Source: Nonomuraea sp. NEAU-A123
GTDB taxonomy: Bacteria; Actinomycetota; Actinomycetes; Streptosporangiales; Streptosporangiaceae
Length of the DNA: 64,000 nucleotides
Assembly (NCBI RefSeq): GCF_018603905.1
Contig: NZ_JAHFZZ010000002.1
Span: forward strand, 682,001-746,000
Reading direction: 5' to 3'
The position numbers were made by a program, and so were the translations under genes. The notes below the pieces were generated by a model, which was given only the letters and a program-made list of their open reading frames with translations, ran no database searches and was not told where the DNA came from. Positions 1-64,000 of this stretch are shown one piece after another (position 1 is the first letter of the stretch; each line of letters begins with the position of its first letter).

Positions 1-447
1 GGTCAGCTCGGCGTCCCACAGGCTCAGCCGCCAGTCGACGGCGGTGATCGTACCGACGGGGTCGAGCGTGAGATGGCCGACCGGCAGCCTGCACGTGCCG
101 AACCCGCTGCCGAACTCCGGCCGGTGGTCCTGGACCCGGCCGTGCTGGGTGGTGAAGCGGATCTTGTTGGCGTCCGGCTCCTTGTAGATCATGCTGCCGA
201 GCAGGCCGTCGCCCAGGAACGGGCCCTCGTGCCAGACCGCGGGCAGCTTGGCCCACCGCAGGTCCTGCTCCCGCAGGAACGCGGCCCACTGGGCGTCCGA
301 GGACATCCGGACGTCGAGCGTCCAGGGCGCCTCGGCATGAGCGGGGGCGGCGAGTGGGCCGGTCAGCGCCGCCACGGCCAGGGTGCCGAACGCGCCGCCC
401 AGCACCGCCCGGCGCGTCGGCCCGCTCTCACCGCCGTCAGGTTCCAT
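1..447 (-). CDS. Secreted glycoside hydrolase, GH95/DUF5703-like, partial
   Basis: Reads from an ATG at 447 and leaves the window at base 1, giving 149 N-terminal residues. Residues 11-40 form a probable Tat signal (TRRAVLGG, hydrophobic stretch, cleavage near AHA). The mature start contains a WHEGPFLGDGLLGSMIY segment, resembling the N-terminal beta domain of GH95-type fucosidase/galactosidase proteins, where a 'LPLGNGRLGAM' pattern is typical. The catalytic domain is outside the window, so the family is tentative. It lies downstream of and co-directional with the PQQ sugar dehydrogenase (77-bp gap), which fits a polysaccharide-utilisation locus. A GTG directly upstream (450) is an alternative start. 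Confidence 0.6.
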   Translation of the reverse strand, partial: MEPDGGESGPTRRAVLGGAFGTLAVAALTGPLAAPAHAEAPWTLDVRMSSDAQWAAFLREQDLRWAKLPAVWHEGPFLGDGLLGSMIYKEPDANKIRFTTQHGRVQDHRPEFGSGFGTCRLPVGHLTLDPVGTITAVDWRLSLWDAELT

Positions 448-523
448 CACGCGAAATCTCCAGGTGGCTCGGGGGTGACAGGCGGCCGCGCCGAAGCGCG
501 GCCGCCTGGTGAGGGGGCGTGCG

Positions 524-2947
524 TCACTGGATGTTGGAGCGCCTGATCACGTCGGCGCTGCCGTCGCCGTTGTTGTCGGAGTTGGTGGAGCCGAACCAGA
601 TGGCGCTGGCGTTCGGCACCTTCTCCACCGCGCGGAGCCGGCCGTACGTCCCGTTGAAGTAGGAGTTGACCGTCGAGACGTTCTCGCCGTTGAGCACGAT
701 CCGCCACAGCCGCTGGCCGCGCAGCGCCGCCATGAACACGGTGTTGTTCACGATGGCGATGCCGCTCGGCGACGCCTCCGAGACGCTCCACGTGTACTTG
801 GGATTGGTCATGCCGGAGGTGCTGCAGGTGCCCTCACAGGTGGGCCAGCCGTAGTTCTTGCCCGGCTGGATCAGGTTGAGCTCGTCCCTGGAGGAGTTGC
901 CCAGCTCCGACTCCCACAGCCGCCCGGCCGAGTCCCACGCGATGCCCTGCGGGTTGCGGTGGCCGTAGCTGTAGACGCGGGTGCCGAACGGGTTGCCCGG
1001 CGCGGCCGCGCCCGTCTTGGTGATGCGCAGGATCTTGCCGTTGAGCGAGCCGAGGTCCTGCGCGTTGCCGCTCGCCTGCGCGTCTCCCGCGGTGACGTAC
1101 AGGTAGCCGTCAGGACCGAACCTGATGCGGCCGCCGTTGTGGTAGCGGTTCTTGTCGATCATGCCCTGCAGGATCGCGCTGTAGCCGCTGAGCGTGGTGC
1201 CGTTGAAGTTCATCTTCGCGACGCGGTTGCCCTCGGAGGCGGTGTGCATGAAGAACACCTCCTGGTCGGTCGTGCCGTTCCAGGTGGGCGAGAAGTCGAG
1301 GCCCATCAGGCCGCCCTCGCCGTCGGTGGTCACGACGTTGGGCACGGTGCCGACCTGCGTCTTGGTGCCCGACGGGGTGATCTTGAACACCTTGAACGTG
1401 TCCCGCTCGGTGACCAGCGCGTACGAGCCGTCGGGCGCCCAGGAGATGTCCCAGGGGATGTCCCAGCCGCCGGCGATCGTGGTCGGCGTCTGCGGCACGG
1501 TGCCACAGCTACCGGTCGTGAACGACGCGGAGGCCGTGCTCGGGGTGGAGAGCTGGTTGGCCGTGTCACGCGCGACGACGTCGAGCTGGTAGGTGTGCGC
1601 GCACTCCAGCGGCACGCTGGTGCTGGTCGCGGGCGGCGTGCCGGTGACCGTCTGCAGCACGGTGCCGGTGGCGTGGTCGCGGACCAGGTAGGCGCGTACG
1701 CCGTTGTCGTCGGTGGAGGCGGTCCAGGTCGCGGTCGCCGAGGTGGGCTGCACGCCGGTCACCGTGGGCTGGCCGGGCTGCGACGGCGGGTCGTCCGCGG
1801 GCGCGGGCAGCGTGCGGCAGTTCGCCTCAGGGCTGCTCAGCGACACGTTCCCGGACGCGTCCCGGGCGAAGACCGAGATCTGGTACGGGAAGTCGGAGTT
1901 CAGCCCCGTCACCGTGTACGGCGGAGCGGGCGCGGTGGCGATCTGCGTGCCCTGATGGAAGATGTCGTACGCCACGACGCCGACGTTGTCGGTCGACGTC
2001 GGCCAGTCCAGCCGGATGCTGTTGTAGGTGATGTCACTGCAGACCGGCTGCCCCGGGGCGGTGGGCTTCTCGGTGTCACCGGGGCCGCTGACGCGCAGCC
2101 GGTCGAGGTTCGGCCCGCCGTTCGCGGTGGTCCCGGTGGCTCTGATCGTGTTGCCGCCGGCGTTCAGCGTGGCGTTGACGCTGATCTCCTGCCAGGTGGT
2201 CCACGCCCCGGTGCCCGGGAAGGACTGGCTGGCCACGACGGCCGTGCCGTTGACCGCGATGCTCATCGGCCGGTCGGTGGTCGTACCGTTGGCGAAGCGG
2301 AACGTCAGGGTCTGCGGCCCGGCGCCGGCGGCGCTCACCGCGAACTCGACGTAGGAACCGGCCACGTTGTCGTAGTTCACGAAGCCGGAGCCGGTGAACC
2401 CGGCGTGGTTGGACTCCACGACGCCCTGCGAGATCGTCGCGCTCTCCGCCTGGTAGTCGGTGAAGTTCGTGGCGGTGACCTCGGCCTCCAGGTAGTCCCA
2501 GTTCGGGTTCCCGCCCGCGCCGGCGGCGGTGGCCTTGATCGTGTTGGTGCCCGCGACGACCGGCGCGGTCAGCGTGACCGTCGCCCAGGTGTCCCAGTTC
2601 GTGGTGGCGTTGAACGCCCGGGCCGCGGCGACGACGGTGCCGTTGACCGCGATGTCGCTCGGCCGGTTGGCGCTGGTGCCGTTGGCATAACGGAAGGCCA
2701 GCGTGGCGGTGCCCGCGCTGGGCGCGTTGATCGTCCATTCGACCGAGGACCCGGCGACGTTGTCGCCGTTGACGAAACCGGTGCCGGAGTAGCCGGTGTG
2801 GTTCGACTCCACGACACCTTGCGAGATCGTGGCGTTCTCCGCCTCGTATCGGGTGGGCGCCGCGGCGGCCGGAGGGGCCACGACCGTCAGCGCCCCGGCG
2901 AAGAGCGCGAGGACACCGGCGAGGACGCGGTACCTGCGTAAGTTCAT
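524..2947 (-). CDS. Secreted PQQ-dependent sugar dehydrogenase with two CBM35 and two FN3 domains
   Basis: 807 aa. Start ATG at 2947 has an AGGAG box 8 bases upstream; an in-frame extension to 3058 lacks a signal peptide and is rejected. Order: signal peptide (1-30), two tandem CBM35 carbohydrate-binding modules (about 33-155 and 158-290, each opening with AExATISQGVVESNH), two fibronectin type III domains (about 293-385 and 390-480), then a glucose/sorbosone dehydrogenase beta-propeller (about 490-807). The propeller has the soluble GDH hallmark YHNGGRIRFGPDGYLYVTAG, containing the expected catalytic histidine, and GHRNPQG. The family oxidises sugars with PQQ outside the cell; CBM35 suggests a polysaccharide substrate, perhaps uronate-containing (inference). 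It is divergent from the GH105 gene, which carries a close copy of the second CBM35. Confidence 0.93.
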   Translation of the reverse strand: MNLRRYRVLAGVLALFAGALTVVAPPAAAAPTRYEAENATISQGVVESNHTGYSGTGFVNGDNVAGSSVEWTINAPSAGTATLAFRYANGTSANRPSDIAVNGTVVAAARAFNATTNWDTWATVTLTAPVVAGTNTIKATAAGAGGNPNWDYLEAEVTATNFTDYQAESATISQGVVESNHAGFTGSGFVNYDNVAGSYVEFAVSAAGAGPQTLTFRFANGTTTDRPMSIAVNGTAVVASQSFPGTGAWTTWQEISVNATLNAGGNTIRATGTTANGGPNLDRLRVSGPGDTEKPTAPGQPVCSDITYNSIRLDWPTSTDNVGVVAYDIFHQGTQIATAPAPPYTVTGLNSDFPYQISVFARDASGNVSLSSPEANCRTLPAPADDPPSQPGQPTVTGVQPTSATATWTASTDDNGVRAYLVRDHATGTVLQTVTGTPPATSTSVPLECAHTYQLDVVARDTANQLSTPSTASASFTTGSCGTVPQTPTTIAGGWDIPWDISWAPDGSYALVTERDTFKVFKITPSGTKTQVGTVPNVVTTDGEGGLMGLDFSPTWNGTTDQEVFFMHTASEGNRVAKMNFNGTTLSGYSAILQGMIDKNRYHNGGRIRFGPDGYLYVTAGDAQASGNAQDLGSLNGKILRITKTGAAAPGNPFGTRVYSYGHRNPQGIAWDSAGRLWESELGNSSRDELNLIQPGKNYGWPTCEGTCSTSGMTNPKYTWSVSEASPSGIAIVNNTVFMAALRGQRLWRIVLNGENVSTVNSYFNGTYGRLRAVEKVPNASAIWFGSTNSDNNGDGSADVIRRSNIQ

Positions 2948-3303
2948 CGATTCACTCCTGCGGGGGGTGGTATCTCGGGGCGAGAGATTGGAGCTTTTCA
3001 TCGTGTTCCCACAAATAGTCACAACCGTCAACAGATTTTTGATCTTGGAACGATCCAATCTTTAGGAAAGTTTCCTAACGCTGCTCTCTTGTCGATCGGG
3101 CAAAGATCGGATGTCATACACCTGGACAGGCGGATATTCCGGATGTTTGGCTATAGATCAGGCGAAAGGTTGGATCTGTCGCTCGAGCCATTCGGCGGTG
3201 CTCCCCGCATGAGGAGTGGTCGAGCGATATCACAGGTCAGAAGCCCAACGAGTGAGACATGGGATGTCTTACCCGTGGCGCTCACCAGCGTCAGGAGAGT
3301 CGC
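2948..3303. promoter_or_regulatory. Divergent control region with 17-bp perfect palindrome
   Basis: 356-bp AT-richer gap between two divergent secreted-enzyme genes. It contains the perfect palindrome TTAGGAAAGTTTCCTAA (3062-3078) and, just beside it, TTGGA-ACGA-TCCAA (3045-3058). Placement between two CBM35 genes suggests a shared repressor or activator operator. The regulator is not in the window. No gene was seen here. Confidence 0.55.
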
Positions 3304-4881
3304 GTGCCCCTCAGAAACCGACATCGAGTCATCGCCATAGTCGCCCTCGGTGCCTTGCTGGTCCAGCCCGTGCCCGCGGCCGTCGCCGCGGCCACCCTCC
3401 ACGAAGCCGAGAACGCCACCATCTCGCAGGGCGTCGTGGAGTCCAACCATGCCGGGTTCACCGGCACCGGTTTCGTCAACTATGACAACGTGGCCGGCTC
3501 GTCGGTCGAATGGACGACCGACTCCCCCCAGGCCCGCCAGGTGCGGCTGGTCCTGCGGTACGCCAACGGCACCACCGCCGACCGGCCGATGAGCATCACG
3601 CTCAACGGCACGACCATCGCGGCGAGCCTGTCCTTCCCCGGCACCGGGGCGTGGACCACCTGGCGGACGGTGACCCTGCAAACCTCGCTGGTCGCCGGCC
3701 CGAACACCGTCAAGGCCACCGCCACGACCGCCAACGGCGGCCCGAACGTCGACTCGCTCACCGTCGACGACGGCACCTCGAGCGGGACCGACTGGTCCAA
3801 GGCCGTCATCGACTCCACGATGGCCCGCTTCACCCCCAGCTCACTGGGCGGCTGGGGCTACACGCAAGGGTTGTACCTGTGGGGGCAGTATCTGGTCTGG
3901 CAGCGCACCGGCGACGCCCGCTACCTCCAGTACATCAAGGACTGGGCCGACCGGTTCGTCGACAGCTCCGGCAACATCTCCAACAGCTTCGGCAACCTCG
4001 ACAGCATGCAGTCGGGCAACGTCCTGCTCGCCCTGTACAAGGAGACGGGCCAGACCCGTTACCGTACGGCCGCCACCAAGATCAGGACCCGGCTGAACAC
4101 CTACCCGCGCACCTCCGACGGCGGCTGGTGGCACTCCACCTCCGACTCCCGGCAGGGCCAGCTCTGGGGCGACGGCGTCTACATGGTGGATCCGTTCCTG
4201 GCCCGCTACGGCGCCTGGGTCGCGGCTGACACCTTCACCCGCACCGAGCCCGCCAAGCAGATCGAGGTCTACCACAGCCACCTGCGCCGCCCGTCGGGCA
4301 CGGCCGCCGGGCTGCTGTACCACGCCTACGACGAGCCCGGCGGCCTGACCGCCTCCTGGGTGAAGCCGTCGCTGGGCAACACGAACGGGATCTCGTGGTG
4401 CCGGGCGATGGGCTGGTTCGGCATGGCCACCATCGACATCCTGGACCTGCTCCCGGCCGACCACCCGCGCCGGGCCGCGCTGATCGACATCCTGCGCGAT
4501 CTGGTGCCCGCCTACGCCCGCTGGCAGGACCCGGCGACCGGCCGATGGTTCCAGGTGGTCACCGAAACGTCGAACTCCGCCAACTGGACCGAGACGTCAT
4601 GCTCGGCCATGTACACGTACACGATCTCGCGCGCCGTCGAACTCGGCTACGTCGACGCCTCGTACCGCGTCAACGCCGACCGGGGCTACCAGGGCGTACT
4701 GGACAAGGTGTCCCTCGGCCAGGACGGGCGGACGAACATCGTGGACATCAGCGAGGGCACGAACGCGAGCGACTCGCTGAGCTACTACTTCAACCGGGGG
4801 CGGCCGGTGAACGACTTCCACGGCCTGGGCGCCTTCTTGATCATGAACGAGCAGCTGATGCGAGTCGGCCCCGGCAACTGA
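3304..4881 (+). CDS. Secreted CBM35-GH105 (unsaturated rhamnogalacturonyl hydrolase-like)
   Basis: 525 aa. GTG start at 3304 has an AGGAG box 6 bases upstream and yields a clean signal peptide (cleavage near residue 28). Residues about 30-155 are a CBM35 module; about 165-525 form the alpha6/alpha6-barrel of GH88/GH105 (YteR type). The motif QLWGDGVYMVDPFLARYG carries the aspartate expected to be the general acid/base. Family members hydrate and release delta-4,5-unsaturated uronic acids from lyase products of pectin or other acidic polysaccharides. Here a signal peptide and CBM place it outside the cell, unlike cytoplasmic YteR. The substrate is inferred from family only. Confidence 0.9.
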   Translation: MPLRNRHRVIAIVALGALLVQPVPAAVAAATLHEAENATISQGVVESNHAGFTGTGFVNYDNVAGSSVEWTTDSPQARQVRLVLRYANGTTADRPMSITLNGTTIAASLSFPGTGAWTTWRTVTLQTSLVAGPNTVKATATTANGGPNVDSLTVDDGTSSGTDWSKAVIDSTMARFTPSSLGGWGYTQGLYLWGQYLVWQRTGDARYLQYIKDWADRFVDSSGNISNSFGNLDSMQSGNVLLALYKETGQTRYRTAATKIRTRLNTYPRTSDGGWWHSTSDSRQGQLWGDGVYMVDPFLARYGAWVAADTFTRTEPAKQIEVYHSHLRRPSGTAAGLLYHAYDEPGGLTASWVKPSLGNTNGISWCRAMGWFGMATIDILDLLPADHPRRAALIDILRDLVPAYARWQDPATGRWFQVVTETSNSANWTETSCSAMYTYTISRAVELGYVDASYRVNADRGYQGVLDKVSLGQDGRTNIVDISEGTNASDSLSYYFNRGRPVNDFHGLGAFLIMNEQLMRVGPGN

Positions 4882-4893
4882 CCCGCACGGCTC

Positions 4894-4929
4894 CCCTGGG
4901 ACCGGCGCGCACCCGCGTCGGCCCCAGGG
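4894..4929 (+). terminator. Possible terminator hairpin after GH105
   Basis: CCCTGGG (4894-4900) and CCCAGGG (4923-4929) form a 7-bp stem with a 22-base loop, 13 bases after the stop. No T-run, so this is weak. Confidence 0.28.
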
Positions 4930-5228
4930 ACCGGTCAGGCCGTGCTGGATCTCCTGTGCCTTGCGCTCGCTGAAGGCTCGGCCGAGCTCCTCCAGGCGCC
5001 CGCGCGGCACCGCCTTCTTCAGCGCCGGGAGGATCTCGCTCTCCTCCTCCTGTACGTGGCGATCTCCGGGTAGATCAGCTCCTCCTCCCCTCTGGAATGG
5101 GCGACGAATTTGGCGGCCAGTTCGGTCAGCAGCGCGGGACGATCCTCGGTGTCCTTCTTGAGCCGGGCGAAAAGCCGCTCCACGTCGCGGTGGTCTGCGG
5201 TGATCATGCTGATGACATCCAATGTCAT
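4926..5228 (-). pseudogene. Hemerythrin HHE-domain protein, frameshifted
   Basis: From ATG 5228 the frame reads MTLDVISMITADHRDVERL, a typical HHE start with the first histidine-aspartate pair, then HSRGEEELIYPEI. At about 5055-5060 homology jumps frame: the first frame ends after an arginine run at 5019, while the neighbouring frame continues QEEESEILPALKK..AFSERK to about 4926 and has no stop near the expected end. A one-base loss (or two-base gain) in GATCGCCACGTACAGG explains it. Intact members are cytoplasmic non-haem di-iron proteins of about 150-190 aa. A sequencing error is possible, but the missing stop argues for real decay. Confidence 0.7.
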
Positions 5229-5394
5229 GGTTACCCCTCTCTGGCTGGCCCCGGTACCCGGCGAGGACGGCCGTACGTGAGGTTGAAGGACAACAGAACA
5301 GCTGTTTGCGTTTCTTGGATACTCGCGGCGCCTGATAGATCCAGGCTTGTCGGGGTAGCGGGATGACTGCCGGAGCAGTAGACGGGAGTCGCAC

Positions 5395-5718
5395 ATGAGC
5401 ACAATGGTGGGAAACTGGAAGATGGCGATCACCGACGGGTGCACGCCCGGCGACCAGCTCTACCTGTTCAACATCAGTCCTGGCAACGCCCACGTCGAGC
5501 TCACGTTCTGCGCGGAGGGCGGGCAGCCACTGGGCCCGTTCCGCGTGGCCATCCCCGCACACCGTACGCAGGCCCTGGCCCTGGAGGACCTGGTCGATCC
5601 TGACGCCCTGCCCCCGAACCAGGTGTACTCCGTCGTGGTGGTCTCGGACCGGCCGGTACTCGTTCAGCCTGACCCAGCGCGCCCGACCGTGCCGAAGCCT
5701 CGGCGAACAGCGGCCTGA
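5395..5718 (+). CDS. Sensory rhodopsin transducer-like (ASRT family) protein
   Basis: 107 aa, no signal or membrane segment. ATG with GGGAG 7 bases upstream. The core AHVELTFCAEGGQPLGPFRV and the PAHRTQALALEDLVDP block match the small beta-sandwich ASRT family (pfam07100), named for the soluble partner of Anabaena sensory rhodopsin. Most actinobacterial members have no linked rhodopsin, and none is seen here; the family resembles carbohydrate-binding folds, so a ligand-binding role is equally possible. It is slightly shorter than Anabaena ASRT (about 125 aa). Stands alone between the hemerythrin remnant and a lipoprotein gene. Confidence 0.85.
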   Translation: MSTMVGNWKMAITDGCTPGDQLYLFNISPGNAHVELTFCAEGGQPLGPFRVAIPAHRTQALALEDLVDPDALPPNQVYSVVVVSDRPVLVQPDPARPTVPKPRRTAA

Positions 5719-5790
5719 CCGATTCGCGGTAGATCTGGCCAGCCGGGTCAGAAGTTCTTGCGGGTGATCCTGGCGATACGGTTGAGCATC

Positions 5791-6708
5791 ATGAGATCGG
5801 TCAACGTCATGATCGCCGCATCCCTCGTAGCCGTCCTCACAGGATGCGCCGGTGAGGCGGACGGATCGGCGACACCGGAGCGGCCCGCCCAGACCACCGC
5901 CCCGAGTGCCGCCGAGACACCCTCCCCGCAGGCCGGGGCCGTGGGGGTGCCCGCGCCTGATGTCCGCATTCCCACCGACCCCGTCAAGCTGGCCGGTGCT
6001 CTGAAGGAGACGTCCACCGCGCTGAACAAGGCGATCGACGGCTGGACCAAGGGCTCACAGGAGCGTCCGCCGCAGGACGTCGTGCTGCTCTCTCTTCATC
6101 AGCAGCGCATCTACCGGGCGATGGCCCGGAACACGGCGCTGACCCAGGGCGTCGTGAGGCGGTTGCCCAAGGGACTGGCCGCTGAGGCGCGCGACAACAC
6201 CACGGCCATCGCGAAGCTGCTGTCGATGGCCCATCCGATCAGCGCGGCGCAGCGCAAGCGGATGCGCCTGGCGGAGCCGTCGCCCGCCAAGGCCTTGCAT
6301 GGCTACATGACGCGGGCCGAGAAGCGGTTCGGCGTCGAGTGGGAGGTCCTCGCGGCGATCATGCTCGTCGAGACGAAGTTCGGACGGGTCAGATCGGCGA
6401 GCTCCACCGGGGCACAAGGGCCCATGCAGTTCATGCCGGGCACGTGGCGGCAGTACGGGCTGGGCGGGGACGTCCACAACGCGCGCGACGCGGTGCTCGC
6501 CGCGGCCAACTACCTCAAGGCGTCGGGGGCGCCGCGCGACTACCGGCGTGCGGTGTTCGCCTACAACCACGACGCCCGGTACGTGGACGCCGTCCTCGCG
6601 CACGCCCGCCAGATCAAGCGCGACTCGCGCAGCTTCTACGCGTACTACAACTGGCAGGTCTTCGTCCTGTCCACACAGGGCGACGTCCGCCTCACCGGCC
6701 CCCGCTGA
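5791..6708 (+). CDS. Lytic murein transglycosylase lipoprotein
   Basis: 305 aa from ATG 5791; earlier TTG (5758) and GTG codons are possible but give a poorer signal. Lipobox LTGC falls at about residues 16-19, followed by a Pro/Thr/Ala linker to about 75. The C-terminal domain (about 175-290) has the SLT signature: VETKFGR with the catalytic glutamate, SSTGAQGPMQFMPGTW, and an AYNH motif. It cleaves the MurNAc-GlcNAc bond of peptidoglycan, acting at the outer face of the membrane. The domain order (MltB/slt family 3-like helical N-part, then SLT) is like actinobacterial 'lytic transglycosylase domain' lipoproteins. Confidence 0.87.
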   Translation: MRSVNVMIAASLVAVLTGCAGEADGSATPERPAQTTAPSAAETPSPQAGAVGVPAPDVRIPTDPVKLAGALKETSTALNKAIDGWTKGSQERPPQDVVLLSLHQQRIYRAMARNTALTQGVVRRLPKGLAAEARDNTTAIAKLLSMAHPISAAQRKRMRLAEPSPAKALHGYMTRAEKRFGVEWEVLAAIMLVETKFGRVRSASSTGAQGPMQFMPGTWRQYGLGGDVHNARDAVLAAANYLKASGAPRDYRRAVFAYNHDARYVDAVLAHARQIKRDSRSFYAYYNWQVFVLSTQGDVRLTGPR

Positions 6709-6748
6709 CCTTTTCGGCGTTGACCGCCGTTGGCGATACCTTCGAGCA

Positions 6749-7294
6749 ATGAGCGAAGGGGAATCGAGCCGGAACGCCGTCATCATTCCCGGCGGAATGT
6801 ACGGACCGCAGGCAGGACTGCTCGCCTACGCCGGCGAAGCGGTTGCCCGCCGTGGCGCCCACCTCGAACTGATCTCGTGGACACCGCCGAAGGGCCAGCC
6901 CCTGCTGGAGGGGCAATCCTGGGTCTACCAGCAAGTGACGCCCGTCGTGGAGAAGCTGGGGACACCGCTGCTGATCGGCAAGTCGCTCGGCTCGTACGGC
7001 GCCGCCGTGGCCGCAGATCGCGGCCTGCCGGGGATCTGGCTGACGCCGTTGCTCACCATGCCCGCATGCGTGGAGGCGTTGCGTCGGGCCACCCAGCCAT
7101 TCCTGCTCGTCGGCGGCACCGCGGACGACTTGTGGGATGGTGTGCTGGCACGCGAGCTGACGCCGCACGTCCTCGAGGTCAACGGCGCCGATCATGGCAT
7201 GAAAGTGCCGGGGCCGCTGCACAGATCCACCGAGGTGCTCGGTCAGGTGACGACAGCCATCGAAGTCTTCCTCGACACCATCGTCTGGCGCTAG
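6749..7294 (+). CDS. Alpha/beta hydrolase, small
   Basis: 181 aa. Start ATG 6749; longer in-frame starts overlap the upstream gene. Nucleophile elbow GKSLGS, acid region GTADDLWD and histidine motif ADHGM give a full Ser-Asp-His triad in a compact, lidless alpha/beta fold similar to KANL3/Tex30-like hydrolases. No signal peptide, so cytoplasmic. Substrate unknown. It follows the transglycosylase by 40 bp but has no obvious shared job. Confidence 0.85.
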   Translation: MSEGESSRNAVIIPGGMYGPQAGLLAYAGEAVARRGAHLELISWTPPKGQPLLEGQSWVYQQVTPVVEKLGTPLLIGKSLGSYGAAVAADRGLPGIWLTPLLTMPACVEALRRATQPFLLVGGTADDLWDGVLARELTPHVLEVNGADHGMKVPGPLHRSTEVLGQVTTAIEVFLDTIVWR

Positions 7295-7572
7295 CGGAAG
7301 CCCCGGCTCAGAGTCCTTGATCAAGCTCGTGCCGCCTGTGTTCGACGACTCGGAGGAGGCGTGAACACCCGGCCACAAGAGCATCGTCCCCGTCCTCGAT
7401 AGAACGGCGGGCGGTCACAGGATGTGATCCATTACTTGAGCAGCACGCGGTGCGCGGGCCGGGCCGGCGCCCGCCGGGGGTCGCCGTCGAAGAATGGCGG
7501 CTCGAACGACTCCCTCCCGCGAGTCGAGTTCTCCAGGGCGCTCGTCGCGCTCTGTGCCTATACGTTTCCGGA

Positions 7573-9498
7573 ATGGAGTTGTTCACCCCGACCCTCGACT
7601 GGGGCTCTGAGGTCTGGGCATCGCTGGTGTGGATCGCCCAAGCCTGGGCGATCGCCGCGGTCTGCACGTTGGCGGTCCTCGTGCTGATAGGCCTCTGCAC
7701 GACGTGGGGCAGGCAATTCTGGCGCATCACCGGCGCGTACTTCACCGGTCCGGGGAGCGTCAAGGTCTGGCTCTGGCTCAGCGCCTTGCTGTTGTCGGTG
7801 GTGGCCGGCGTCCGGTTGAACGTGCTGCTCAGCTACCAGGGCAACGACATGCTGTCCAGCCTCCAGGTCGCGGTCCAGGGCATCGCCGTCAACAACACTC
7901 CGGTGAAAAGCTCCGGCGAACACGGCTTCTGGATGTCCCTGTGGGTCTTCTGCATCCTGGCGGCGATCCACATCGCCCGGCTGCTGCTGGATCTGTTCCT
8001 GCTCCAGCGGTTCGTGTTGGCCTGGCGCGCCTGGCTCACCGACAGGCTGACCGGAGACTGGCTCGATGGTAAGGCCTACTACCGGTCGCGATTCATCGAC
8101 GACACCATCGACAACCCGGACCAGCGTATTCAGTCCGACATCGACCTGGTCACCGCCGGATTCGGACCTCTGCCCAACCTGCCGAGCAACGGGGGGACGT
8201 CCAGCACGCTGTTGTTCGGCGCCATCTCCGCGGTCACCTCGATCGTGTCGTTCACGGCGATCCTGTGGAAACTCTCGGGTACGCTTTCCCTCTTCGGGGG
8301 CGAGATCCCCAGGGCGATGTTCTGGATCGGGCTGGTCTACGTTCTCATCGCCTCCGTCATCGCCTTCTGGATCGGCAAGCCGATCATCTGGCTGGCCTTC
8401 CGAAACGAGAAGTTCAACGCGGCGTTCCGTTACGCCCTGGTGCGCCTGCGCGATGCGGCGGAGGCAGTCGCGTTCTACCATGGCGAGCTCGTGGAGCGCT
8501 CAGGGCTGCGGCGCCTGTTCGCCCCCGTCGTCGGCAACTACAAGCGGTATCTGAACAGGACCATCGGCTTCAACGCCTGGAACTACTCGATCAGCCAGAG
8601 CATCGTGCCCCTGCCCTATATCCTGCAGGCGCCACGGCTGTTCGCCGCCGAGATCCGCCTCGGCGATCTCACCCAGTCGGCAGCGGCGTTCAACGAGATC
8701 CAGAACGGCCTCTCGTTCTTCCGGAACGCCTACGACGCCTTCGCCGGCTACCGGGCGGCGATCATCCGGCTCCACGGTCTGGTCATCGCCAACGAAGAGG
8801 CCAGGGCGCTGCCGGAGGTGACGACGCTGCCCTGCGTCGACGGGACGGTTCAGCTCGAGGCCGTCGAGGTCCGTACCCCCGATGGACGGCAGTTGATCAA
8901 TCCGCTCGACATGCGGCTCGAAGTGGGTGACACGTTGGTCGTCACCGGGCCATCCGGCAGCGGCAAGACCACGCTGTTGCGCAGCCTCGCCGAGTTGTGG
9001 CCGTTCACCACCGGCACGCTGACCCGACCGTGCGGACCCAACGAGACGATGTTCCTGTCGCAACTGCCCTACGTACCACTGGGCGACCTGCGCGCTGTCG
9101 TCACGTACCCCGGCAAAGAAGGCACCGTCGATGACGAGACCCTGCGCGGCACACTGCGAAAGGTCGCGCTGCCGCATCTAGAGGACCAGCTCGACGAGGT
9201 GCAGGACTGGGCCAAGGTGCTTTCCCCTGGCGAACAGCAGCGGATCGCGTTCGCACGGATTCTGCTGACGAAGCCGAAGGTGGTGTTCATGGACGAGTCG
9301 ACCTCGGCGTTGGACGAGGACCTGGAGTTCATGCTCTATCAACTGTTGCGGTCAGAGTTGCCCGACACCATCGTCGTCAGCGTCAGCCACCGCTCGACGG
9401 TCGCACAGCACCACACCCACGAACTCGAGCTGCTCGGCGAAGGCGAATGGCGCTTCGGCCCGCTGGGAGACGACAATCAGGAACCCGCTCCGGCGTAA
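7573..9498 (+). CDS. ABC transporter permease/ATPase, SbmA/BacA-ABCD type
   Basis: 641 aa fused half-transporter. The membrane domain (about 1-400) has six likely helices and the SbmA_BacA/ABC_membrane_2 pattern ([10 protein letters not shown], WRxWLTDRL). The ATPase domain (about 420-620) has Walker [10 protein letters not shown], signature LSPGEQQR, Walker B VVFMDE and H-loop VSHRS. Family members (YddA, peroxisomal ABCD-like) move peptides, cobalamin or acyl compounds; the substrate is not deducible. No clear RBS precedes ATG 7573. A TATACG hexamer 10 bases upstream makes leaderless transcription possible; upstream in-frame codons are less convincing. Confidence 0.9.
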
Positions 9499-9637
9499 TA
9501 GGGATGGAGTCGTACTCGATCACCGGCGGCCGCTCTCCAACAATCCGGAGGATAAAGAACAAGCTGACTGCGACGTGCGCTCCATCCCCGTAGAAAATTC
9601 GGTTCGGGTGAGCATCTAAGGCGACTTGGGGAGCAGA

Positions 9638-9946
9638 TTGATCCACATACTTGAGACCATCGCTTGGGTTGCGTCTGCCTTAATCATGGCTTGGCTCGTG
9701 GGCTCCGGTCGGATGATCAGCGAAAGAGGCCACTTAAGACGACCTGATCCGGACCGGATCACTGATGTGGCTGTTCCTATCGAGGTGCAGCATGCAGTTC
9801 GCGTCCTGATCATGTCGGGGCAACGTATTGCCGCCATCAAAGAGATCCGCCGAGCGACCGGTCTCTCTCTCGAGCCCGCCATGGACGTGGTCGAGGCGCT
9901 TCGTCGCGCAATTGAGTTGCCCCCACCGGCTGACCACAATGATTGA
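9638..9946 (+). CDS. Membrane-anchored ribosomal L7/L12 C-terminal-like protein
   Basis: 102 aa. TTG 9638 is chosen because GGGGAG lies 4 bases upstream; TTG 9626 is the alternative. Residues 5-24 are a single membrane helix (AWVASALIMAWLVGS). Residues about 50-95 (IKEIRRATGLSLEPAMDVVEALR) match the L7/L12 C-terminal fold, normally '[20 protein letters not shown]'. Such small proteins are usually annotated as L12-like but are not ribosomal stalk proteins. The function is unknown; tethering of a translation-factor-like domain to the membrane is inference. Confidence 0.72.
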   Translation: MIHILETIAWVASALIMAWLVGSGRMISERGHLRRPDPDRITDVAVPIEVQHAVRVLIMSGQRIAAIKEIRRATGLSLEPAMDVVEALRRAIELPPPADHND

Positions 9947-10032
9947 CCACATCAGCCCCCGACAACCACCGACGCCACCCGACCGCCGCAACCACGAACC
10001 GGCACCGGGCGACAAGATTCTCGTCGTTTGCA

Positions 10033-10290
10033 AGCGCCCCTCCTGGTTCTCCAGGGTGAGCTGATGAACGGCCCGGACCAGGGCGGGAACGTCCTGTCTG
10101 ATCATGGCGAGTTCCTTGTTCTTGTTCGCGATCGTCTTCTTCAGCTTCTTGGTCGTGTCGCGCAGCCGCACTTCGACGTCAGACGTCGCCCCGCGGGCTT
10201 GGACGCGCTCATAGAACTCGGCCACCGGCTGCGGCGGGCCGTCCGCGTGATCGCGGCCAACCGGGGCGACCGCCTGGAAAGGTTCATACC
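10033..10290 (-). pseudogene. Remnant of a recombinase-associated coiled-coil protein
   Basis: The minus strand reads about 80 residues of lysine-rich coiled coil (RLRDTTKKLKKTIANKNKEL, then a leucine-rich tail) with no convincing start and a stop-free overrun. The composition resembles the C-terminal half of DUF6262-type proteins that accompany tyrosine recombinases in actinobacterial transposons. The weak DNA-binding half is missing. An integrase remnant lies 4 kb away. The assignment is tentative. Confidence 0.3.
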
Positions 10291-10333
10291 CTCGGCCGAC
10301 CCTGTCCGGCACCGAGGCTAGGTCATCCGCTAC

Positions 10334-10711
10334 ATGCGCCACGGACACGGCGATGAGTTCAGCGCCCGCGACGCCATGTCCGCCGCACGCGCGGCGATGA
10401 CGTCGGTGAAGGACACGCACCGCGCCACCACCTTCGAGGCCGGCAACCCTTGCTCGATCGCCCGCAAGGAGTTCGCCACGATGGCCCAAGCCGCCGATGA
10501 GTGCATCACCAAGGTTTCCGGCATCGACAAGGTCAGGCCGCAGGCGGTTCCGCACGAGAACACCAGCCTGCTCACCTGGATGATCGCCGACCTGGAAGCC
10601 CGGCTCACCGAGGTCGGCCTGCTCGGCTACCACCAGGTCCCGCCCGCGCAACGACTGTGGATCTGGGCCACCGACCTGGAACAGGCACGCAAAGACCTGC
10701 CTCTCGTCTGA
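10334..10711 (+). CDS. Hypothetical protein
   Basis: 125 aa, helical, no signal or membrane segment; not recognised. The end reads RLWIWATDLEQARKDLPLV. No strong RBS precedes ATG 10334 and it sits between recombinase debris and pafA, so it may be part of a mobile element or a remnant itself. Confidence 0.38.
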   Translation: MRHGHGDEFSARDAMSAARAAMTSVKDTHRATTFEAGNPCSIARKEFATMAQAADECITKVSGIDKVRPQAVPHENTSLLTWMIADLEARLTEVGLLGYHQVPPAQRLWIWATDLEQARKDLPLV

Positions 10712-10897
10712 CCGACGTCAACGGCCCTCCGGACTGTGCGGAAGGTCGTTTCGATGTGGTGGTGGACTCTCCCCACTGCAGTGCTGATCGGCGCGGCGGA
10801 TCGCAGCGCGGACCTCGCGGCGGTCGTCGGCCAAATCTGGTGCCCGTACAGACGCAGAGTGGCGTGGGCATTGATGCGATGCCAGCCGGCCGCTCGG

Positions 10898-12256
10898 TCA
10901 CATGCCGGCGATGAGATTGTCCACCCGCTCGTCGACGCTGCGGAACGGGTCCTTGCACAGCACGGTGCGCTGGGCCTGGTCGTTCAGCTTGAGATGCACC
11001 CAGTCGACGGTGAAGTCGCGCCGCTTCTCCTGCGCCTTGCGGATGAACTCACCCCGCAGTCGCGCCCTGGTCGTCTGCGGCGGCACCGACTTGGCCTCGA
11101 AGATCTTGATGTCGGAGGCCACCCGCTCCACCGCACCGCGGCGCTGTAGCAAGTAGAACAGGCCCCGCTTGCGATGCACGTCATGGTAGGCCAGGTCGAG
11201 CTGCGCCACCCTGGGCGACGACAGCGGCAGATCGTACTTCTTCCGGTAGCGCTCGATGAGCTGGTATTTCGTCACCCAGTCGATCTCGCGCGCCACCAGG
11301 TCGAGGTTGCCGGTCTCGACCGCGTGCAGCGTCCGCTCCCACAGCTCCAGCACCCGGTGCGCGATCGCATCGCCGCCGCGGCGCTCGACGAAGTCCTTGG
11401 CCTTCGACAGGTATTCCTGCTGGATCTCCAGGCTGGAGGCCTCGCGCCCGTTGGCCAGGCGCACCCGGCGCCGGCCGGTCATGTCGTGGGAGACCTCGCG
11501 GATGGCCCTGATCGGGTTCTCCAGCGACAGGTCGCGCATCACCGTGCCCGCCTCGATCATGCGCAGCACCAGGTCGGTGGCGCCGACCTTGAGCAGCATC
11601 GTGGTCTCGCTCATGTTCGAGTCGCCGACGATGACGTGCAGGCGGCGGAACCGCTCGGCGTCACCGTGCGGCTCGTCACGAGTGTTGATGATCGGCCTGG
11701 ACCGGGTGGTGGCCGACGACACGCCCTCCCAGATGTGCTCGGCCCGCTGCGACACGCAGTAGACCGCGCCACGCGGCGTCTGCAGCACCTTGCCCGCGCC
11801 GCAGATGATCTGCCTGGTGACCAGGAACGGGATCAGCACATCGGCCAGCCGCCCGAACTCGCCTTGCCGGCCCACACAGTAGTTCTCGTGACAGCCGTAG
11901 GAGTTGCCGGCCGAGTCGGTGTTGTTCTTGAACAGGTAGATGTCGCCGGCAATGCCCTCCTCGCGCAGCCGCTTCTCGGCGTCGACGAGCAGACCCTCCA
12001 GGATGCGCTCCCCCGCCTTGTCATGCGTGACCAGTTCGATCACGCTGTCGCACTCGGGCGTGGCGTACTCGGGATGGCTGCCGACGTCCAGGTACAGACG
12101 GGCGCCGTTGCGGAGGAAGACGTTGCTCGATCGGCCCCAGGACACGACCCGCCGGAACAGGTAGCGCGCGACCTCGTCGGGGGACAGCCTGCGCTGCCCC
12201 CTGAACGTGCAGGTCACGCCGTACTCGTTCTCCAGCCCGAAGATACGACGATCCAT
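10898..12256 (-). CDS. pafA: Pup-protein ligase PafA
   Basis: 452 aa. The start [13 protein letters not shown] is the usual PafA N-terminus (ATG 12256). It is a cytoplasmic carboxylate-amine ligase that joins Pup to substrate lysines, marking them for the actinobacterial proteasome. The ATP/Mg-binding glutamates are in GLENEYG and the catalytic aspartate region [17 protein letters not shown] is intact, as are [17 protein letters not shown] and the C-terminal domain to NLIAGM. The length equals family norm. Unusually, no pup, prcA/B, dop or mpa gene is nearby; instead mobile-element debris flanks it on both sides. It could be a relocated sole copy or a second paralogue. Confidence 0.96.
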
Positions 12257-12312
12257 CACCTCACGTTACTCCCCCATCACGGTCTCGCCCAGGTCATCCA
12301 GGTGGTCGGTGA

Positions 12313-12612
12313 GGACCTGGTGGTCGACGTCAAAGGGTACAAACGCCGGCCCTCGGATCCGCGCTGCTCCCCCACCCCCAAGATGGCACGGCCTGGGAAG
12401 CTCGCCATGACCTACACCAGGTGTTGCGCGGTCTGCCACACCGCCAACGACAGGTTCTGGCCTGGACGTTCAGCGGGTATACCCCCGCTGAGATCGCCGA
12501 CCAGCTTGGCATGACCCCCAACGCGGTCAGCGCCAGCCTCAAAAAAGCCCGGCGAGCCGCGATCAAGCACCTCACCGACGCCGGGTACTTCGCCACCGGT
12601 GAGGAGGCGTGA
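12313..12612 (+). pseudogene. Sigma-70 region 4-like HTH protein, 5'-truncated
   Basis: The readable end (LRGLPHRQRQVLAWTFSGYT, PAEIADQLGMTPNAVSASLKKAR) is a clear sigma-70 region 4 helix-turn-helix. The frame is open only from 12313 and has no good start; a neighbouring frame (about 12275-12350) reads EDLVVDVKGYKRRPSDP, like region 2.4, so a frameshift may separate two parts of an ECF-like factor. Alternatively GTG 12421 starts a 63-aa HTH-only protein. The stop overlaps the next ATG (ATGA), indicating translational coupling to the DLD-repeat gene. Confidence 0.55.
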
Positions 12613-13415
12613 TGGCCAACCACGACCACAACGAAGCTGACCGACTCGACCTGTGCCATCATGCCCTGATCGACGATCTACGCACCGTCCTGGATATCGA
12701 GGCTGGCCTGCGCGAGGCGCTGCTGCACTCCCATCACGCGGCTCAACTGGATGATCTGGACACCATTGTCAACGTCGAAACCGGACTTGCTGCGATCTTG
12801 CCTGCCACGAGCGCAGTTGCGCCGCAGGCTCAGGACGAAAGCCGTCCGCTCACCCCTGAGCAACTCCTGGAGGCCGTCAGCCCACAAGATCGTCTGACCC
12901 TACGGCGCACCCCCCACGTACTCGACCTCGCCCGCGATCTCGCCCGGACCCTCGACCACACCCTCAACCACGCCCGCGCCCTCGACCGCGCCCACATCCG
13001 CGCCCGCGCCTTCGCTCTCGACCCCGACCTCGACCTCGACCCCGATCCCGACCGCAACCTCGCCTCTGCCCGCGCTCTCGCCCGCGACCTCGACCGCCTC
13101 CGCGAATACGACTTCGTCGCCCCGCCTTTTCACGCGGTTCGGCGCGCCATTCGCGAGGCGCTGGGCCGGGATGTTCCCCTCGCGGCAGCGTCGGTCCGCA
13201 CGTTTCTCGACGACTTCACGGCGTCCGACCTGCGCAGCCTCCGCCTGGCGGACATCGACCTGGAGGGAGTTCGGTGGTCGGAGACGGGAACACGGTGGCC
13301 TGAGGAGGTGGACATCGACGACCTCAAAGCTCACTCGGAGGAGATCGGCGCAGGAAGTGGGCTGTACGTCGTGCGGCGGGGCTGGACCGTGCGCAGCTTC
13401 GTAGACCTTGCATGA
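12612..13415 (+). CDS. Repeat-rich protein coupled to sigma-like HTH gene
   Basis: 267 aa, ATG 12612 with GAGGAGG upstream inside the preceding gene. The N-terminal 65 residues contain two similar helical units (DIEAGLREAL and NVETGLAAIL). Residues about 105-160 are a low-complexity stretch of alternating Leu/Ala/Arg/Asp (runs such as DPDLDLDPDPD and ARALARDLDR). The C-terminus (about 175-267) is a folded domain ending SGLYVVRRG. I do not recognise the family. Coupling to an HTH protein suggests a two-gene module in which the HTH reads DNA and this protein acts as partner or effector (inference). The repeat DNA is strongly pyrimidine-purine patterned and could vary by slippage. Confidence 0.75.
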   Translation: MANHDHNEADRLDLCHHALIDDLRTVLDIEAGLREALLHSHHAAQLDDLDTIVNVETGLAAILPATSAVAPQAQDESRPLTPEQLLEAVSPQDRLTLRRTPHVLDLARDLARTLDHTLNHARALDRAHIRARAFALDPDLDLDPDPDRNLASARALARDLDRLREYDFVAPPFHAVRRAIREALGRDVPLAAASVRTFLDDFTASDLRSLRLADIDLEGVRWSETGTRWPEEVDIDDLKAHSEEIGAGSGLYVVRRGWTVRSFVDLA

Positions 13416-13598
13416 CCGATGGGGCGGGAGTCGTCTGCCGGTGGTGGCGGCCCTCGCACCGGGCACCCTTCAGTAGTCCAGCGCCCGGTCGACCAGCTCG
13501 GCGATTTCCTCCTGCGAGGCTAACGGCACCGTCGGATATCAGAACTGTCCGAATAGGTCTCTGAACAGGCCCTGTTGGGGTTCTGGCATGCTGTCGTG

Positions 13599-14120
13599 GT
13601 GAGCAATGTGGATCTTGCCCGTCGGGTTCGCGGCTGTTGCCGGTTGAGTGGCCGGTTCGTCTTGCGTTCGGGACGAGTGGACGATGAGTACTTCGACAAG
13701 TACCAGTTCGAGGCTGACCCGCTTCTTTTGGATGAGTTGGCGCTGGGGATGGCGTCGCTGGTCCCTGTCGGAACTGAGGTGTTGGCCGGTCTGGAGATGG
13801 GAGGCATCGCGGTGGTCACGGCGCTGGGACGGCACACTGCTCTGCCGTGCGCGTTTGTGCGTAAGACAGCGAAGTCCTATGGCACTGCCCGGCTGGCCGA
13901 GGGTGCTGAGGTCAAGGGACGGCGGGTCTTGGTCATTGAGGACGTGGTGACTTCGGGCGGGCAGATCGCGATCTCCACTGGTCAGTTGCGTGATCTAGGA
14001 GCCCAGATCGACCACGCGTTGTGTGTCATCGATCGGCAAGAGGGCGGTGCGGAGGCCTTGGCTGCGAATGGGATCCGACTCCTTGCGCTGCTGAAGCGCG
14101 AGGATCTCGATCAAGCCTGA
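13599..14120 (+). CDS. pyrE: Orotate phosphoribosyltransferase
   Basis: 173 aa from GTG 13599 (TTG 13575 possible). Transfers phosphoribose from PRPP to orotate to form OMP in pyrimidine synthesis; cytoplasmic dimer. The PRPP-binding loop VLVIEDVVTSGG (about residues 113-124) and the flexible-loop lysine region FVRKTAKSYGT are present, with the VAGLEMGGI-type substrate pocket as LAGLEMGGIAV. The length is typical. It stands alone, without other pyr genes, and a 13-base palindrome AACAGGCCCTGTT (13564-13576) precedes it. A paralogue doing general purine/pyrimidine PRT work is possible. Confidence 0.85.
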   Translation: MSNVDLARRVRGCCRLSGRFVLRSGRVDDEYFDKYQFEADPLLLDELALGMASLVPVGTEVLAGLEMGGIAVVTALGRHTALPCAFVRKTAKSYGTARLAEGAEVKGRRVLVIEDVVTSGGQIAISTGQLRDLGAQIDHALCVIDRQEGGAEALAANGIRLLALLKREDLDQA

Positions 14121-14587
14121 GGGGTTGGACTCGGCCGCTTGGGGAGACGGGGTTCGCGGCGGCTGACGTCGGCGGCGTAGGTCATCCAGTCGCCGGAGGA
14201 TGCTCGTTGCCAGGCGACGGCGACGTCAATGTGGAAGCCCAGCATGCGGGCGAGCAGGGTGGCGGGCAGTTCGGTGGCGAGTTGGAACAGGGCGGTGGAG
14301 CGGGCTTGGCCGGGTTGGATGCCGAGGTCTTTGAGGCGTTTCCCGAGGTGGGTGGCGCTGATCGGGCGGCCGGGTTGGCCTCCAGGAAATAGCCAGGGTG
14401 AGGGGTTGGCGGCGCCGGTGGTGGCGTGTCCACGTTTGCCGTCCAGCACGTGGCGGGTGAGGTCGGCGACGGGCTCGGGCAGGGTGATGGGTGTCGTCCC
14501 GAGTTGGATCTTCACGGTGGTGTCGTCGAGGGTGACGTGGTCGGTGGTGAGTCGGCTGACCCGGGCGGTGGCGGAGGGCAGTTACTG
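14111..14587 (-). pseudogene. Tyrosine-type integrase, C-terminal remnant
   Basis: The minus frame reads RVSRLTTDHVTLDDTT, LGTTPITLPEPVADL, WLFPGGQPGRPIS and ATELPATLLARMLGFHIDVAVAWQRAS, matching the degenerate actinobacterial integrase family in which the C-terminus reads 'ALGYHH..TATRLA..AG..WSRYA'. An in-frame stop at about 14582 cuts off the N-terminal half, and no start is present. It overlaps the pyrE 3' end by 10 bases. A remnant of an integrated element. Confidence 0.62.
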
Positions 14588-14671
14588 AGGTACGACCGGT
14601 TCTATCGGTCGCGGTGCGCTGTTCTCGGCCGGGCCATCGGTAAATGTCGGCGTTCGGCAGCAGGTAGCCGC

Positions 14672-14677
14672 TACCGT
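14672..14677 (+). promoter_or_regulatory. -10 element for leaderless hydrolase mRNA
   Basis: TACCGT (TAnnnT) ends six bases before ATG 14684, the geometry of actinobacterial leaderless transcripts; no Shine-Dalgarno box is present. Confidence 0.4.
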
Positions 14678-14683
14678 GCCTCC

Positions 14684-15559
14684 ATGTTGGATGCGCATGA
14701 GCGATTTGTGGCCTCCGGGCCGCTGCGGATTTGGACTGAGCGGGTCGGGAATCCTGGGCTTCCCGCTGTTTTGATGGTCATGGGGTCGGCTGCTCAGGGT
14801 GTCAGTTGCCCTGATGCACTGGTTGGTCGGCTTGTTGAGCGTGGGGTTCAGGTGATCCGGTTCGATCATCGGGACACCGGTCGGTCCAGCGTTATCGACT
14901 TCGATGCTCACCCGTACACCATCGGGGACATGGCTCGCGACTGCCTGGCTGTGCTGGACGGTTACGGACTGGGCTCCGCTCATGTGGCTGGGACTTCCAT
15001 GGGCGGCATGATCGCGCAGTGGTTGGGGGTGCACGCGCCGGACCGGGTCCGGTCTTTGACCGTGATGTCCAGCTCGCCGATGGGCCATGATCCGAGTCCG
15101 GCGTGGGCACGGGCGATGGCCGGGGAGCCGGCCGACCCGGATGATCTACCACCGCCGTCGCCGGCGTTTCTCGCGCATATGGCCACCGGGCTGCCGCCGG
15201 GAGTGGAGTCCGACGTGGCCTTGTTCCGGGTCTTCAACGGGCCGGTTCGGCCGTTCGACGAGCCGGCCGCCCGGGCGATGCTGGAGTTGGCGCTGTCGCG
15301 GGCTACCGACCCGGCGGCCGCGGCCAACCATCACCGGGCCGCGTGGACAGACGCCCCTGATCTGCTCGCCCCGCTGTCGTCGATCACCGCGCCGACCTCG
15401 ATCGTGCACGGCGACCAGGATCCGGTCTATCCGCTCGGTCACGGCGAGGCCCTGGCTGCCGCGATTCCGGGCGCGGTACTGCACGTCGTGCCCGGGATGG
15501 GCCATGTCATGACTTCACCCGGCCTGCCCGAGGAGGTCGCCGACCTGATCCGGCTGTAA
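14684..15559 (+). CDS. Alpha/beta hydrolase (esterase/lactonase-like)
   Basis: 291 aa. Full catalytic triad: nucleophile GTSMGGM (about residue 107), acid HGDQDPVYPL, histidine GMGHVM. HRDTGRS is the oxyanion-hole-side motif typical of RdmC/DhmA-like aclacinomycin methylesterase relatives. Cytoplasmic, substrate unknown. Longer in-frame starts run into recombinase debris and are not used. Likely translated from a leaderless mRNA. Confidence 0.88.
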   Translation: MLDAHERFVASGPLRIWTERVGNPGLPAVLMVMGSAAQGVSCPDALVGRLVERGVQVIRFDHRDTGRSSVIDFDAHPYTIGDMARDCLAVLDGYGLGSAHVAGTSMGGMIAQWLGVHAPDRVRSLTVMSSSPMGHDPSPAWARAMAGEPADPDDLPPPSPAFLAHMATGLPPGVESDVALFRVFNGPVRPFDEPAARAMLELALSRATDPAAAANHHRAAWTDAPDLLAPLSSITAPTSIVHGDQDPVYPLGHGEALAAAIPGAVLHVVPGMGHVMTSPGLPEEVADLIRL

Positions 15560-15572
15560 CCCGCCTTGCGGG
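15560..15572 (+). terminator. Weak hairpin after hydrolase gene
   Basis: CCCGC-CTT-GCGGG directly after the stop codon; short stem and no T-run. Confidence 0.3.
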
Positions 15573-15773
15573 GGCGGGGCCGCGCCGATGAACAGCCGCG
15601 TGGCGAACCACCTCTACTTCTACACGACCTCACGTCCCGGCCCGGCATCACCGCGATGATCGAAGCAATCGACGGACTCGTCCGCGAGGGAGAGATCCGC
15701 AACGCCTGCCAGGTCATTCCCGACCCGGAAGGAAGCCGAGATGCCTCAGATTGATTGGCGGAAAGCATCCCTG

Positions 15774-15841
15774 CGTCTGCCAGTTCTTCTGAGGCACCGC
15801 AGGTCACGGGCAAATTAGTGCCTCAACTCAACTGGCAGACG
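15774..15841. repeat. Large two-part inverted repeat (stem-loop)
   Basis: CGTCTGCCAGTT (15774-15785) pairs perfectly with AACTGGCAGACG (15830-15841). After a 4/4 internal loop, TGAGGCAC (15790-15797) pairs with GTGCCTCA (15818-15825), leaving a 20-base loop. It lies in the 337-base gap 15560-15896, where otherwise only a short decayed reading frame (15566-15754) is seen. A mobilisation-like gene starts 790 bases on, so an oriT or replication hairpin is possible. Confidence 0.8.
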
Positions 15842-15896
15842 ACATCGGAGGCCAATCTGCGCGCAGACGGGTTGTTGATGGGGTATTCATGAGGTC

Positions 15897-16289
15897 ATGG
15901 GTGGTCGTGCGAGCCGCCGCCGAAACCGGCGACCAGGGCGAGTACGGCTATTGGTGTTCTCCCTATTGACCACGTTGGCGTCAGCGCTGAGTGCGGTGTC
16001 CGGGTGGGATGAGGCACCCACTCCCTTTCAGGTCGCCAGCTTGGCCGGTTCCATGACGCTGACCGCCTGGCTGGCTTGGCAAGCGCTTCAGGATCACCGA
16101 AAGTCCGGACCTCAGCCAGGCGTTATCCGCAAGAGGCGTCGCAGAACGCTGAAGGGCTCACTGGTCATGTGGCTGACGTGGTGGGGCTTTCCAGAGCAAC
16201 GGGGCATCCCCCCGCCGCAGCGTGGTGATGCCCTTAAAAGGGAAGCCGACCACGAGGGGCGTGAGCCTGCCCTTCTTCTGGCTGCATGA
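15897..16289 (+). CDS. Hypothetical two-helix membrane protein
   Basis: 130 aa. A basic N-terminus (many Arg) precedes two membrane helices at about residues 17-38 (LLVFSLLTTLASALSAV) and 48-66 (ASLAGSMTLTAWLAWQA); the C-terminus is basic then hydrophilic. Not recognised. ATG 15897 has GAGG very close upstream. It belongs to the accessory region with the MobC-like gene. Confidence 0.5.
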   Translation: MGGRASRRRNRRPGRVRLLVFSLLTTLASALSAVSGWDEAPTPFQVASLAGSMTLTAWLAWQALQDHRKSGPQPGVIRKRRRRTLKGSLVMWLTWWGFPEQRGIPPPQRGDALKREADHEGREPALLLAA

Positions 16290-16299
16290 TTTCTTCGCT

Positions 16300-16548
16300 C
16301 TAGCGCCAAGGGTGTGTGGGGATCAGCGCGCTTGTGGCCATGCCTTTGACCTCGCCTAAGAGCTCCTGGATTCCTTCGGCGACACCCTGGCGGCCGACAC
16401 GCCGCGCCTTGATCTTGTAGGAAAGGTCCGGGCCTCTGCCGGTGCAAAGAGCCGCCGTCCACCACGCCCCGAACTCGCCGACCGACCATGATCGAATGCT
16501 TGCTTCTTGCAGGTCCAGCGCTATCTCGACGTTCGCTTCACACCGCAC
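16300..16548 (-). CDS. Hypothetical protein divergent from MobC-like gene
   Basis: 82 aa from GTG 16548, preceded by AAGAAGGG; the frame is open further (to 16662) but that part overlaps the divergent gene's control region. Reads VRCEANVEIALDLQEASIR and a Trp-rich patch. Not recognised. Reality is uncertain. Confidence 0.4.
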   Translation of the reverse strand: MRCEANVEIALDLQEASIRSWSVGEFGAWWTAALCTGRGPDLSYKIKARRVGRQGVAEGIQELLGEVKGMATSALIPTHPWR

Positions 16549-16594
16549 AGCCCTTCTTGCCAGGGCTTCGCGCGCCTGGCCCGTTGCGGAAAAG

Positions 16595-16628
16595 TTATAG
16601 ATTTGGGTTCCCCAAACTGTCAGGAGGG
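16595..16628 (+). promoter_or_regulatory. Promoter, operator-like palindrome and RBS of MobC-like gene
   Basis: TATAGA (16595-16600) is -10-like, immediately followed by the perfect palindrome TTTGGG-TTC-CCCAAA (16602-16616) and AGGAGGG (16622-16628). A palindrome over the transcription start fits self-regulation by the encoded ribbon-helix-helix protein. The opposite strand offers TATAAC for the divergent gene. Confidence 0.5.
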
Positions 16629-16631
16629 CGT

Positions 16632-17381
16632 GTGACGGACGACGAGGAACCGCCATCGACACGCCGTCGACGACCCCGCGAACGCGGCCAGGGGCAGCGC
16701 AGAAACCGCGTCAACCTCCGCCTGTCCGACGCCGAACACGACGCCTTGGAAACGGCCGCCGCCCAGTCAGGGACGACCTTGGCGAACTACGTGAGCGCGG
16801 CCGCGCTGTCGGCCGCGCGCGACGAGCTGCCTCCTGATGCGCGCGAGGCGATGATCCGGCTGTTCGCCATGCAGCGCGCCGTGGTCAATCTCTGCACCGA
16901 GCAGGATTCGTCCTATGACTGGCGGATCTCCCGGCTCTACGCCATGTGCGAGGAGACCATCGAGGAGTTCATCAACATCTCCCGCAGGGCCCGCGGGACG
17001 CGCGCGCGGTGGACTCCCAGCCGTATCCAGCGGGCCAATGCCGCCCCGCGGCTACCGTCGACGGCAGGTGAGTGGACCGATCAGCTCGCCAAGTTCGTCC
17101 GCCAGTTGGAGGACGGCGGCCCGCTGGCACAGGAGCACTGGAACCACGGCTACCTGTATAGCGCGCTGACCGACGCCGTCATCGCCTTGGGCAAAGCTAA
17201 CCCTGGAGGCCTCAACCGGCTACGCGTCATTGATCGCCTCGCGGGCCGCACGCAGGATCCAGGTCGATGGCCTCCGCGGCCGCCGCCTCGCGCCCAGCGC
17301 TTCGGCGCAGGCGCGGCGGCTGCTCGAAGGAGGGCCCAGAGCGGCGATGATGATCCGGGGGCGGCCGGGGCTCACGTGTAG
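16632..17381 (+). CDS. Ribbon-helix-helix protein, MobC-like
   Basis: 249 aa, GTG 16632 with a strong AGGAGGG. After a basic tail, residues about 25-70 (NRVNLRLSDAEHDALETAAA, then GTTLANYVSAAAL) are a ribbon-helix-helix DNA-binding segment as in relaxosome accessory protein MobC. A helical middle follows; the last 50 residues are Pro/Arg/Ala-rich and overlap the remnant deformylase gene, so the original end may be lost. No relaxase gene (MOB) is nearby. It probably marks a decayed mobilisable element; a chromosomal transcription factor is the alternative. Confidence 0.62.
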   Translation: MTDDEEPPSTRRRRPRERGQGQRRNRVNLRLSDAEHDALETAAAQSGTTLANYVSAAALSAARDELPPDAREAMIRLFAMQRAVVNLCTEQDSSYDWRISRLYAMCEETIEEFINISRRARGTRARWTPSRIQRANAAPRLPSTAGEWTDQLAKFVRQLEDGGPLAQEHWNHGYLYSALTDAVIALGKANPGGLNRLRVIDRLAGRTQDPGRWPPRPPPRAQRFGAGAAAARRRAQSGDDDPGAAGAHV

Positions 17382-18196
17382 CTCCAGGGGTGACCGGTCC
17401 CGCGGTACTCCGCAACCGGGATCGGCGTGATACCGGGCCGCATGCGGTCCGGATACAGGCGCCCGTACAGGTGGTCGATCTCATGGCCGGCCAGGCGGGC
17501 CAGCGCCGCTTCCACCACTGTGATGACCGCCTGCCCGTCCAGGTGGGTGTGTTTGATCTCCATCCGCAGCGGGCGGGGGACCAGGCCGCGCACATCGAAG
17601 AGCTCAGGCAACCCTCGTACTGCTCGTCGGTGTCGGCAGACTCGCTGACGATGCAGGGGTTGAGCACGATCAGTGGGTCAGCGTCCGGGTCGGGCAGGAC
17701 GATGATGGCGGCGGCCCGGTCGATGCCGATCTGCGGTGCGGCCAGTCCCATGCCCTTGCCGAACGCGTGGTGCTCGCGGACCCGCTGCATGGCGGCGAAC
17801 AGGCGGTCGATGACGTCGCCGGCGTGGTCGGCTTCGGCGGGCAGGGTAAACGGACGCGCAGGGACGGTCAGGATCGCAGCGCCGTGCTGCACGATGCCAG
17901 CCGCGCGCATCCGGTCGCTGGCGGTGCGCAACGCGACCGAGGGCTGGGCCTCGTCGTCGCGGGCGCGGAAACGCCATTCCAGCCGGTAGCGGAGGATCAT
18001 CGGTGGCCCAGGAGAAGACCACCTCGTCCCCGCGGCCGGTGCGGGTGATCGGGGTGCGCAGGGCGACGGCCTCGGCGGTGGTGGAGGTCTCGGTGCCCCA
18101 CACCACCGGGTCCAACGCGGCGGGGAAGACTAGCTCGACCGACAGGTGCCGGGTGGGCAGGCGCACCGTGCGCCCGGACGCCGGAGCGTGCGGCAA
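17372..18196 (-). pseudogene. Peptide deformylase with extra N-terminal domain, frameshifted and 5'-truncated
   Basis: All three deformylase motifs are readable: GMGLAAPQIG, EGCLS and HEIDH. They lie in different frames: a one-base loss directly after EGCLS (about 17605) moves FDVRGLVPRPLRMEIKH and HEIDHLYG to the next frame, ending at 17372. A second shift near 18000 separates an N-terminal portion (RLPTRHLSVELVFP, LDPVVWGTETSTT). The 5' end stops at about 18196 where oxidoreductase homology begins on the other strand. Intact enzymes remove formyl from nascent Met; here the gene is dead unless the shifts are sequencing errors. Confidence 0.8.
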
Positions 18197-19059
18197 TCAC
18201 TGCCGGACGCTGGGGCGCCGATGCTCACCACACCTCGGTCGAGGACATGCTCGCGGCCGGCGGTCTCGACGGGGTAGTGGTCGCCGTCCCGCCGGCCGCC
18301 TACCGGCCGATCCTCGCCTCATGCATCGAGGCTCGGATCCCGGTCTTCTGCGAGAAACCGGGCGGGCAGTCCGCGTCCGAGATCCGGGAGTGCGCCGCCC
18401 TCGCCGCCGAGGCACAGACCGAGGTCGTCGTCGGGTACATGAAGCGGTTCGCGCCGGCGTACCAGCGTGCTCGGGAGGTGATCGGCTCCGCGGGCTTCGG
18501 CTCTCCCTCCCTGGCGCATTTCACGTTCGCGATGGGTCGCGTCGACGAGTACCTCGCCGATCTTCGCCACTACCTGATCGACAACCCGGTGCACATGATC
18601 GACCTGGCACGGTACCTCGTGGGGGAGATCGACGAGATCTCCGCGGTCCTGAATGTCGTGCCCACCGTCGGCCTCAGCGTGAGTCTCGTCGCCCGGACGG
18701 ACGGAGGTGCAACATGCTCGTTCGACTTCTGCACGACTGCCTCCTTCGCGCATCGGGGTGAGTTCGTCGAGGTCTACGGGCGAGGAGACTCCGTGCAGGT
18801 CGACAATGTCGACACCTGCACGTATCGTCCCGCCGACGGTCCAGCGGAGGTCTGGCGTCCCAACTACACCCTGCCGACGCCGTCGAACTCCGGCTGGACC
18901 GTGATGGGTTTCGTCCCCGCCCTACAACATTTCCGAGACGTTGTGGCAGGCCTCACCGACAACCGGTCCGATCTGGAGAGCGCCGCGCGGACTCTCGAGA
19001 CCACCGAACTCCTCTGGCATCGGCTCGAGTCGTCGTGGTCGGCGCTGCGTGATGAGTGA
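18193..19059 (+). pseudogene. Gfo/Idh/MocA oxidoreductase lacking its Rossmann N-terminus
   Basis: Homology begins at AITAGRWGADAHHTSVEDML and continues without interruption through VVVAVPP, the CEKP motif (catalytic lysine), GYMKRFAPAY and DNPVHMIDLARYL to a normal C-terminus. The first about 35 residues with the GxGxxG nucleotide loop are absent because the sequence switches at about 18190 to the deformylase remnant. ATG 18247 could begin a 270-aa protein, but without the NAD loop it should not be active. The rest is undamaged, so the break looks recent. Confidence 0.85.
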
Positions 19060-19310
19060 TCGCGGTGGTCGGCGGCATCGACCTCTTCTACCTCATCGCC
19101 TGGAGCAGGCGAGCGTCTCGTTCGTCGTCACCCGGATCGCTTCGTCAGCGTGCGGGATCGTCGGCCCCGCAGCAAGAGATCACACCGTAGCCCCAGGTGC
19201 GGAGCTGTCGCGTCGTGCCGGCGGCTCATGCGGGCTCCGTCCCGGCGTCCTGCTCGAACAGGGCTTGCCGCCGGCCGCGCCGGCGGTGATGGTGCGAGAT
19301 GATCTTTGCG
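19060..19310. other. Non-coding gap after the truncated oxidoreductase
   Basis: About 250 bases with no convincing gene. A short plus-strand hydrophobic frame (near 19062) has no start. Ordinary GC-rich spacer or remnant. Confidence 0.5.
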
Positions 19311-19342
19311 AAAAGCCAGGTCAGACGGCATCTGACCTGGCT
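19311..19342 (-). terminator. Rho-independent terminator, minus strand
   Basis: A perfect 12-bp stem (19314-19325 with 19331-19342) and 5-base loop; read on the minus strand the stem is followed by TTTT. It lies 9 bases beyond the 3' end of the tRNA-Arg fragment, as expected for a tRNA terminator. Confidence 0.78.
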
Positions 19343-19351
19343 GGCGAGGAG

Positions 19352-19397
19352 TGCCCCCTGTAGGTTTCGAACCTACGCACCCGGCTCCGGAGGCCGG
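19352..19397 (-). tRNA. 3' half of tRNA-Arg(CCG), attachment-site-like
   Basis: The minus strand has an anticodon arm (CCGGC, loop CTCCGGA, GCCGG; anticodon CCG), a short variable loop, a T arm (GTAGG, TTCGAAA, CCTAC) and the acceptor strand AGGGGGC plus discriminator A. The D arm and 5' acceptor strand are absent: homology stops exactly at the anticodon stem. No CCA is encoded. Integrases of actinobacterial elements often recombine in this half of tRNA genes and leave such a copy. It is not a functional tRNA alone. Confidence 0.8.
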
Positions 19398-19399
19398 TT

Positions 19400-19978
19400 T
19401 TATCGTACGGCTGCGAACGCCACAGCAGTGGTGGAGGCGATGACCGTCGTCAGGACCACCATCAGGAGCACCGTGCCCAGCGGATTCTTCCGCGGGCGCG
19501 GCGGCTCGACGCGCTTGGCGCGTACGTAGGCCACCGCGGGCTTGGGGGTTGGCTTGATCGTCGGTTCGGGTTTCGGTTTCGGGGTCGGCTTGGCGTGGAC
19601 GGGCGGGGGTACGACGGCGGGTACCCGCACGTGGTTAGGGGTCGGCCGAGAGGTCGGTCGATGGGTCGGCTGGGGTTTCGCGGGGCGGGGGGTGATCACG
19701 ACCCGGACCCTGGGTGTCGTCTTCGGGGTGGCGGCGGGTTGTGGGTTCGCGGTGACGGCGGGTTGTGGGTTCGGGATGGTTTTGGGTGGCGGGTTCGCGA
19801 CCCGCGATCCGCATCGTCCGATGTGCACACTCACCAGCGGCACGTCCACGCAGACGGTCACGTCGGCGCTGACGCTCACGGTCGAGTCGCCGGGCTCCGG
19901 ATCGGCCGCGGCGGGAGCGCCCGCGGACAGCGCCAACAGCGTGCCCGCAAGGAGCAGCGGCATGCGCCAGGCGCCCAC
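19400..19978 (-). CDS. Secreted Pro/Thr-rich membrane-anchored protein
   Basis: 192 aa. GTG 19978 follows the upstream stop by 2 bases, with GGAGG inside the preceding gene. Signal peptide (1-25, AAADPEPGD), a short domain with two cysteines (residues about 42 and 56: VCVDVPLVSVHIGRCGS), then a long Pro/Thr/Lys/Val linker of PTPKP and PNPQP units (about 63-160), and a C-terminal helix (LGTVLLMVVLTTVIASTTAVA) ending in Arg. No LPXTG motif. Probably a cell-wall-spanning protein of unknown role, co-expressed with the DUF4239 protein. Its stop codon is 3 bases from the tRNA fragment. Confidence 0.75.
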   Translation of the reverse strand: MGAWRMPLLLAGTLLALSAGAPAAADPEPGDSTVSVSADVTVCVDVPLVSVHIGRCGSRVANPPPKTIPNPQPAVTANPQPAATPKTTPRVRVVITPRPAKPQPTHRPTSRPTPNHVRVPAVVPPPVHAKPTPKPKPEPTIKPTPKPAVAYVRAKRVEPPRPRKNPLGTVLLMVVLTTVIASTTAVAFAAVR

Positions 19979-19980
19979 GG

Positions 19981-20745
19981 TCAGACGCCTCCGGATATCC
20001 GCGCGAACTCCTGCAGCGCGCTCTTGTACGCCTCAGGCTCCACGGCCAGCGGTCCGTTGAAGGCGTGGGAGATGTCCCAGGTGAGGTAGATGCCGAAGCC
20101 GAGCATCGCGGCCATCGCCACCACCGGCAGGAGCGCCAGGCCGCGCGGCCTGGCCCCGGCCAGGAACGGGAACAGGACGACCAGCAGGCCGGTGATGATC
20201 GTCAGGGCCAGCAGTCCGTCGGGGGGCGTCGCGCCGGCGTCGGCGGCGCGCTGGGCGCGGGCGGCGGCGATCGCCGCGATGTGGTCGAGCACCGCGGTCC
20301 TGGCCTCCTTCTGGTCCGTGGTCACCTGCAGCGCGTCGACGCGGGCCCGGAGCGCGTCGAGCCGCTCCGTGCCGACAGGGTCCATCGCACCGCGCTGCAT
20401 GACGGGCCACTCGTCCTTGACGATGAACGTGATGTAGTCGCGCAGCCCGGCGCGCACCAGGGCGGGGGCGGTGCCGGGCAGTCCGGAGGCCGACCAGTAG
20501 GCCTCTACCGCGGCCTGGCTCTCGGTCTGTGTGTTCTGGGCGGCGGTGTCGGCGGTGGTCCACGGCACGATGATCGCGATGGCGAAGACCAGCAGGAACA
20601 TGGCGGACAGCATCGCGCCCGCGTGCCCCGCCGACGGTCCGCCGGCGTCGTTGTCGTCGCTGCCCTTCTTCGCGAGCCTGAACAGCGTGGCGGCGACCGC
20701 TACCACGCCTACCGCGGCCGCGGCCGCGATGATGTATTGCAGCAT
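19981..20745 (-). CDS. DUF4239 (bestrophin-like domain) membrane protein
   Basis: 254 aa, ATG 20745 with GGGGAG 7 bases upstream. Membrane helices at about residues 3-20, 45-65, 180-200 and 205-225, with a long helical loop between the pairs that carries the typical DUF4239 pattern (ESQAAVEAYWSASGLP, LRDYITFIVKDEWPVM). The function is unknown; the family is remotely like bestrophin channels. First gene of a two-gene unit with the PT-rich secreted protein. Confidence 0.85.
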   Translation of the reverse strand: MLQYIIAAAAAVGVVAVAATLFRLAKKGSDDNDAGGPSAGHAGAMLSAMFLLVFAIAIIVPWTTADTAAQNTQTESQAAVEAYWSASGLPGTAPALVRAGLRDYITFIVKDEWPVMQRGAMDPVGTERLDALRARVDALQVTTDQKEARTAVLDHIAAIAAARAQRAADAGATPPDGLLALTIITGLLVVLFPFLAGARPRGLALLPVVAMAAMLGFGIYLTWDISHAFNGPLAVEPEAYKSALQEFARISGGV

Positions 20746-21015
20746 AAGGATCTCCCCAATCCCCACCAGACACTGAGCGTGACATTACTATCACAGATAG
20801 CACGGCTACTCAGGGGATACATTGCGGTACAGGACGTCACCGATGGGTGGTGGCCGGGCGCGAAGGTGAGGTCACCGGTCAGTCCGGCACTGGAGAGCCG
20901 GATTCCTGACAAGTCCTGATTTGTGGGCCCTGCGGCTGGACGGATCGCCGATGAGATCATGGTGTGGGGAGAGAAATGTCCAGGCTGACTCTCCGTGTCA
21001 TGAAATATCGGGACC

Positions 21016-21369
21016 ATGGGCGGCGTGAACCTTCTCAACGGCCGCAGATTCGTGATGGTGAGCTCGACGGCGAGCGTGGTGGACCTGGAGCGGCCCACCG
21101 AGTTCGACTACTGGGAGGCCGACGGGGTGGTGTGGGGCAGCTACACCGGCGGCACCGTCACGCACGGCCGTTTCGTCGGCACCAGGGACGGCGACGTCGT
21201 CTCCATCGCCTACGCGCACGCGCTCGCGGCCGGCGGCAAGGCGGGCGGCCAGAGCAACAGCCGCATCGAGACCGACGCCGACGGCAGGCTGCGCCTCATA
21301 GAGGAGTTCCAGTTCGAGGGCGACGAGACCCGGCACGTCAGCGTGTGCACGGAGGTCGTCACCGCCTGA
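21016..21369 (+). CDS. Conserved small beta-rich protein ('N-acetylglutamate synthase'-named family)
   Basis: 117 aa. NGRRF..VSSTASVVDLERPTEFDYW, VVWGSYTGGTVTHGRFVGT and a closing RLRLIEEFQFE pattern match a small family that databases label n-acetylglutamate synthase, although it has no acetyltransferase fold. It is probably a beta-barrel binding protein. ATG 21016 lacks a good RBS; GTG 21025 is an alternative. It stands alone, convergent with the lrp gene. Confidence 0.7.
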   Translation: MGGVNLLNGRRFVMVSSTASVVDLERPTEFDYWEADGVVWGSYTGGTVTHGRFVGTRDGDVVSIAYAHALAAGGKAGGQSNSRIETDADGRLRLIEEFQFEGDETRHVSVCTEVVTA

Positions 21370-21384
21370 CCAGCACAAGAGACT

Positions 21385-21425
21385 GCCCGGCCGGGCCGCC
21401 GGTGAAGCCGGCCGAGGCCGGTCAG
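21385..21425. terminator. GC-rich inverted repeats between convergent genes
   Basis: The palindrome GCCCGGCCGGGC (21385-21396) and a following GCCGG..CCGGC cluster lie between two convergent stop codons. Possible bidirectional terminator; no T-run. Confidence 0.3.
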
Positions 21426-22057
21426 CCGTCCTTTCGCAGGGCGGCCCTGCCCTCCGCGGCGCCGACGAAGCGCATCTTGCCGAGCGGCACGTCGCCGGAG
21501 GTCTCCTGGGCCGCCCGCCGTACCGGACGGGCCTTGTCACGATCGCTGGGCAGCACGTACGGCCGCCTGAGCACCTCGTCCAGGATGAAGACCGTCTCGG
21601 TCGCCTTCACGGCCGGGATGTTGGCCAGCCGGTCGGTCACCATGGCGTGCACCTCGGCCACGTCCGACATCCGCACCTGGATCATCGCGTCGTGCTGGCC
21701 GGTGGTGATCGCGCAGTACTCGACCTCGGGCATCCTGGCCAGCTCAGCCCTGAACTGCTTCCACATCTGCTGCCGCACGGTCACGAAGATCAGTGCGGTG
21801 ATGCCGAGCCCCGTCCTGACGTGGTCGATCTCGGCGGTGAACCGCTTGATCGCGCCGTCGGCGCGCAGCGCCTCGAAGCGGGTGTACGCGTTGGCCCGGG
21901 AGATGCCCACCCGCTCGGCCAGTGCCGACACCGAGATCCTGCCGTTCTCCCGCAGGACCTCGAGGATCTTCATATGGACGGCGTCGAGCTCGAGGCCGAT
22001 GCCGATCCGTCCAGGTTGACCGCTAGCACTGGCACCATTTCTGGAAATTTCACTCAT
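21422..22057 (-). CDS. Lrp/AsnC-family regulator
   Basis: 211 aa from ATG 22057 (GGGGGT upstream, weak). N-terminal HTH at about residues 28-75 (LDAVHMKILEVLRENGRISV, SALAERVGISRANAYTRFEAL), then an Lrp/AsnC ligand-binding beta-alpha-beta domain (about 95-175: YCAITTGQHDAMIQVRM). A 35-residue charged tail is extra. Divergent from the dipeptide ABC operon by 107 bp containing an AT-rich TTTATATA tract; it most likely senses amino acids and controls that operon, as Lrp proteins often do for peptide uptake. Confidence 0.92.
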   Translation of the reverse strand: MSEISRNGASASGQPGRIGIGLELDAVHMKILEVLRENGRISVSALAERVGISRANAYTRFEALRADGAIKRFTAEIDHVRTGLGITALIFVTVRQQMWKQFRAELARMPEVEYCAITTGQHDAMIQVRMSDVAEVHAMVTDRLANIPAVKATETVFILDEVLRRPYVLPSDRDKARPVRRAAQETSGDVPLGKMRFVGAAEGRAALRKDG

Positions 22058-22164
22058 AGTTACCCCCAGCCCATTTATATACGTCTTAGCGACCGCACAG
22101 CGCCTGGACGTTCTGCCGGACAATCCTCGGCATCTTTCGGCCAATCGTCCAACTGGAGGACTCA

Positions 22165-23742
22165 ATGGCGACCCGCTCGCAGACGGCGGCTGTGCTGCTC
22201 GCCGGTGCACTCGCCCTCGCCGCCTGCGGAAGCGGCGGTTCCCAGACCCCCGCCGCCCAGGGTGGCGGCGGCAAGACCCTGGTGATCGACACGTCCTTCG
22301 ACCTCAAGACGGCCGACCCCGGGCGCACGTACGAGCCGACGGGCCTCTTCGTGGAGAAGGCGATCTACGAGACGCTGCTCACCTTCGAAGGCGCCGACGT
22401 GACCAAGCCGGTCCCGGCGCTGGCCGAGTCGTACGAGCTGTCCAAGGACGGCAAGGTGCTCACGCTCAAGCTCAAGCAGGGCGCGACGTTCGCCGACGGC
22501 TCCCCCGTCACCGCGGACGACGTGGTGTTCTCGCTGACCCGGGTGCGTGACATGAAGGGCACCCCGTCGTTCCTGCTCGACGGCGTCGAGGTGGCCAAGG
22601 AGGGTGACTCGACGGTCACGCTGACCTCCAAGGCGGCCAACCCCGCGCTGCCGTTCATCCTGCCCAACCCGGCGCTCGGCATCATCAACAGCAAGCTCGC
22701 CAAGCAGCACGGCGCGACGGCGGACGCGCAGGACAAGGCCGAGCAGTACCTGAACTCGGCCGCCGCCGGGTCGGGCCCGTACACGATCGAGTCGTTCAAC
22801 GTGAGCAGCCAGGTCGTGCTGAAGGCGAACGCCAAGTACTACGGCACCAAGCCCGCCTACGACAAGGTCGTCATCCGCAACGTCGAGGCCGCCACCCAGA
22901 AGCTGAACGTCCAGCGCGGCGACAGCCAGGTGGCGCTCAACCTGTCGGGCGACCAGGTGACCGGCATGCCGGCGAACCTCCAGGTCAAGAAGACCGCCTC
23001 GGCCAACGTGATCTTCCTGCTGGCCAACCAGGACGACAAGGTCAGCAAGACCACGCCGAACGCCAAGTTCGTCGAGGCCGTACGCAAGGGCGTCGACTAC
23101 ACGGGCCTGCTCGAGCTGGCCGGTGAGGGCTCCACGCAGGCGCCCGGCGTGATCCCCTCGCAGCTGCTGGGCGCGCTGCCCGCCGACCAGGCGGCCAAGC
23201 GCGACGTCGAGGGCGCCAAGGCGGCCCTGGCCGCGAGCGGCGTGGCCAACCCCACGGTGAAGCTGGAGTACCCGAGCGAGCTGACCGTGAACGGCCTGTC
23301 GTTCCAGCCGCTGGCCGAGCGGATCCAGGCCAACCTCAAGGAGGTCGGCATCACGGTGGACCTGCAGCCCGCGCCGGTCACCACCGCGCTCGACAACTAC
23401 CGCAACGGCAAGGAGGAGCTGGGCCTGTGGTACTGGGGTCCCGACTATCCGGACCCCAGCGACTACCTGGCCTTCCTGCCGGGCAAGACGGTGGGCCTGC
23501 GCGCCGGTTGGAAGACCGGCGCGGCCAAGGAGATCGAGGCCGCGGGTGAGAAGGCCGCGACCGCGATCGGCGACGACGCGCGCAAGCAGGCGTACGCCGA
23601 CGTGCAGACGAAGCTGAACGCCTCGGGCCCGTTCATCCCGCTGATCCAGCCGAGCCAGAACATCGTGACGGCCGCCTCGGTGACCGGCCTCGAGTATCAC
23701 CCGGTCTGGACCGTCGACGTCGCCCACCTGGGCGCGAAGTAA
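22165..23742 (+). CDS. Peptide ABC transporter substrate-binding lipoprotein (DppA/OppA type)
   Basis: 525 aa, ATG with GGAGG 5 bases upstream. Lipobox LAAC at about residues 17-20. SBP_bac_5 family: KTADPGRTYEP at the start, LKLKQGATFADGSPVTADDVVFS signature (about 100-125), ELGLWYWGPDYPDPSDYL near the C-terminus. Membrane-anchored on the outer face, it delivers peptides to the DppB/DppC pair that follows. First gene of a six-gene operon ending with an M24 protein. Confidence 0.93.
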   Translation: MATRSQTAAVLLAGALALAACGSGGSQTPAAQGGGGKTLVIDTSFDLKTADPGRTYEPTGLFVEKAIYETLLTFEGADVTKPVPALAESYELSKDGKVLTLKLKQGATFADGSPVTADDVVFSLTRVRDMKGTPSFLLDGVEVAKEGDSTVTLTSKAANPALPFILPNPALGIINSKLAKQHGATADAQDKAEQYLNSAAAGSGPYTIESFNVSSQVVLKANAKYYGTKPAYDKVVIRNVEAATQKLNVQRGDSQVALNLSGDQVTGMPANLQVKKTASANVIFLLANQDDKVSKTTPNAKFVEAVRKGVDYTGLLELAGEGSTQAPGVIPSQLLGALPADQAAKRDVEGAKAALAASGVANPTVKLEYPSELTVNGLSFQPLAERIQANLKEVGITVDLQPAPVTTALDNYRNGKEELGLWYWGPDYPDPSDYLAFLPGKTVGLRAGWKTGAAKEIEAAGEKAATAIGDDARKQAYADVQTKLNASGPFIPLIQPSQNIVTAASVTGLEYHPVWTVDVAHLGAK

Positions 23743-23744
23743 GC

Positions 23745-24812
23745 ATGCCCGCCACGGACGACACGCCCCGCGCGCCCCGGCGGCGCGGGGCGCACCCCCT
23801 CGCCAGGTTTCTGATCCGGCGCATCCTCCTGGCGCTCCTGCTGGCCTGGGGCATCACGCTGGTGACGTTCGTGCTGACGAACCTGGTGCCCGGTGACCCG
23901 GTGGCCGCGAACCTGGGCCAGCGGGCCCTGGGCGACCCGGCCATCGTCGCGCAGTGGCGCTCCCAGCACGGCCTGGACAAGCCGCTGTGGGAGCAGTACC
24001 TGCTGCACCTGCAGGGCGTCGTCCACGGCGACCTCGGCACCAGCCAGCAGAGCCACCGGCCGGTGAGCCAGGACCTGGCCGAGTTCGTGCCGGCGACGCT
24101 GGAGCTGGCCGGGGCGGCGATCCTGGTCTCGCTCGTGCTCGGCGTGGCGTTCGGCGTGATCGCCGCGCTGCGCCGGGACCGGCTGGCGGACCACGCGCTG
24201 CGGGTGCTGAGCCTGATCGGCATCTCGGTGCCGACGTTCTGGCTGGCGCTGGTGGCGTTCTACGTGTTCTTCTACCGGTTGCAGATCACCCCGGGCAGCG
24301 GCAGGGTCGACGCGGCGCTGGGCTCGGCCCCGGCCGTCACCGGCCTGCAGACCGTGGACGCGCTGCTCGCGGGCCGCGGGGACATCTTCGGCTCGGCCGT
24401 CGGCCACCTGATCACGCCCGCCCTCGTGCTGGCCCTGTACACGATCGGGCTGCTCACCCGCTTCACCCGCTCCGCCGTGCTGGAGGTCCTCGGCCAGGAC
24501 TACGTGCGGGCCGCCAGGGCCAAGGGGCTGCCCGGCCGGACGATCCTGTTCCGGTACGTGCTGCGCTCGGCGCTGGTGCCGATCATCACGGTCGCGGGCC
24601 TGGCGTTCGGCAGCCTGCTGTCCGGCACGGTCCTGGTCGAGGCGATCTTCGCCTGGCCGGGCGTCGGCCAGTACGCCTACAAGAGCGCCACCACCCTCGA
24701 CCTGCCCGCCGTCATGGGCGTCGGGCTCGTGGTCGGCGTCGTGTACCTCGTCATCAACCTGATCGTGGACGTGCTGTACGGCGTCATCGATCCCCGAGTG
24801 AGGCTTCAGTGA
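23745..24812 (+). CDS. Dipeptide ABC permease, DppB type
   Basis: 355 aa, starts 2 bases after the solute-binding gene. Six predicted helices; the N-terminal TM segment with NLVPGDPVAANLG is a DppB hallmark, and the EAA loop reads YVRAAARAKGLPGRTILFRYVLRSAL-like (about 245-270). A long loop around residues 180-215 is typical. Forms the membrane channel with the next gene product. Confidence 0.93.
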   Translation: MPATDDTPRAPRRRGAHPLARFLIRRILLALLLAWGITLVTFVLTNLVPGDPVAANLGQRALGDPAIVAQWRSQHGLDKPLWEQYLLHLQGVVHGDLGTSQQSHRPVSQDLAEFVPATLELAGAAILVSLVLGVAFGVIAALRRDRLADHALRVLSLIGISVPTFWLALVAFYVFFYRLQITPGSGRVDAALGSAPAVTGLQTVDALLAGRGDIFGSAVGHLITPALVLALYTIGLLTRFTRSAVLEVLGQDYVRAARAKGLPGRTILFRYVLRSALVPIITVAGLAFGSLLSGTVLVEAIFAWPGVGQYAYKSATTLDLPAVMGVGLVVGVVYLVINLIVDVLYGVIDPRVRLQ

Positions 24813-25684
24813 AATGGGATCCCCTGGCCCGCAAGGGCCTGACCGGGCGGCTCCCCGAGGCTTGGCGGCAGCCGCTGGCCGTCGTCGGTGGCGTGATCGC
24901 GATCGTCTGGCTGGTGGTCGCGCTGGCCGCGCCGGTGCTCGCGCCGCACGACCCGCTGGCCCAGGACCTGCCGCGGCTGGCGGCCCCCGGGCCCGGGCAC
25001 TGGTTCGGCACCGACCAGCTCGGCCGCGACATCCTCAGCCGGGTCATGCACGGCGCGCGGGTGTCGATCCCGCTGACGCTGATGCTGGTGGCGCTGTCGG
25101 TGCTGGTCGGCGGCCTGCTCGGCGCCTGCGCCGGATATTTCGGTCGATGGGTGGATGAGACGATCATGCGGGTGGCGGACCTGGTGTTCGCCTTTCCGAC
25201 GGTCATCCTGGCCATGGTGGTGGCCGCGGCGCTCGGGGCCAGCCTGACCAACGCGGTGCTGGCCGTACTCGTCGTGGCCTGGCCCGCCTACGCCCGCGTG
25301 ACCCGCGGGCTGGTGCTGGGCGTGCGGGAGCGGGAGTTCGTGCTGAGTGGGCGGCTGCTGGGCTTCTCGGCCTGGCGCTCGCTGCGCGTGGACGTGCTGC
25401 CGAACGTGACCGGCCCGGTGCTCGTCCTCGCCACGCTCGACATCGGCACCGCGCTGCTGCTGCTGTCGGGGCTGTCGTTCCTCGGCCTCGGGGCCAAGCC
25501 GCCGTCTCCGGAGTGGGGCGCGATGGTGGCCTCCGGCGTGGAGGTCTTCGACAGCTGGTGGGTGGCGACCTTCCCCGGCCTGGCGATCCTGACCGTGGTG
25601 CTGGCCTTCAACTTCCTCGGCGACACGCTGCGGGACGCCCTCGATCCCCGTACGGCCCGCGCCATCAAGGAGCGTGCGCTGTGA
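24809..25684 (+). CDS. Dipeptide ABC permease, DppC type
   Basis: 291 aa. GTG 24809 overlaps the dppB stop (GTGA). DppC marks: LAPHDPLAQD, HWFGTDQLGRDILSRVMHGAR, EAA loop around EFVLSGRLLGFSAWRSLRVDVLPN and GLSFLGLGAKPPSPEWG near the C-terminus. Six helices. Confidence 0.93.
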   Translation: MKWDPLARKGLTGRLPEAWRQPLAVVGGVIAIVWLVVALAAPVLAPHDPLAQDLPRLAAPGPGHWFGTDQLGRDILSRVMHGARVSIPLTLMLVALSVLVGGLLGACAGYFGRWVDETIMRVADLVFAFPTVILAMVVAAALGASLTNAVLAVLVVAWPAYARVTRGLVLGVREREFVLSGRLLGFSAWRSLRVDVLPNVTGPVLVLATLDIGTALLLLSGLSFLGLGAKPPSPEWGAMVASGVEVFDSWWVATFPGLAILTVVLAFNFLGDTLRDALDPRTARAIKERAL

Positions 25685-26490
25685 CCCTGGACATCACCGA
25701 TCTGAAGGTGACCATCGGCGGCAAGGAGATCCTGCGCGGCGTGGACCTGTCGCTCCAGGAGGGCCGGGTGCACGGGCTGGCGGGTGAGAGCGGGTCCGGC
25801 AAGACCATGACCGGGCTGGCCGTACTGGGCCTGCTGCCGCACGGCTCGCGGACCACGGGCAGCATCGCGCTCGGCGAGCGTGAGCTGCTCACGCTGCCGC
25901 CGAAGGAGCTGAACCGGGTGCGTGGCGGCGAGGTGGCCATGGTCTTCCAGGACCCGGCCACGAGCCTGCACCCGATGCTGACCATCGGCAAGCAGCTCAC
26001 CGAGCACATGCGCCACCACCTCGGCCTCGACAAGCGGGAGGCCCGGCGGCGGGCCGTCGAACTGCTCGGCAAGGTCCGCATCCCCGGGGCCGAGGAGGCG
26101 TACGGGCGCTTCCCGCACCAGTTCTCCGGCGGCATGCGGCAGCGCATCGCGATCGCCATCGCGCTGGCCTGCTCGCCCAAGGTGCTGATCGCCGACGAGC
26201 CGACGACCGCGCTGGACGTGACCGTGCAGGCCGGTGTGCTGCGGCTGCTGCGCGGACTCTGCGACGAGCTGGGGCTGGCCGTCCTGCTCGTCACCCACGA
26301 CCTGGGCGTCATGTCGGCGGTGGCGGACGAGGTGAGCGTGATGAAGGACGGCCTGGTCGTGGAGACGGGGCCACGCGGCCAGGTGCTGCGCGAACCCGCC
26401 CACCCCTACACCCGCTCCCTGCTCGACTCGCTGCCCGACGCAGAGCCCTCGCCCGAACCCGCTCCCGGCCCCCGTTCGGAGGACTCATGA
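25681..26490 (+). CDS. Dipeptide ABC ATPase, DppD type
   Basis: 269 aa. GTG 25681 overlaps the preceding stop. Walker A GESGSGKT, Q-loop VFQDP, signature FSGGMRQR, Walker B VLIADEPTTALD, H-loop THDLG. The usual C-terminal oligopeptide extension with the iron-sulphur-like cysteines is short; it ends in a Pro-rich tail. Pairs with the following DppF. Confidence 0.93.
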   Translation: MTLDITDLKVTIGGKEILRGVDLSLQEGRVHGLAGESGSGKTMTGLAVLGLLPHGSRTTGSIALGERELLTLPPKELNRVRGGEVAMVFQDPATSLHPMLTIGKQLTEHMRHHLGLDKREARRRAVELLGKVRIPGAEEAYGRFPHQFSGGMRQRIAIAIALACSPKVLIADEPTTALDVTVQAGVLRLLRGLCDELGLAVLLVTHDLGVMSAVADEVSVMKDGLVVETGPRGQVLREPAHPYTRSLLDSLPDAEPSPEPAPGPRSEDS

Positions 26491-27398
26491 CCCTGCTGGC
26501 GATCGACGATCTGGTCGTCGAGCACCGCTCCCCCGGGCGCCCGATCGTCCGGGCGGTCGCGGGGGCGAGCCTGGCCGTCGGCCCCGGCGAGGTCGTCGGC
26601 CTGGTCGGCGAGTCCGGCTGCGGCAAATCGACGCTGGCCCGCGCGGTCTGCGGGCTCAACCCGGTCACCGAGGGCTCGATCACGTTCGACGGGCAACCGG
26701 TCACGCCGCTCGGGCTGCGTAAGCGGAAGCTGACGGGCATCCAGATGGTGTTCCAGGACCCGTACGCGTCGCTGAACCCGCGTCGCCGCGTGGGCGACCA
26801 GATCGCCGACGGGCTCCGTACCTCCGGCGACACCGCCACCGCGCCCGCCGACCTGCTGGAACGCGTCGGGCTGCCGCGTGACTTCGCGGGCAGGCACCCG
26901 CACGAGTTCTCGGGCGGCCAGCGGCAGCGCATCGCGATCGCCAGGGCGCTGGCGGCCAGGCCCCGGCTGCTGATCGGCGACGAGCCCATCTCGGCGCTGG
27001 ACGCGTCGGCCCAGTCGCAGGTCGCCACCCTGATGCGCGATCTGGCCGTGGACTCCGGGGCGGGGCTGCTGTTCATCAGCCACGACCTGTCGGTGGTGCG
27101 GCTGATCGCCGACCGGATCGCGGTGATGTACCTCGGCAAGATCGTCGAGGTCGGGAACACGGCCGAGGTGTGGGCGAACCCCCGGCATCCGTACACCCAG
27201 GCGCTGCTGCGCGCCATCCCCAAGCCGGACGGGCTGGGCGTGCTGCCCGCCGAACTGCCCGGGGACGTGCCGGATCCGGCGCACCCGCCGCGGGGCTGCC
27301 GGTTCAACCCGCGCTGCCCGCTGGTCATGGACATCTGCCGGGACAAGGAGCCCGACTTCGGACCGGTCGCCTGCTGGCTGCACGAGCCTGCGACGTGA
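26487..27398 (+). CDS. Dipeptide ABC ATPase, DppF type
   Basis: 303 aa, ATGA overlap with the preceding gene. Walker A GESGCGKST, signature FSGGQRQR, Walker B LLIGDEPISALD, H-loop SHDLS, and the oligo/dipeptide C-terminal domain (AHPPRGCRFNPRCPLVMDIC) with its cysteines. Complete. Confidence 0.93.
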   Translation: MTLLAIDDLVVEHRSPGRPIVRAVAGASLAVGPGEVVGLVGESGCGKSTLARAVCGLNPVTEGSITFDGQPVTPLGLRKRKLTGIQMVFQDPYASLNPRRRVGDQIADGLRTSGDTATAPADLLERVGLPRDFAGRHPHEFSGGQRQRIAIARALAARPRLLIGDEPISALDASAQSQVATLMRDLAVDSGAGLLFISHDLSVVRLIADRIAVMYLGKIVEVGNTAEVWANPRHPYTQALLRAIPKPDGLGVLPAELPGDVPDPAHPPRGCRFNPRCPLVMDICRDKEPDFGPVACWLHEPAT

Positions 27399-28369
27399 CC
27401 GAACCCATCCTGGACGCCGTGCGGGCGGCCATGGTCGAGGCCGAGGTCGACGCCCTGGTGCTGCGGCCCTCACCCGACTTCAGGTTCCTGGGCGGGCAGG
27501 GCGAGGGGTTCCTCGTCGTCACCCTGGACACGGCCGCCGAGACCGCCGATCCCGGCCCGCTCGTGCCCCGCGCGGCGCGGCGGGTCGGCGTGGACCCCGA
27601 GATGCGGGTCCGCGAGCTGTTCGGGCTCACGATCGAGGCAGAGCTGGTGCCGGCCACGGCCGTGCTTGCCCCGCTGCGGCTGCGTAAGCGGCCGCACGAG
27701 ATCGAGGCGGTCCAGCGCGCCGTCGTGGCCGCGGAATCGGTGCTCGGCCAGGCCCGCGAGCTGGCCTGGTTCGGCGCCACCGAGCGCGCGATGGCCTCTC
27801 GGCTGCGGCGGCTGCTGCTGGAGACCGGCTGCGAGGAGGTCCTGTCGCTGCGGGTCGCGGCGGGCGAGCACACCGCCCGTCCCGCGCACCAGCCGGGCGG
27901 CCGGGTGATCAACCCCGGTGACGCGCTGCTGGTGTCGCTCTGCGGCCGGTGGAACGGCTACTGCGCGGAGGTGGCGCGGGTGTTCGCCGTCGCCGAGCCG
28001 CCGGAGGACTTCGAGGCCATGTACTCGGTGGTACTCGCCGCGCGGGCCGCCGCCCTCCGCTCGGCGCGGCCGGCGGCCGCCGCCGAGAGCGTGGCCGGGG
28101 CGGTCAGGGACGTGATCGACGGCAGTGGGTACGGCCGTTTCGCCGCCGCCCACTTCGGCCGGGGCGTGGGGCTCGGCCACGACGAGGGCCCGCGCGTCGT
28201 GCCCGGTGACGACACGCCGCTGGAACCGGGGATGACCCTGTGCCTGGAGCCCGCGATCTACGTGCCGGACCTGTTCGGCGCCCGGGTGGCCGACGTGGTC
28301 GCCATGACGGCGGAGGGCCCGGTCGCCCTCGGCTCCGGCCACCACACCCTGCACGTCCTCGACCGCTGA
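27395..28369 (+). CDS. M24-family (Xaa-Pro peptidase-like) protein with lost metal ligands
   Basis: 324 aa, GTG 27395 in a GTGA overlap, last gene of the dipeptide operon. Residues 1-90 are a short N-domain; 95-324 have the pita-bread fold (KRPHEIEAVQRAV, LEPGMTLCLEPAIYVP). Aligning by eye to family motifs, the five metal ligands Asp, Asp, His, Glu, Glu become Ser181 (LLVSLCG for 'IDxG'), Glu192 (YCAEVAR for 'xxDxTR'), Arg256 (FGRGVGLGHDEGP for 'GHGxGxxxHE'), Glu285 (kept) and Ala299 (RVADVV for 'RxEDxV'). Metal-dependent peptidase activity is therefore doubtful. It may bind peptides or amino acids, or do other chemistry as creatinase does without metal. Confidence 0.88.
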   Translation: MTEPILDAVRAAMVEAEVDALVLRPSPDFRFLGGQGEGFLVVTLDTAAETADPGPLVPRAARRVGVDPEMRVRELFGLTIEAELVPATAVLAPLRLRKRPHEIEAVQRAVVAAESVLGQARELAWFGATERAMASRLRRLLLETGCEEVLSLRVAAGEHTARPAHQPGGRVINPGDALLVSLCGRWNGYCAEVARVFAVAEPPEDFEAMYSVVLAARAAALRSARPAAAAESVAGAVRDVIDGSGYGRFAAAHFGRGVGLGHDEGPRVVPGDDTPLEPGMTLCLEPAIYVPDLFGARVADVVAMTAEGPVALGSGHHTLHVLDR

Positions 28370-28456
28370 CACATCACCCGAGCCATCGCACCCTGCACGT
28401 CCTCGACCGCTGACACATCACCCGAGCCACCGCACCTCGCACGTCCTCGACCGCGA
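28345..28456 (+). repeat. 44-bp tandem repeat, about 2.5 copies
   Basis: Units begin CACCCTGCACGTCCTCGACC at 28345 and 28389, and a third partial and diverged copy at 28433. The first copy is the last codons of the M24 gene plus its stop, so each copy re-encodes an LHVLDR-stop end. It looks like a local duplication; not CRISPR-like, since the units abut. Confidence 0.85.
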
Positions 28457-28533
28457 ACGCGCAGGTACGGGCCCCTCCGTGAGCTCCGCCGGCCGCCCGT
28501 CTAGGCTGATTCCGGGGATCATCGGAGGGCGTC

Positions 28534-30120
28534 TTGGACCAGTTCGTGCTGCTCATGCTCATCCTGCTGGGCGCACTGATCACGGTGCCGCTCGGCGACC
28601 GGCTCGGGTTGCCGCCGCCGGTTCTGATGACGCTGCTCGGCATCGTCCTGGCCCTGCTGCCGTTCGTGCCGGACGTGGACGTACCGCCCGACATCGTACT
28701 GCCGCTGCTGCTCCCTCCCCTGTTGTACGCGGCGGCGCGGCGGACGTCGTGGCGGCAGTTCGCGGCGAACTGGCAGCCGATCGTCCTGCTCGCCGTGGCG
28801 CTGGTGTTCGTGACGACGGCGGTCGTGGCGGTGACGGCGCACGCGCTCATCCCGGGCCTGCCGATCGCGGCCGCGGCGGCGCTCGGTGCGCTGGTGGCGC
28901 CGCCCGACCCGGTGGCGGCCACGGCGGTGGCGGGCCGGCTGGGGCTGCCCAGACGGCTGGTGTCGCTGCTGGAGGGCGAGGGCCTGTTCAACGACGTTAC
29001 GGCGATCGTGCTCTACAAGGTGGCGATCACGGCAGCGGTCACCGGCGTCTTCTGGTGGCCGGGCGCGCTGGGCGAGTTCGTGCTGTCGGCGGTGGTGGCG
29101 GTCGCGGTGGGTCTGGGGCTCGGCTGGCTGGCGGGCCGGCTGATGGCCGTGCTCGGCGACGCCACGCTGCAGGTGGGGCTGTCGCTGCTGGTGCCGTTCG
29201 TCAGCTACGCGCTGGCCAACAGGTGGCACGGCTCGGGGGTGCTGGCCGTGCTGACCAGCTCGTTCTACCTGGGCGACCGCATGTCGGACGCCGACGACGT
29301 GCACGGCAGATTCGCCTCCGCGACGTTCTGGCAGATCGTCGACACACTCGTGACCGGGGTGGCGTTCGGGCTGATCGGGCTGGAGCTGCACACCGTGTTC
29401 GGCACGCTCGGCGGGCGGCTGGGCGAAGCGCTCGGCTGGAGCGCCGCCGTGGTGGGCGTCGTGGTGGTGGTACGGCTGGCCTGGCTGCTGCCGGCCGCCT
29501 GGCTGGCCAGGAAGACCCGCCGGGCCGGGGACGAGGAGTCGGAGGTGCCGCTGACCTGGCGGGAGACGGTCGTCATGTGGTGGGCGGGCATGCGTGGCGT
29601 CGCCACTGTGGCGCTCGCCTTGGCGCTTCCGCTGCGGACGGATGACGGGTCGCCGTTCCCGCAGCGGGCCGTGCTGGTGTTCATCGCGTTCGCGGTCATC
29701 CTGGCCACGCTGGTCGTACAGGGGCTGACGCTGCCCTGGCTGGTGTCCAAGCTGGGCGTCAAGACCGACACCGCGGCCGAGCGGGACCTGGAGCGGCGGC
29801 TGGCCATCAGCGCGGCGACCGCGGCCAGGCGGCGGCTCAAGGAGATCGACGAGGCCGAGGACCTGCCCGAGGAGGTGGTGGAGCTGCTCGCCAAGCGGAT
29901 GACGGACCTCGGCATGCGGATCAGCGCCGAGGCCGCCGACGCCGAGCGGCGCGCGGCCTACGAGAAACGCGCCGAGCGGGTACGGACGGTCAGGCGGGTC
30001 GAGTCGGAGATGATGTCGGCCGCCCGCCAGGCGGTGATCGACGCGCGACGTGACCCGAGCGCCGACCCGGAGGTGGTCACCCGGGTGCTGCGCCAACTCG
30101 ACGCGCGGAGTCTGCACTGA
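28534..30120 (+). CDS. Na+/H+ antiporter, CPA1 family
   Basis: 528 aa. TTG 28534 is supported by CGGAGGG 5 bases upstream. About 12 membrane helices (1-410). Family motifs LLPPLLYAAA, APPDPVAATAV with the ion-binding Asp region, and LLEGEGLFNDVTAIVLY. The C-terminal about 110 residues are cytoplasmic, charged and helical, likely regulatory. Exchanges Na+ or K+ for H+ at the plasma membrane. Monocistronic. Confidence 0.92.
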   Translation: MDQFVLLMLILLGALITVPLGDRLGLPPPVLMTLLGIVLALLPFVPDVDVPPDIVLPLLLPPLLYAAARRTSWRQFAANWQPIVLLAVALVFVTTAVVAVTAHALIPGLPIAAAAALGALVAPPDPVAATAVAGRLGLPRRLVSLLEGEGLFNDVTAIVLYKVAITAAVTGVFWWPGALGEFVLSAVVAVAVGLGLGWLAGRLMAVLGDATLQVGLSLLVPFVSYALANRWHGSGVLAVLTSSFYLGDRMSDADDVHGRFASATFWQIVDTLVTGVAFGLIGLELHTVFGTLGGRLGEALGWSAAVVGVVVVVRLAWLLPAAWLARKTRRAGDEESEVPLTWRETVVMWWAGMRGVATVALALALPLRTDDGSPFPQRAVLVFIAFAVILATLVVQGLTLPWLVSKLGVKTDTAAERDLERRLAISAATAARRRLKEIDEAEDLPEEVVELLAKRMTDLGMRISAEAADAERRAAYEKRAERVRTVRRVESEMMSAARQAVIDARRDPSADPEVVTRVLRQLDARSLH

Positions 30121-30124
30121 CCAT

Positions 30125-30143
30125 CGCGTCGGCGCGCGACGCG
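30125..30143 (+). terminator. Hairpin after antiporter gene
   Basis: CGCGTCG-GCGCG-CGACGCG, 7-bp stem starting 5 bases after the stop; no T-run. Confidence 0.38.
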
Positions 30144-30324
30144 GGAGGCTGTGTCGCGTCGCTGTCGTCATGCCCATGGCTCCTGGCCTGGCCATCTTCG
30201 GCCGCAAGGATCCCGGCGGACCGACGGGGCGAGGGGGCTGAAAGAGAAATGTGAGTGGTATGTGAGAACTGATCGTTACGGTCGGAAACCAGCACGCCGC
30301 CACGCTCGTGACGTCAGGATCATT

Positions 30325-33300
30325 GTGGATACAGAACCAGAACCGCTCTTCCATTTCGGAGTGCTGGGCGCACTGGAGATCTCGCGTGCCGGCCGACCGG
30401 TTTCCCTTCCAGCCGCCAAACAACGGGGCGTTCTGGCCACCCTCCTCCTGCAGGCCAACCAGAAGGTGTCGCACGACCAGCTGATCGAGCGGATCTGGGA
30501 TGGCACACCGCCCAACGACGCCCGCGGCGCGCTGCACACGCATGTCGCGCGGCTACGACGCGCGCTGGGTGACGGCCACCATGACGCCCGCCGCCTGATC
30601 CATACCTTCAACGACAGTTACGTCATCAACCTCACGCCGGGCAGCCTCGATCTGTCGACGTTCCGGGATCTGACCGTGCGGGCCGCCGCCGCCCAAGACG
30701 CCACCGACAAAGCCGATCTTCTCCGGCAGGCGCTGGCGCTGTGGCGGGGACCCGTGCTGGCCGATGTCCCGTCGGAGTCGTTGCACCGCGAAGAGGTGCC
30801 CTGGGTCATGGAGGAACGGCTCCGGGCCATAGAACGGTGGTTTCAGCTCGGCCTTCAGCTCGCCCGCCACGACGAGACGATCATGACCCTGAAGGAGGCG
30901 ACGGCGGACCATCCCTACCATGAGCGGCTGTGGGCCCAGTTGATGATCGCGCTGCACAAGGCCGGCCGCCGGGCGGAAGCGCTGGAAGCGTACCGGACCA
31001 TCGACAGTCTGCTGCGGAAAGAGCTCGGCATCGACCCGACTCAGGAGCTGGTCCGGGTCCACTCCGCCATTCTGAACGACGACCCCGAACCCGCCCGAAT
31101 ACTTGACGAGACCCAATCGGGGCCACCTTCTCGGCAGGTGCTCCCGCCCGATGCCGGCGAGGAGCCGGATACAGAAGTGTCCATCAGCGACGGCATCCCT
31201 CAGCAGCTTCCGTCCGGCATCGCCTATTTCACCGGGCGGGACAAGGAGCTGAAAGCTCTCGACGGTCTCCTAAGAGGCCATGACCACGAAGCGTCGCCGC
31301 CCATCGTGATCGCCACGATCAGCGGCATGGGCGGCGTGGGCAAGACGACGCTGGCGGTGCACTGGGCCCATCGGGTGATGGACCGGTTTCCGGATGGGCT
31401 CCTCTACCTCAACCTGCGCGGCTTCGGGCCGGGCGGGCACGTCGACCCCGGCACCGCACTGGAACTGCTCCTGCACGCGCTTGACGTGCCGGCCGAGCGG
31501 ATCCCCGCGCGAACGGACGCACGCTCGGCGATGCTGCGCAGCATGCTGGCCAGACGCCGGGTGCTGATGCTGCTCGACAACGCCCGCGACTCGGCGCAGG
31601 TGCGGCCGTTGCTGCCGGGTTCGCATGCCGTCGTGCTGGTCACCAGCCGCAGTCAGCTGCGCGGACTGGCCGTCCGCGAAGGGGCGCACCGCGTCCTGCT
31701 CGAACAGTTCTCCCCCGCCGAATCGACTGCCCTGCTGACCAGGATCCTCGGCCCCGAACGGATCAGCGCCCAGGCGCGGGCCGCCGAGGAGCTGGCCCGG
31801 TCGTGTGTTCACCTGCCCCTGGCTCTGACGATCGCCGCCGAGCACGCCACCTGCCGGCCTGGCAGCTCGCTGAAGGACCTGGCCGACGAGGTACGGGACC
31901 AGCGGACCGCCTTGGACACGCTCAACACCGCCGACGACCATGAGGCCAGCCTGCGGGCGGTGTTCTCCTGGTCGTACCGGGCGCTGGAACCATCGGCCGC
32001 GCGTATGTTCCGCCTGCTGAGCCTGCACCCGGGCGCCGACGTCAGCCCGCCCGAAGCGGCGGCCCTGGCCGGCGTCACCACCCCCGAGGCCCGGCGGCTG
32101 CTCGAACTCCTCACCGATCGGTCCCTGCTGGAGCGGACCACCCGTGATCGGCACCGATTCCACGACCTGCTGCACGCCTACGCCATCGAGCGGTCCCACG
32201 ACGAGGACAGCGAAACCGAACGGACGACCGCGGTCCGCCGCGCGCTGGACTGGTACCTCCATACCGCCGATCGCGCCGCCGACTTCCTCGAACCCACCAG
32301 GAGACACTTCCTCCTGTCGATCACCCATGTGCCCGCCGACCCGCCCGTCCTGGCCGGCCCCGCGGACGCGATGGCGTGGCTGGATGAGCAGCGCGCCAAC
32401 CTCATCGCGGCCACCACGCTGTCAGCCGAGTACGGATGGCATGCCCTCACCTGGCGGCTTCCCCATGTCCTGTGGCGGTTCTTCTTCGTCCGCGGCCATG
32501 TCAGCGACTGGATCGACACGCATCTTCTGGCCCTCGACGCCGCGAGGAACGCCGGCGATCCTCGCGCGCTGGCCGAGACGATGAAGAACCTCGGCTTCGC
32601 GTACTGGCGGTCCGGGCACCTCTCCGAAGCGCTCAAGCATCACACCCGGGCGCTCGTCCTGGACCAGGAGAGCGGCGACTGCTGGGGCGAGGCCAAGACG
32701 CGGAACCATCTGGGCTTCATCTATGACCGCTCGGGCCGATTCGCCGAGGCGCTGGACCAGCAGCAGCGGTCTCTCGCCCTCTATCAGGAGGCGGACGACC
32801 GGTGCGGCCAAGGGCGCGCCCTCATCGGCATCGGCAACGCCTACCGCCAGCTCGACCAGCACGCCGCGAGTGTGGTCCCCCTGAAGAGGGCGCTCGCCAT
32901 CACCCGCGAGATCGGCGATCGCTGGGGCGAAAGCCTCGCGCTCATCTCCATCGGTTTCACCTACCTCGCCACCGGCCGGCACCCGGAAACCACCGACCAC
33001 CTCCACCAAGCCCTCGCCATCACCCGCGAGACCGGCGATCGCTGGGGCGAAAGCCTCGCCCTCATCGTCATCGGCTTCACCCACCTCGCCACCGGCCGGC
33101 ATCCCGAAACCACCGACCACCTCCACCAAGCCCTCGCCATCACCCGCGAGACCGGCGATCGCTGGGGCGAAAGCCTCGCCCTCATCGCTATCGGCTTCAC
33201 CCACCTCGCCACCGGCCGGCACCCGGAAACCACCGACCACCTCCACCAAGCCCTCGCCATCACCCGCGAGATCAACGGCATGGGCGGCGACGGCCTGCTC

Positions 33301-33429
33301 GAAGAGCCGCACTTCGCCCCCGTCCATGGCCGCGAAGCCGTCATCTCCGCCTTGCGCCTGCACACCCGGCTGCAGCTCGCACTGGCTCGGAAAGACGCAC
33401 TTCCCGATCCGTCGCCCGCCTCCTCGTAG
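30325..33429 (+). CDS. AfsR/SARP-family regulator with NB-ARC and TPR domains
   Basis: 1034 aa from GTG 30325 (AGGAT 5 bases upstream); the frame is open to 30151 but earlier starts lack an RBS. Order: OmpR-type winged helix (about 5-95), bacterial transcriptional activator (BTAD) domain (about 100-245), NB-ARC ATPase (about 290-600; P-loop GMGGVGKTTLA, MLLDNARD), winged-helix/linker, then TPRs (about 740-985). Three TPR units are nearly identical at DNA level. These proteins act as ATP-dependent signal-integrating activators, often for secondary metabolism. No biosynthetic cluster is adjacent; the next gene (GNAT) is 108 bp downstream in the same direction, so control of the racemase pair is possible. 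Confidence 0.92.
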   Translation: MDTEPEPLFHFGVLGALEISRAGRPVSLPAAKQRGVLATLLLQANQKVSHDQLIERIWDGTPPNDARGALHTHVARLRRALGDGHHDARRLIHTFNDSYVINLTPGSLDLSTFRDLTVRAAAAQDATDKADLLRQALALWRGPVLADVPSESLHREEVPWVMEERLRAIERWFQLGLQLARHDETIMTLKEATADHPYHERLWAQLMIALHKAGRRAEALEAYRTIDSLLRKELGIDPTQELVRVHSAILNDDPEPARILDETQSGPPSRQVLPPDAGEEPDTEVSISDGIPQQLPSGIAYFTGRDKELKALDGLLRGHDHEASPPIVIATISGMGGVGKTTLAVHWAHRVMDRFPDGLLYLNLRGFGPGGHVDPGTALELLLHALDVPAERIPARTDARSAMLRSMLARRRVLMLLDNARDSAQVRPLLPGSHAVVLVTSRSQLRGLAVREGAHRVLLEQFSPAESTALLTRILGPERISAQARAAEELARSCVHLPLALTIAAEHATCRPGSSLKDLADEVRDQRTALDTLNTADDHEASLRAVFSWSYRALEPSAARMFRLLSLHPGADVSPPEAAALAGVTTPEARRLLELLTDRSLLERTTRDRHRFHDLLHAYAIERSHDEDSETERTTAVRRALDWYLHTADRAADFLEPTRRHFLLSITHVPADPPVLAGPADAMAWLDEQRANLIAATTLSAEYGWHALTWRLPHVLWRFFFVRGHVSDWIDTHLLALDAARNAGDPRALAETMKNLGFAYWRSGHLSEALKHHTRALVLDQESGDCWGEAKTRNHLGFIYDRSGRFAEALDQQQRSLALYQEADDRCGQGRALIGIGNAYRQLDQHAASVVPLKRALAITREIGDRWGESLALISIGFTYLATGRHPETTDHLHQALAITRETGDRWGESLALIVIGFTHLATGRHPETTDHLHQALAITRETGDRWGESLALIAIGFTHLATGRHPETTDHLHQALAITREINGMGGDGLLEEPHFAPVHGREAVISALRLHTRLQLALARKDALPDPSPASS
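32891..33273 (+). repeat. 120-bp near-identical tandem repeats inside SARP TPR region
   Basis: Units start at 32891, 33011, 33131 and 33251 (partial), exactly 120 bases (40 codons) apart, each encoding LAITRExGDRWGESLAL plus ATGRHPETTDHLHQA. Only a few bases differ between units. Confidence 0.92.
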
Positions 33430-33537
33430 GGCTCGGCGACGAAGAACCCTCGCCTCTTGGTGAGCCGGCACGAATCCGGCCGCCCTCACTCTGGCGTACG
33501 GTCGCGGGTGACATCGACGACTCGGAGGGCCGGCAGG

Positions 33538-34302
33538 TTGATCGCGGTCAGGGAACTACAGGAGATCGCGGAGTTCGAGGGACTGTTCGCGCTGTTCGAC
33601 GGCATCTGGCGGTTCGACCAAGGCGGGCAGCCGATCACGGTCGAGCTGATGCGGGCGCTGTCGCACGCGGGTGGCTACGTCGCGGGCGCCTTCGACGGCG
33701 ACCGGCTGGCCGGCGGGTCCGTCGGGTTCCTGGCGGCGGGCAACGCCCTGCACTCCCACATCACCGGCGCGTTCGCCGGACGCGGGATCGGGTTCGAGCT
33801 CAAGCTGCACCAGCGCCGGTGGGCGCTGGAGCGCGGGCTGGAACGGGTCACCTGGACATACGATCCACTGGTCCGCCGCAACGCCCATTTCAACCTGGCC
33901 AAGCTGGGCGCCCGGCCGCACGAGTACCTGCCCAGCTTCTACGGGACCATGGGGGACGAGATCAACCAGGGCGACGAGTCCGACCGGATGCTGGCCGTCT
34001 GGGATCTGTCCGCGCCGCATGTCGAGGTCCTGGCCAGGCGGCAGCCGCATCCCGTCCACGTGCCGCGGGACGCGGTGGTCGGCCTGGCCGACGACGGGGG
34101 CCGGCCGGTGCCGGGCCGTACGGACGCCGCGGTGGTGCTGGTGGCCGTGCCCGAGGACATCGAGGGGTTGCGCCGGGCCGACCCGGGAACGGCCAAGGCA
34201 TGGCGTCATGCCGTACGTGATGTGCTGGGCGGTCTGATGGCCGAAGGCCGGGTCGTCACCGGGTTTCACCAGAAGTCCTCTTATGTAGTGGAGACAGCGT
34301 GA
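33538..34302 (+). CDS. GNAT acyltransferase, COG3375 type (probable amino-acid N-succinyltransferase)
   Basis: 254 aa. TTG 33538 is preceded by GGAGGG; longer starts lack an RBS. The block GRGIGFELKLHQRRWALERG is the acyl-CoA-binding motif, and WTYDPLVRRNAHFNLAKLG is diagnostic of this GNAT subgroup, which is regularly paired with N-acylamino-acid racemases. In Geobacillus the partner succinylates D-amino acids from succinyl-CoA. The stop overlaps the racemase start (GTGA), supporting a joint task. Cytoplasmic. The acyl group is inferred from the family. Confidence 0.85.
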   Translation: MIAVRELQEIAEFEGLFALFDGIWRFDQGGQPITVELMRALSHAGGYVAGAFDGDRLAGGSVGFLAAGNALHSHITGAFAGRGIGFELKLHQRRWALERGLERVTWTYDPLVRRNAHFNLAKLGARPHEYLPSFYGTMGDEINQGDESDRMLAVWDLSAPHVEVLARRQPHPVHVPRDAVVGLADDGGRPVPGRTDAAVVLVAVPEDIEGLRRADPGTAKAWRHAVRDVLGGLMAEGRVVTGFHQKSSYVVETA

Positions 34303-35399
34303 AGATCACAGGAGTTGAGCTGCGGCGGATCGCGATGCCGCTGGTGGCGCCGTTCCGCACCTCGTTCGGCACCGAGACGGCCCGTGACGTGCTGCTGGTC
34401 CGGGTGGTGACGCCCGACGCCGAGGGCTGGGGTGAGTGCGTGGCCATGTCGGAGCCGCACTACTCCAGCGAGTACGTCGACGGCGCGGCCGAGGTGATCC
34501 GGCGCTTCCTGCTGCCCGCCCTGCCCCGCACCCTCGACGCGAACGCCGTCGGCCGGGCCCTGGAGCCGATCAAGGGGCACCGGATGGCCAAGGCCGCCCT
34601 GGAGACGGCCGTGCTCGACGCCCAGCTCAGGGCGGCGGGCGAGTCGTTCGGCCGGTTCCTCGGCGCGGCCCGCGACCGGGTGCCGTGCGGCGTGTCCGTC
34701 GGCATCATGGACTCGATCCCGGAGCTGCTCGACGCCGTCGAGGGCTACCTCGACGAGGGGTACGTGCGGATCAAGCTGAAGATCGAGCCCGGCTGGGACG
34801 TGGCGCCGGTCAGGGCGGTGCGCGAGCGGTTCGGCGATGACGTGCTGCTCCAGGTGGACGCGAACGCCGCCTACACGCTCGTGGACGCCCGCCAGCTCGC
34901 CAAGCTCGACGACTTCGGCCTGCTGCTCATCGAGCAGCCTCTGGCCAACGACGACTTCGTCCAGCACGCCAAGCTGGCCAAGCAGCTGACGACGCCGATC
35001 TGCCTGGACGAGTCGATCGAGTCGGCCGAGCACGCCGCGGCCGCGATCGCGCTGGGCTCGTGCTCGATCGTCAACATCAAGCCCGGCCGCATCGGCGGCT
35101 ACCTCGAGGCCCGTCGCATCCACGACCTGTGCCGGGCGAACGGGATCGCGGTGTGGTGCGGCGGCATGCTGGAGACCGGGATCGGCCGGGCCGCGAACGT
35201 GGCGCTGGCCGCGCTGCCCGGATTCACGCTGCCGGGCGACACCTCGGGGTCGCGCCGCTACTTCGCCACCGACATCACCGAGCCGTTCGAGCTGAGCGAC
35301 GGCCACCTGGCGGTGCCGACCGGGCCGGGGCTGGGCGTCGCGCCCATCCCGGCCGTGCTGGACGAGGTCACCACCGCCACCGAGTGGATCACTCTCTGA
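34299..35399 (+). CDS. N-succinyl/N-acylamino acid racemase (NSAR/OSBS, enolase superfamily)
   Basis: 366 aa. Very close in sequence to the Amycolatopsis N-acylamino acid racemase as I remember it: MPLVAPFRTSFGT, CGVSVGIMD, GYVRIKLKIEPGWDV, LLQVDANAAYTL, CLDESI, VNIKPGRIGGYLEARR. Acid/base lysines Lys161 (KxK) and Lys261 and metal ligands Asp187, Glu212, Asp237 are all present. It interconverts D- and L-N-acylamino acids, and many members also make o-succinylbenzoate for menaquinone. The GNAT partner points to amino-acid inversion. No desuccinylase (M20) is in the window. The 3' end overlaps the convergent ABC ATPase gene by 11 bases. Confidence 0.93.
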   Translation: MKITGVELRRIAMPLVAPFRTSFGTETARDVLLVRVVTPDAEGWGECVAMSEPHYSSEYVDGAAEVIRRFLLPALPRTLDANAVGRALEPIKGHRMAKAALETAVLDAQLRAAGESFGRFLGAARDRVPCGVSVGIMDSIPELLDAVEGYLDEGYVRIKLKIEPGWDVAPVRAVRERFGDDVLLQVDANAAYTLVDARQLAKLDDFGLLLIEQPLANDDFVQHAKLAKQLTTPICLDESIESAEHAAAAIALGSCSIVNIKPGRIGGYLEARRIHDLCRANGIAVWCGGMLETGIGRAANVALAALPGFTLPGDTSGSRRYFATDITEPFELSDGHLAVPTGPGLGVAPIPAVLDEVTTATEWITL

Positions 35400-36090
35400 G
35401 CCCTCCGGTCAGCCGGGGCACCGCCTCCAGCAGGGCGCGCGTGTAGTCGTGCGCGGGCTCGCCGACGACCTGTCCGGTGGGCCCGGCCTCGACGACGCGG
35501 CCCTGGTGCATGACGGCGACGACGTCGGAGACGTACCGTACGACGGCCAGGTTGTGCGAGATGAACAGCATCGACAGGCCCAGCTCGTCGCGGAGCGAGC
35601 GCACCAGGTTGAGCACCGCGCCCTGGACGGACACGTCGAGCGCGCTGGTGATCTCGTCGGCGACGAGCAGATCGGGCGCGGCGCCGAGCGCCCTGGCTAC
35701 GGCGACCCGCTGCCGCTGGCCGCCGGACAGCTCGCGCGGGTAGCGCCCGGCCAGGTCCGCGGGGAGCGAGACGAGCCCCAGCAGCCGATCCACCTCGGCT
35801 CGCCGCCCCGCGCGGTCGCGCCTGCCCCGCACCCCCTCCGCCACCGAGTCGCCGACGGTCATGCGCGGGTCCAGCGAGGCGTACGGGTCCTGGAACACCA
35901 TCTGGACGTTGTGCGCCCCGTCGATCCGGCCCGTGTACGGCACCAGGCCGCTCACCGCCCTGGCCAGGGACGACTTGCCCGACCCCGACTCGCCGACCAG
36001 CCCGACGATCCGGCCAGGGGGGATCTCCAGCGTGACCCGGTCGACCGCGGTGAAGGCGCCGAAGCGCACGGTCAGGTCTTCGATGATCAC
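35389..36090 (-). CDS. Peptide ABC ATPase, DppF-like, short
   Basis: 233 aa from GTG 36090, GTGA overlap with the gene before. Walker A GESGSGKSS, signature LSGGQRQR, Walker B LLVADEITSALD, H-loop SHNLA. It lacks the usual oligopeptide C-terminal extension and ends soon after EPAHDYTRALLEAVP. Last gene of the second dipeptide operon. Confidence 0.92.
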   Translation of the reverse strand: MIIEDLTVRFGAFTAVDRVTLEIPPGRIVGLVGESGSGKSSLARAVSGLVPYTGRIDGAHNVQMVFQDPYASLDPRMTVGDSVAEGVRGRRDRAGRRAEVDRLLGLVSLPADLAGRYPRELSGGQRQRVAVARALGAAPDLLVADEITSALDVSVQGAVLNLVRSLRDELGLSMLFISHNLAVVRYVSDVVAVMHQGRVVEAGPTGQVVGEPAHDYTRALLEAVPRLTGGLRE

Positions 36091-37898
36091 TTGACCTCCC
36101 AGCAGGCCACGCGGCCCGCCTCGCCGTACGAGATGAGCGGGGGACGTTCGGCGGCGCAGCGGGCGGTCGCCAGGGCGCACCTGTCCGCGAAGGCGCAGCC
36201 GGGGCCCACGTCCGAGGGGGCGGGCTGGCGGCCGGGGATGCTCGCGAGCGGCCGGTCCCGGTCGGTGTCCATGTCGGGCAGGGAGGCGATGAGCGCCCGC
36301 GTGTACGGGTGCGCGGCCTCGGCGGCGAGCCGGGCGACGGGCAGTTCCTCCACGACCCGGCCCGCGTACATGACCATGACCCGGTCGCACAGCCCGCCCA
36401 CCACGGCGATGTCGTGCGAGATGAACAGCGCGGCCGCGCCGGTCTCCTCGGTGACCTCGCGCAGCAGCCGCAGGATCTGCCGCTGTACGGTCACGTCGAG
36501 CGCCGTGGTCGGCTCGTCGGCGATGATCAGCCGTGGCGTGGCCATGAGGCCCATCGCGATCACCGCGCGCTGCCGCATGCCCCCGGACAGCTCGTGCGGG
36601 TGCTGCCGGGCAGTCGCGGCCGGGTCGGGCAGGTGGACGTGCCCGAGCCGGTCCACGGCCCGCCGGTTCGCCTCGGCACGGCCGGCGCCCTGGTGCACGA
36701 TGGCCACCTCGGCGAGCTGCCCGCCCACCCGGAGCGCCGGGTTGAGTGAGGCCATGGGGTCCTGGAACACCATGGCCAGCGCGGTGCCGAGCTCCTTGCC
36801 CGACAGCGTGGCGACGTCCCGGCCGCCGAGCAGCAGCCGTCCGTAACCGACCGTGCCCGGATAGGGGACGAGCCCGCCGATGGCCGCGGCGGTCAGGCTC
36901 TTGCCGCTGCCCGACTCCCCCACCAGGCCGACGATCTCGCCGGGCGCGATGGTCAGCGACAGCTCGCGTACGGGTGTCGCGCCGCCGGGGAACGCGACGC
37001 TCAGGCCCCTGACCTCCAGCACCGCGCCGGGGTCCGGCTCGCCGGGGTCGGGCGGCACCGCCGCGGTCCGCTTCTTCCCGGCCGGGGCGGTACGGGCGGC
37101 GGCCTTGGCCATGGCGTCGCCCAGCAGGTTGAACCCGATGCCCGCGAGCGCGATGGCCGCCGCCGGGCCGAGCGCGACCTCGGGTGTCACGTAGATGCGG
37201 GCGAACCCGTCGAACAGCAGCCTGCCCCAGTCGAAGGACGGCGGCTGCACGCCCAGGCCGAGGAACGACATCCCGGCCAGGCCGAGCAGGGCGCCGCCGA
37301 GCGACTGGGTGAGCTGCAGGATGAGCGGCTCGGCGATGTTGGGCAGCACGTGCCCGGTCAGGACCCGGCGGCGGGACACGCCGAGCATGCGGGCGGCCGA
37401 CACGTAGTCCGATCCGGCGACGGTGGCGGCCAGCGTCTGGGTGAGCCGGGCGAAGCCGGGCGCGATGGCGACCCCGATGCCCAGGACCGCACCGCGGGCG
37501 CCCAGCCCGCTGACGACCGCGGTGAACATGGCCAGCAGCAGCCCGGGGAAGGCGACCAGGGCGTTGACCGCTCCGGTGATCAGCCGTGCTGCCCGGCCGG
37601 GCAGCACGGACGGCAGGGCGCCGAGCACGATCCCGGCCAGGCCGCCGATGAGCGTGGCGGCCAGCGCCAGGGCCAGCGAGAACCGCCCGGCCACCAGCAC
37701 CCGGGCGAGCAGGTCGCGGCCCAGGCTGTCGGTGCCGAGCGGGTGGGCGGTGGACGTGCCCTGGAGGATGGCCGCCGCGTCGATGCGCTCGGCAGTGGCG
37801 CCCCAGATGGGTGGCCCGATGACGGCCAGCACGACCATGGCCGCGACCAGCGCGGCTCCGGCGACCGCGGCGGGCGTGCGGGGCAGGCGAGGCTTCAC
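36087..37898 (-). CDS. Fused DppC-type permease and DppD-type ATPase
   Basis: 603 aa single frame. Residues 1-265 are a DppC permease (STAHPLGTDSLGRDLLARVLVAGR, AARMLGVSRRRVL, GMSFLGLGVQPPSFDWG); a Pro/Ala/Lys linker (about 268-292) joins a complete ATPase (about 293-603) with Walker A GESGSGKSL, VFQDP, LSGGMRQR, IIADEPTTALD, SHDIA and a C-terminal CAFADRCALATARC cysteine segment. Such permease-ATPase fusions occur in some actinobacterial peptide importers but are uncommon; standard Dpp uses separate chains, as the first operon in this window does. GTG 37898 follows the dppB-like stop directly. Confidence 0.92.
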   Translation of the reverse strand: MKPRLPRTPAAVAGAALVAAMVVLAVIGPPIWGATAERIDAAAILQGTSTAHPLGTDSLGRDLLARVLVAGRFSLALALAATLIGGLAGIVLGALPSVLPGRAARLITGAVNALVAFPGLLLAMFTAVVSGLGARGAVLGIGVAIAPGFARLTQTLAATVAGSDYVSAARMLGVSRRRVLTGHVLPNIAEPLILQLTQSLGGALLGLAGMSFLGLGVQPPSFDWGRLLFDGFARIYVTPEVALGPAAAIALAGIGFNLLGDAMAKAAARTAPAGKKRTAAVPPDPGEPDPGAVLEVRGLSVAFPGGATPVRELSLTIAPGEIVGLVGESGSGKSLTAAAIGGLVPYPGTVGYGRLLLGGRDVATLSGKELGTALAMVFQDPMASLNPALRVGGQLAEVAIVHQGAGRAEANRRAVDRLGHVHLPDPAATARQHPHELSGGMRQRAVIAMGLMATPRLIIADEPTTALDVTVQRQILRLLREVTEETGAAALFISHDIAVVGGLCDRVMVMYAGRVVEELPVARLAAEAAHPYTRALIASLPDMDTDRDRPLASIPGRQPAPSDVGPGCAFADRCALATARCAAERPPLISYGEAGRVACWEVK

Positions 37899-38891
37899 TT
37901 ACGCCTCTCTGATCTTGGAGGTGGGGTCGAGCGCGGCCAGGGCCAGGTCGACGGCGAGGTTCACGACGAGCACGATCGCGCCGTAGACGAGGATGACGCC
38001 CTGGGCGACCGGATAGTCCTTCTGGGTGATCGACTCGACGATCTTCAGGCCGAGCCCCGGCCAGGCGAAGACGTACTCGACCAGCACGCTGCCCGCGATC
38101 AGCGCCGAGAGCAGCAGGCCGCCCAGGGTGAGGGTGGCGGTGAGCGTGTTGGGCAGCACGTGCCGGAGGTAGAGGCGGGCGGCGGGCAGGCGTTTGGCGC
38201 GCGCCAGCCGTACGTAGTCGGAGCCCAGCTCGCGCAGCGTCTCCGCGCGGGAGATGCGGGCGATCATCGCGATCGGGCCGATCGCCAGGGCGAGGACGGG
38301 CAGCACGTACGAGGCGGCGCCCGCCTTGCCCGCGGGCGGGAACGCGCCGAGACCGATGGCGAAGACGGTCACCAGCGCGATCGAGTACAGGAACTCGGGC
38401 ACGGCGACGGCGGTGCCGGTCACGGTGGTGAAGGCGTACTCGGTGCCCCGGTTCCTGCCGTTCTCGGTGCGGACCGCCGCCCCCATGCCGAGCGGCACCG
38501 CCACCAGCAGCGCCACCACGGTCGCCAGCAGGGCTAGGGCCAGCGTGTTGGGGAGCCGTCCGGCGACGATCTCACCGACCGGCTCACCCGACAGGAACGA
38601 GGTCCCGAAATTTCCGGACAGCACGTTGCCCACGTAGGTGAGGAACTGCTCCGGGATCGGACGGTCGAGCCCCAGCGCCGCCGTACGCGCCTGGACGAGC
38701 TCGATCGGCGCGGCCGGCCCGAGCGACGCCCGTACCGGGTCGCCCGGAATGAGGTGGATCATCGCGAAGGACGCGACGAGCAGCGCGGCGAGCGAGACGG
38801 CGAACCGCACGGCCTGCCGCATCGCCCAGCGCGGCCCGGACCCGCGTGACCGCACCCGGCGCGCGGGCCCGGCCTTCTGGAGGTCGCGCAC
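37899..38891 (-). CDS. Peptide ABC permease, DppB type
   Basis: 330 aa, GTG 38891 immediately after the upstream stop (TGAGTG). Six helices; HLIPGDPVRASLGP near the N-terminus and EAA loop RELGSDYVRLARAKRLPAARLYLRHVLPN.. (key residues Gly, Ala, Lys) are diagnostic. Forms the channel with the permease half of the fusion. Confidence 0.92.
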   Translation of the reverse strand: MRDLQKAGPARRVRSRGSGPRWAMRQAVRFAVSLAALLVASFAMIHLIPGDPVRASLGPAAPIELVQARTAALGLDRPIPEQFLTYVGNVLSGNFGTSFLSGEPVGEIVAGRLPNTLALALLATVVALLVAVPLGMGAAVRTENGRNRGTEYAFTTVTGTAVAVPEFLYSIALVTVFAIGLGAFPPAGKAGAASYVLPVLALAIGPIAMIARISRAETLRELGSDYVRLARAKRLPAARLYLRHVLPNTLTATLTLGGLLLSALIAGSVLVEYVFAWPGLGLKIVESITQKDYPVAQGVILVYGAIVLVVNLAVDLALAALDPTSKIREA

Positions 38892-40475
38892 TCAGCCCCC
38901 CTGCGTGAGGCGGATCGAGGTCGGCACGACGCTCCCGGCCGTCATGGTGAACGTGGCGCCCTTGCCGGCGGCCAGGATGGTGTTCTCCACGACCGGCACC
39001 AGATCGCCGTTCTCGAACAGCGCCGACTCGGCCTCCAGCCACAGCTTGCAGCCTTCGGCCGACGACATTTCCGAGGCCTGCGCGATGAGCGACTCGTAAC
39101 GGGTGTTGGCCAGGTGGGCGAAGTTGGCGCCCTTGGGCGCGGCCGGTCCCGACAGGAAGCCGACGAGCTGGGTCGGCAGGGTGACGGCGATCGGCAGCCA
39201 GATGGCCTCCCAGTCCTGGGTGACGTTGAGCGACTCCGCCAGCTTGGCGTCGATGATGCCGTTCAGCTTCACCTCGACGCCGGCCTTCTTCCAGGCCGCG
39301 GCCAGGTACTCGGCCGCCGCCTGGACCCCGGATCCCCTGGTGGTGGGGTAGACGTAGCGCAGCGTCAGCCGCTTGCCGTCCTTGACCCGGACACCGTCGG
39401 CGCCCGCTCTCCACCCTGCCGCGTCCAGCGCCGCGCCGGCCGCGGCCTGGTCGTAGGCGGGCAGGTGTCCCGCGACCGTGTCGCCCTGGCAGGGCCGCGG
39501 GTCGAGGATGAGCCCGCTGGCCGGCCGGCCGGTGCCGCTGGCGGCGATCCCGGCCAGTTCCTTGAGGTTGACGGCCTGGGTGAGCGCCTTGCGTACGGCC
39601 GGGTCGTGGGTGGGCCGGTCGTCGCCCTGATGGTAGAAGAACTGGCCGTTCCCATAGGACAGGACGTTCTTGATCACTCCCGGGGTGGCCTCCACGCGGG
39701 CGCGGTCGGGGCCGTAGAAGGTGGCGCCGTTGAGCGTGCCGGAAAGCAGCAGGTTGGCGGCGGTCTGCTCGTTGGGCACGACCTTCAGCGTGACCGTCTC
39801 GGGCAGGTCCTTGGCCGTGGCGCCGCCGGGACCCCAGACGTACTCCCTGCGGGCCTTGAAGGTGTAGTAGTCGCCCGAGACCACCTCGGTGAGCCGGTAG
39901 GGGCCGGAGCCGGAGGTGCCGTGGGCGAGCACCGAGCGGTCCTTGACGCCTTTGCCGCACACGATGAACATCGTCTGGGTGCTCTCCAGGATGAAGCTGA
40001 AGGGCTTGGGCGTGGACAGGGTCACGGTGCCGGCCGCGTCGTCCGCCTTGGCCTTCATCCCGATGGGCACGAGAACGCCGTAGATGGGCGACTTGGTGGC
40101 GGGGTCGGCGATGTGGTTGACGTTGTCGGCCACGTCGGAGGGGGTGAGCTTGGCGCCGTCGGAGCAGGTGGCGTCCCGGCGCAGGGTGAAGGTCACCGAA
40201 TCGGGCTTGACCTGCCACTTCTCGGCGAGTCCCGGGACGACCTTACCGTCGGCGCCGGTGCCGACGAGCGTGTCGTACGCGAACGCGAGCACCTGGTTGG
40301 TGACCGACAGCAGGCCCGTGGCGGGGTCGAGCACGCCGGGATCGGCGCTGATGGCGAAGGTGAACGTGCCGCCGGTGACGGGCGCGCCCGTCTGTGTGCC
40401 CGTCTTCGTGGCCGCCGTGCCGCCGCAGGCCGCGGCCAGCAGGGCCAGCGCGACGAGCGCCGCTGGTGTTCTCAT
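38892..40475 (-). CDS. Peptide ABC substrate-binding lipoprotein (second system)
   Basis: 527 aa, ATG with GGAG 8 bases upstream; lipobox LAAAC at about residues 13-17. SBP_bac_5 family: DPGVLDPATGLLSVTNQVL, FTLRRDATCSDGAKLTPSDVAD, YVYPTTRGSGVQAAAEYLAAAWK. It is only distantly similar to the first DppA-like protein, so the two systems probably take different peptides. Heads the four-gene operon running to 35389. Confidence 0.92.
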   Translation of the reverse strand: MRTPAALVALALLAAACGGTAATKTGTQTGAPVTGGTFTFAISADPGVLDPATGLLSVTNQVLAFAYDTLVGTGADGKVVPGLAEKWQVKPDSVTFTLRRDATCSDGAKLTPSDVADNVNHIADPATKSPIYGVLVPIGMKAKADDAAGTVTLSTPKPFSFILESTQTMFIVCGKGVKDRSVLAHGTSGSGPYRLTEVVSGDYYTFKARREYVWGPGGATAKDLPETVTLKVVPNEQTAANLLLSGTLNGATFYGPDRARVEATPGVIKNVLSYGNGQFFYHQGDDRPTHDPAVRKALTQAVNLKELAGIAASGTGRPASGLILDPRPCQGDTVAGHLPAYDQAAAGAALDAAGWRAGADGVRVKDGKRLTLRYVYPTTRGSGVQAAAEYLAAAWKKAGVEVKLNGIIDAKLAESLNVTQDWEAIWLPIAVTLPTQLVGFLSGPAAPKGANFAHLANTRYESLIAQASEMSSAEGCKLWLEAESALFENGDLVPVVENTILAAGKGATFTMTAGSVVPTSIRLTQGG

Positions 40476-40574
40476 GTGAGGCGCTCCAGGGGAGTGTGGT
40501 CCGGGTCACCACCCTCGCCGCTGGCCGTAGATCGTTCTTCGTACCCTGCCACGAAAAGCGCGGCGGGCATGGTG

Positions 40575-42158
40575 CTAACGCCCGAAGATGCGCATCTGGA
40601 GCATGACGGTGAGCCGGGCGTCGGCGTCGGACAGGTCCAGTCCGCTGATCTCGGTGAGCCGCTTGAGCCGGTACCTGAACGTGTTGGCGTGCACGTGGAC
40701 CCGCGCCGAGGCGGCGTTGACGTCGCCGAACGCGTCGAGGTAGGCCCGCAGCGTGGCGACCAGCTCGCTGCCGTGCTCGGCGTCGTGCTCGAGCAGCCGC
40801 TGGTAGGGGCCGGTCGGCGCCTGGTCCTCCGCGGCCGCCACGTCGGCGACCTGGAGCAGCAGCGACTCGAAGTGCACGGCCGTGTAGCCGGCGACCTGAC
40901 CCAGCGCGCCACGGGCGAGCAGCACGCGCAGCGCCCTGTCGGCGTCCGCGCGGGACCTGGCGACCTGGGCGAGGCTGGCGGCCAGGCGGCCGACGCCGAT
41001 GCTGGCGGAGTGCCGCGGCCCGACCCTGGCCAGGAAGCTCTCGGCGACGCGTACGGCCCGCGTCTCCTCCTCGCCGCCCGCCTGCAGCGGCAGCACGGCG
41101 TAGGCCACCGAGCCGACGAGCGCGGCGGCCGCCTTGGGGTGGATGGCGCCGACGTGCAGCGCGAGCGCGTCGGCGAAGCGCTGCCGGTCGCTCTCGCCGC
41201 GCGCCGGGTCGTCGTCGGCGCCGTGCGCGAGCTGGGCGGCCAGCACGCACAGCCGGGCGGTGGCGATGCCGAGCCGCGCGGCGGCCTCGGGCGCGTCGGC
41301 GCCGCCCGCGAGCACGGTGGACAGCAGGTCGGTACGGAGCCGCCGCTGGGTGTCGGCCCCGGCCCGTTCACGCAGGAGCTGCAGGGCGACGATCTTGGCC
41401 GCGTCGGCGAGGGCGCGGTGCCGCTGGGCGGTGAGCGGCTCGCGGACGGCGACCCAGATGGAGCCGAGGATCTCGTCGCCCGTCCGTACGGCGATGGCCA
41501 CCCGGTTGATGCTGCCGTCGTGGAGTTCGAGGTAGACGGGCTCGCGGCTCTGGTAGAGCTGCTTGAAGAAGCCGAGCTCGTCGAGCATCCGCTGGTAGCG
41601 CTCGGGCACCTGGCGGCCGAGCACGGTCTCGATCCGGCCCGGGTCGGCCTCGTGCTGCCGTTCGGAGTAGGCCAGCACCCGCGAGGACCTGTCCTCGATC
41701 GTGACGGGCGCGTCGAGCAGCGCGCAGACCGCGTTGGCCAGCGAGAACAGATCGCCCTGCGGCCCCTCCCCCGGCCCGGCCAGGTCGCCCTCGGCCAGCA
41801 GGGAGCGCACCAGGGCGGCAACCTGGGCCCAGGAGGCCGCCCTGGTGAGGCCGAGCACGGCCACGCCGGTCTCCAGCACGGTCGCGCGTACCTGCTCGTC
41901 CACGTCCACGGGCAGCTTGACCACCACCCCGGCCGCCCCTGGGGCTCGCGTGAGCAGCTCGCGGATCTCCGCCGTGCCGTGCACGCCGACCGCCAGCAGG
42001 ATGCCGCCCGGCGGGACGATCAGCTCGTCGAGCGGGTCGAAGATGTGCACCCCGGTCACCTCGACGTCAAGGTCGCCCGGCGAGGCGGCCACGTCGATCA
42101 CCGTGCTGCCCAGGTCGTGCAGGATCCGTCCGAGGCTGGCGCGTGGGCGGTCGTTCAT
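40575..42158 (-). CDS. PucR/CdaR-family transcriptional regulator
   Basis: 527 aa from ATG 42158. Architecture: N-terminal PucR ligand domain (about 1-110), GAF-like middle (about 130-270; VTIEDRSSRVLAYSERQ), GGDEF-like region (about 300-420) and the C-terminal HTH_30 (about 465-525: ARVHVHANTFRYRLKRLTEI). It lies directly upstream of and co-oriented with the peptide ABC operon (99-bp gap) and downstream of the two hydrolases, so it probably senses an imported peptide or amino acid. Confidence 0.9.
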   Translation of the reverse strand: MNDRPRASLGRILHDLGSTVIDVAASPGDLDVEVTGVHIFDPLDELIVPPGGILLAVGVHGTAEIRELLTRAPGAAGVVVKLPVDVDEQVRATVLETGVAVLGLTRAASWAQVAALVRSLLAEGDLAGPGEGPQGDLFSLANAVCALLDAPVTIEDRSSRVLAYSERQHEADPGRIETVLGRQVPERYQRMLDELGFFKQLYQSREPVYLELHDGSINRVAIAVRTGDEILGSIWVAVREPLTAQRHRALADAAKIVALQLLRERAGADTQRRLRTDLLSTVLAGGADAPEAAARLGIATARLCVLAAQLAHGADDDPARGESDRQRFADALALHVGAIHPKAAAALVGSVAYAVLPLQAGGEEETRAVRVAESFLARVGPRHSASIGVGRLAASLAQVARSRADADRALRVLLARGALGQVAGYTAVHFESLLLQVADVAAAEDQAPTGPYQRLLEHDAEHGSELVATLRAYLDAFGDVNAASARVHVHANTFRYRLKRLTEISGLDLSDADARLTVMLQMRIFGR

Positions 42159-42214
42159 CCACTCACCGTAGTCGGATCCGAGATCGGCGGGCGGGCGGCC
42201 GTTCGCCCGCACGA

Positions 42215-43525
42215 TCAGCTGATCTTCGGAGTGGCGCGCGCTCCCACGTGGATGTACGGCGAGCCGTCCGCGAGCCGGTAGAACACGGCGGACATCCACT
42301 CCGGGTCCTCCTCCCGGCGGCCGACGAAGGTCACCTCGTCCACGGGGATGAACTTCATCTCCATGGGCGCCTGCAGCGCCGCGAGAGCGCCGGTGGCCTC
42401 GCCGTACATCCACAGGTCACCGTCTCGGACGGTCAGCGTGGTGCGGAACCCGGCCCGCTCGTACACGCCCGCGTACTTGTCCACCTCGACCTGGACGGGC
42501 GTCTCCGGCGGCCCGAGCCTGGGCGGCACGGTCAGTGCGTCGAGCTCGGCGAACAGCTCGGTGGCGACGGCGTGCGTGAACGCGCCGCTGTGCCCGCCGT
42601 TGGCGGTGACGCACACGATCGTGCCGGTGTCCGGCACGGCCCAGAGCATGGCGTGCTGGCCGATGGTGTTGCCGCCGTGGGAGATGACCTGGTGACCGTC
42701 CCACTCGTCGAGGATCCAGCCGATGCCCCACTGCTTGCCCAGCGCGTACGGGTTGGGGATGTCGATCTGCGGCTCCCACATGGCGCGCGGGTCGTCCAGG
42801 AGGCCGCCTTCGAGGTGGGCGCGGGCGAAGGCGACCACGTCGGCGGGCCGCGAGCAGATGAGCCCGGCGGGCCCGGCCGAGCGCATGAGACCCCAGACGG
42901 GGGCGGTCTTGCCGTCCATGTGGCCCATGGCGGCGCGGAAGCGCAGCACGTCCTCCGGCAGGGTCCAGGTGTGGGTGAGGCCGAGCGGTTCGACGATCTG
43001 CTCGCGCAGCACGTCGTCCCAGCGCTTGCCCTCGAGCTTCTCCAGGATCCGGCCGGCGATGCTGAAGCCGGAGTTGCAGTAGGACTGGGTGGCGCCGAGC
43101 GGGTGGTTCTGGGCCAGGTCGGCGCAGGCCTCGACGTACTTCTCCACGCAGTCGTCGCCGCGGCCGGTGTCGAGGAACAGGTCGCCGTCGATGCCGCTGG
43201 TGTGGGAGAGCAAATGCCTGACCGTGACGGCCTTGGTGACCTCCGGGTCCGCCACCCTGAACTCGGGCAGCACCTCGGCCACCGGCGTGTCGAGCGTCAG
43301 CCTGCCGCGCTCGATCTGCCGCATGAGCAGGGTCGCGGTCCACACCTTGGTGACGGAGCCGATCTGGAACAGCGAGTCGGGAGTCGCCTCGACGCCGGTG
43401 TCCTTGTTGAGCGTCCCCGCGGCGAACTCGTGCACCTCGCCCCGGTGCAGGTAGGCCAGCGCGGCCCCCGGCACCTCGTGCTCGGCGATCAGCTCGGCGA
43501 GGCGGCGACCCATTGCTCCAGCCAC
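42215..43525 (-). CDS. Serine hydrolase, beta-lactamase/D-aminopeptidase type
   Basis: 436 aa from GTG 43525 (AAGGA 7 bases upstream); ATG 43513 is an alternative. Motifs of the class C beta-lactamase fold are complete: SVTK (Ser57, Lys60), YCN (Tyr149, Asn151) and SHGG. A lipocalin-like C-terminal domain (about 345-436) follows, as in D-aminopeptidases and related esterases. No signal peptide, so cytoplasmic; this favours cleavage of imported peptides with D-residues over a cell-wall role. Overlaps the S9 peptidase gene, with which it forms a unit. Confidence 0.88.
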   Translation of the reverse strand: MAGAMGRRLAELIAEHEVPGAALAYLHRGEVHEFAAGTLNKDTGVEATPDSLFQIGSVTKVWTATLLMRQIERGRLTLDTPVAEVLPEFRVADPEVTKAVTVRHLLSHTSGIDGDLFLDTGRGDDCVEKYVEACADLAQNHPLGATQSYCNSGFSIAGRILEKLEGKRWDDVLREQIVEPLGLTHTWTLPEDVLRFRAAMGHMDGKTAPVWGLMRSAGPAGLICSRPADVVAFARAHLEGGLLDDPRAMWEPQIDIPNPYALGKQWGIGWILDEWDGHQVISHGGNTIGQHAMLWAVPDTGTIVCVTANGGHSGAFTHAVATELFAELDALTVPPRLGPPETPVQVEVDKYAGVYERAGFRTTLTVRDGDLWMYGEATGALAALQAPMEMKFIPVDEVTFVGRREEDPEWMSAVFYRLADGSPYIHVGARATPKIS

Positions 43526-45417
43526 GTGATGATCCTTTCGTTGAAGTCGTACCGGTGTGAGGGGCGTCCGTTGAGGAGGAACAGGTGTGAGGCGTCCGGA
43601 TAACGCACCAGCCGCACGGGTACGCCCTGCTCGCGCAGCGCGGCGAACCACTGCTCGGCCTGGCCCACGGGACAGCGGTCGTCGGCGTCGCCGTGCAGGA
43701 GCAGGGTGGGGGTGGTGACGCGGGCCACCTGGGAGATCGGCGACTGGGCCTGGAGGTCGCCCCGGCACTCGTACGCCTTGATCAGCGACCCGAGGTCGGA
43801 CGTGCCCGCCATGCTGGCGAGGTCGCTCACACAGCCGCCGGGGATCGCCGCCTTGAACCTGTCCGTCCTGGTCGACAGCCAGCACGCCATGTAGCCACCG
43901 TAGCTGTAACCGGCGACGGCCAGCCGATCAGGGTCGGCGACGTTGTCGGTTATCAGGTCGTCGACGGCCGCGAGGAAGTCCTGCTCGTCGGCCAGCCCCC
44001 ACGCGCCGACCGTGGCGGTGTAGAAGTCCTCGCCGTACCCGTCGCTGGCGCGCGGGTTGACCAGCAGGACGGTCCAGCCGCCGGCGGCGAGGCGCTGGTG
44101 GTAGAGGTGGGCGCCGTCGAAGGCGGGCGACCACGCGTTGTGCGGGCCGCCGTGCACGTCGAGCAGCAGCGGGCCGGGGCCGGTACGCGTCTCGTCGCGC
44201 AACACGAAGCCTTCGATGGTGGTGCCGTCGGGGGCGGTGAAGGTGCGGGGGCGCGGGGTGAACAGGTCCACGTCCGGGAGGGTGTGCTGGGTGAGGGGCT
44301 CGCCGTCGAGGTAGACGTCGCCCGCGCTCACCGGGGAGGAGGCGATCCAGGCGACCCGGCCTGCGGCTGCGGACATGCCGGACACCGTGAAGTCGCCGTC
44401 GACGATCTTCTCGACGGGCCCGCCTGTCGGCCCGGCCGTCAGCTTGTCGGTAGGCCCGCCTGTGGGCCAGTCGGCCGGCAGGCGGTACAGGTGCGTGCGG
44501 CCTTGGTCGCGGGCGCAGAACAGCAGGTCGTCGCCCAGCATCGCGGGGACGGCGCCGGGGTAGCCGGGGGCGCCGATCATGACGTTGCGGTCGAGCCCGG
44601 TCACCACCTCGGCGAGCCCGCCGGGGCCGAGCGTGTACAGACGGGTGTGGCCGATAGCCTCGCGCAACCCAGCCACCATCAGCCGGTCACGGCCACCGTC
44701 GCCATCGCCATCGCCATCGCCGAGCCACCATGCGCCAGTGCAGATGACGTCTGGCCCGGTCAGCCGTTCCGGCTGGCCCGGTGTGGGACCGGTGGCGTCG
44801 ACCGCGTACACCGCGCTCTCCACCACCAGGTCGCGGTCGGGCGCCATACTCGCCACGAACGCCAGCCGCCGCCCATCCGGCGACCACGACGGCTCCCCGG
44901 CGTGGAACCCGCCCTCGGTCACCTGGACGGTCTCGCCCGTAGCCACGTCCGCCACGAACAAATGCGCGGTCAGGCCGCGCAACAACCCGGTGCCGTCGGC
45001 CTTGTACTCCAGGGTGTCGGCAACGACCGGCGCGTTCAGGTCGAGCTCGCCGTGCGGGCCTCCGTACGCGATGCGAGTGCCGTCGGGCGACCACACGGGC
45101 ACACCGGCACCGAGCGGCGCCGAGGTGAGCCGACGCGGCTCGCCGCCCTCCATCGGCAGCAGATGGATCTGAGCGCACCCATCGACGGGGCGCAGGAACG
45201 CGAGCAGCCGACCGTCGGGCGACCAGCGCGGCATGCTGCCGACGGCGAGGCGGCGAGGCTCGGCACCGGGGACGGCGAGCCAGATCTCGGCCCGGTTCTC
45301 GTCGGAGTCGCGGTCGGCGGTGGTGAGCGTGTAGGCGACGGCGCCGCCATCGGGGCGCAGCCTCGGGTCCGATGGGACCGCGATGCGGTAGAGGTCGTCG
45401 AGGACGAGGCGTGGCAT
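43489..45417 (-). CDS. S9-family (prolyl oligopeptidase/acylaminoacyl) peptidase
   Basis: 642 aa from ATG 45417. An N-terminal beta-propeller (WSPDGxRLAF units, about 20-370) precedes an alpha/beta hydrolase domain with nucleophile GYSYGGYM (Ser about 505), acid HGDADDRCP (about 579) and PDASH (His about 611). No signal peptide. Typical S9C exopeptidase length. One propeller loop carries GDGDGDGDGG, encoded by a hexanucleotide repeat. No RBS is seen; TACGGT six bases before the ATG (minus strand) suggests a leaderless mRNA. Likely degrades peptides brought in by the adjacent transporter. Confidence 0.92.
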   Translation of the reverse strand: MPRLVLDDLYRIAVPSDPRLRPDGGAVAYTLTTADRDSDENRAEIWLAVPGAEPRRLAVGSMPRWSPDGRLLAFLRPVDGCAQIHLLPMEGGEPRRLTSAPLGAGVPVWSPDGTRIAYGGPHGELDLNAPVVADTLEYKADGTGLLRGLTAHLFVADVATGETVQVTEGGFHAGEPSWSPDGRRLAFVASMAPDRDLVVESAVYAVDATGPTPGQPERLTGPDVICTGAWWLGDGDGDGDGGRDRLMVAGLREAIGHTRLYTLGPGGLAEVVTGLDRNVMIGAPGYPGAVPAMLGDDLLFCARDQGRTHLYRLPADWPTGGPTDKLTAGPTGGPVEKIVDGDFTVSGMSAAAGRVAWIASSPVSAGDVYLDGEPLTQHTLPDVDLFTPRPRTFTAPDGTTIEGFVLRDETRTGPGPLLLDVHGGPHNAWSPAFDGAHLYHQRLAAGGWTVLLVNPRASDGYGEDFYTATVGAWGLADEQDFLAAVDDLITDNVADPDRLAVAGYSYGGYMACWLSTRTDRFKAAIPGGCVSDLASMAGTSDLGSLIKAYECRGDLQAQSPISQVARVTTPTLLLHGDADDRCPVGQAEQWFAALREQGVPVRLVRYPDASHLFLLNGRPSHRYDFNERIITWLEQWVAASPS

Positions 45418-45540
45418 GACCGAACCGTAGGCCGGACCAGGCCACGGCATCTTCGGCACATCCGACGAACGCCACCACTCCCGTTGTGCGGAAGACCAAA
45501 GCTCACGTCGCACGCCCATGCGGGCCCGAGGCAAGAATCA

Positions 45541-45569
45541 TTGACACCATGTCTGCTCTGTTTTACATT
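45541..45569 (+). promoter_or_regulatory. Sigma-70-like promoter for DUF4386 gene
   Basis: TTGACA (45541-45546), 17-base spacer, TACATT (45564-45569) in an AT-rich island of the 315-base gap 45418-45732. A second TTTACATC follows at about 45588. The leader to the ATG is about 157 bases; nothing else is seen in it. Confidence 0.65.
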
Positions 45570-45732
45570 GATCCGTGTTAGCTTTTCTTTACATCCGATC
45601 CTCCCGGTTCGCGCACCATGCGATGACGCAGGCGCCCCGCGGACCGCGCTCGAACACTGAGAAGCATCACCATGCGCGCGAGGAATCCGCCTCGCGGGCT
45701 CTGTTCGCCACGCCCGAAAGCAGGGAGAAGTC

Positions 45733-46443
45733 ATGCGCTCACCCCAGCGCCTCGCCAGGACCGCCGGACTGTTCTATCTGATCGTCGCCATCTTCGGCGG
45801 CTTCGCTCACCTCTATGTGCGCGCCAAGGTCTACGTGCCCGGCGACGCCACCACCACCGCGCACAACACCGTGGCGAACGCCGGCCTGGTCCGCGTCGGC
45901 TTCGTGGCCGATCTCGTGCAGGCCCCGTTCTTCCTGTTCGTGGCCATGTCCCTGTACCTGCTCCTCAAGCACGTGAACAAGGACGTGGCCCGCGCGATGG
46001 TGACCTTCGTGGCCATCGCCGTGGCCATCACCTGCCTGAACATGGTTCATCAACTCGCGGCGCTCATCGTCGCCACCGAGGCCCCGTACGCGACCGCCCT
46101 CAGCCCTCAGGGGTCCGACGCGCTGGTGCTGCTCATGTTCGACCTCCATCACTACGGCTACCTCATCGCGCAGATCTTCTTCGGCCTGTGGCTGCTGCCG
46201 CTGGGCTACCTCGCTTACCGGTCACGCATGTTCCCGCGCACGCTGGGAGTCCTCCTCGTCGCCGGGTGCGGCGGCTATCTCGTGGACACGTTCGCGCTCT
46301 TCCTGGCCCCGGATCTGGGAGCGGCCCTGAACCCGTTCGTCGTCGCCCCGGCCGGCATCGCGGAGATCGTGATGCTTCTCTGGCTGCTGGTGAAGGGCGT
46401 GAAGACCCCGCGACAGGATGGCCCTGTCCCTGTCGCGGCCTGA
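45733..46443 (+). CDS. DUF4386 membrane protein
   Basis: 236 aa, ATG with AGGGAG 6 bases upstream. Six to seven predicted helices; MRSPQRLARTAGLFYLIVAI at the N-terminus, HNTVANAGLVRVGFVADL and FDLHHYGYLIAQIFFGLWLLPLGYL are the family marks. Function unknown; members occur widely in soil bacteria, often near stress genes. Monocistronic. Confidence 0.9.
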   Translation: MRSPQRLARTAGLFYLIVAIFGGFAHLYVRAKVYVPGDATTTAHNTVANAGLVRVGFVADLVQAPFFLFVAMSLYLLLKHVNKDVARAMVTFVAIAVAITCLNMVHQLAALIVATEAPYATALSPQGSDALVLLMFDLHHYGYLIAQIFFGLWLLPLGYLAYRSRMFPRTLGVLLVAGCGGYLVDTFALFLAPDLGAALNPFVVAPAGIAEIVMLLWLLVKGVKTPRQDGPVPVAA

Positions 46444-46466
46444 CCCTCAAAGGCCGGACGAGCGCC

Positions 46467-46544
46467 CCGGATTTCCGGATGTACTTCATCTACGACATCG
46501 GCCGCCTAAATGGGGTGAAGGCCCCCGCGAAGCGGAGACGGGGG
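46467..46544. terminator. Hairpins between convergent genes
   Basis: CCGGA-TT-TCCGG (46467-46478) and CCCCCG..CGGGGG (46522-46527 with 46539-46544) lie between two convergent stops. Possible bidirectional terminator. Confidence 0.4.
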
Positions 46545-46572
46545 TGATGGCCGGCGCGTCGTGCAGCCGGAC

Positions 46573-47652
46573 TCACCCGCCCTTCACAACAGCGTTCCTG
46601 ACGTCTGCCGGGTGTTTGAGGAACTTGTAGGCGCGGGCCAGATCGGCGACCCGCTGGAGTTCTGTCAGGTCCAGCTGGGCGGGATAGGAGCCCAAGGCAA
46701 TGCCTGCCGCCGCTGCCCTGGAGATCCTCGTGTAGGTGGGCAGCAAGTCGCGCACCTGCTGGGGGTCGCTCGCGATCAGGCGCTGTGCCTTGGCCAGCGC
46801 GCGCTGGAAGGCCGCCAGCGTGCGAGGGTGTCCGCTGATCCACTTGTCGGTAGCTGATATGCCCGCGGTGTACAGGTTCGCGAACTCCTGGGTCATCACG
46901 TCCGCCACAATCCGCGTGTGCCTGGTCTCGCGGCCCATAGTGATGAACGGTTCGGCCAGCAGAGCAGCGTCAACCTGCCCCTTGCCCATCGCGTAGAGCA
47001 TGTCGGGATAGGACTTCTCGACCAGCACGACATCCCTCAACGTCAGTCCGGCCCGCTTCAGCACTGCTGTCAGTGCCAACAAGTCAAGCCCCATGAGGTT
47101 CGGGACCGCCACCGTCTTGCGTTTAAGGTCGGTCGCCGTCCTGATCTTCGACTTGGCGTTCACGACGATCGCGAAGCTTCCTGGCGCGGCCTGGTACAGG
47201 CTAGAGACGATCTTGAACTTCTCGCCCGCCTCGTTCACCCTGAAGACTGTGAAGTAGTCGGTCTGCGCCAGATCCACTATGCCGCTCAGTACCTGGGGCA
47301 CCACGGCCGCCGGACCGCTGATGATCAACGGCTGCACCGTCAGCCCTTCCTCCTTGAAATAGCCCTTGTTCAGTGCCACGAACACGGGCGCCGACTCCAC
47401 GGTCGGCATCACGCCGACCGTGATGGTGGACTGCTCGGGCGGGCTGGGCGGGCGGGCGGCGGCGCGCGGCTCCGCGGGCAGCGCCCGTACACCGACGGTG
47501 GCGGCGAGCACGGTGATCACGACCACCACGGCGGCGGTGAGCGCCAGGAAGTTGCGCCGCCTACGCTGATGGACCTCGATCGCCCTGGCGCCCAGGTCGC
47601 GCTCCGGCATGTCGTCCGCGATGCGGCCGAGTTGCTCTCCTAGCCAGGTCAT
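46573..47652 (-). CDS. Membrane-anchored NMT1/SsuA-type solute-binding protein, sigma-factor partner
   Basis: 359 aa. ATG 47652 overlaps the sigma-factor stop (ATGA). Residues 1-34 are a charged cytoplasmic segment (EQLGRIADDMPERDLGARA), 35-57 one membrane helix, 58-75 a Pro/Ala linker, and 76-359 a nitrate/sulfonate/thiamine-precursor-type binding domain (VGVMPTVESAPVFVALNKGY, IVDLAQTDYFTVF, AVPNLMGLDLLALTAVLKRAG, DAALLAEPFITM). It has no lipobox and no ABC permease or ATPase nearby. The position is where SigE-family genes usually carry an anti-sigma factor, so the cytoplasmic segment may hold the sigma factor and the outer domain sense a small molecule (inference). Confidence 0.87.
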   Translation of the reverse strand: MTWLGEQLGRIADDMPERDLGARAIEVHQRRRRNFLALTAAVVVVITVLAATVGVRALPAEPRAAARPPSPPEQSTITVGVMPTVESAPVFVALNKGYFKEEGLTVQPLIISGPAAVVPQVLSGIVDLAQTDYFTVFRVNEAGEKFKIVSSLYQAAPGSFAIVVNAKSKIRTATDLKRKTVAVPNLMGLDLLALTAVLKRAGLTLRDVVLVEKSYPDMLYAMGKGQVDAALLAEPFITMGRETRHTRIVADVMTQEFANLYTAGISATDKWISGHPRTLAAFQRALAKAQRLIASDPQQVRDLLPTYTRISRAAAAGIALGSYPAQLDLTELQRVADLARAYKFLKHPADVRNAVVKGG

Positions 47653-48176
47653 CGGCGTGCCTCCTCACTATGGGCGTCCAGAACGGGCAGTTTCGGCGCC
47701 AGCTCGGGCGCCAGCGCGCGCAGGCGGGCCAGGGCGTGGTGCGCCTGGCTCTTCACGGTGCCGACGGAGCAGCCCATCAGGTCGGCGACGTCACGTTCTG
47801 TCCGATCCTCGAAGAAGCGCAGAACGAGTACCGTGCGCTGCTTGGGCGTCAGCCGCATGAGTGCCTGACGCAGGACGATCCGCAGGATTGCGGAGTCTTC
47901 GGACGAATAGCCGCGGTCGGGCGGCTCGGCGCTCGGCACCTCGTCGGAACCGCGGCGCCGCCGCCACGAGATGTACTGGTTCACCATGGTCTTGCGGGCA
48001 TACGCGTCCAGGTTGTCGATGTGGCCTAACTTCGCCCACCGCCCGATCATGCGGACCAGCACACTCTGTACGAGGTCCTCTGCGAGGTGGACCTCTCCGG
48101 TGAGTAGGTAGGCCAGGCGCATCAACGGGCGTTGGTGAGCATCCACGAACGCCTGGAAACTGGCATCGCGATCCAA
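47649..48176 (-). CDS. SigE-family ECF sigma factor
   Basis: 175 aa. TTG 48176 has GAGGAG 6 bases upstream. Region 2 (about 8-75: AYLLTGEVHLAEDLVQSVLV, DAYARKTMVNQYISWRRRR) and region 4 (about 105-160: LTPKQRTVLVLRFFEDRTE, DVADLMGCSVGTVKSQAH) are complete; this is the SigE/ECF form with short linker common in Streptomyces-like genomes. Translationally coupled to the membrane solute-binding protein. Confidence 0.93.
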   Translation of the reverse strand: MDRDASFQAFVDAHQRPLMRLAYLLTGEVHLAEDLVQSVLVRMIGRWAKLGHIDNLDAYARKTMVNQYISWRRRRGSDEVPSAEPPDRGYSSEDSAILRIVLRQALMRLTPKQRTVLVLRFFEDRTERDVADLMGCSVGTVKSQAHHALARLRALAPELAPKLPVLDAHSEEARR

Positions 48177-48202
48177 CGTCTCTCCTCATGTCGATACCCC
48201 CC

Positions 48203-48228
48203 AGACGCTGTGGACGCGGCGAAAGGTT
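48203..48228 (-). promoter_or_regulatory. ECF-type promoter upstream of sigma gene
   Basis: On the minus strand AACC (48228-48225), 17 bases, then CGTCT (48207-48203), matching the AAC/CGTC style of actinobacterial ECF promoters and suggesting self-activation. It is 27 bases before the TTG start. Confidence 0.45.
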
Positions 48229-48854
48229 GGTACTCCTGAGGTCGGATGGCCGAGCCATCTGGATCAACGAACCCGCCAAGCTCCGATGCCGAACAAGTCA
48301 CCCAAAAACGGCCAGGAACCTCCCGTCCACGGCTCCCCTCGACCGTCTCGTGCGGAGGGTCATGTCGGCGAGGAACTGGGCGAAGCGCTGTGGCCGTGCC
48401 CGCGTGGGCCCACATCGCGTGTTGCCGGTCGGCGCTTTTACCGCGACGGGCGAGGCAGTAGAGCAGGTCGTGAGCGAGCACGCTCTCGCCAGACATAGCA
48501 ACTCCCTGGTCAGGGTTAGGTGATCACGGTCCAACGGTGCGGCTCCGGCCTCGCGCTGCCCCTCAACAGCGGGGGCCGGGGCCGCACCTGGTGCTCGACG
48601 CGTGTACGGGGAAGCCGCGCGGACCGACGCACTTCCGGGCGGCCAGGCCGCCACAACCGACCGTATGTCCAGGGTGCGCGTCTAACGGGCACAGGTTCGA
48701 GCAACCGAAGCAGATCTTCGTCACGAACCGGAATGTCCGGCGAGTGTCCGGGCGACGCCCTGGAACGCCCTCAAGGGGTGATTGACACTGAATTAGGTCG
48801 AACCCTCTTCGATTCACCCGCGAGACAGGACAAAGACGGCCAAGGAGTTCCAAG
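48229..48854. other. Long gap without a confident gene
   Basis: About 625 bases. Several frames are open on both strands but none has a start with RBS, a recognisable domain or usual codon pattern. A TTGACA (48782-48787) lies 68 bases before the next gene and may be its -35 box, although no good -10 follows. A plus frame around 48600-48770 with CPGC is possibly remnant coding sequence. Confidence 0.5.
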
Positions 48855-49241
48855 ATGCGCACACAGAAGCTCGCAGCAATTGCTACATCGGTGCTGGCCA
48901 GCGGCATTCTGCTCAGCGCGGTCCCGCCAGCCGCGCAGGCGGTGCCGCCCTGCAAACAGCCAGTGCTCCAGACGGTGCACAATTCGCGGTACATCCGCCT
49001 CTGGTGGTGTGACGGGACGAGCGGGACCAGAAGGGGCTACCACGGGCAGGTTGAAAACGCGCAAGGCGGGGAGCAGCTCTACCTCAGGAGCGGCACCGAC
49101 CGGATCACTGTGCCCGTGGACGTTTGCGGTGGCTGTGTTCGTACAAACACCGCTACTGTCGGCGACACGGGCGCGCCCTGGGCAGCGTGCCTGACGGTTC
49201 CCCACCTTGGGGAGAAGTGCACCGCCCATGGGAAGGTCTAG
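48855..49241 (+). CDS. Small secreted cysteine-containing protein
   Basis: 128 aa; ATG with AAGGAG 7 bases upstream. Signal peptide 1-29 (ILLSAVPPAAQA). The mature about 100 residues contain six cysteines (PPCKQ, WWCDG, VCGGCV, AACL, EKCT), which could form three disulfides. No family recognised; it reads like small extracellular proteins of actinomycetes. Monocistronic. Confidence 0.75.
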   Translation: MRTQKLAAIATSVLASGILLSAVPPAAQAVPPCKQPVLQTVHNSRYIRLWWCDGTSGTRRGYHGQVENAQGGEQLYLRSGTDRITVPVDVCGGCVRTNTATVGDTGAPWAACLTVPHLGEKCTAHGKV

Positions 49242-49562
49242 AAGACCGGGACGGGTTCGAGCAGTCTCAACCAGGCCGCCTGAGTGGTGTGGAGGGCATA
49301 CCTCAGCGCGTCAACGGAGTGGTCATCCACCTTCACGGGCGAGTCGTCGCCTTTCTCGGCCTTGCGCTCGTCCCAGGCGTAGCCGGCCATCTCGTCGAGC
49401 AGGCCGCAGCAGCTTGCGTGTACCCGCAGGTGGTCGGCAGAGATGAGGGTCGACACCGTGCGGATGCCGTCCAAAGACCGCGTCATCAGCAGTCAGCGTC
49501 TCCAGCACGGCCGGTACGGGCAGCTCGACGAGCTGGACGCTCTCCTCGGTCACCCAACTCAC
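49238..49562 (-). pseudogene. Phage terminase large subunit, C-terminal remnant
   Basis: From 49486 the minus strand reads LDGIRTVSTLISADHLRVHA, then CCGLLDEMAGYAWDERKAEKG and SPVKVDDHSVDALRYAL, the nuclease-domain end of PBSX-type terminases ('YxWDxKxxEKGxDxPxKxxDHxxDAxRY'). The ATPase half is missing. A neighbouring frame (to 49562: VSWVTEESVQLVELPVP) may be other remnant sequence. Marks a former prophage. Confidence 0.68.
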
Positions 49563-49613
49563 CCGCCGTGGCGGGCACCGCGAACCGGCGCTCGAAGATC
49601 GACCTCGGCACCG

Positions 49614-49700
49614 TCATGACACGACGTCCTCGACCTGACCGCCGACAACCTGCACAGCCTCAACGAGCTCCGGCGCGTGCTCGTGCTCCTTGATGCCCAT
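49614..49700 (-). CDS. 28-aa small peptide, divergent from PadR
   Basis: ATG 49700 has GAGGAG about 8 bases upstream. The peptide reads MGIKEHEHAPELVEAVQVVG then GQVEDVVS; acidic with a Gly-Gly at residues 20-21. The stop overlaps a following ATG (ATGA, 49617) that starts a 42-codon frame, probably decayed. The start lies 29 bases from the PadR palindrome, so PadR control is likely. Real expression is unproven; a leader-peptide-like role is speculation. Confidence 0.45.
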   Translation of the reverse strand: MGIKEHEHAPELVEAVQVVGGQVEDVVS

Positions 49701-49728
49701 GATCGGCCTCTCCTCTTTCAGCGCAGCG

Positions 49729-49752
49729 CTTATTTTGAGTAGGTAAGATAAG
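49729..49752 (+). promoter_or_regulatory. PadR operator and leaderless promoter
   Basis: An imperfect palindrome with arms CTTATTTT (49729-49736) and AAGATAAG (49745-49752) lies between divergent genes. TAAGAT (49744-49749) sits six bases before ATG 49756, so the padR mRNA is probably leaderless and self-repressed. Confidence 0.62.
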
Positions 49753-49755
49753 GGC

Positions 49756-50118
49756 ATGGCAGGTCTACAACGCATCACCCAGCCGACCCTGGACGTGCTG
49801 GAAGTGCTGCTACGCGCCCACAAGGAGGGCGAGAAGATCCACGGCTGGGCAATCATGAAAGAGACGAAGCGATCAGGCCCGACCGTCTACAACGCCCTCG
49901 ACCGCCTCGAAGACGCCGGATGGATCACCGGCGAATGGGAGGAACTCACACCAGAAACCAACCGGCCGCGGCGCCGCTTTTACCGACTCACCGGAGACGG
50001 AGTCCCCGCAGCCCGCGCGCTCCTGACGGAACGCCGCCCTGCCGCAGCGAAGACGCGGCCCGCATTCGGCTTTGCTCCGCTCGCTCAGTTCCGTGCGCTG
50101 CTGGCCGGTGATCAATGA
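49756..50118 (+). CDS. PadR-family transcriptional regulator
   Basis: 120 aa. Winged helix (about 10-85): TLDVLEVLLRAHKEGEKIHG, WAIMKETKRSGPTVYNALDR, LEDAGWITGEWEE and RRRFYRLTGDG are typical PadR/MarR-like features. The C-terminal dimer helix is short. Its stop overlaps the next gene (ATGA), a common actinobacterial pair with a small membrane protein. Confidence 0.9.
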   Translation: MAGLQRITQPTLDVLEVLLRAHKEGEKIHGWAIMKETKRSGPTVYNALDRLEDAGWITGEWEELTPETNRPRRRFYRLTGDGVPAARALLTERRPAAAKTRPAFGFAPLAQFRALLAGDQ

Positions 50119-50240
50119 CCACCGAGATCCTGATGCTCGTCATCGGCGTACTCATCGCCGAAGGAACCGAAGTGGCCCCCTGGCTCGCCAAGCGGCTCGT
50201 TTGCTGGTCGGCCCGCTGGCGCTACCTCAATTCCGAGCGC
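50115..50240 (+). pseudogene. PadR-linked membrane protein, truncated after about 42 residues
   Basis: MTTEILMLVIGVLIAEGTEV..WLAKRLVCWSARWRYLNSERA is the conserved start of the membrane protein that usually follows this PadR type. After the ERA codons the sequence changes to the tail of a cupredoxin gene on the other strand; the frame then runs as Arg/Pro-rich noise to 50342. A deletion or rearrangement junction. Confidence 0.65.
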
Positions 50241-50594
50241 GCTCGCACGTCATGTTCATCCCGCAGGCGAAGCCGTACTCCCCCGCTTCGGCCGGCAGCA
50301 GCTCCACTGCGGTCTTGGCGAAGGCCGGCAACGCCCGGCTGACGCCGAAGTCGGCGAACACCACCCGGGAGGTGCAGTCCCCGCTCTCCCTGCGGTCGAA
50401 GACGATCCGCAGGGGATGCCCTGCCGTACCCGGACAATGTCCGGCGAGTAGCCGCCCCGTACAACGATCTCGATCTCCTGTACGCCGTCACGCAGCCCGG
50501 CCAGAGTGTTCTTGCGCGGCCCGAAGAAGTACCAGCCGAGAAAACCCAGCACGATCACCGCGACGCCGAGCACGATCCCATCAGCGGCGGTCAC
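50240..50594 (-). pseudogene. Membrane-anchored cupredoxin, frameshifted and 3'-truncated
   Basis: GTG 50594 starts a membrane helix (GIVLGVAVIVLGFLGWYFFG), then the cupredoxin start EIEIVVRGGYSPDIVRVRQGIP. One base is missing at about 50415; the next frame continues LRIVFDRRESGDCTSRVVFA and EYGFACGMNMTCE with copper-ligand-like Cys and Met. The normal ending after CGMNM is lost at the 50240 junction. Intact relatives accompany copper-handling ATPases. Overlaps the 42-aa gene upstream. Confidence 0.68.
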
Positions 50595-50719
50595 GACTGC
50601 CCCGCTCCCTCGCGCTCCTCACCGCGCCGGACACGCTGCGGGTGGCCGCCGCCGACCCAGACGGCCACGATCGCGGCCGCGGTGGCGACCGTCGCCAGGG
50701 CCAGGTGCCGCTTCACCAT
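50591..50719 (-). CDS. 42-aa membrane peptide upstream of cupredoxin
   Basis: ATG 50719 with GGGAGG 5 bases upstream. One membrane helix (LALATVATAAAIVAVWVGG), then an Arg/Glu-rich tail ending GAGQS. The stop overlaps the cupredoxin GTG (GTGA). No family; probably co-translated with a metal-handling partner. Confidence 0.6.
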   Translation of the reverse strand: MVKRHLALATVATAAAIVAVWVGGGHPQRVRRGEEREGAGQS

Positions 50720-50780
50720 GATGACCTCCCAGGGGTGTCGTGTGCGTTGCCACGCGCCTGGTCGCGTGGAAACCCCCTGT

Positions 50781-52079
50781 TCACAGGCGGACGACGAGCA
50801 GGGCGATGTCGTCGCGGGCGCCGCTGCTGACGTCCAGGTCTGCCAGTAGGGTGTCGGCGAGGCGTTCGGGGTCGAGCCGGCCGGATCGGGCGAGTGCGTC
50901 GGTCAGGAGTGCCAAGCCGACGTCGATGTCCCGGTCGCGGCGTTCGATGAGACCGTCGGTGTACAGGACGAGGGTGTCGCCGGGTTTGTAGGGCAGTTCG
51001 GCCTGAGGGCGGGTGACATGTTCGGGGCGAGCACCCAGCGGAGGGTCGGTGGCCTGGTCCAGCAGCGCACAGGAGCTGTCCAGGTGGTGGAGCAGGACGG
51101 GTGGCGGGTGGCCGGCGCTGCTGTAGGTGATGCGGCGCCTTCTGGTGTCGATCACGGCCTTGATCGCCGTGGTGGCCAGCGCCCCTTCGAGCGAACGGGC
51201 GTACAAGCCGAGCACTTCCAGCGCCGGGGCCGGCTCCTTCATGGCGCGGATCGCGGCACTCAGCGCGCTGCGCAGCATCCCCATGGAGGTGGCGGCTTCC
51301 AGGCCGTGACCCACGACGTCGCCGACCGCGACGGCGAAGCAGTCGTCCGGCAGGTCGACGACGTCGTACCAGTCGCCGCAGACGTTCAGGGTTCCCACCG
51401 CTGGCAGGTAGCGCACCGCGATGTTGGGGTGAAGGTCGAGATCGGGACAGCGGAGCATGGCCTCCTGCAGGGCGAGCGCGACCTGGCGCTCACTGGCGTG
51501 GGCCTGGCGGAGTTCCTCGTTCAGCTTTTGTAGTTCCTGTGCCCTGGAATAGAGTTCGGCCTTCATCTCCGCCTCCCGCCTCGTTGAGCGGCGGGCGGTG
51601 GTCCGCTGCGGACCGGAGGTATGGACGAACTCCGTCATGTCCTCGGCCCGGTGGATGATCCACAACAGCGTCCCGTCCGGCGCCAGGACGGGGGTGTTGA
51701 TCGGGGACCACCAGCGCTCCTCGAACGCTCCAGGACAACCGGCGAGGGGGATGTCGTACTTTTGCAGCGCCATCGTGTCCGGTTCCCGGTAGGCCAGCAC
51801 CCGCTGCAGCGAGGCGTTCAAGTTCGTCACGCCGCTGGCGTTGGCATCCTCGGGGTTGTCGGGGAAGGCGTCGAAGATGTACTGCCCGATCAGGCCTTCG
51901 GCGGTGCGGCCGGTCGCGCGCAGGTAGGCCGCGTTCACATCGACGATCATCAGATCTGGGTCCAGCACCAGACATGGTGACGGCGTGGCAGCGAACAGCG
52001 CCGCATGGTCGACGTGCGGCGTGGTCGGTTTCCGCGTGCCCAGCCGACGAAAGCTGGTGAGCTTGCTCACGCCTTCCAC
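50781..52079 (-). CDS. PAS-SpoIIE (PP2C) serine phosphatase
   Basis: 432 aa from GTG 52079 (GTG 52070 possible). PAS domain about 25-150 (LVLDPDLMIVDVNAAYLRAT, TGRTAEGLIGQYIFDAFPDN), a coiled coil about 165-200, then the SpoIIE phosphatase domain about 205-432 (VCGDWYDVVDLPDD, VAVGDVVGHGLEAA, SSAGHPPP, DTLVLYTDGLIERRDRDID, GARDDIALLV) with metal-binding aspartates. Soluble; likely dephosphorylates an anti-sigma-factor antagonist in a partner-switching stress pathway. No antagonist gene is nearby. Confidence 0.92.
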   Translation of the reverse strand: MEGVSKLTSFRRLGTRKPTTPHVDHAALFAATPSPCLVLDPDLMIVDVNAAYLRATGRTAEGLIGQYIFDAFPDNPEDANASGVTNLNASLQRVLAYREPDTMALQKYDIPLAGCPGAFEERWWSPINTPVLAPDGTLLWIIHRAEDMTEFVHTSGPQRTTARRSTRREAEMKAELYSRAQELQKLNEELRQAHASERQVALALQEAMLRCPDLDLHPNIAVRYLPAVGTLNVCGDWYDVVDLPDDCFAVAVGDVVGHGLEAATSMGMLRSALSAAIRAMKEPAPALEVLGLYARSLEGALATTAIKAVIDTRRRRITYSSAGHPPPVLLHHLDSSCALLDQATDPPLGARPEHVTRPQAELPYKPGDTLVLYTDGLIERRDRDIDVGLALLTDALARSGRLDPERLADTLLADLDVSSGARDDIALLVVRL

Positions 52080-52126
52080 TCTATGAGGTGTTTTGCCTGG
52101 TCACCATGGGCAAGGTTCCTCGACGG

Positions 52127-52900
52127 CTAGTGGTCCGGTGGGATGCGATAGACGGACACGTGGGAACGCGACTCGGCGGTGAAGTCGGCTCCGGTCCAAT
52201 CGGCATGCCTGGTCTCCAGCTCGAACCCGGCCAACTGCGCCATCAGGTCGAGCTCGGCCGGCCAGATGTAGCGGTGCGGGCTACGGAACAGCTCAGCCCG
52301 TCTGCTCTCATCGAACCTGAAGTGGTGCGAGACGACGTGCTGGAGAAGAACATCGTAGGTGTCCAGGCCGATGTAGCCGGGCTCGCAGTGGTAGACCGTG
52401 GCCTGCTGACCCGGTGGAAGCTTACGCAGTTCAGGCACCCAGAGCTCGATCACGAACCGGCCGCCCGGTGTGAGGTGGCGGGCGGCATTGCGGAAGCACG
52501 CGACCTGCTCGGCCTGAGTGAGCAGGTTCGAGATCGTGTTGAAGACGAGGTAGACGAGCGTGTACTTCCCCGGAGCGACGGCGGTCGCCATGTCGCCGAC
52601 GATCACCGGGATCGTCGCTTCGTCCACCTTCGTCCGCAGTTGGTCCACCATCGGAGGTGACAGCTCGATGCCGGTTACGGGCACCCCTCGCTCAACGAGC
52701 GGCACGGCCACGCGGCCGGTCCCGATCGCGAACTCGAGTGCCCGTCCGTCTCCCGCAAGCTCGGCGAGGCGGTCGACGGTCGGCTCCAAGACCTCGGACG
52801 CGAACATCCCGGTGCCCGGCGTGTCATAGCGCTGGGCGGTCTCGGCATCCCAGATCTCCTCCTGCTGCATGCCGCCAACGATGCTCACGGGTGTACGCAT
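52127..52900 (-). CDS. SAM-dependent class I methyltransferase
   Basis: 257 aa from ATG 52900 (ATG 52870 is an alternative). Motif I ALEFAIGTGRVAVPL, then GIELSPPMVDQL, VIVGDMATA and GGRFVIELWVPEL fit a standard Rossmann-fold methyltransferase of the YdhN/Methyltransf_25 group. Substrate unknown. Cytoplasmic, monocistronic. Confidence 0.88.
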   Translation of the reverse strand: MRTPVSIVGGMQQEEIWDAETAQRYDTPGTGMFASEVLEPTVDRLAELAGDGRALEFAIGTGRVAVPLVERGVPVTGIELSPPMVDQLRTKVDEATIPVIVGDMATAVAPGKYTLVYLVFNTISNLLTQAEQVACFRNAARHLTPGGRFVIELWVPELRKLPPGQQATVYHCEPGYIGLDTYDVLLQHVVSHHFRFDESRRAELFRSPHRYIWPAELDLMAQLAGFELETRHADWTGADFTAESRSHVSVYRIPPDH

Positions 52901-52947
52901 TGTCCAACGATTTAGCGGTCGCGGCAGGCGGGCGTCGTGGAGGAATG

Positions 52948-54075
52948 TCAAAGAGCGAGCGCGCGGACCACCTGCTCGTCCACGCCGATCCCCAGGCCGG
53001 GGCCCGTGGGCACGTGGGCGACGCCGTCGGCGATGGTGATGACCGGATCCGTGGAGTAGGGGCTGGTGATGAACTGCCGGCCGTTGAGGTCCACGGGCGT
53101 GTCCACGCCGAACGCGGCGAACAGGTGGAGCGAGGCGGCCAGCCCGATGTCGGACTCGGTGAGGCCGGAGCCCATGATCGCCAGGCCGCAGTCCTCGGCG
53201 AGCTGACACTGGCGCAGGGCCAGGGTCAGCCCGCCGCAGCGCTGCACCTTGGCGACGGCGACGTCGATGGCGTCGAGCCGGACGAACGTCGCCAGGTCGC
53301 TCGGGTGGCGCAGGCTCTCGTCCACGGCCACCGGGATGGGGCTGGCGTCACGCAGGCGGCGCAGGCCGGCGATGTCGTTGGAGGGCAGCGGCTGCTCGAA
53401 GACGGCGACGTCCAGGTCGGCCAGGCGCCTGGCCACCCGGAGCGCGGCGGCGGCCGTGTAACCCTGGTTGGCGTCCACCCAGAGCACGGCATCGGGGGCG
53501 GCGGCGCGCACGGCGGCCACGATGGCCACGTCCTCGTCCTCGGTGTGCAGGCCGAGCTTGACCTTGAGGTGGCGGTAGCCGTGCGCGCGGCCCTCGACCA
53601 CCGAGTCGGCGGCCGTGGCCACGGACTCCGTGGCCACGATCCAGGCCAGTTCGATGGTGTCGCGCCGGCGCCGGCCCCATAGTTCGCCGAGGGACAGGCC
53701 CAGGCCGCGGGCGAAGGCGTCGTGGCAGGCCACGTCGACGGCCGCGCGCGCCAGCGGCATGCCGATCGAGAAGCCCTTGCTGATGGTGCGGTCGAAGGTG
53801 CGGCAGAGCCCGTCCAGGTCCCACAGCGGGCGGCCGACGGCCGCCGGGGCCAGGTAGCCCTCGATGGTGGAGACGATGGACTCGGTGGTCTCGTACGTCC
53901 AGGAGGGGATCGGGGTGGCCTCGCCCCACCCGGTGGCGCCGTCGTCGGCCGTGACCTTCACCAGGACTCTGATGGCAGAGCGGCCGCTCTGGACGACGGA
54001 CCCGCCCGCGACGGCGAAGTCGCGCAGCGAGGGCAGGGCCACGGTGAAGGTCTCGACGCGTGCTATCCGGTTCAC
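52948..54075 (-). CDS. Enolase-superfamily enzyme (muconate-lactonising/dehydratase-racemase type)
   Basis: 375 aa from GTG 54075, 4 bases after the upstream stop. Active-site set: Lys171/Lys173 (KVK), metal ligands Asp201 (DANQG), Glu227 (EQP) and Asp252 (VDES), Lys276 (AKVQ). The KxK plus second lysine pattern belongs to the MLE subgroup: cycloisomerases, racemases or epimerases; an acid-sugar dehydratase would more often have His. Last gene of the sugar operon, where the two 2-hydroxyacid dehydrogenases suggest a hydroxy-acid intermediate. Exact substrate unknown. Confidence 0.88.
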   Translation of the reverse strand: MNRIARVETFTVALPSLRDFAVAGGSVVQSGRSAIRVLVKVTADDGATGWGEATPIPSWTYETTESIVSTIEGYLAPAAVGRPLWDLDGLCRTFDRTISKGFSIGMPLARAAVDVACHDAFARGLGLSLGELWGRRRRDTIELAWIVATESVATAADSVVEGRAHGYRHLKVKLGLHTEDEDVAIVAAVRAAAPDAVLWVDANQGYTAAAALRVARRLADLDVAVFEQPLPSNDIAGLRRLRDASPIPVAVDESLRHPSDLATFVRLDAIDVAVAKVQRCGGLTLALRQCQLAEDCGLAIMGSGLTESDIGLAASLHLFAAFGVDTPVDLNGRQFITSPYSTDPVITIADGVAHVPTGPGLGIGVDEQVVRALAL

Positions 54076-54079
54076 GTGA

Positions 54080-55048
54080 TCAGTACCATTCAGACTTGTC
54101 GACCAGATTGATCAGTTCGCGCCCGCGCACGAAGCGCCGGGCGTTCTCCAGCAGTACGGCGAAGCGTCGCTCCTCCGCGTGCGGCCCCACACCGGCCACG
54201 TGCGGGGTGATGAGCACGTCGGGACGTCCCCAGAGCGGGTGATCGGCGGGAAGCGGTTCGGTCTCGAAGACGTCCAGGGCCGCGCCGGCCAGGCGCCCCG
54301 CGGACAGGGCGGCGGCGAGGTCGTCGAGCCGGACGGTGGGCCCGCGGCCGATGTTGACGACGTACGCGCCGGGCTTGGCCAACGCCAGCCGCCGCGTGTC
54401 CAGCAGGCCCTCGGTGGCGGGGGTGTGCGGGACCGTCAGGATGACCAGGTCCGCCTCGGGAAGCTGCCGGTCGAGGGCGTCGGCCGGCAGCACCTCGGCG
54501 AAGCCCGGCACCGGGCCGCCGCGCCGGGCGTCCACGCCCACGACCCTGGTGCCGAACGCCGCCAGCAGCCTGCCGACCTCGGCCCCGACCGCGCCCACCC
54601 CCACCACCAGGGCGGTCGCCTCGCCCAGGGGGAGCACGGCGCCGGGGTCCCAGTCGGGCGCCCAGCGCGCGCGAGCCTGTTCGCGGACGTACCTGGGCAG
54701 GCCCCTGGCCAGCGCGAGCACCAGAGCCAATGCGTGCGCGGCCACGTGGTCGGTGTAGGTGTCACGCATGTTGGTGACCAGCACAGGGTGCGCGATCAAG
54801 GCCGGGTGGTAGAACCCCGGCGGCGGCGCGGCTTGCGGGGCCTGCAGCCAGCGCAGCCGTCCGGCGTGCGCCAGCAGGTCCGCGGGCAGGGTGCCGTAGG
54901 CGGCGTCGGCCTCCGCCAGCGCGTGCGCCGCCTCCTCGCGGGTCCGCGGCTGGAGCACGACGAGCTCCGGCACCGCCTGCTCCAGCCGGGCCTGCCATCC
55001 CGCGGTGGCCGGATCGTGCGGCGGGAGCAGCACCAGGGTGGTGTTCAT
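54080..55048 (-). CDS. D-2-hydroxyacid dehydrogenase (first)
   Basis: 322 aa, ATGA overlap with the gene before. NAD(P)-binding GVGAVGAEV, catalytic Arg in NIGRGPTV, Glu in DVFETEPLP, His in TPHVAGVG. It reduces 2-keto acids or oxidises D-2-hydroxy acids; cytoplasmic dimer. It differs clearly from the adjacent paralogue. Confidence 0.9.
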   Translation of the reverse strand: MNTTLVLLPPHDPATAGWQARLEQAVPELVVLQPRTREEAAHALAEADAAYGTLPADLLAHAGRLRWLQAPQAAPPPGFYHPALIAHPVLVTNMRDTYTDHVAAHALALVLALARGLPRYVREQARARWAPDWDPGAVLPLGEATALVVGVGAVGAEVGRLLAAFGTRVVGVDARRGGPVPGFAEVLPADALDRQLPEADLVILTVPHTPATEGLLDTRRLALAKPGAYVVNIGRGPTVRLDDLAAALSAGRLAGAALDVFETEPLPADHPLWGRPDVLITPHVAGVGPHAEERRFAVLLENARRFVRGRELINLVDKSEWY

Positions 55049-56031
55049 GCCCTCTTCGCCAGGCCGGACTCGGTGATCTCGTACAGCAGCGGCTCCCCCG
55101 CGACGTAGCGGGCGAGCTCCTCGGCCATGGTCTGCCCGTGACGGCGCCGCTCGCGACCCAGGCTGCCCGCCACGTGCGGGGTGACGACGATGTTGGGCAT
55201 CGTGAACAGCGGCGACCCGGCGACGGGCGGTTCGGGGTCGGTGACGTCGAGGACGGCGAACAGGTCGGTCCGCCGGCTCAGCACGTCCACGAGCGCGGCC
55301 TCGTCGACGAGGCCGCCGCGCGCCGAGTTGATCAGGGTGGCGTCGGGCTTCATCGACTCCAGCAGCCCGGTGCCGACGATGCGCTCCGTCTCAGGGGTGA
55401 GCGGCGAGTGCAGGCTGACCACGTCGGACGTGGCGAACAGCTCCGCCAGGCCGACGAGACGCACCCCGAGCTCCTCGGCCTGCGCCGGGTCGGCGTACGG
55501 GTCGTAGGCCTGTACGTCGAGCTCGTGATGGGCGAGCAGCCGCGCCGTGGCCCGGCCCGTGGCGCCGAGCGAGACCAGGCCGACCGTCGCGCCGTAGGCC
55601 CCGAGCTCGGGTCCGCGCGGGGCGGAGGCGGCGGCGGCGCGCGCGGCCAGTACGTAGCGCCAGCCGTGCTTGAGCGCGTACAGGATCTGTGAGAGCGCGA
55701 ACTCGGCGACAGGCTCGGCGTTGGCGGTGGCCGCCGAGGTGACGCGCACTCCCCTGGCCCACATCTCCGGGGTGACCATCGGGCGGATGGAGCCCGCGCC
55801 GTACAGCACCAGCGCGAGTTTGGGCGCGGCGGCGAGCAGTTCGGCGTCCAGCTTGGGCGCCCCCCACCCGGTCACCAGCACCTCCAGGCCGGCCAGCACG
55901 TCAGGGGTGATCCGGTCGCGGGTGAGCAGAGGCGAGTCGATGGCCAGGTGCCGCTCGATCGCGGCCCGGGCTTCCGGGCCGTAGACGTCGTCAAAACGGT
56001 TCGGGTCCATCACGTACAGGCCGTTCAGCAT
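55045..56031 (-). CDS. D-2-hydroxyacid dehydrogenase (second)
   Basis: 328 aa, ATG 56031 with AAGGAG 5 bases upstream. Catalytic Arg in NSARGGLVD, Glu in DVTDPEPP, His in TPHVAGSLG. The nucleotide loop reads GLVSLGATGRATARLL, a GxxGxxG variant seen in the hydroxyacid-DH group common near sugar ABC systems. The N-terminus (MLNGLYVMDPNRFDDVYGPE) is specific to that group. The tandem pair suggests two steps or two substrates in one pathway. Confidence 0.9.
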   Translation of the reverse strand: MLNGLYVMDPNRFDDVYGPEARAAIERHLAIDSPLLTRDRITPDVLAGLEVLVTGWGAPKLDAELLAAAPKLALVLYGAGSIRPMVTPEMWARGVRVTSAATANAEPVAEFALSQILYALKHGWRYVLAARAAAASAPRGPELGAYGATVGLVSLGATGRATARLLAHHELDVQAYDPYADPAQAEELGVRLVGLAELFATSDVVSLHSPLTPETERIVGTGLLESMKPDATLINSARGGLVDEAALVDVLSRRTDLFAVLDVTDPEPPVAGSPLFTMPNIVVTPHVAGSLGRERRRHGQTMAEELARYVAGEPLLYEITESGLAKRA

Positions 56032-57197
56032 TGCTTCTCCTTCAAGCGAGCCGCCGCTCGCACGCTGGCCAGGCGGGCGGGCGAGCCGAGCCCGGCGTGG
56101 TAGTAACGTAGCTGCCGCGCGCCCGCGGCGACGAGGTCGGCGGCCAGGGCCGGGATGCGGGCGTGGCCGTCTTCCAGCACGGTGAGGTTGGCGACGAGGG
56201 GGATGTCGGTACGGCTCGCCGCGGCCTTCATCTGGGCCAGGGCCGCCTGCTCCTGGCCCCAGCACTTGAGCACGTACGCGTCGACCGGCGCGTCGAAGCC
56301 GGCCAGGTCGATCCCCACGTCGGGGCCGGTGACCTGCGGGTCGTCGGTGGCCATGAGCAGCAGCTCGCGGCCGCCGGCCAGCGCCGCCACGGCGCGGACC
56401 AGGTCGGCGATGATCTGGCCGCGGTGATCGTACAGGGTCTGGGCGCGCTCGCGGCCGAGTGCTTCGTCCAGGCTCGTCCCGGCCGGGACGCCCTGCTGGA
56501 GCTCTCCGTCCACGGCGGCGCGCACGTCGCGCGCCAGCTCCTCGACGTCCAGGCCACGCCCGGCCAGCCCGGTCCGGCAGGCCGGGCAGAGGCAGAGGGA
56601 CAGCAGCGCCCTGCCGCAGGCGGACAGGTAGGCGCCGGAGGTCTTCTCGTGGTGGCCGCCGTGCTCCATGCCCAGCCAGCCGCACGCCTCCAGCATCAGC
56701 GCGGGCACGTCGTACTGCTCGCAGACCTCGCGCACGAGGGTGAGCGCGTAGTCGTGAACGGCGGGCTGGGCGGGGCAGAGCGCGTAGGGGAAGGCTTCGC
56801 CGTAGGCGTTCATGACGGTCAGGTCGGGCGCTTCGCGGCCCAGCACCGAGGAGTGCGTGAGCACCAGCCAGGCCTCGGCCCGCAGCCCGGCCCCGGCCAG
56901 CGCGGCCAGCGCCGTGCCGAACCTGTCCTCGTCGGGCACCCCCCAGCTCGGCGGGTACGGCCGAAGCCGCCCTTGCCAGCGCTCGGGGCGCAGCCGGAAG
57001 TAGGCCGCCGCGTGGTCGGCCTGCACGATGCGGTGGCGCGGATGCCACGGGGTGGTGGCCCGGACCGAGTGGTAGGCGGCCTGCAGGGTCACCGTGCTCA
57101 CGCCGAGGCCGGCGATGCGCTCGGCCGCCGCGGGGTCGCCCACCAGGTCCCAGGTGTAAGCGAACGCGCCGTGCCTCATTTCCAAGCGGACTGTCAC
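56025..57197 (-). CDS. Unrecognised TIM-barrel-like protein in sugar operon
   Basis: 390 aa from GTG 57197 (GTGA overlap with the permease gene). No signal peptide. An alpha/beta pattern with GVSTVTLQAAYHSV, EAWLVLTHSSVLG, PALMLEACGWLGMEHGGHHEK and VDAYVLKCWGQEQ suggests a glycoside-hydrolase-like barrel. A CLCPACRTG motif (two CxxC pairs nearby) may bind zinc. Conserved acidic residues after barrel strands are present, but I cannot assign a family. Co-transcribed with ABC permeases and hydroxyacid dehydrogenases, so it probably acts on the imported sugar derivative. Confidence 0.82.
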   Translation of the reverse strand: MTVRLEMRHGAFAYTWDLVGDPAAAERIAGLGVSTVTLQAAYHSVRATTPWHPRHRIVQADHAAAYFRLRPERWQGRLRPYPPSWGVPDEDRFGTALAALAGAGLRAEAWLVLTHSSVLGREAPDLTVMNAYGEAFPYALCPAQPAVHDYALTLVREVCEQYDVPALMLEACGWLGMEHGGHHEKTSGAYLSACGRALLSLCLCPACRTGLAGRGLDVEELARDVRAAVDGELQQGVPAGTSLDEALGRERAQTLYDHRGQIIADLVRAVAALAGGRELLLMATDDPQVTGPDVGIDLAGFDAPVDAYVLKCWGQEQAALAQMKAAASRTDIPLVANLTVLEDGHARIPALAADLVAAGARQLRYYHAGLGSPARLASVRAAARLKEKQC

Positions 57198-58048
57198 CCT
57201 TTCGTGGCGCCGGCCAGGCCGCGCGTGAAGTAGCTCTGGAAGAAAAGGAAGATCATCAGCATCGGCAGGAACGAGATCGTCATCCCGGCGGCGAACCCGG
57301 TCCAGTCGGTGGCGTGCTCGCCCTGGAAGGACAGCATCCCGACGGCGAGGTTCTGCAGGTCGGGCTGGCCGAGCGTGAACACCAGCGGGATGTTGAACTC
57401 GTTCCAGCTACTGATGAACTGGAAGATGACCACCACCGCGATGACCGGTTTGGCCAGCGGGAGGATGAGGCGGAACGTCTTGAGGAAGCCGGCCCCGTCG
57501 AGCTTGGCCGCCTCGAACAGATCGGTCGGGACGCTGGAGAAGAACCCGACGAACAGCAGCACGTAGAGGGCGCCGGCGCCGCCGGACATGGCCAGGATGA
57601 CCCCGGCCCGGGTGTTCAGCAGGCCGAGCTGCTCGATGAGCACGAACTGCGGGACGATGATCGAGGCGACCGGGATGAACAGCGTCCCCACGATCATCCG
57701 GTAGAGCAGGGTGCGGCCGGGGAACTCATACCTGGCCAGCACATAACCGCACAGGGCGGCCTTGACCAGCTCGACGAGGGTCGAGGCGACCGAGTAGAGG
57801 ACCGTGTTGACGAAGTATCCGGAGAACCCGGCGTTGACCCAGGCCCGGACGAAGTTGTCGAAGTTCAGCTGGTCGGGCACGAGGCTCGCGCCGCTGGTGA
57901 ACATCCCGGCCTGGGTCTTGAACGCGGCCGAGATCGTCCACAGGAAGGGATAGATCCACACGAGCCCGACGACCAGCAGGATCGGCAGGGCGATGAGGTT
58001 GGCCCGTACGGCCTGGCTGCGCCCGGTGGGCTTGGTGATTGTCGCCAT
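57194..58048 (-). CDS. Carbohydrate ABC permease, MalG/AraQ type
   Basis: 284 aa from ATG 58048 (one-base overlap TGATG with the stop before). Six helices; the EAA loop FFSSVPTDLFEAAKLDGAG, LPLAKPVIAVVVIF and SWNEFNIPLV are CUT1-family marks. Forms the channel with the next-upstream permease. No ATPase is in the operon; CUT1 systems often share an MsiK-type ATPase encoded elsewhere. Confidence 0.93.
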   Translation of the reverse strand: MATITKPTGRSQAVRANLIALPILLVVGLVWIYPFLWTISAAFKTQAGMFTSGASLVPDQLNFDNFVRAWVNAGFSGYFVNTVLYSVASTLVELVKAALCGYVLARYEFPGRTLLYRMIVGTLFIPVASIIVPQFVLIEQLGLLNTRAGVILAMSGGAGALYVLLFVGFFSSVPTDLFEAAKLDGAGFLKTFRLILPLAKPVIAVVVIFQFISSWNEFNIPLVFTLGQPDLQNLAVGMLSFQGEHATDWTGFAAGMTISFLPMLMIFLFFQSYFTRGLAGATKG

Positions 58049-59052
58049 CAGACGCCGTACTCCTTCCTGAGCCGCTGGGCCCGGCGGACCGCGACACCCT
58101 GGGCGGAGACCAGGACGAAGGCGATGACGGAGAACAGCAGCGCTGCCGCCGAGGCGTAGCCGTAGGCGAACGGCACCGAGCCGAAGGCGTTCTGGTAGAT
58201 GAAGTAGGACACCACGTAGGTGCTGGTGCCGGGCCCGCCCGCGGTGAGCGTGACGACCAGCCCGAAGACGTGCATGGCGTTCACGATGCCGAGCAGGGTG
58301 ATGATCACGGCGACCGGCCTGATCATCGGCAGTGTGATGCGGGTGAGCTTCTTCCACTCGCCCGCGCCGTCGATGGCGGCCGCCTCGTAGACCTCTTCCG
58401 GCACGTTCTGCAGGGCCGCGATCCAGTAGATCATGTACTGGCCGAAGATCTGCCAGATGGAGACGAGCACGAGCACGAGCAGCGCGCTCCACCGGTTGGC
58501 GAACACGTCGAACCCCCGGTCGACCAGGCCGAGGTCACGCAGGATCGCGTTCAGCGCGCCGTTGGACGGGTTGAGCAGATACGTGAAGACCAGACCCGCC
58601 ATGGCGACGGGGATGATGAGCGGCGCGAAGAACATGGTCCGTAAGAACCGCTTGCCGCGCAGCCACTTACGGGTGAGCAGGATCGCCGCCAGCAGCGAGA
58701 TCGGGAGCTTGATGGCGGTCGTCAGCAGGGCGAAGATCAGTGTGTTGACCACCGAGACCCAGAACAGCGGGTCGACCAGGATCGAGCCGTAGTTGCCTGC
58801 CCCGACGAAGTGGTCGATCGGGCCGATGCCCGACCAGTCGAAGAAGGAGTAGTAGATCGTGGCGACCAGCGGCCAGATGGTGAAGCCGAGGTAGAGCAGG
58901 AGGAAGGGGGCCAGGAAGACGAGCAGCCAGACCCTGTCGAGGCCGCGGACGCGCTCGCGGGAGTGATCGACGCGTTCGGGCTCGCGTTTGGCGGGCGACC
59001 GGTCCCGGCCCGTCACCTTCTCCCTGCCCGGGGCGGGAGCGGTGGTTGTCAT
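58048..59052 (-). CDS. Carbohydrate ABC permease, MalF/UgpA type
   Basis: 334 aa from ATG 59052 (GAGGA upstream). A long basic cytoplasmic N-terminus, then six helices; EAA loop VPEEVYEAAAIDGAGEWKKL and ITLPMIRPVAVIITL. CUT1 family. Confidence 0.93.
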   Translation of the reverse strand: MTTTAPAPGREKVTGRDRSPAKREPERVDHSRERVRGLDRVWLLVFLAPFLLLYLGFTIWPLVATIYYSFFDWSGIGPIDHFVGAGNYGSILVDPLFWVSVVNTLIFALLTTAIKLPISLLAAILLTRKWLRGKRFLRTMFFAPLIIPVAMAGLVFTYLLNPSNGALNAILRDLGLVDRGFDVFANRWSALLVLVLVSIWQIFGQYMIYWIAALQNVPEEVYEAAAIDGAGEWKKLTRITLPMIRPVAVIITLLGIVNAMHVFGLVVTLTAGGPGTSTYVVSYFIYQNAFGSVPFAYGYASAAALLFSVIAFVLVSAQGVAVRRAQRLRKEYGV

Positions 59053-59113
59053 GGATGTCCTCACGAGGGAGAAGGGGACGCCGCCGACGCGCCTGGCCGG
59101 CGGCGCCGTCCGG

Positions 59114-60568
59114 TCAGCGGGGGTACATGTCCGAGGTGTAGTTCTTGGTGTAGTCCCAGTCGGGGAAGGTGTAGCAGTCCATCGACACCTTCAGGCCGCC
59201 GGCCGCCTCCTGTTTGAGCCCTTCCTCAAGGGCGGCCTGCCGCTGCTTGACGATGGCGGCGCCCGTGGACTCCAGAGGCTGGCCGCTGACCAGCGCCTCG
59301 CTCATGGCCGCCCACTCCCCGTCGGGGTTCTTCGCCAGCGCGTTGACGTACGCCTTGGACTTGGCGATGTCGGGGCACTTGAGCAGGGGCACGGGAAGCT
59401 GGACCCGGTAGCCCGGCTGCGCGCCGATCTGCATGATCTGCTTGAGCGCCGGGTCGGTGACCATCTTCTCGTTGTCGACGTAGGCCAGCGTGCCGAAGGC
59501 GCTCTTGTAGTACTGCTTGACGAAGTAGCCGTTGGGGTCGGTCATCCACTGGATGAACGTCCACATGGCGTCGGGATGCTTGGTCTGCGAGCTGACCCAG
59601 TACTTGTTGCCGTCGTACTTGCGGCCGGCCGCGCCGGTCTGCCCGCTGTCCGGGGTGACGCGTGGCGCCACCACGTACTTGTCGCTGCTGAAGCCCTGAC
59701 TGGCCCACACGCTCGGCACCCAGGTGCCGTCGAAGAAGATGCCGGCCTGCCCGGCGGCGAACTGCTGGCGGGAGAAGTTCTTGTCGTTGGTGCCCGGCGC
59801 CAGGTACCCGGCCTTGTTGAGCTCCTGGATGAAGGCGAAGGTCTTGACCTGCCCGGGCTCGGTCAGATCGAACTTGCCCGTCTTGTAGTCGAAGAACTCG
59901 TCCGTCGAGACGCTGCTGATCAGCGCGTACCAGGGCCGCTGCATGTCCACGCCCTTGGTGGGGGCGGCGATGCACTCCGCCTTGGTCTTGGCCTTGATCT
60001 GCGCGCAGGTGTTCTTGAGGTCGGTCCAGGTCTTGGGCGGGTTGTTGATGTCCAGCCCGGCCTGCTGGAAGACCTGCTTGTTGAGGAACATGTAGCCGGA
60101 GCCCCAGTACAGGTTCTCCGAGAACGGGAAGCCGTACGTCTTCCCGTCCTGCACGTTGATGCCTTCCAGGAAGGACCCGTCCGGCCAGCGCTTGGTGAAG
60201 TCGGCGGGGACGGTCCCGCTCGGGCTGAGGGGGCGGATCCACTTCTGGTCCAGCAGTTGGGACAGCCCGGTGGCGTTCCAGTAGAACATGTCCGGCGCCT
60301 GGTTGCTCTGGAAGGCCAGAGGCAGGGTCTGCATGTAGTCGGCCTGGGTGATCGAGCGCCACTCGATCGTGATGTCGGGATGTTCCTTGGTGAACTGCTT
60401 GGCGATGTCCTTGTGGAAGTTCACCTGTTCGGCGGAGAAGTCCCAGATCTGCAGCTTGGTCTGTGAGCCACCTCCGCTCCCGGTGCTCGAGGTACCGCAC
60501 GCCGCCACGAGCAGTGACGCCATGGCGGCGGTGATCATCGCGGCGGTCCAACGTCGATGGGGATTCAT
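59114..60568 (-). CDS. Carbohydrate ABC substrate-binding lipoprotein
   Basis: 484 aa, ATG 60568 after GGAGGG. Lipobox VAAC at about residues 21-24, then the SBP_bac_1 fold: LQIWDFSAEQVNFHKDIAKQ, YWNATGLSQLLDQKWI, QFAAGQAGIFFDGTW, ehPDAMWTFIQWMTDP-like segments. Slightly longer than average. First gene of the seven-gene operon to 52948, probably repressed by the LacI protein encoded at 61678 through the palindromes upstream. Confidence 0.93.
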   Translation of the reverse strand: MNPHRRWTAAMITAAMASLLVAACGTSSTGSGGGSQTKLQIWDFSAEQVNFHKDIAKQFTKEHPDITIEWRSITQADYMQTLPLAFQSNQAPDMFYWNATGLSQLLDQKWIRPLSPSGTVPADFTKRWPDGSFLEGINVQDGKTYGFPFSENLYWGSGYMFLNKQVFQQAGLDINNPPKTWTDLKNTCAQIKAKTKAECIAAPTKGVDMQRPWYALISSVSTDEFFDYKTGKFDLTEPGQVKTFAFIQELNKAGYLAPGTNDKNFSRQQFAAGQAGIFFDGTWVPSVWASQGFSSDKYVVAPRVTPDSGQTGAAGRKYDGNKYWVSSQTKHPDAMWTFIQWMTDPNGYFVKQYYKSAFGTLAYVDNEKMVTDPALKQIMQIGAQPGYRVQLPVPLLKCPDIAKSKAYVNALAKNPDGEWAAMSEALVSGQPLESTGAAIVKQRQAALEEGLKQEAAGGLKVSMDCYTFPDWDYTKNYTSDMYPR

Positions 60569-60611
60569 GGGCCCTCCAAAAGAGGCGGAGGTCAGGGGTG
60601 CTCGGGCGGTT

Positions 60612-60625
60612 GGTAAGCGCTTGCC
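60612..60625. promoter_or_regulatory. LacI-type operator 1 (sugar operon)
   Basis: GGTAAGCGCTTGCC, one mismatch from perfect symmetry, with core AAGCGCTT; nested in a wider CTCGGGC/GCCCGAG repeat (60601-60629). It is 44 bases upstream of the solute-binding gene. Confidence 0.7.
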
Positions 60626-60675
60626 CGAGGGTGGGTCTGAGGGTAACCCCGCCTCATTACCGGATTCAAGGCTTG

Positions 60676-60692
60676 TGAGAAAGCGGTTTCAG
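60676..60692. promoter_or_regulatory. LacI-type operator 2
   Basis: TGAGAAAGCGGTTTCAG, a GAAAGC/GGTTTC near-palindrome midway in the 303-base divergent gap 60569-60871, which otherwise holds promoters only. Confidence 0.7.
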
Positions 60693-60842
60693 GTCGATGC
60701 TCGACTGTGAAGGTCTGCCGATCGAGAGCCTCCATGATCCATCGACGCCCGACGCATGCGGGTTATCCAGGCATTTCTCAGCCGCATCGCATCGGGAAGG
60801 CCGTGGAAGGGTTGCCGCGATCGGCGCCTTGGAAGAAGTTCA

Positions 60843-60857
60843 ACAAGCGCTTTCTCA
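60843..60857. promoter_or_regulatory. LacI-type operator 3 (isomerase promoter)
   Basis: ACAAGCGCTTTCTCA, core AAGCGCTT (60845-60852), 20 bases before the isomerase start codon. Confidence 0.65.
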
Positions 60858-60871
60858 CTTCGGGAGTACGT

Positions 60872-61648
60872 GTGCGTCTGCTCGCCTTCACCAAGCCCTT
60901 CGGCTCCATCGACGCGGCCCCGCTGGCCGACGCCCTGGTCTCAGTGGGCGCCGAGGGGGCGGACCTCCTCGTGCGCGAGGGGCAGACGGTCAGCCCCACC
61001 GACCCCGGCGGCATCGCCGTCGTCGCCAAGGAGCTCATGCGCCGCGGGCTCACCCTCGACATCGTCACCACCGACTTGCTCGACGCCGACGCGGACGCCG
61101 AACGGATCATCGCGGCCTGCGGCGAGAGCGGCGTCCCCCTCATGCGGACGGGTTTCTACCGCTACGACCCCGCCGTCGGATACCGCCGCGGGCTGGAGGA
61201 GTCCAAGGCCGCGCTGGCCCGCCTGGCCGACCTCGCCGCCCGGCACGGCGTGCGGCTGGCCCTCCAACTGCATCAGGGTACGATCCATCCGTCCGGCTCG
61301 CTCGCCCTCGCCCTGGCAGGCGACCTGAACGACGTGCGCTTCTACGCCGACCCCGGCAACCAGGCCAAGGAGGGCAGCGAGGCATGGGCGCTCAACGTCG
61401 ATCTGCTGGGCGATCGGATGGCCTGCATGGGAGTGAAGAACGCCGTCTGGCGATCCGCCGCGGACGGCTGGGTGTGCGAGTGGCAACCGTTCGCGGACGG
61501 GGGCGTGGTCCGCTGGCCGGAGATCATCTCCGGGTTGCGCGCACGCGACTACACCGGAGCGCTGTCGCTGCACGTCCACTACCCGACGGCCGACCCGGCG
61601 GCGGCCGTACGGAGAGATCTGGATCATCTGCGCGGGCTGCTCGGCTGA
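60872..61648 (+). CDS. Sugar phosphate isomerase/epimerase (xylose isomerase-like TIM barrel)
   Basis: 258 aa from GTG 60872 (GGGAG 6 bases upstream); longer frames reach into the operator region and are rejected. AP endonuclease-2-type barrel: EGADLLVREGQTV, LQLHQGTIHPSGSLAL, FYADPGNQAKEGSEAW and LSLHVHYP provide metal-binding His, Asp, Glu and His candidates. It likely isomerises or epimerises a sugar or ketoacid of the pathway served by the divergent operon. Followed by lacI after 29 bases, so the two may be co-transcribed. Confidence 0.85.
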   Translation: MRLLAFTKPFGSIDAAPLADALVSVGAEGADLLVREGQTVSPTDPGGIAVVAKELMRRGLTLDIVTTDLLDADADAERIIAACGESGVPLMRTGFYRYDPAVGYRRGLEESKAALARLADLAARHGVRLALQLHQGTIHPSGSLALALAGDLNDVRFYADPGNQAKEGSEAWALNVDLLGDRMACMGVKNAVWRSAADGWVCEWQPFADGGVVRWPEIISGLRARDYTGALSLHVHYPTADPAAAVRRDLDHLRGLLG

Positions 61649-61677
61649 CGGGCGCTGCACGGGGCTAGGAGGAGCAG

Positions 61678-62706
61678 GTGCGCAATCCGCGGCAGGGCCG
61701 CCCGAATCGGGTAACGATCAGCGACGTCGGGGCGGCCGCGGGGGTGTCGGCCTCGACGGTCTCCCGCGTGCTCAACGGCACGACCAAGGTCGACCCCTCG
61801 CTGGCGGCGCGCGTCCACGACGCGGTCAGGCAGCTCGGCTACCGGCCGAACGCCGCGGCGCAGGGGCTGGCCCGCGGGGAGTGGGGCACCATCGGCGTAC
61901 TGGTCCCCGACCTGGCCAACCCCTACTTTCCCGAGGTGCTCAAGGCCGTCTCGGCCGTCGCCCGCTCCCACGGGCGCCGCGTCATGGTCATGGAGTCGGA
62001 CGAGGACCCCTCGATCGAGCACGACCTGGTCGAGGACCTGATGCGCAGTTGCGACGGGGTGCTGCTCTGCTCCCCCCGCATGGGGCGCGCCGACCTGGTC
62101 GTCCTGACCGCCCGGGACCACCCGCTCGTCCTGCTCGACCGGATAGTCCCCGGCCTGGCCGCGCCCGCGATCTCCGCCGACTTCTTCGGCGGGATGATGC
62201 TGATCTGCGGCCACCTCGCGCAACTGGGCCACCGCCAGGTCGCCTACCTGAGCGGGCCCGAGGTGTCCTGGGCCAACGCCGAGCGGATCAGGGCGCTGGA
62301 GGCGGCCAAGGCGTTCGGCCTCTCCGTCACGATCCTGCCGTGCGGGTCCACCAGCAGTTGCGGGTACGCGGCCGCCGCCGAGGTGGCCGGCACCGGCGCC
62401 ACCGCGCTCACCACCTACAACGACCTGGTGGCTCTGGGGGCGGTGACCCGGATGCGCGAGCTCGGGGTGCGGGTTCCGGAGGAGCTGTCGGTGGTCGGGT
62501 TCGACGACATCGCGCTGGATCACGTGGCGCACACGGGCCTGACCACGGTGTCGACACCCCGGGGACAGCTCGGCAGACAGGCGGCCGAGATGCTGGAAAC
62601 CCTCATGACCGAGCGGCACGACGGGGAGCCGGTGTACCTGCCGATGGAACTGCACGTCCGCGACAGCACCGCGCCGCCCCGCGTGACACGGGAACCGGCC
62701 GAGTGA
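61678..62706 (+). CDS. LacI-family repressor
   Basis: 342 aa, GTG 61678 with AGGAGGAG upstream. HTH at about 12-60 (VTISDVGAAAGVSASTVSRV, LNGTTKVDPSLAARVHDAV, LGYRPNAAAQGLARG including the hinge), then a periplasmic-binding-like sensor domain with VVGFDDIALDHVAHTGLTTV near the C-terminus. Expected to bind the GAAAGCGCTTTC-like palindromes at 60612, 60676, 60843 and 62782, controlling the sugar operon, the isomerase and the DUF2264 gene. Confidence 0.93.
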   Translation: MRNPRQGRPNRVTISDVGAAAGVSASTVSRVLNGTTKVDPSLAARVHDAVRQLGYRPNAAAQGLARGEWGTIGVLVPDLANPYFPEVLKAVSAVARSHGRRVMVMESDEDPSIEHDLVEDLMRSCDGVLLCSPRMGRADLVVLTARDHPLVLLDRIVPGLAAPAISADFFGGMMLICGHLAQLGHRQVAYLSGPEVSWANAERIRALEAAKAFGLSVTILPCGSTSSCGYAAAAEVAGTGATALTTYNDLVALGAVTRMRELGVRVPEELSVVGFDDIALDHVAHTGLTTVSTPRGQLGRQAAEMLETLMTERHDGEPVYLPMELHVRDSTAPPRVTREPAE

Positions 62707-62745
62707 CCGTACGGTCGCATCTTTCTGCGTCCGGGCGGCCGGCTG

Positions 62746-62793
62746 TTGACAATTGAGGGCGGCGGCGGGAACCCTGTCTGTGAAAGCGCTTTC
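62746..62793 (+). promoter_or_regulatory. Promoter and perfect LacI operator of DUF2264 gene
   Basis: TTGACA (62746-62751), an 18-base spacer and AACCCT (weak -10), followed at the expected start point by the perfect palindrome GAAAGCGCTTTC (62782-62793). GGAGGAG follows at about 62799. Confidence 0.72.
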
Positions 62794-62812
62794 CCACCGG
62801 AGGAGTGAGCCT

Positions 62813-64000
62813 GTGGACACCGACGACCGCGCAGGGCGGCCTGGCAGCGACCGAGACGACCTACGGCTTCAGGTCCTTGACCTGGTCGCGCCGCTGATCT
62901 CCCGGTTCAGCCCGGGCAGGGGGCGGCTGCGGCTGGGGTTCAACACGGCGCACTACGACCAGGCGGCCGCCGAGCTGGAAGCGTTTGCCCGCCCGCTGTG
63001 GGGGCTGGCGCCGCTGGCGGCCGGCGGCGGGACCTTCGATCACTGGGAGCTCTGGCGCGCCGGCCTCGCCACCGGGACCGACCCTGAGCACCCCGACTAC
63101 TGGGGCGCGGTCTTCGACCGGAACCAGCGGCTGGTCGAGACCGCCGCCATCGGCCTGGCGCTCGCCCTGGCCCCCGAGCAGATGTGGGACCCGCTGACCG
63201 GCCGGCAGCGCGACACGGTGGCCGCCTGGCTGCGGCACGCGGTCACCGTGGAGCCGAACAACAACAACTGGCTGTTCTTCCCGGTCATGGTGGGGCTCGG
63301 GCTCGACCGCGTCGGGGTCTCCCACGACCACGACGCCAACAGGGCCAGGCTCGACCGGCTGGAGGAGTTCGACCTCGGACGCGGGTGGTACTCCGACGGG
63401 CCCACCTGGCAGCGCGACTACTACATCCCGTTCGCCATGCACTACTACGGCCTCATCTACGCGGCGCTCGGCGACGACCCGGCCAGAGCCGAGCGCTTCC
63501 GCGAGCGGGCCGCGACGTTCGCCCAGGACTTCCAGCACTGGTTCACCAGCGAGGGGGTCGCCGTCCCGTTCGGCAGGAGCCTGACCTACCGCTTCGCGCA
63601 GTCGGCGTTCTGGGGGGCGCTGGCCTTCGCCGGGGTCGAGGCGCTGCCCTGGGAGGTGACCAAGGGACACCTGCTGCGGAACCTGCGCTGGTGGACCCAC
63701 CAGCCCATCCGCGACACCGCCGGGCTGCTCACCATCGGCTACGGCTACCCCCAGCCGCACATGGCCGAGCAGTACAACGCGCCCGGCTCGCCGTACTGGG
63801 CCATGAAGGCCTTCCTGCCGCTCGCCCTGCCCGCGGAGCATCCGTTCTGGGCCGCCAAGGAGGCCGACGCTCCCCCGCTGCCCGAGGTCAGCACCCAGCC
63901 GGAGGCGGGCGTGGCGCTGATGCGCTGCGAGGAGGGACGGCACGTGGTGCTGCTCAGCGCGGGACAGCGCAACCCGTGGGCACGGCACGGCGCGGCCAAG
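62813..64000 (+). CDS. DUF2264 protein, partial
   Basis: GTG 62813 with GGAGGAG 7 bases upstream; the frame is open to the right edge (396 codons). DUF2264 marks: FNTAHYDQAAAELEAFARPLWGL, EPNNNNWLFFPVMVGLGL, GWYSDGPTWQRDYYIPFAMH and YRFAQSAFWGALAFAG. The family is alpha-helical, related in shape to (alpha/alpha)6 barrels such as GH88/GH105, and often sits in pectin or glycosaminoglycan utilisation loci. No signal peptide, so it would act inside the cell on imported oligosaccharides (inference). Confidence 0.9.
   Translation, partial: MDTDDRAGRPGSDRDDLRLQVLDLVAPLISRFSPGRGRLRLGFNTAHYDQAAAELEAFARPLWGLAPLAAGGGTFDHWELWRAGLATGTDPEHPDYWGAVFDRNQRLVETAAIGLALALAPEQMWDPLTGRQRDTVAAWLRHAVTVEPNNNNWLFFPVMVGLGLDRVGVSHDHDANRARLDRLEEFDLGRGWYSDGPTWQRDYYIPFAMHYYGLIYAALGDDPARAERFRERAATFAQDFQHWFTSEGVAVPFGRSLTYRFAQSAFWGALAFAGVEALPWEVTKGHLLRNLRWWTHQPIRDTAGLLTIGYGYPQPHMAEQYNAPGSPYWAMKAFLPLALPAEHPFWAAKEADAPPLPEVSTQPEAGVALMRCEEGRHVVLLSAGQRNPWARHGAAK

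Follow-up and report, generated by a model that had tools for sequence, protein, structure and literature searches.

What does a binding domain of the transporter type do in the gene position normally held by an anti-sigma factor? In the 64,000-nucleotide stretch of Nonomuraea sp. NEAU-A123 DNA analysed here (hereafter, the window), a sigma factor gene overlaps a partner gene of this kind, and a preliminary description of the locus had proposed a one-protein sensor, in which ligand binding on the outside frees the sigma factor on the inside.

Architecture of the gene pair

Both genes, and the features of the pair given below by coordinate, lie on the minus strand. The sigma factor gene (47649-48176) encodes 175 residues from a TTG start that is preceded by GAGGAGAG; its product contains both Pfam sigma regions (that is, 2 and 4) and scores 172.4 bits against the SigE-family model TIGR02983, above the curated cut-off of 141.55. 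The sigma stop and the partner start overlap as ATGA (47649-47652), a junction shared by 17 of the 19 orthologous loci, with a longer overlap in L057 and an in-frame fusion in L056. In this last case (G014, contig C61, 925-2553), a single open frame runs through sigma factor and partner, and the end of the sigma part carries an ALARLR repeat; the fusion is seen in one draft genome and may be natural or an assembly or sequencing error.

The partner gene (46573-47652) encodes 359 residues that we regard as a putative membrane anti-sigma receptor. They comprise a presumably cytoplasmic tail of 34 residues (residues 1-34, 47551-47652; MTWL..RIADDMPERDL..RRRR) that ends in RRRRN, a predicted membrane helix (residues 35-58, 47479-47550) formed by the hydrophobic stretch after RRRR, a short Pro/Ala linker and an outer domain of the NMT1 type (residues 76-359, 46573-47427). 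The NMT1/THI5-like family PF09084 matches residues 86-299 (E = 8e-28; 98.2 bits against a gathering cut-off of 20.5), and the score against the SsuA family TIGR01728 (107.8 bits) lies under the curated cut-off of 163.5. A structure model built from 15 aligned sequences reached a mean pLDDT of 83 (an earlier model from 8 near relatives was poor, with a pLDDT of 49, and was discarded). By blocks of ten residues, confidence is 75-98 over the outer domain and 38-58 in the tail and helix, in which low-confidence region residues 16-56 are modelled as one continuous helix. Residues 70-359 adopt a two-lobed binding-protein fold that matches SsuA/NrtA/TauA-type proteins at Z scores of 28.6-31.6; the best matches include SsuA, NrtA, CmpA, TauA and thiamin- and PQQ-binding proteins, and single out no one ligand.

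The partner contains no cysteine and therefore no lipobox; 17 of 18 orthologues likewise have no cysteine and one has a single cysteine. With neither a lipobox nor ABC genes alongside, the partner lacks the marks of an ABC-transporter binding lipoprotein. Neither Pfam (searched to E = 10) nor NCBIfam (to E = 1) listed an anti-sigma domain for it, in searches in which the HMMER filters drop most weak matches, and the RsgI model was likewise absent from the Pfam matches listed at E up to 10, so that these matches do not assign the partner to the RsgI family. Its 34-residue tail is shorter than the class I anti-sigma domain, for which 50 residues or more are given in PMC7406223. Compared with the class II domain (that is, a short helical segment embracing the sigma factor), the tail is short and its helices are predicted at low confidence. 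The earlier reading of a SigE-family sigma factor that overlaps, through ATGA, a partner with a short tail, one helix, an NMT1/SsuA-type domain and no lipobox is thus borne out.

Conservation of the pair and of its promoter

Among 54 Nonomuraea genomes, 19 encode a sigma factor at least 77% identical to this one, and all 19 also encode the tailed partner; if a broken copy in G048 is set aside, the next sigma factors are at most 66% identical. The partner is whole in 18 of these genomes and is split in G004 between two contig ends, one bearing the tail and the sigma gene (L078, L144) and the other the remaining partner (L052). By its overlap and by this joint occurrence, the partner gene is coupled to the sigma gene and inherited together with it, as an anti-sigma gene would be. 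In G009, the partner is present from residue 51 onward at a contig end, and no close sigma gene was found in that genome. In G048 (L143; contig C246, 3262-3979), both genes are broken and lie side by side, which suggests joint decay or poor assembly.

The genes that flank the pair at eight loci (the window and L070-L076) differ, save between close species pairs; as they differ between lineages, the sigma factor and its partner alone have been kept together. Searches with five ABC queries (tblastn, E up to 1e-3) found no ABC gene within 5 kb of the pair, at 41.5-53 kb of the window or at the seven orthologous loci with 5 kb flanks, and the motif LSGG[QEMN] is absent from these seven loci. The earlier statement that no ABC permease or ATPase lies nearby therefore holds within 5 kb, but not farther out, where the window contains, at about 35.2-40.5 kb, ABC genes of the oligopeptide type together with a binding protein of their own. 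A gene for a PAS-SpoIIE phosphatase also lies near the pair (window 50781-52079), and a PAS-GAF-SpoIIE gene adjoins the binding lipoprotein L160 in G027; the presence of a PAS-SpoIIE-like neighbour at both loci is probably a coincidence.

The preliminary description had called for a search for the same gene pair in other actinomycetes. Named relatives of at least 50% identity all belong to Nonomuraea (eight loci). Beyond the genus, a query of 110 positions, covering the tail and the beginning of the binding domain, was searched against samples of 250 genomes of the family (226 of them outside the genus) and 394 of the class, with 5 to 18 candidates scored per genome, and no match joining tail and binding domain was found in other genera within these samples. 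Of the matches listed from other genera, some begin at position 1 but extend no farther than position 80, and the others begin at position 15 or later; six of the late-starting matches were inspected (L162, L173, L176, L178, L182 and L185, among them all four that begin before position 25), and each has a lipobox-like motif. The pair thus looks like an invention of Nonomuraea, restricted to this genus as far as it was sampled.

Upstream of the sigma gene lies a promoter-like site, CAACCTTTCGCC..GCGTCTG (48202-48229), which the preliminary description had recognized as AACC-17-CGTCT. That proposal has held up across the genus: all 19 orthologues have AACC-N17-CGT ahead of the sigma gene, in sequence that has otherwise diverged, and the longer form AACC-N17-CGT(C/T)T is found in 18, L126 having CGTTC. 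This conservation fits autoregulation of the sigma gene, which we consider likely from the sequence pattern. A strict form of the pattern occurs at two sites only in the genome, before the sigma gene described here and before that of a paralogous pair (L026), with none in a reversed control, and the scan of this genome thus yielded no further target. When a related pattern was searched with one mismatch permitted, 8 sites matched, compared with 5 in the reversed control, so that no members of a regulon can be named.

A shared tail beneath exchanged outer domains

Within the partner, conservation declines from the inside to the outside. Mean pairwise identity among the 18 whole orthologues is 0.78 in the tail, 0.65 in the helix, 0.61 in the linker and 0.55 in the outer domain, the tail being the best-conserved segment. 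In seven comparisons, dN/dS (by the Nei-Gojobori method, biased here by high G+C third positions) was 0.04-0.57 for the tail and 0.44-1.04 for the outer domain, with the tail lower in six and higher in L047.

The next-nearest SigE-family sigma factors (at most 66% identical) are accompanied by partners in which an MTWL...RRR tail is joined to a propeller-like outer domain unrelated to the one described here (no partner was obtained for L141). The evidence for a propeller in these outer domains is weak, with all matches below cut-offs (PD40, E = 0.023 and 0.015; TolB, E = 0.015), and an NCBIfam 'anti-sigma factor' model matched the tail and helix of one such partner far below its cut-off (E = 0.012). 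The kinship of the tails is far clearer. A profile of the 18 tails gave 31-52 bits on all 10 parsed propeller-type tails, against a maximum of 13.9 bits and a 99th percentile of 5.5 bits on shuffled tails (n = 3,100), and in profile-profile comparison between the two types the tails matched at E = 2e-14 and the outer domains at a probability of 0.3%. Within the genome itself, the tail profile scored 24.6 bits on L026, 10.0 on L025 and at most 4.3 on the remaining partners of SigE-family sigma factors, and thus shows no kinship to partner tails other than these two. The 33 parsed tail-bearing loci comprise 8 with a binding domain, 25 with a propeller-like domain and none with both, and in other genera all 19 are propeller-like; two truncated or broken genes (L197 and L200) and at least five further rows (G103, G218, G057 and the second matches in G249 and G257) were left out of this parsing.

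The tail has therefore been kept while the outer domain was exchanged. The homology of this tail to those of partners with an unrelated outer domain strengthens the reading of the protein as tail, helix and outside binding domain, and together with the co-occurrence in 19 of 19 genomes it upholds the earlier assignment of this architecture to the position of an anti-sigma gene. The propeller-type pairs, such as L026 in the same genome, also mostly have an ATGA overlap and a similar promoter: their upstream regions carry AACC followed 16-18 bases on by NGTC in 10 of 10 cases read, and exactly AACC-N17-CGT in 4 of 10 (no upstream sequence was obtained for L137). They differ from our pair in the outer domain, which is propeller-like there and has a binding-protein fold here.

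If the tail binds the sigma factor, as the preliminary description supposed, the two might be expected to co-vary. Tail distances do correlate with sigma distances, as do outer-domain distances, and the partial correlation between tail and sigma factor was weakly positive, reaching significance in 30 propeller-type pairs (r = 0.23, p = 0.013) but not in 17 binding-domain pairs (r = 0.21, p = 0.13).

The direction of the exchange can be approached from both genes. In the sigma tree, the factors linked to a binding domain form one clade (support 100/100) among the propeller-type sigma factors; as the backbone is without resolution, the view that the propeller-like outer domain is probably ancestral derives from its wider spread more than from the tree. 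In the binding-domain tree, the 18 sigma-linked domains again form one clade (100/99), which is nested among lipoproteins: its successive neighbours are L091 (98/83), L160 (100/99, on a long branch) and Nonomuraea lipoproteins of the ABC type, L002 among them (98/94), and all 36 comparison rows carry a lipobox-like motif, as recognized by a regular expression only. Such nesting makes a one-time recruitment of a lipoprotein outer domain onto a standing tail-and-helix chassis the simplest history. The donors were probably, judging from these sequences, ABC-linked lipoproteins without the tail.

The NMT1/SsuA-type lipoproteins L002 and L003, whose outer domains are homologous to that of the partner (44% and 36% identical, respectively), illustrate such donors. 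L002 has two ABC permease genes downstream and L003 at least one, and neither has the tail or a sigma gene. Homologues that are lipoproteins beside ABC genes had been named beforehand as an argument against the receptor reading; they do exist, but they lack the tail, and in the tree such lipoproteins surround the sigma-linked domain. A kinase gene with a NIT (nitrate/nitrite sensing) domain faces L002, which offers a hint only as to the ligand. At L217 (G000, contig C1, 2-5056), an ABC binding lipoprotein and two permeases face a NIT-domain histidine kinase, and a similar-looking kinase start adjoins L003, as judged by eye; lipoprotein, permeases and kinase may form a pair for anion uptake and sensing. 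No ABC genes were found by tblastn around L091 or L160. L091 sits 48 bases downstream of a Ser/Thr kinase gene with STAND and WD40-like parts (L215, 1385-5965, in G010), perhaps another signalling use of this branch of binding proteins.

A receptor reading and its alternatives

We favour, with a probability of roughly two in three, a reading in which the partner acts as an anti-sigma receptor anchored in the membrane, its sensor derives from a lipoprotein of the transport type and a ligand gates the release of the sigma factor. The 34-residue tail would hold the SigE-family sigma factor at the membrane, and the single helix would join it to the two-lobed binding domain on the outside, a domain that would have come from a transport-type lipoprotein and taken the place of a propeller-like one. 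Ligand binding (or ligand loss) by this domain would free the sigma factor, perhaps because the helix is cut and the tail then degraded, or because the protein changes conformation. From the AACC-N17-CGTCT promoter, the freed sigma factor would then raise transcription of the operon formed by its own gene and that of the partner, and it would act on further targets as well. An Ala40-Ala41 pair in the helix, invariant across the orthologues, is compatible with a route of the RseP/ClpXP type, though such pairs are common in membrane helices.

The partner could also be a true membrane anti-sigma factor whose outer domain has lost the ability to bind a small ligand. It would then respond to another protein, to the cell wall or to an ABC component, or act as no more than a bulky lock; we regard this as unlikely. 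In its favour, the sigma-linked outer domain has changed more rapidly than the related ABC lipoproteins (mean identity within the genus of 0.55 versus 0.76 for L002-type lipoproteins, with 0.86 for the sigma core), the presumed cleft loops, picked from general knowledge of the fold and not from coordinates, show no significant excess of conservation (permutation p = 0.09), and a fold can persist without binding. Against it stand the full two-lobed fold, modelled at good confidence, and the QTDY and AEPF motifs of the outer domain, which are largely kept in the 18 orthologues. The fast divergence and the lack of clear conservation in the cleft loops leave ligand sensing plausible rather than demonstrated.

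Less probable still is that the partner is exported as a binding protein, with an N terminus that serves only as signal or anchor; its gene would then be a target of the sigma factor, and its product would be used by another transporter. The sequence RRRRNFLAL, which we take to resemble a Tat motif, a weak match to the Tat-type signal PF10399 (E = 0.86, below cut-off), the Ala-rich stretch after the helix and the transport-type lipoproteins among its relatives would all suit such a protein. However, the supposed signal is the best-conserved part of the partner and is common to partners with other outer domains, and the partner has no lipobox, overlaps the sigma gene and has no ABC gene in any of the eight neighbourhoods searched (tblastn, five ABC queries). 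It is very improbable that the partner assists the sigma factor, as a positive co-factor or as a tether to the membrane, and does not inhibit it. Even if sequence presumably does not separate an inhibitor from an activator, no type of regulator is more frequent among ECF factors of known mechanism than the membrane-anchored anti-sigma factor (74%, as reported in PMC8103513). The genes of such anti-sigma factors usually lie next to the sigma gene.

The closest known systems resemble the pair in some respects and differ from it in others. SigI, the sigma factor of RsgI, is not known as a SigE-family ECF factor; the signal of RsiV is lysozyme, a protein, and the outer domain of RsiV is not known to be a solute-binding protein. 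AioX and the regulatory domains of CmpC/NrtC, which belong to the same fold class as the outer domain according to the list of fold matches, are sensors that act through a kinase or a transporter and are not known to act on a sigma factor. RsgI of Clostridium thermocellum resembles the partner in its short cytoplasmic domain, single helix and outside ligand-binding sensor; as described in PMC12203970, it is represented by nine paralogues that sense different substrates, and its inside part is destroyed by RseP and then ClpXP, through XAA sites in the helix. It differs in having a periplasmic domain and carbohydrate-binding sensors, and no RsgI domain was found in the partner among the Pfam matches listed. 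RsiV of Bacillus subtilis, as portrayed in PMC4183432, combines in one protein a membrane anti-sigma factor and the receptor for a signal from outside, as we propose for the partner. No anti-sigma factor with a binding-protein outer domain was found in the open-access literature among the matches listed (by titles and the starts of abstracts), and we consider the partner a new form of a known kind of protein, in which a membrane receptor of the anti-sigma type carries a binding domain derived from a transporter.

The pair suggests that in such bacteria proteins for uptake can be put to a new use, as receptors in direct communication with a sigma factor, and the single-origin swap under a constant tail shows a route by which such receptors can evolve. 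More tentatively, we propose that actinomycetes of this family possess an exchangeable set of receptors for SigE-family sigma factors, in which one tail-and-helix chassis would carry varied outer domains and in which, at this locus, a transporter domain would achieve ligand-gated sigma release in one protein, with no kinase or transporter. The two types of partner are natural chimeras in which the tail as the sigma-binding part and the outer domain as the sensor can be tested. Binding-protein folds are among the easier sensors for ligand screening, and a chassis that accepts such a fold would be useful for building sensors.

Coupling of this kind is widespread in the genome. It encodes 19 SigE-family sigma factors above the cut-off, 16 of which are followed by a partner that starts at most 15 bases from the sigma stop (membrane segments of these partners were judged by eye), and in 13 of the 16 the overlap is of four bases, as in this pair; the arrangement exceeds chance. 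A Pfam scan of 13 of the 15 other partners (L014 and L028 left out) found a YceG-like domain in L015, a PASTA domain in L022 and nothing above cut-off in the rest. The outer parts of these two proteins (YceG/MltG-like in L015 and PASTA in L022) are related to the cell wall, and their genes, too, are coupled to SigE-family sigma factors.
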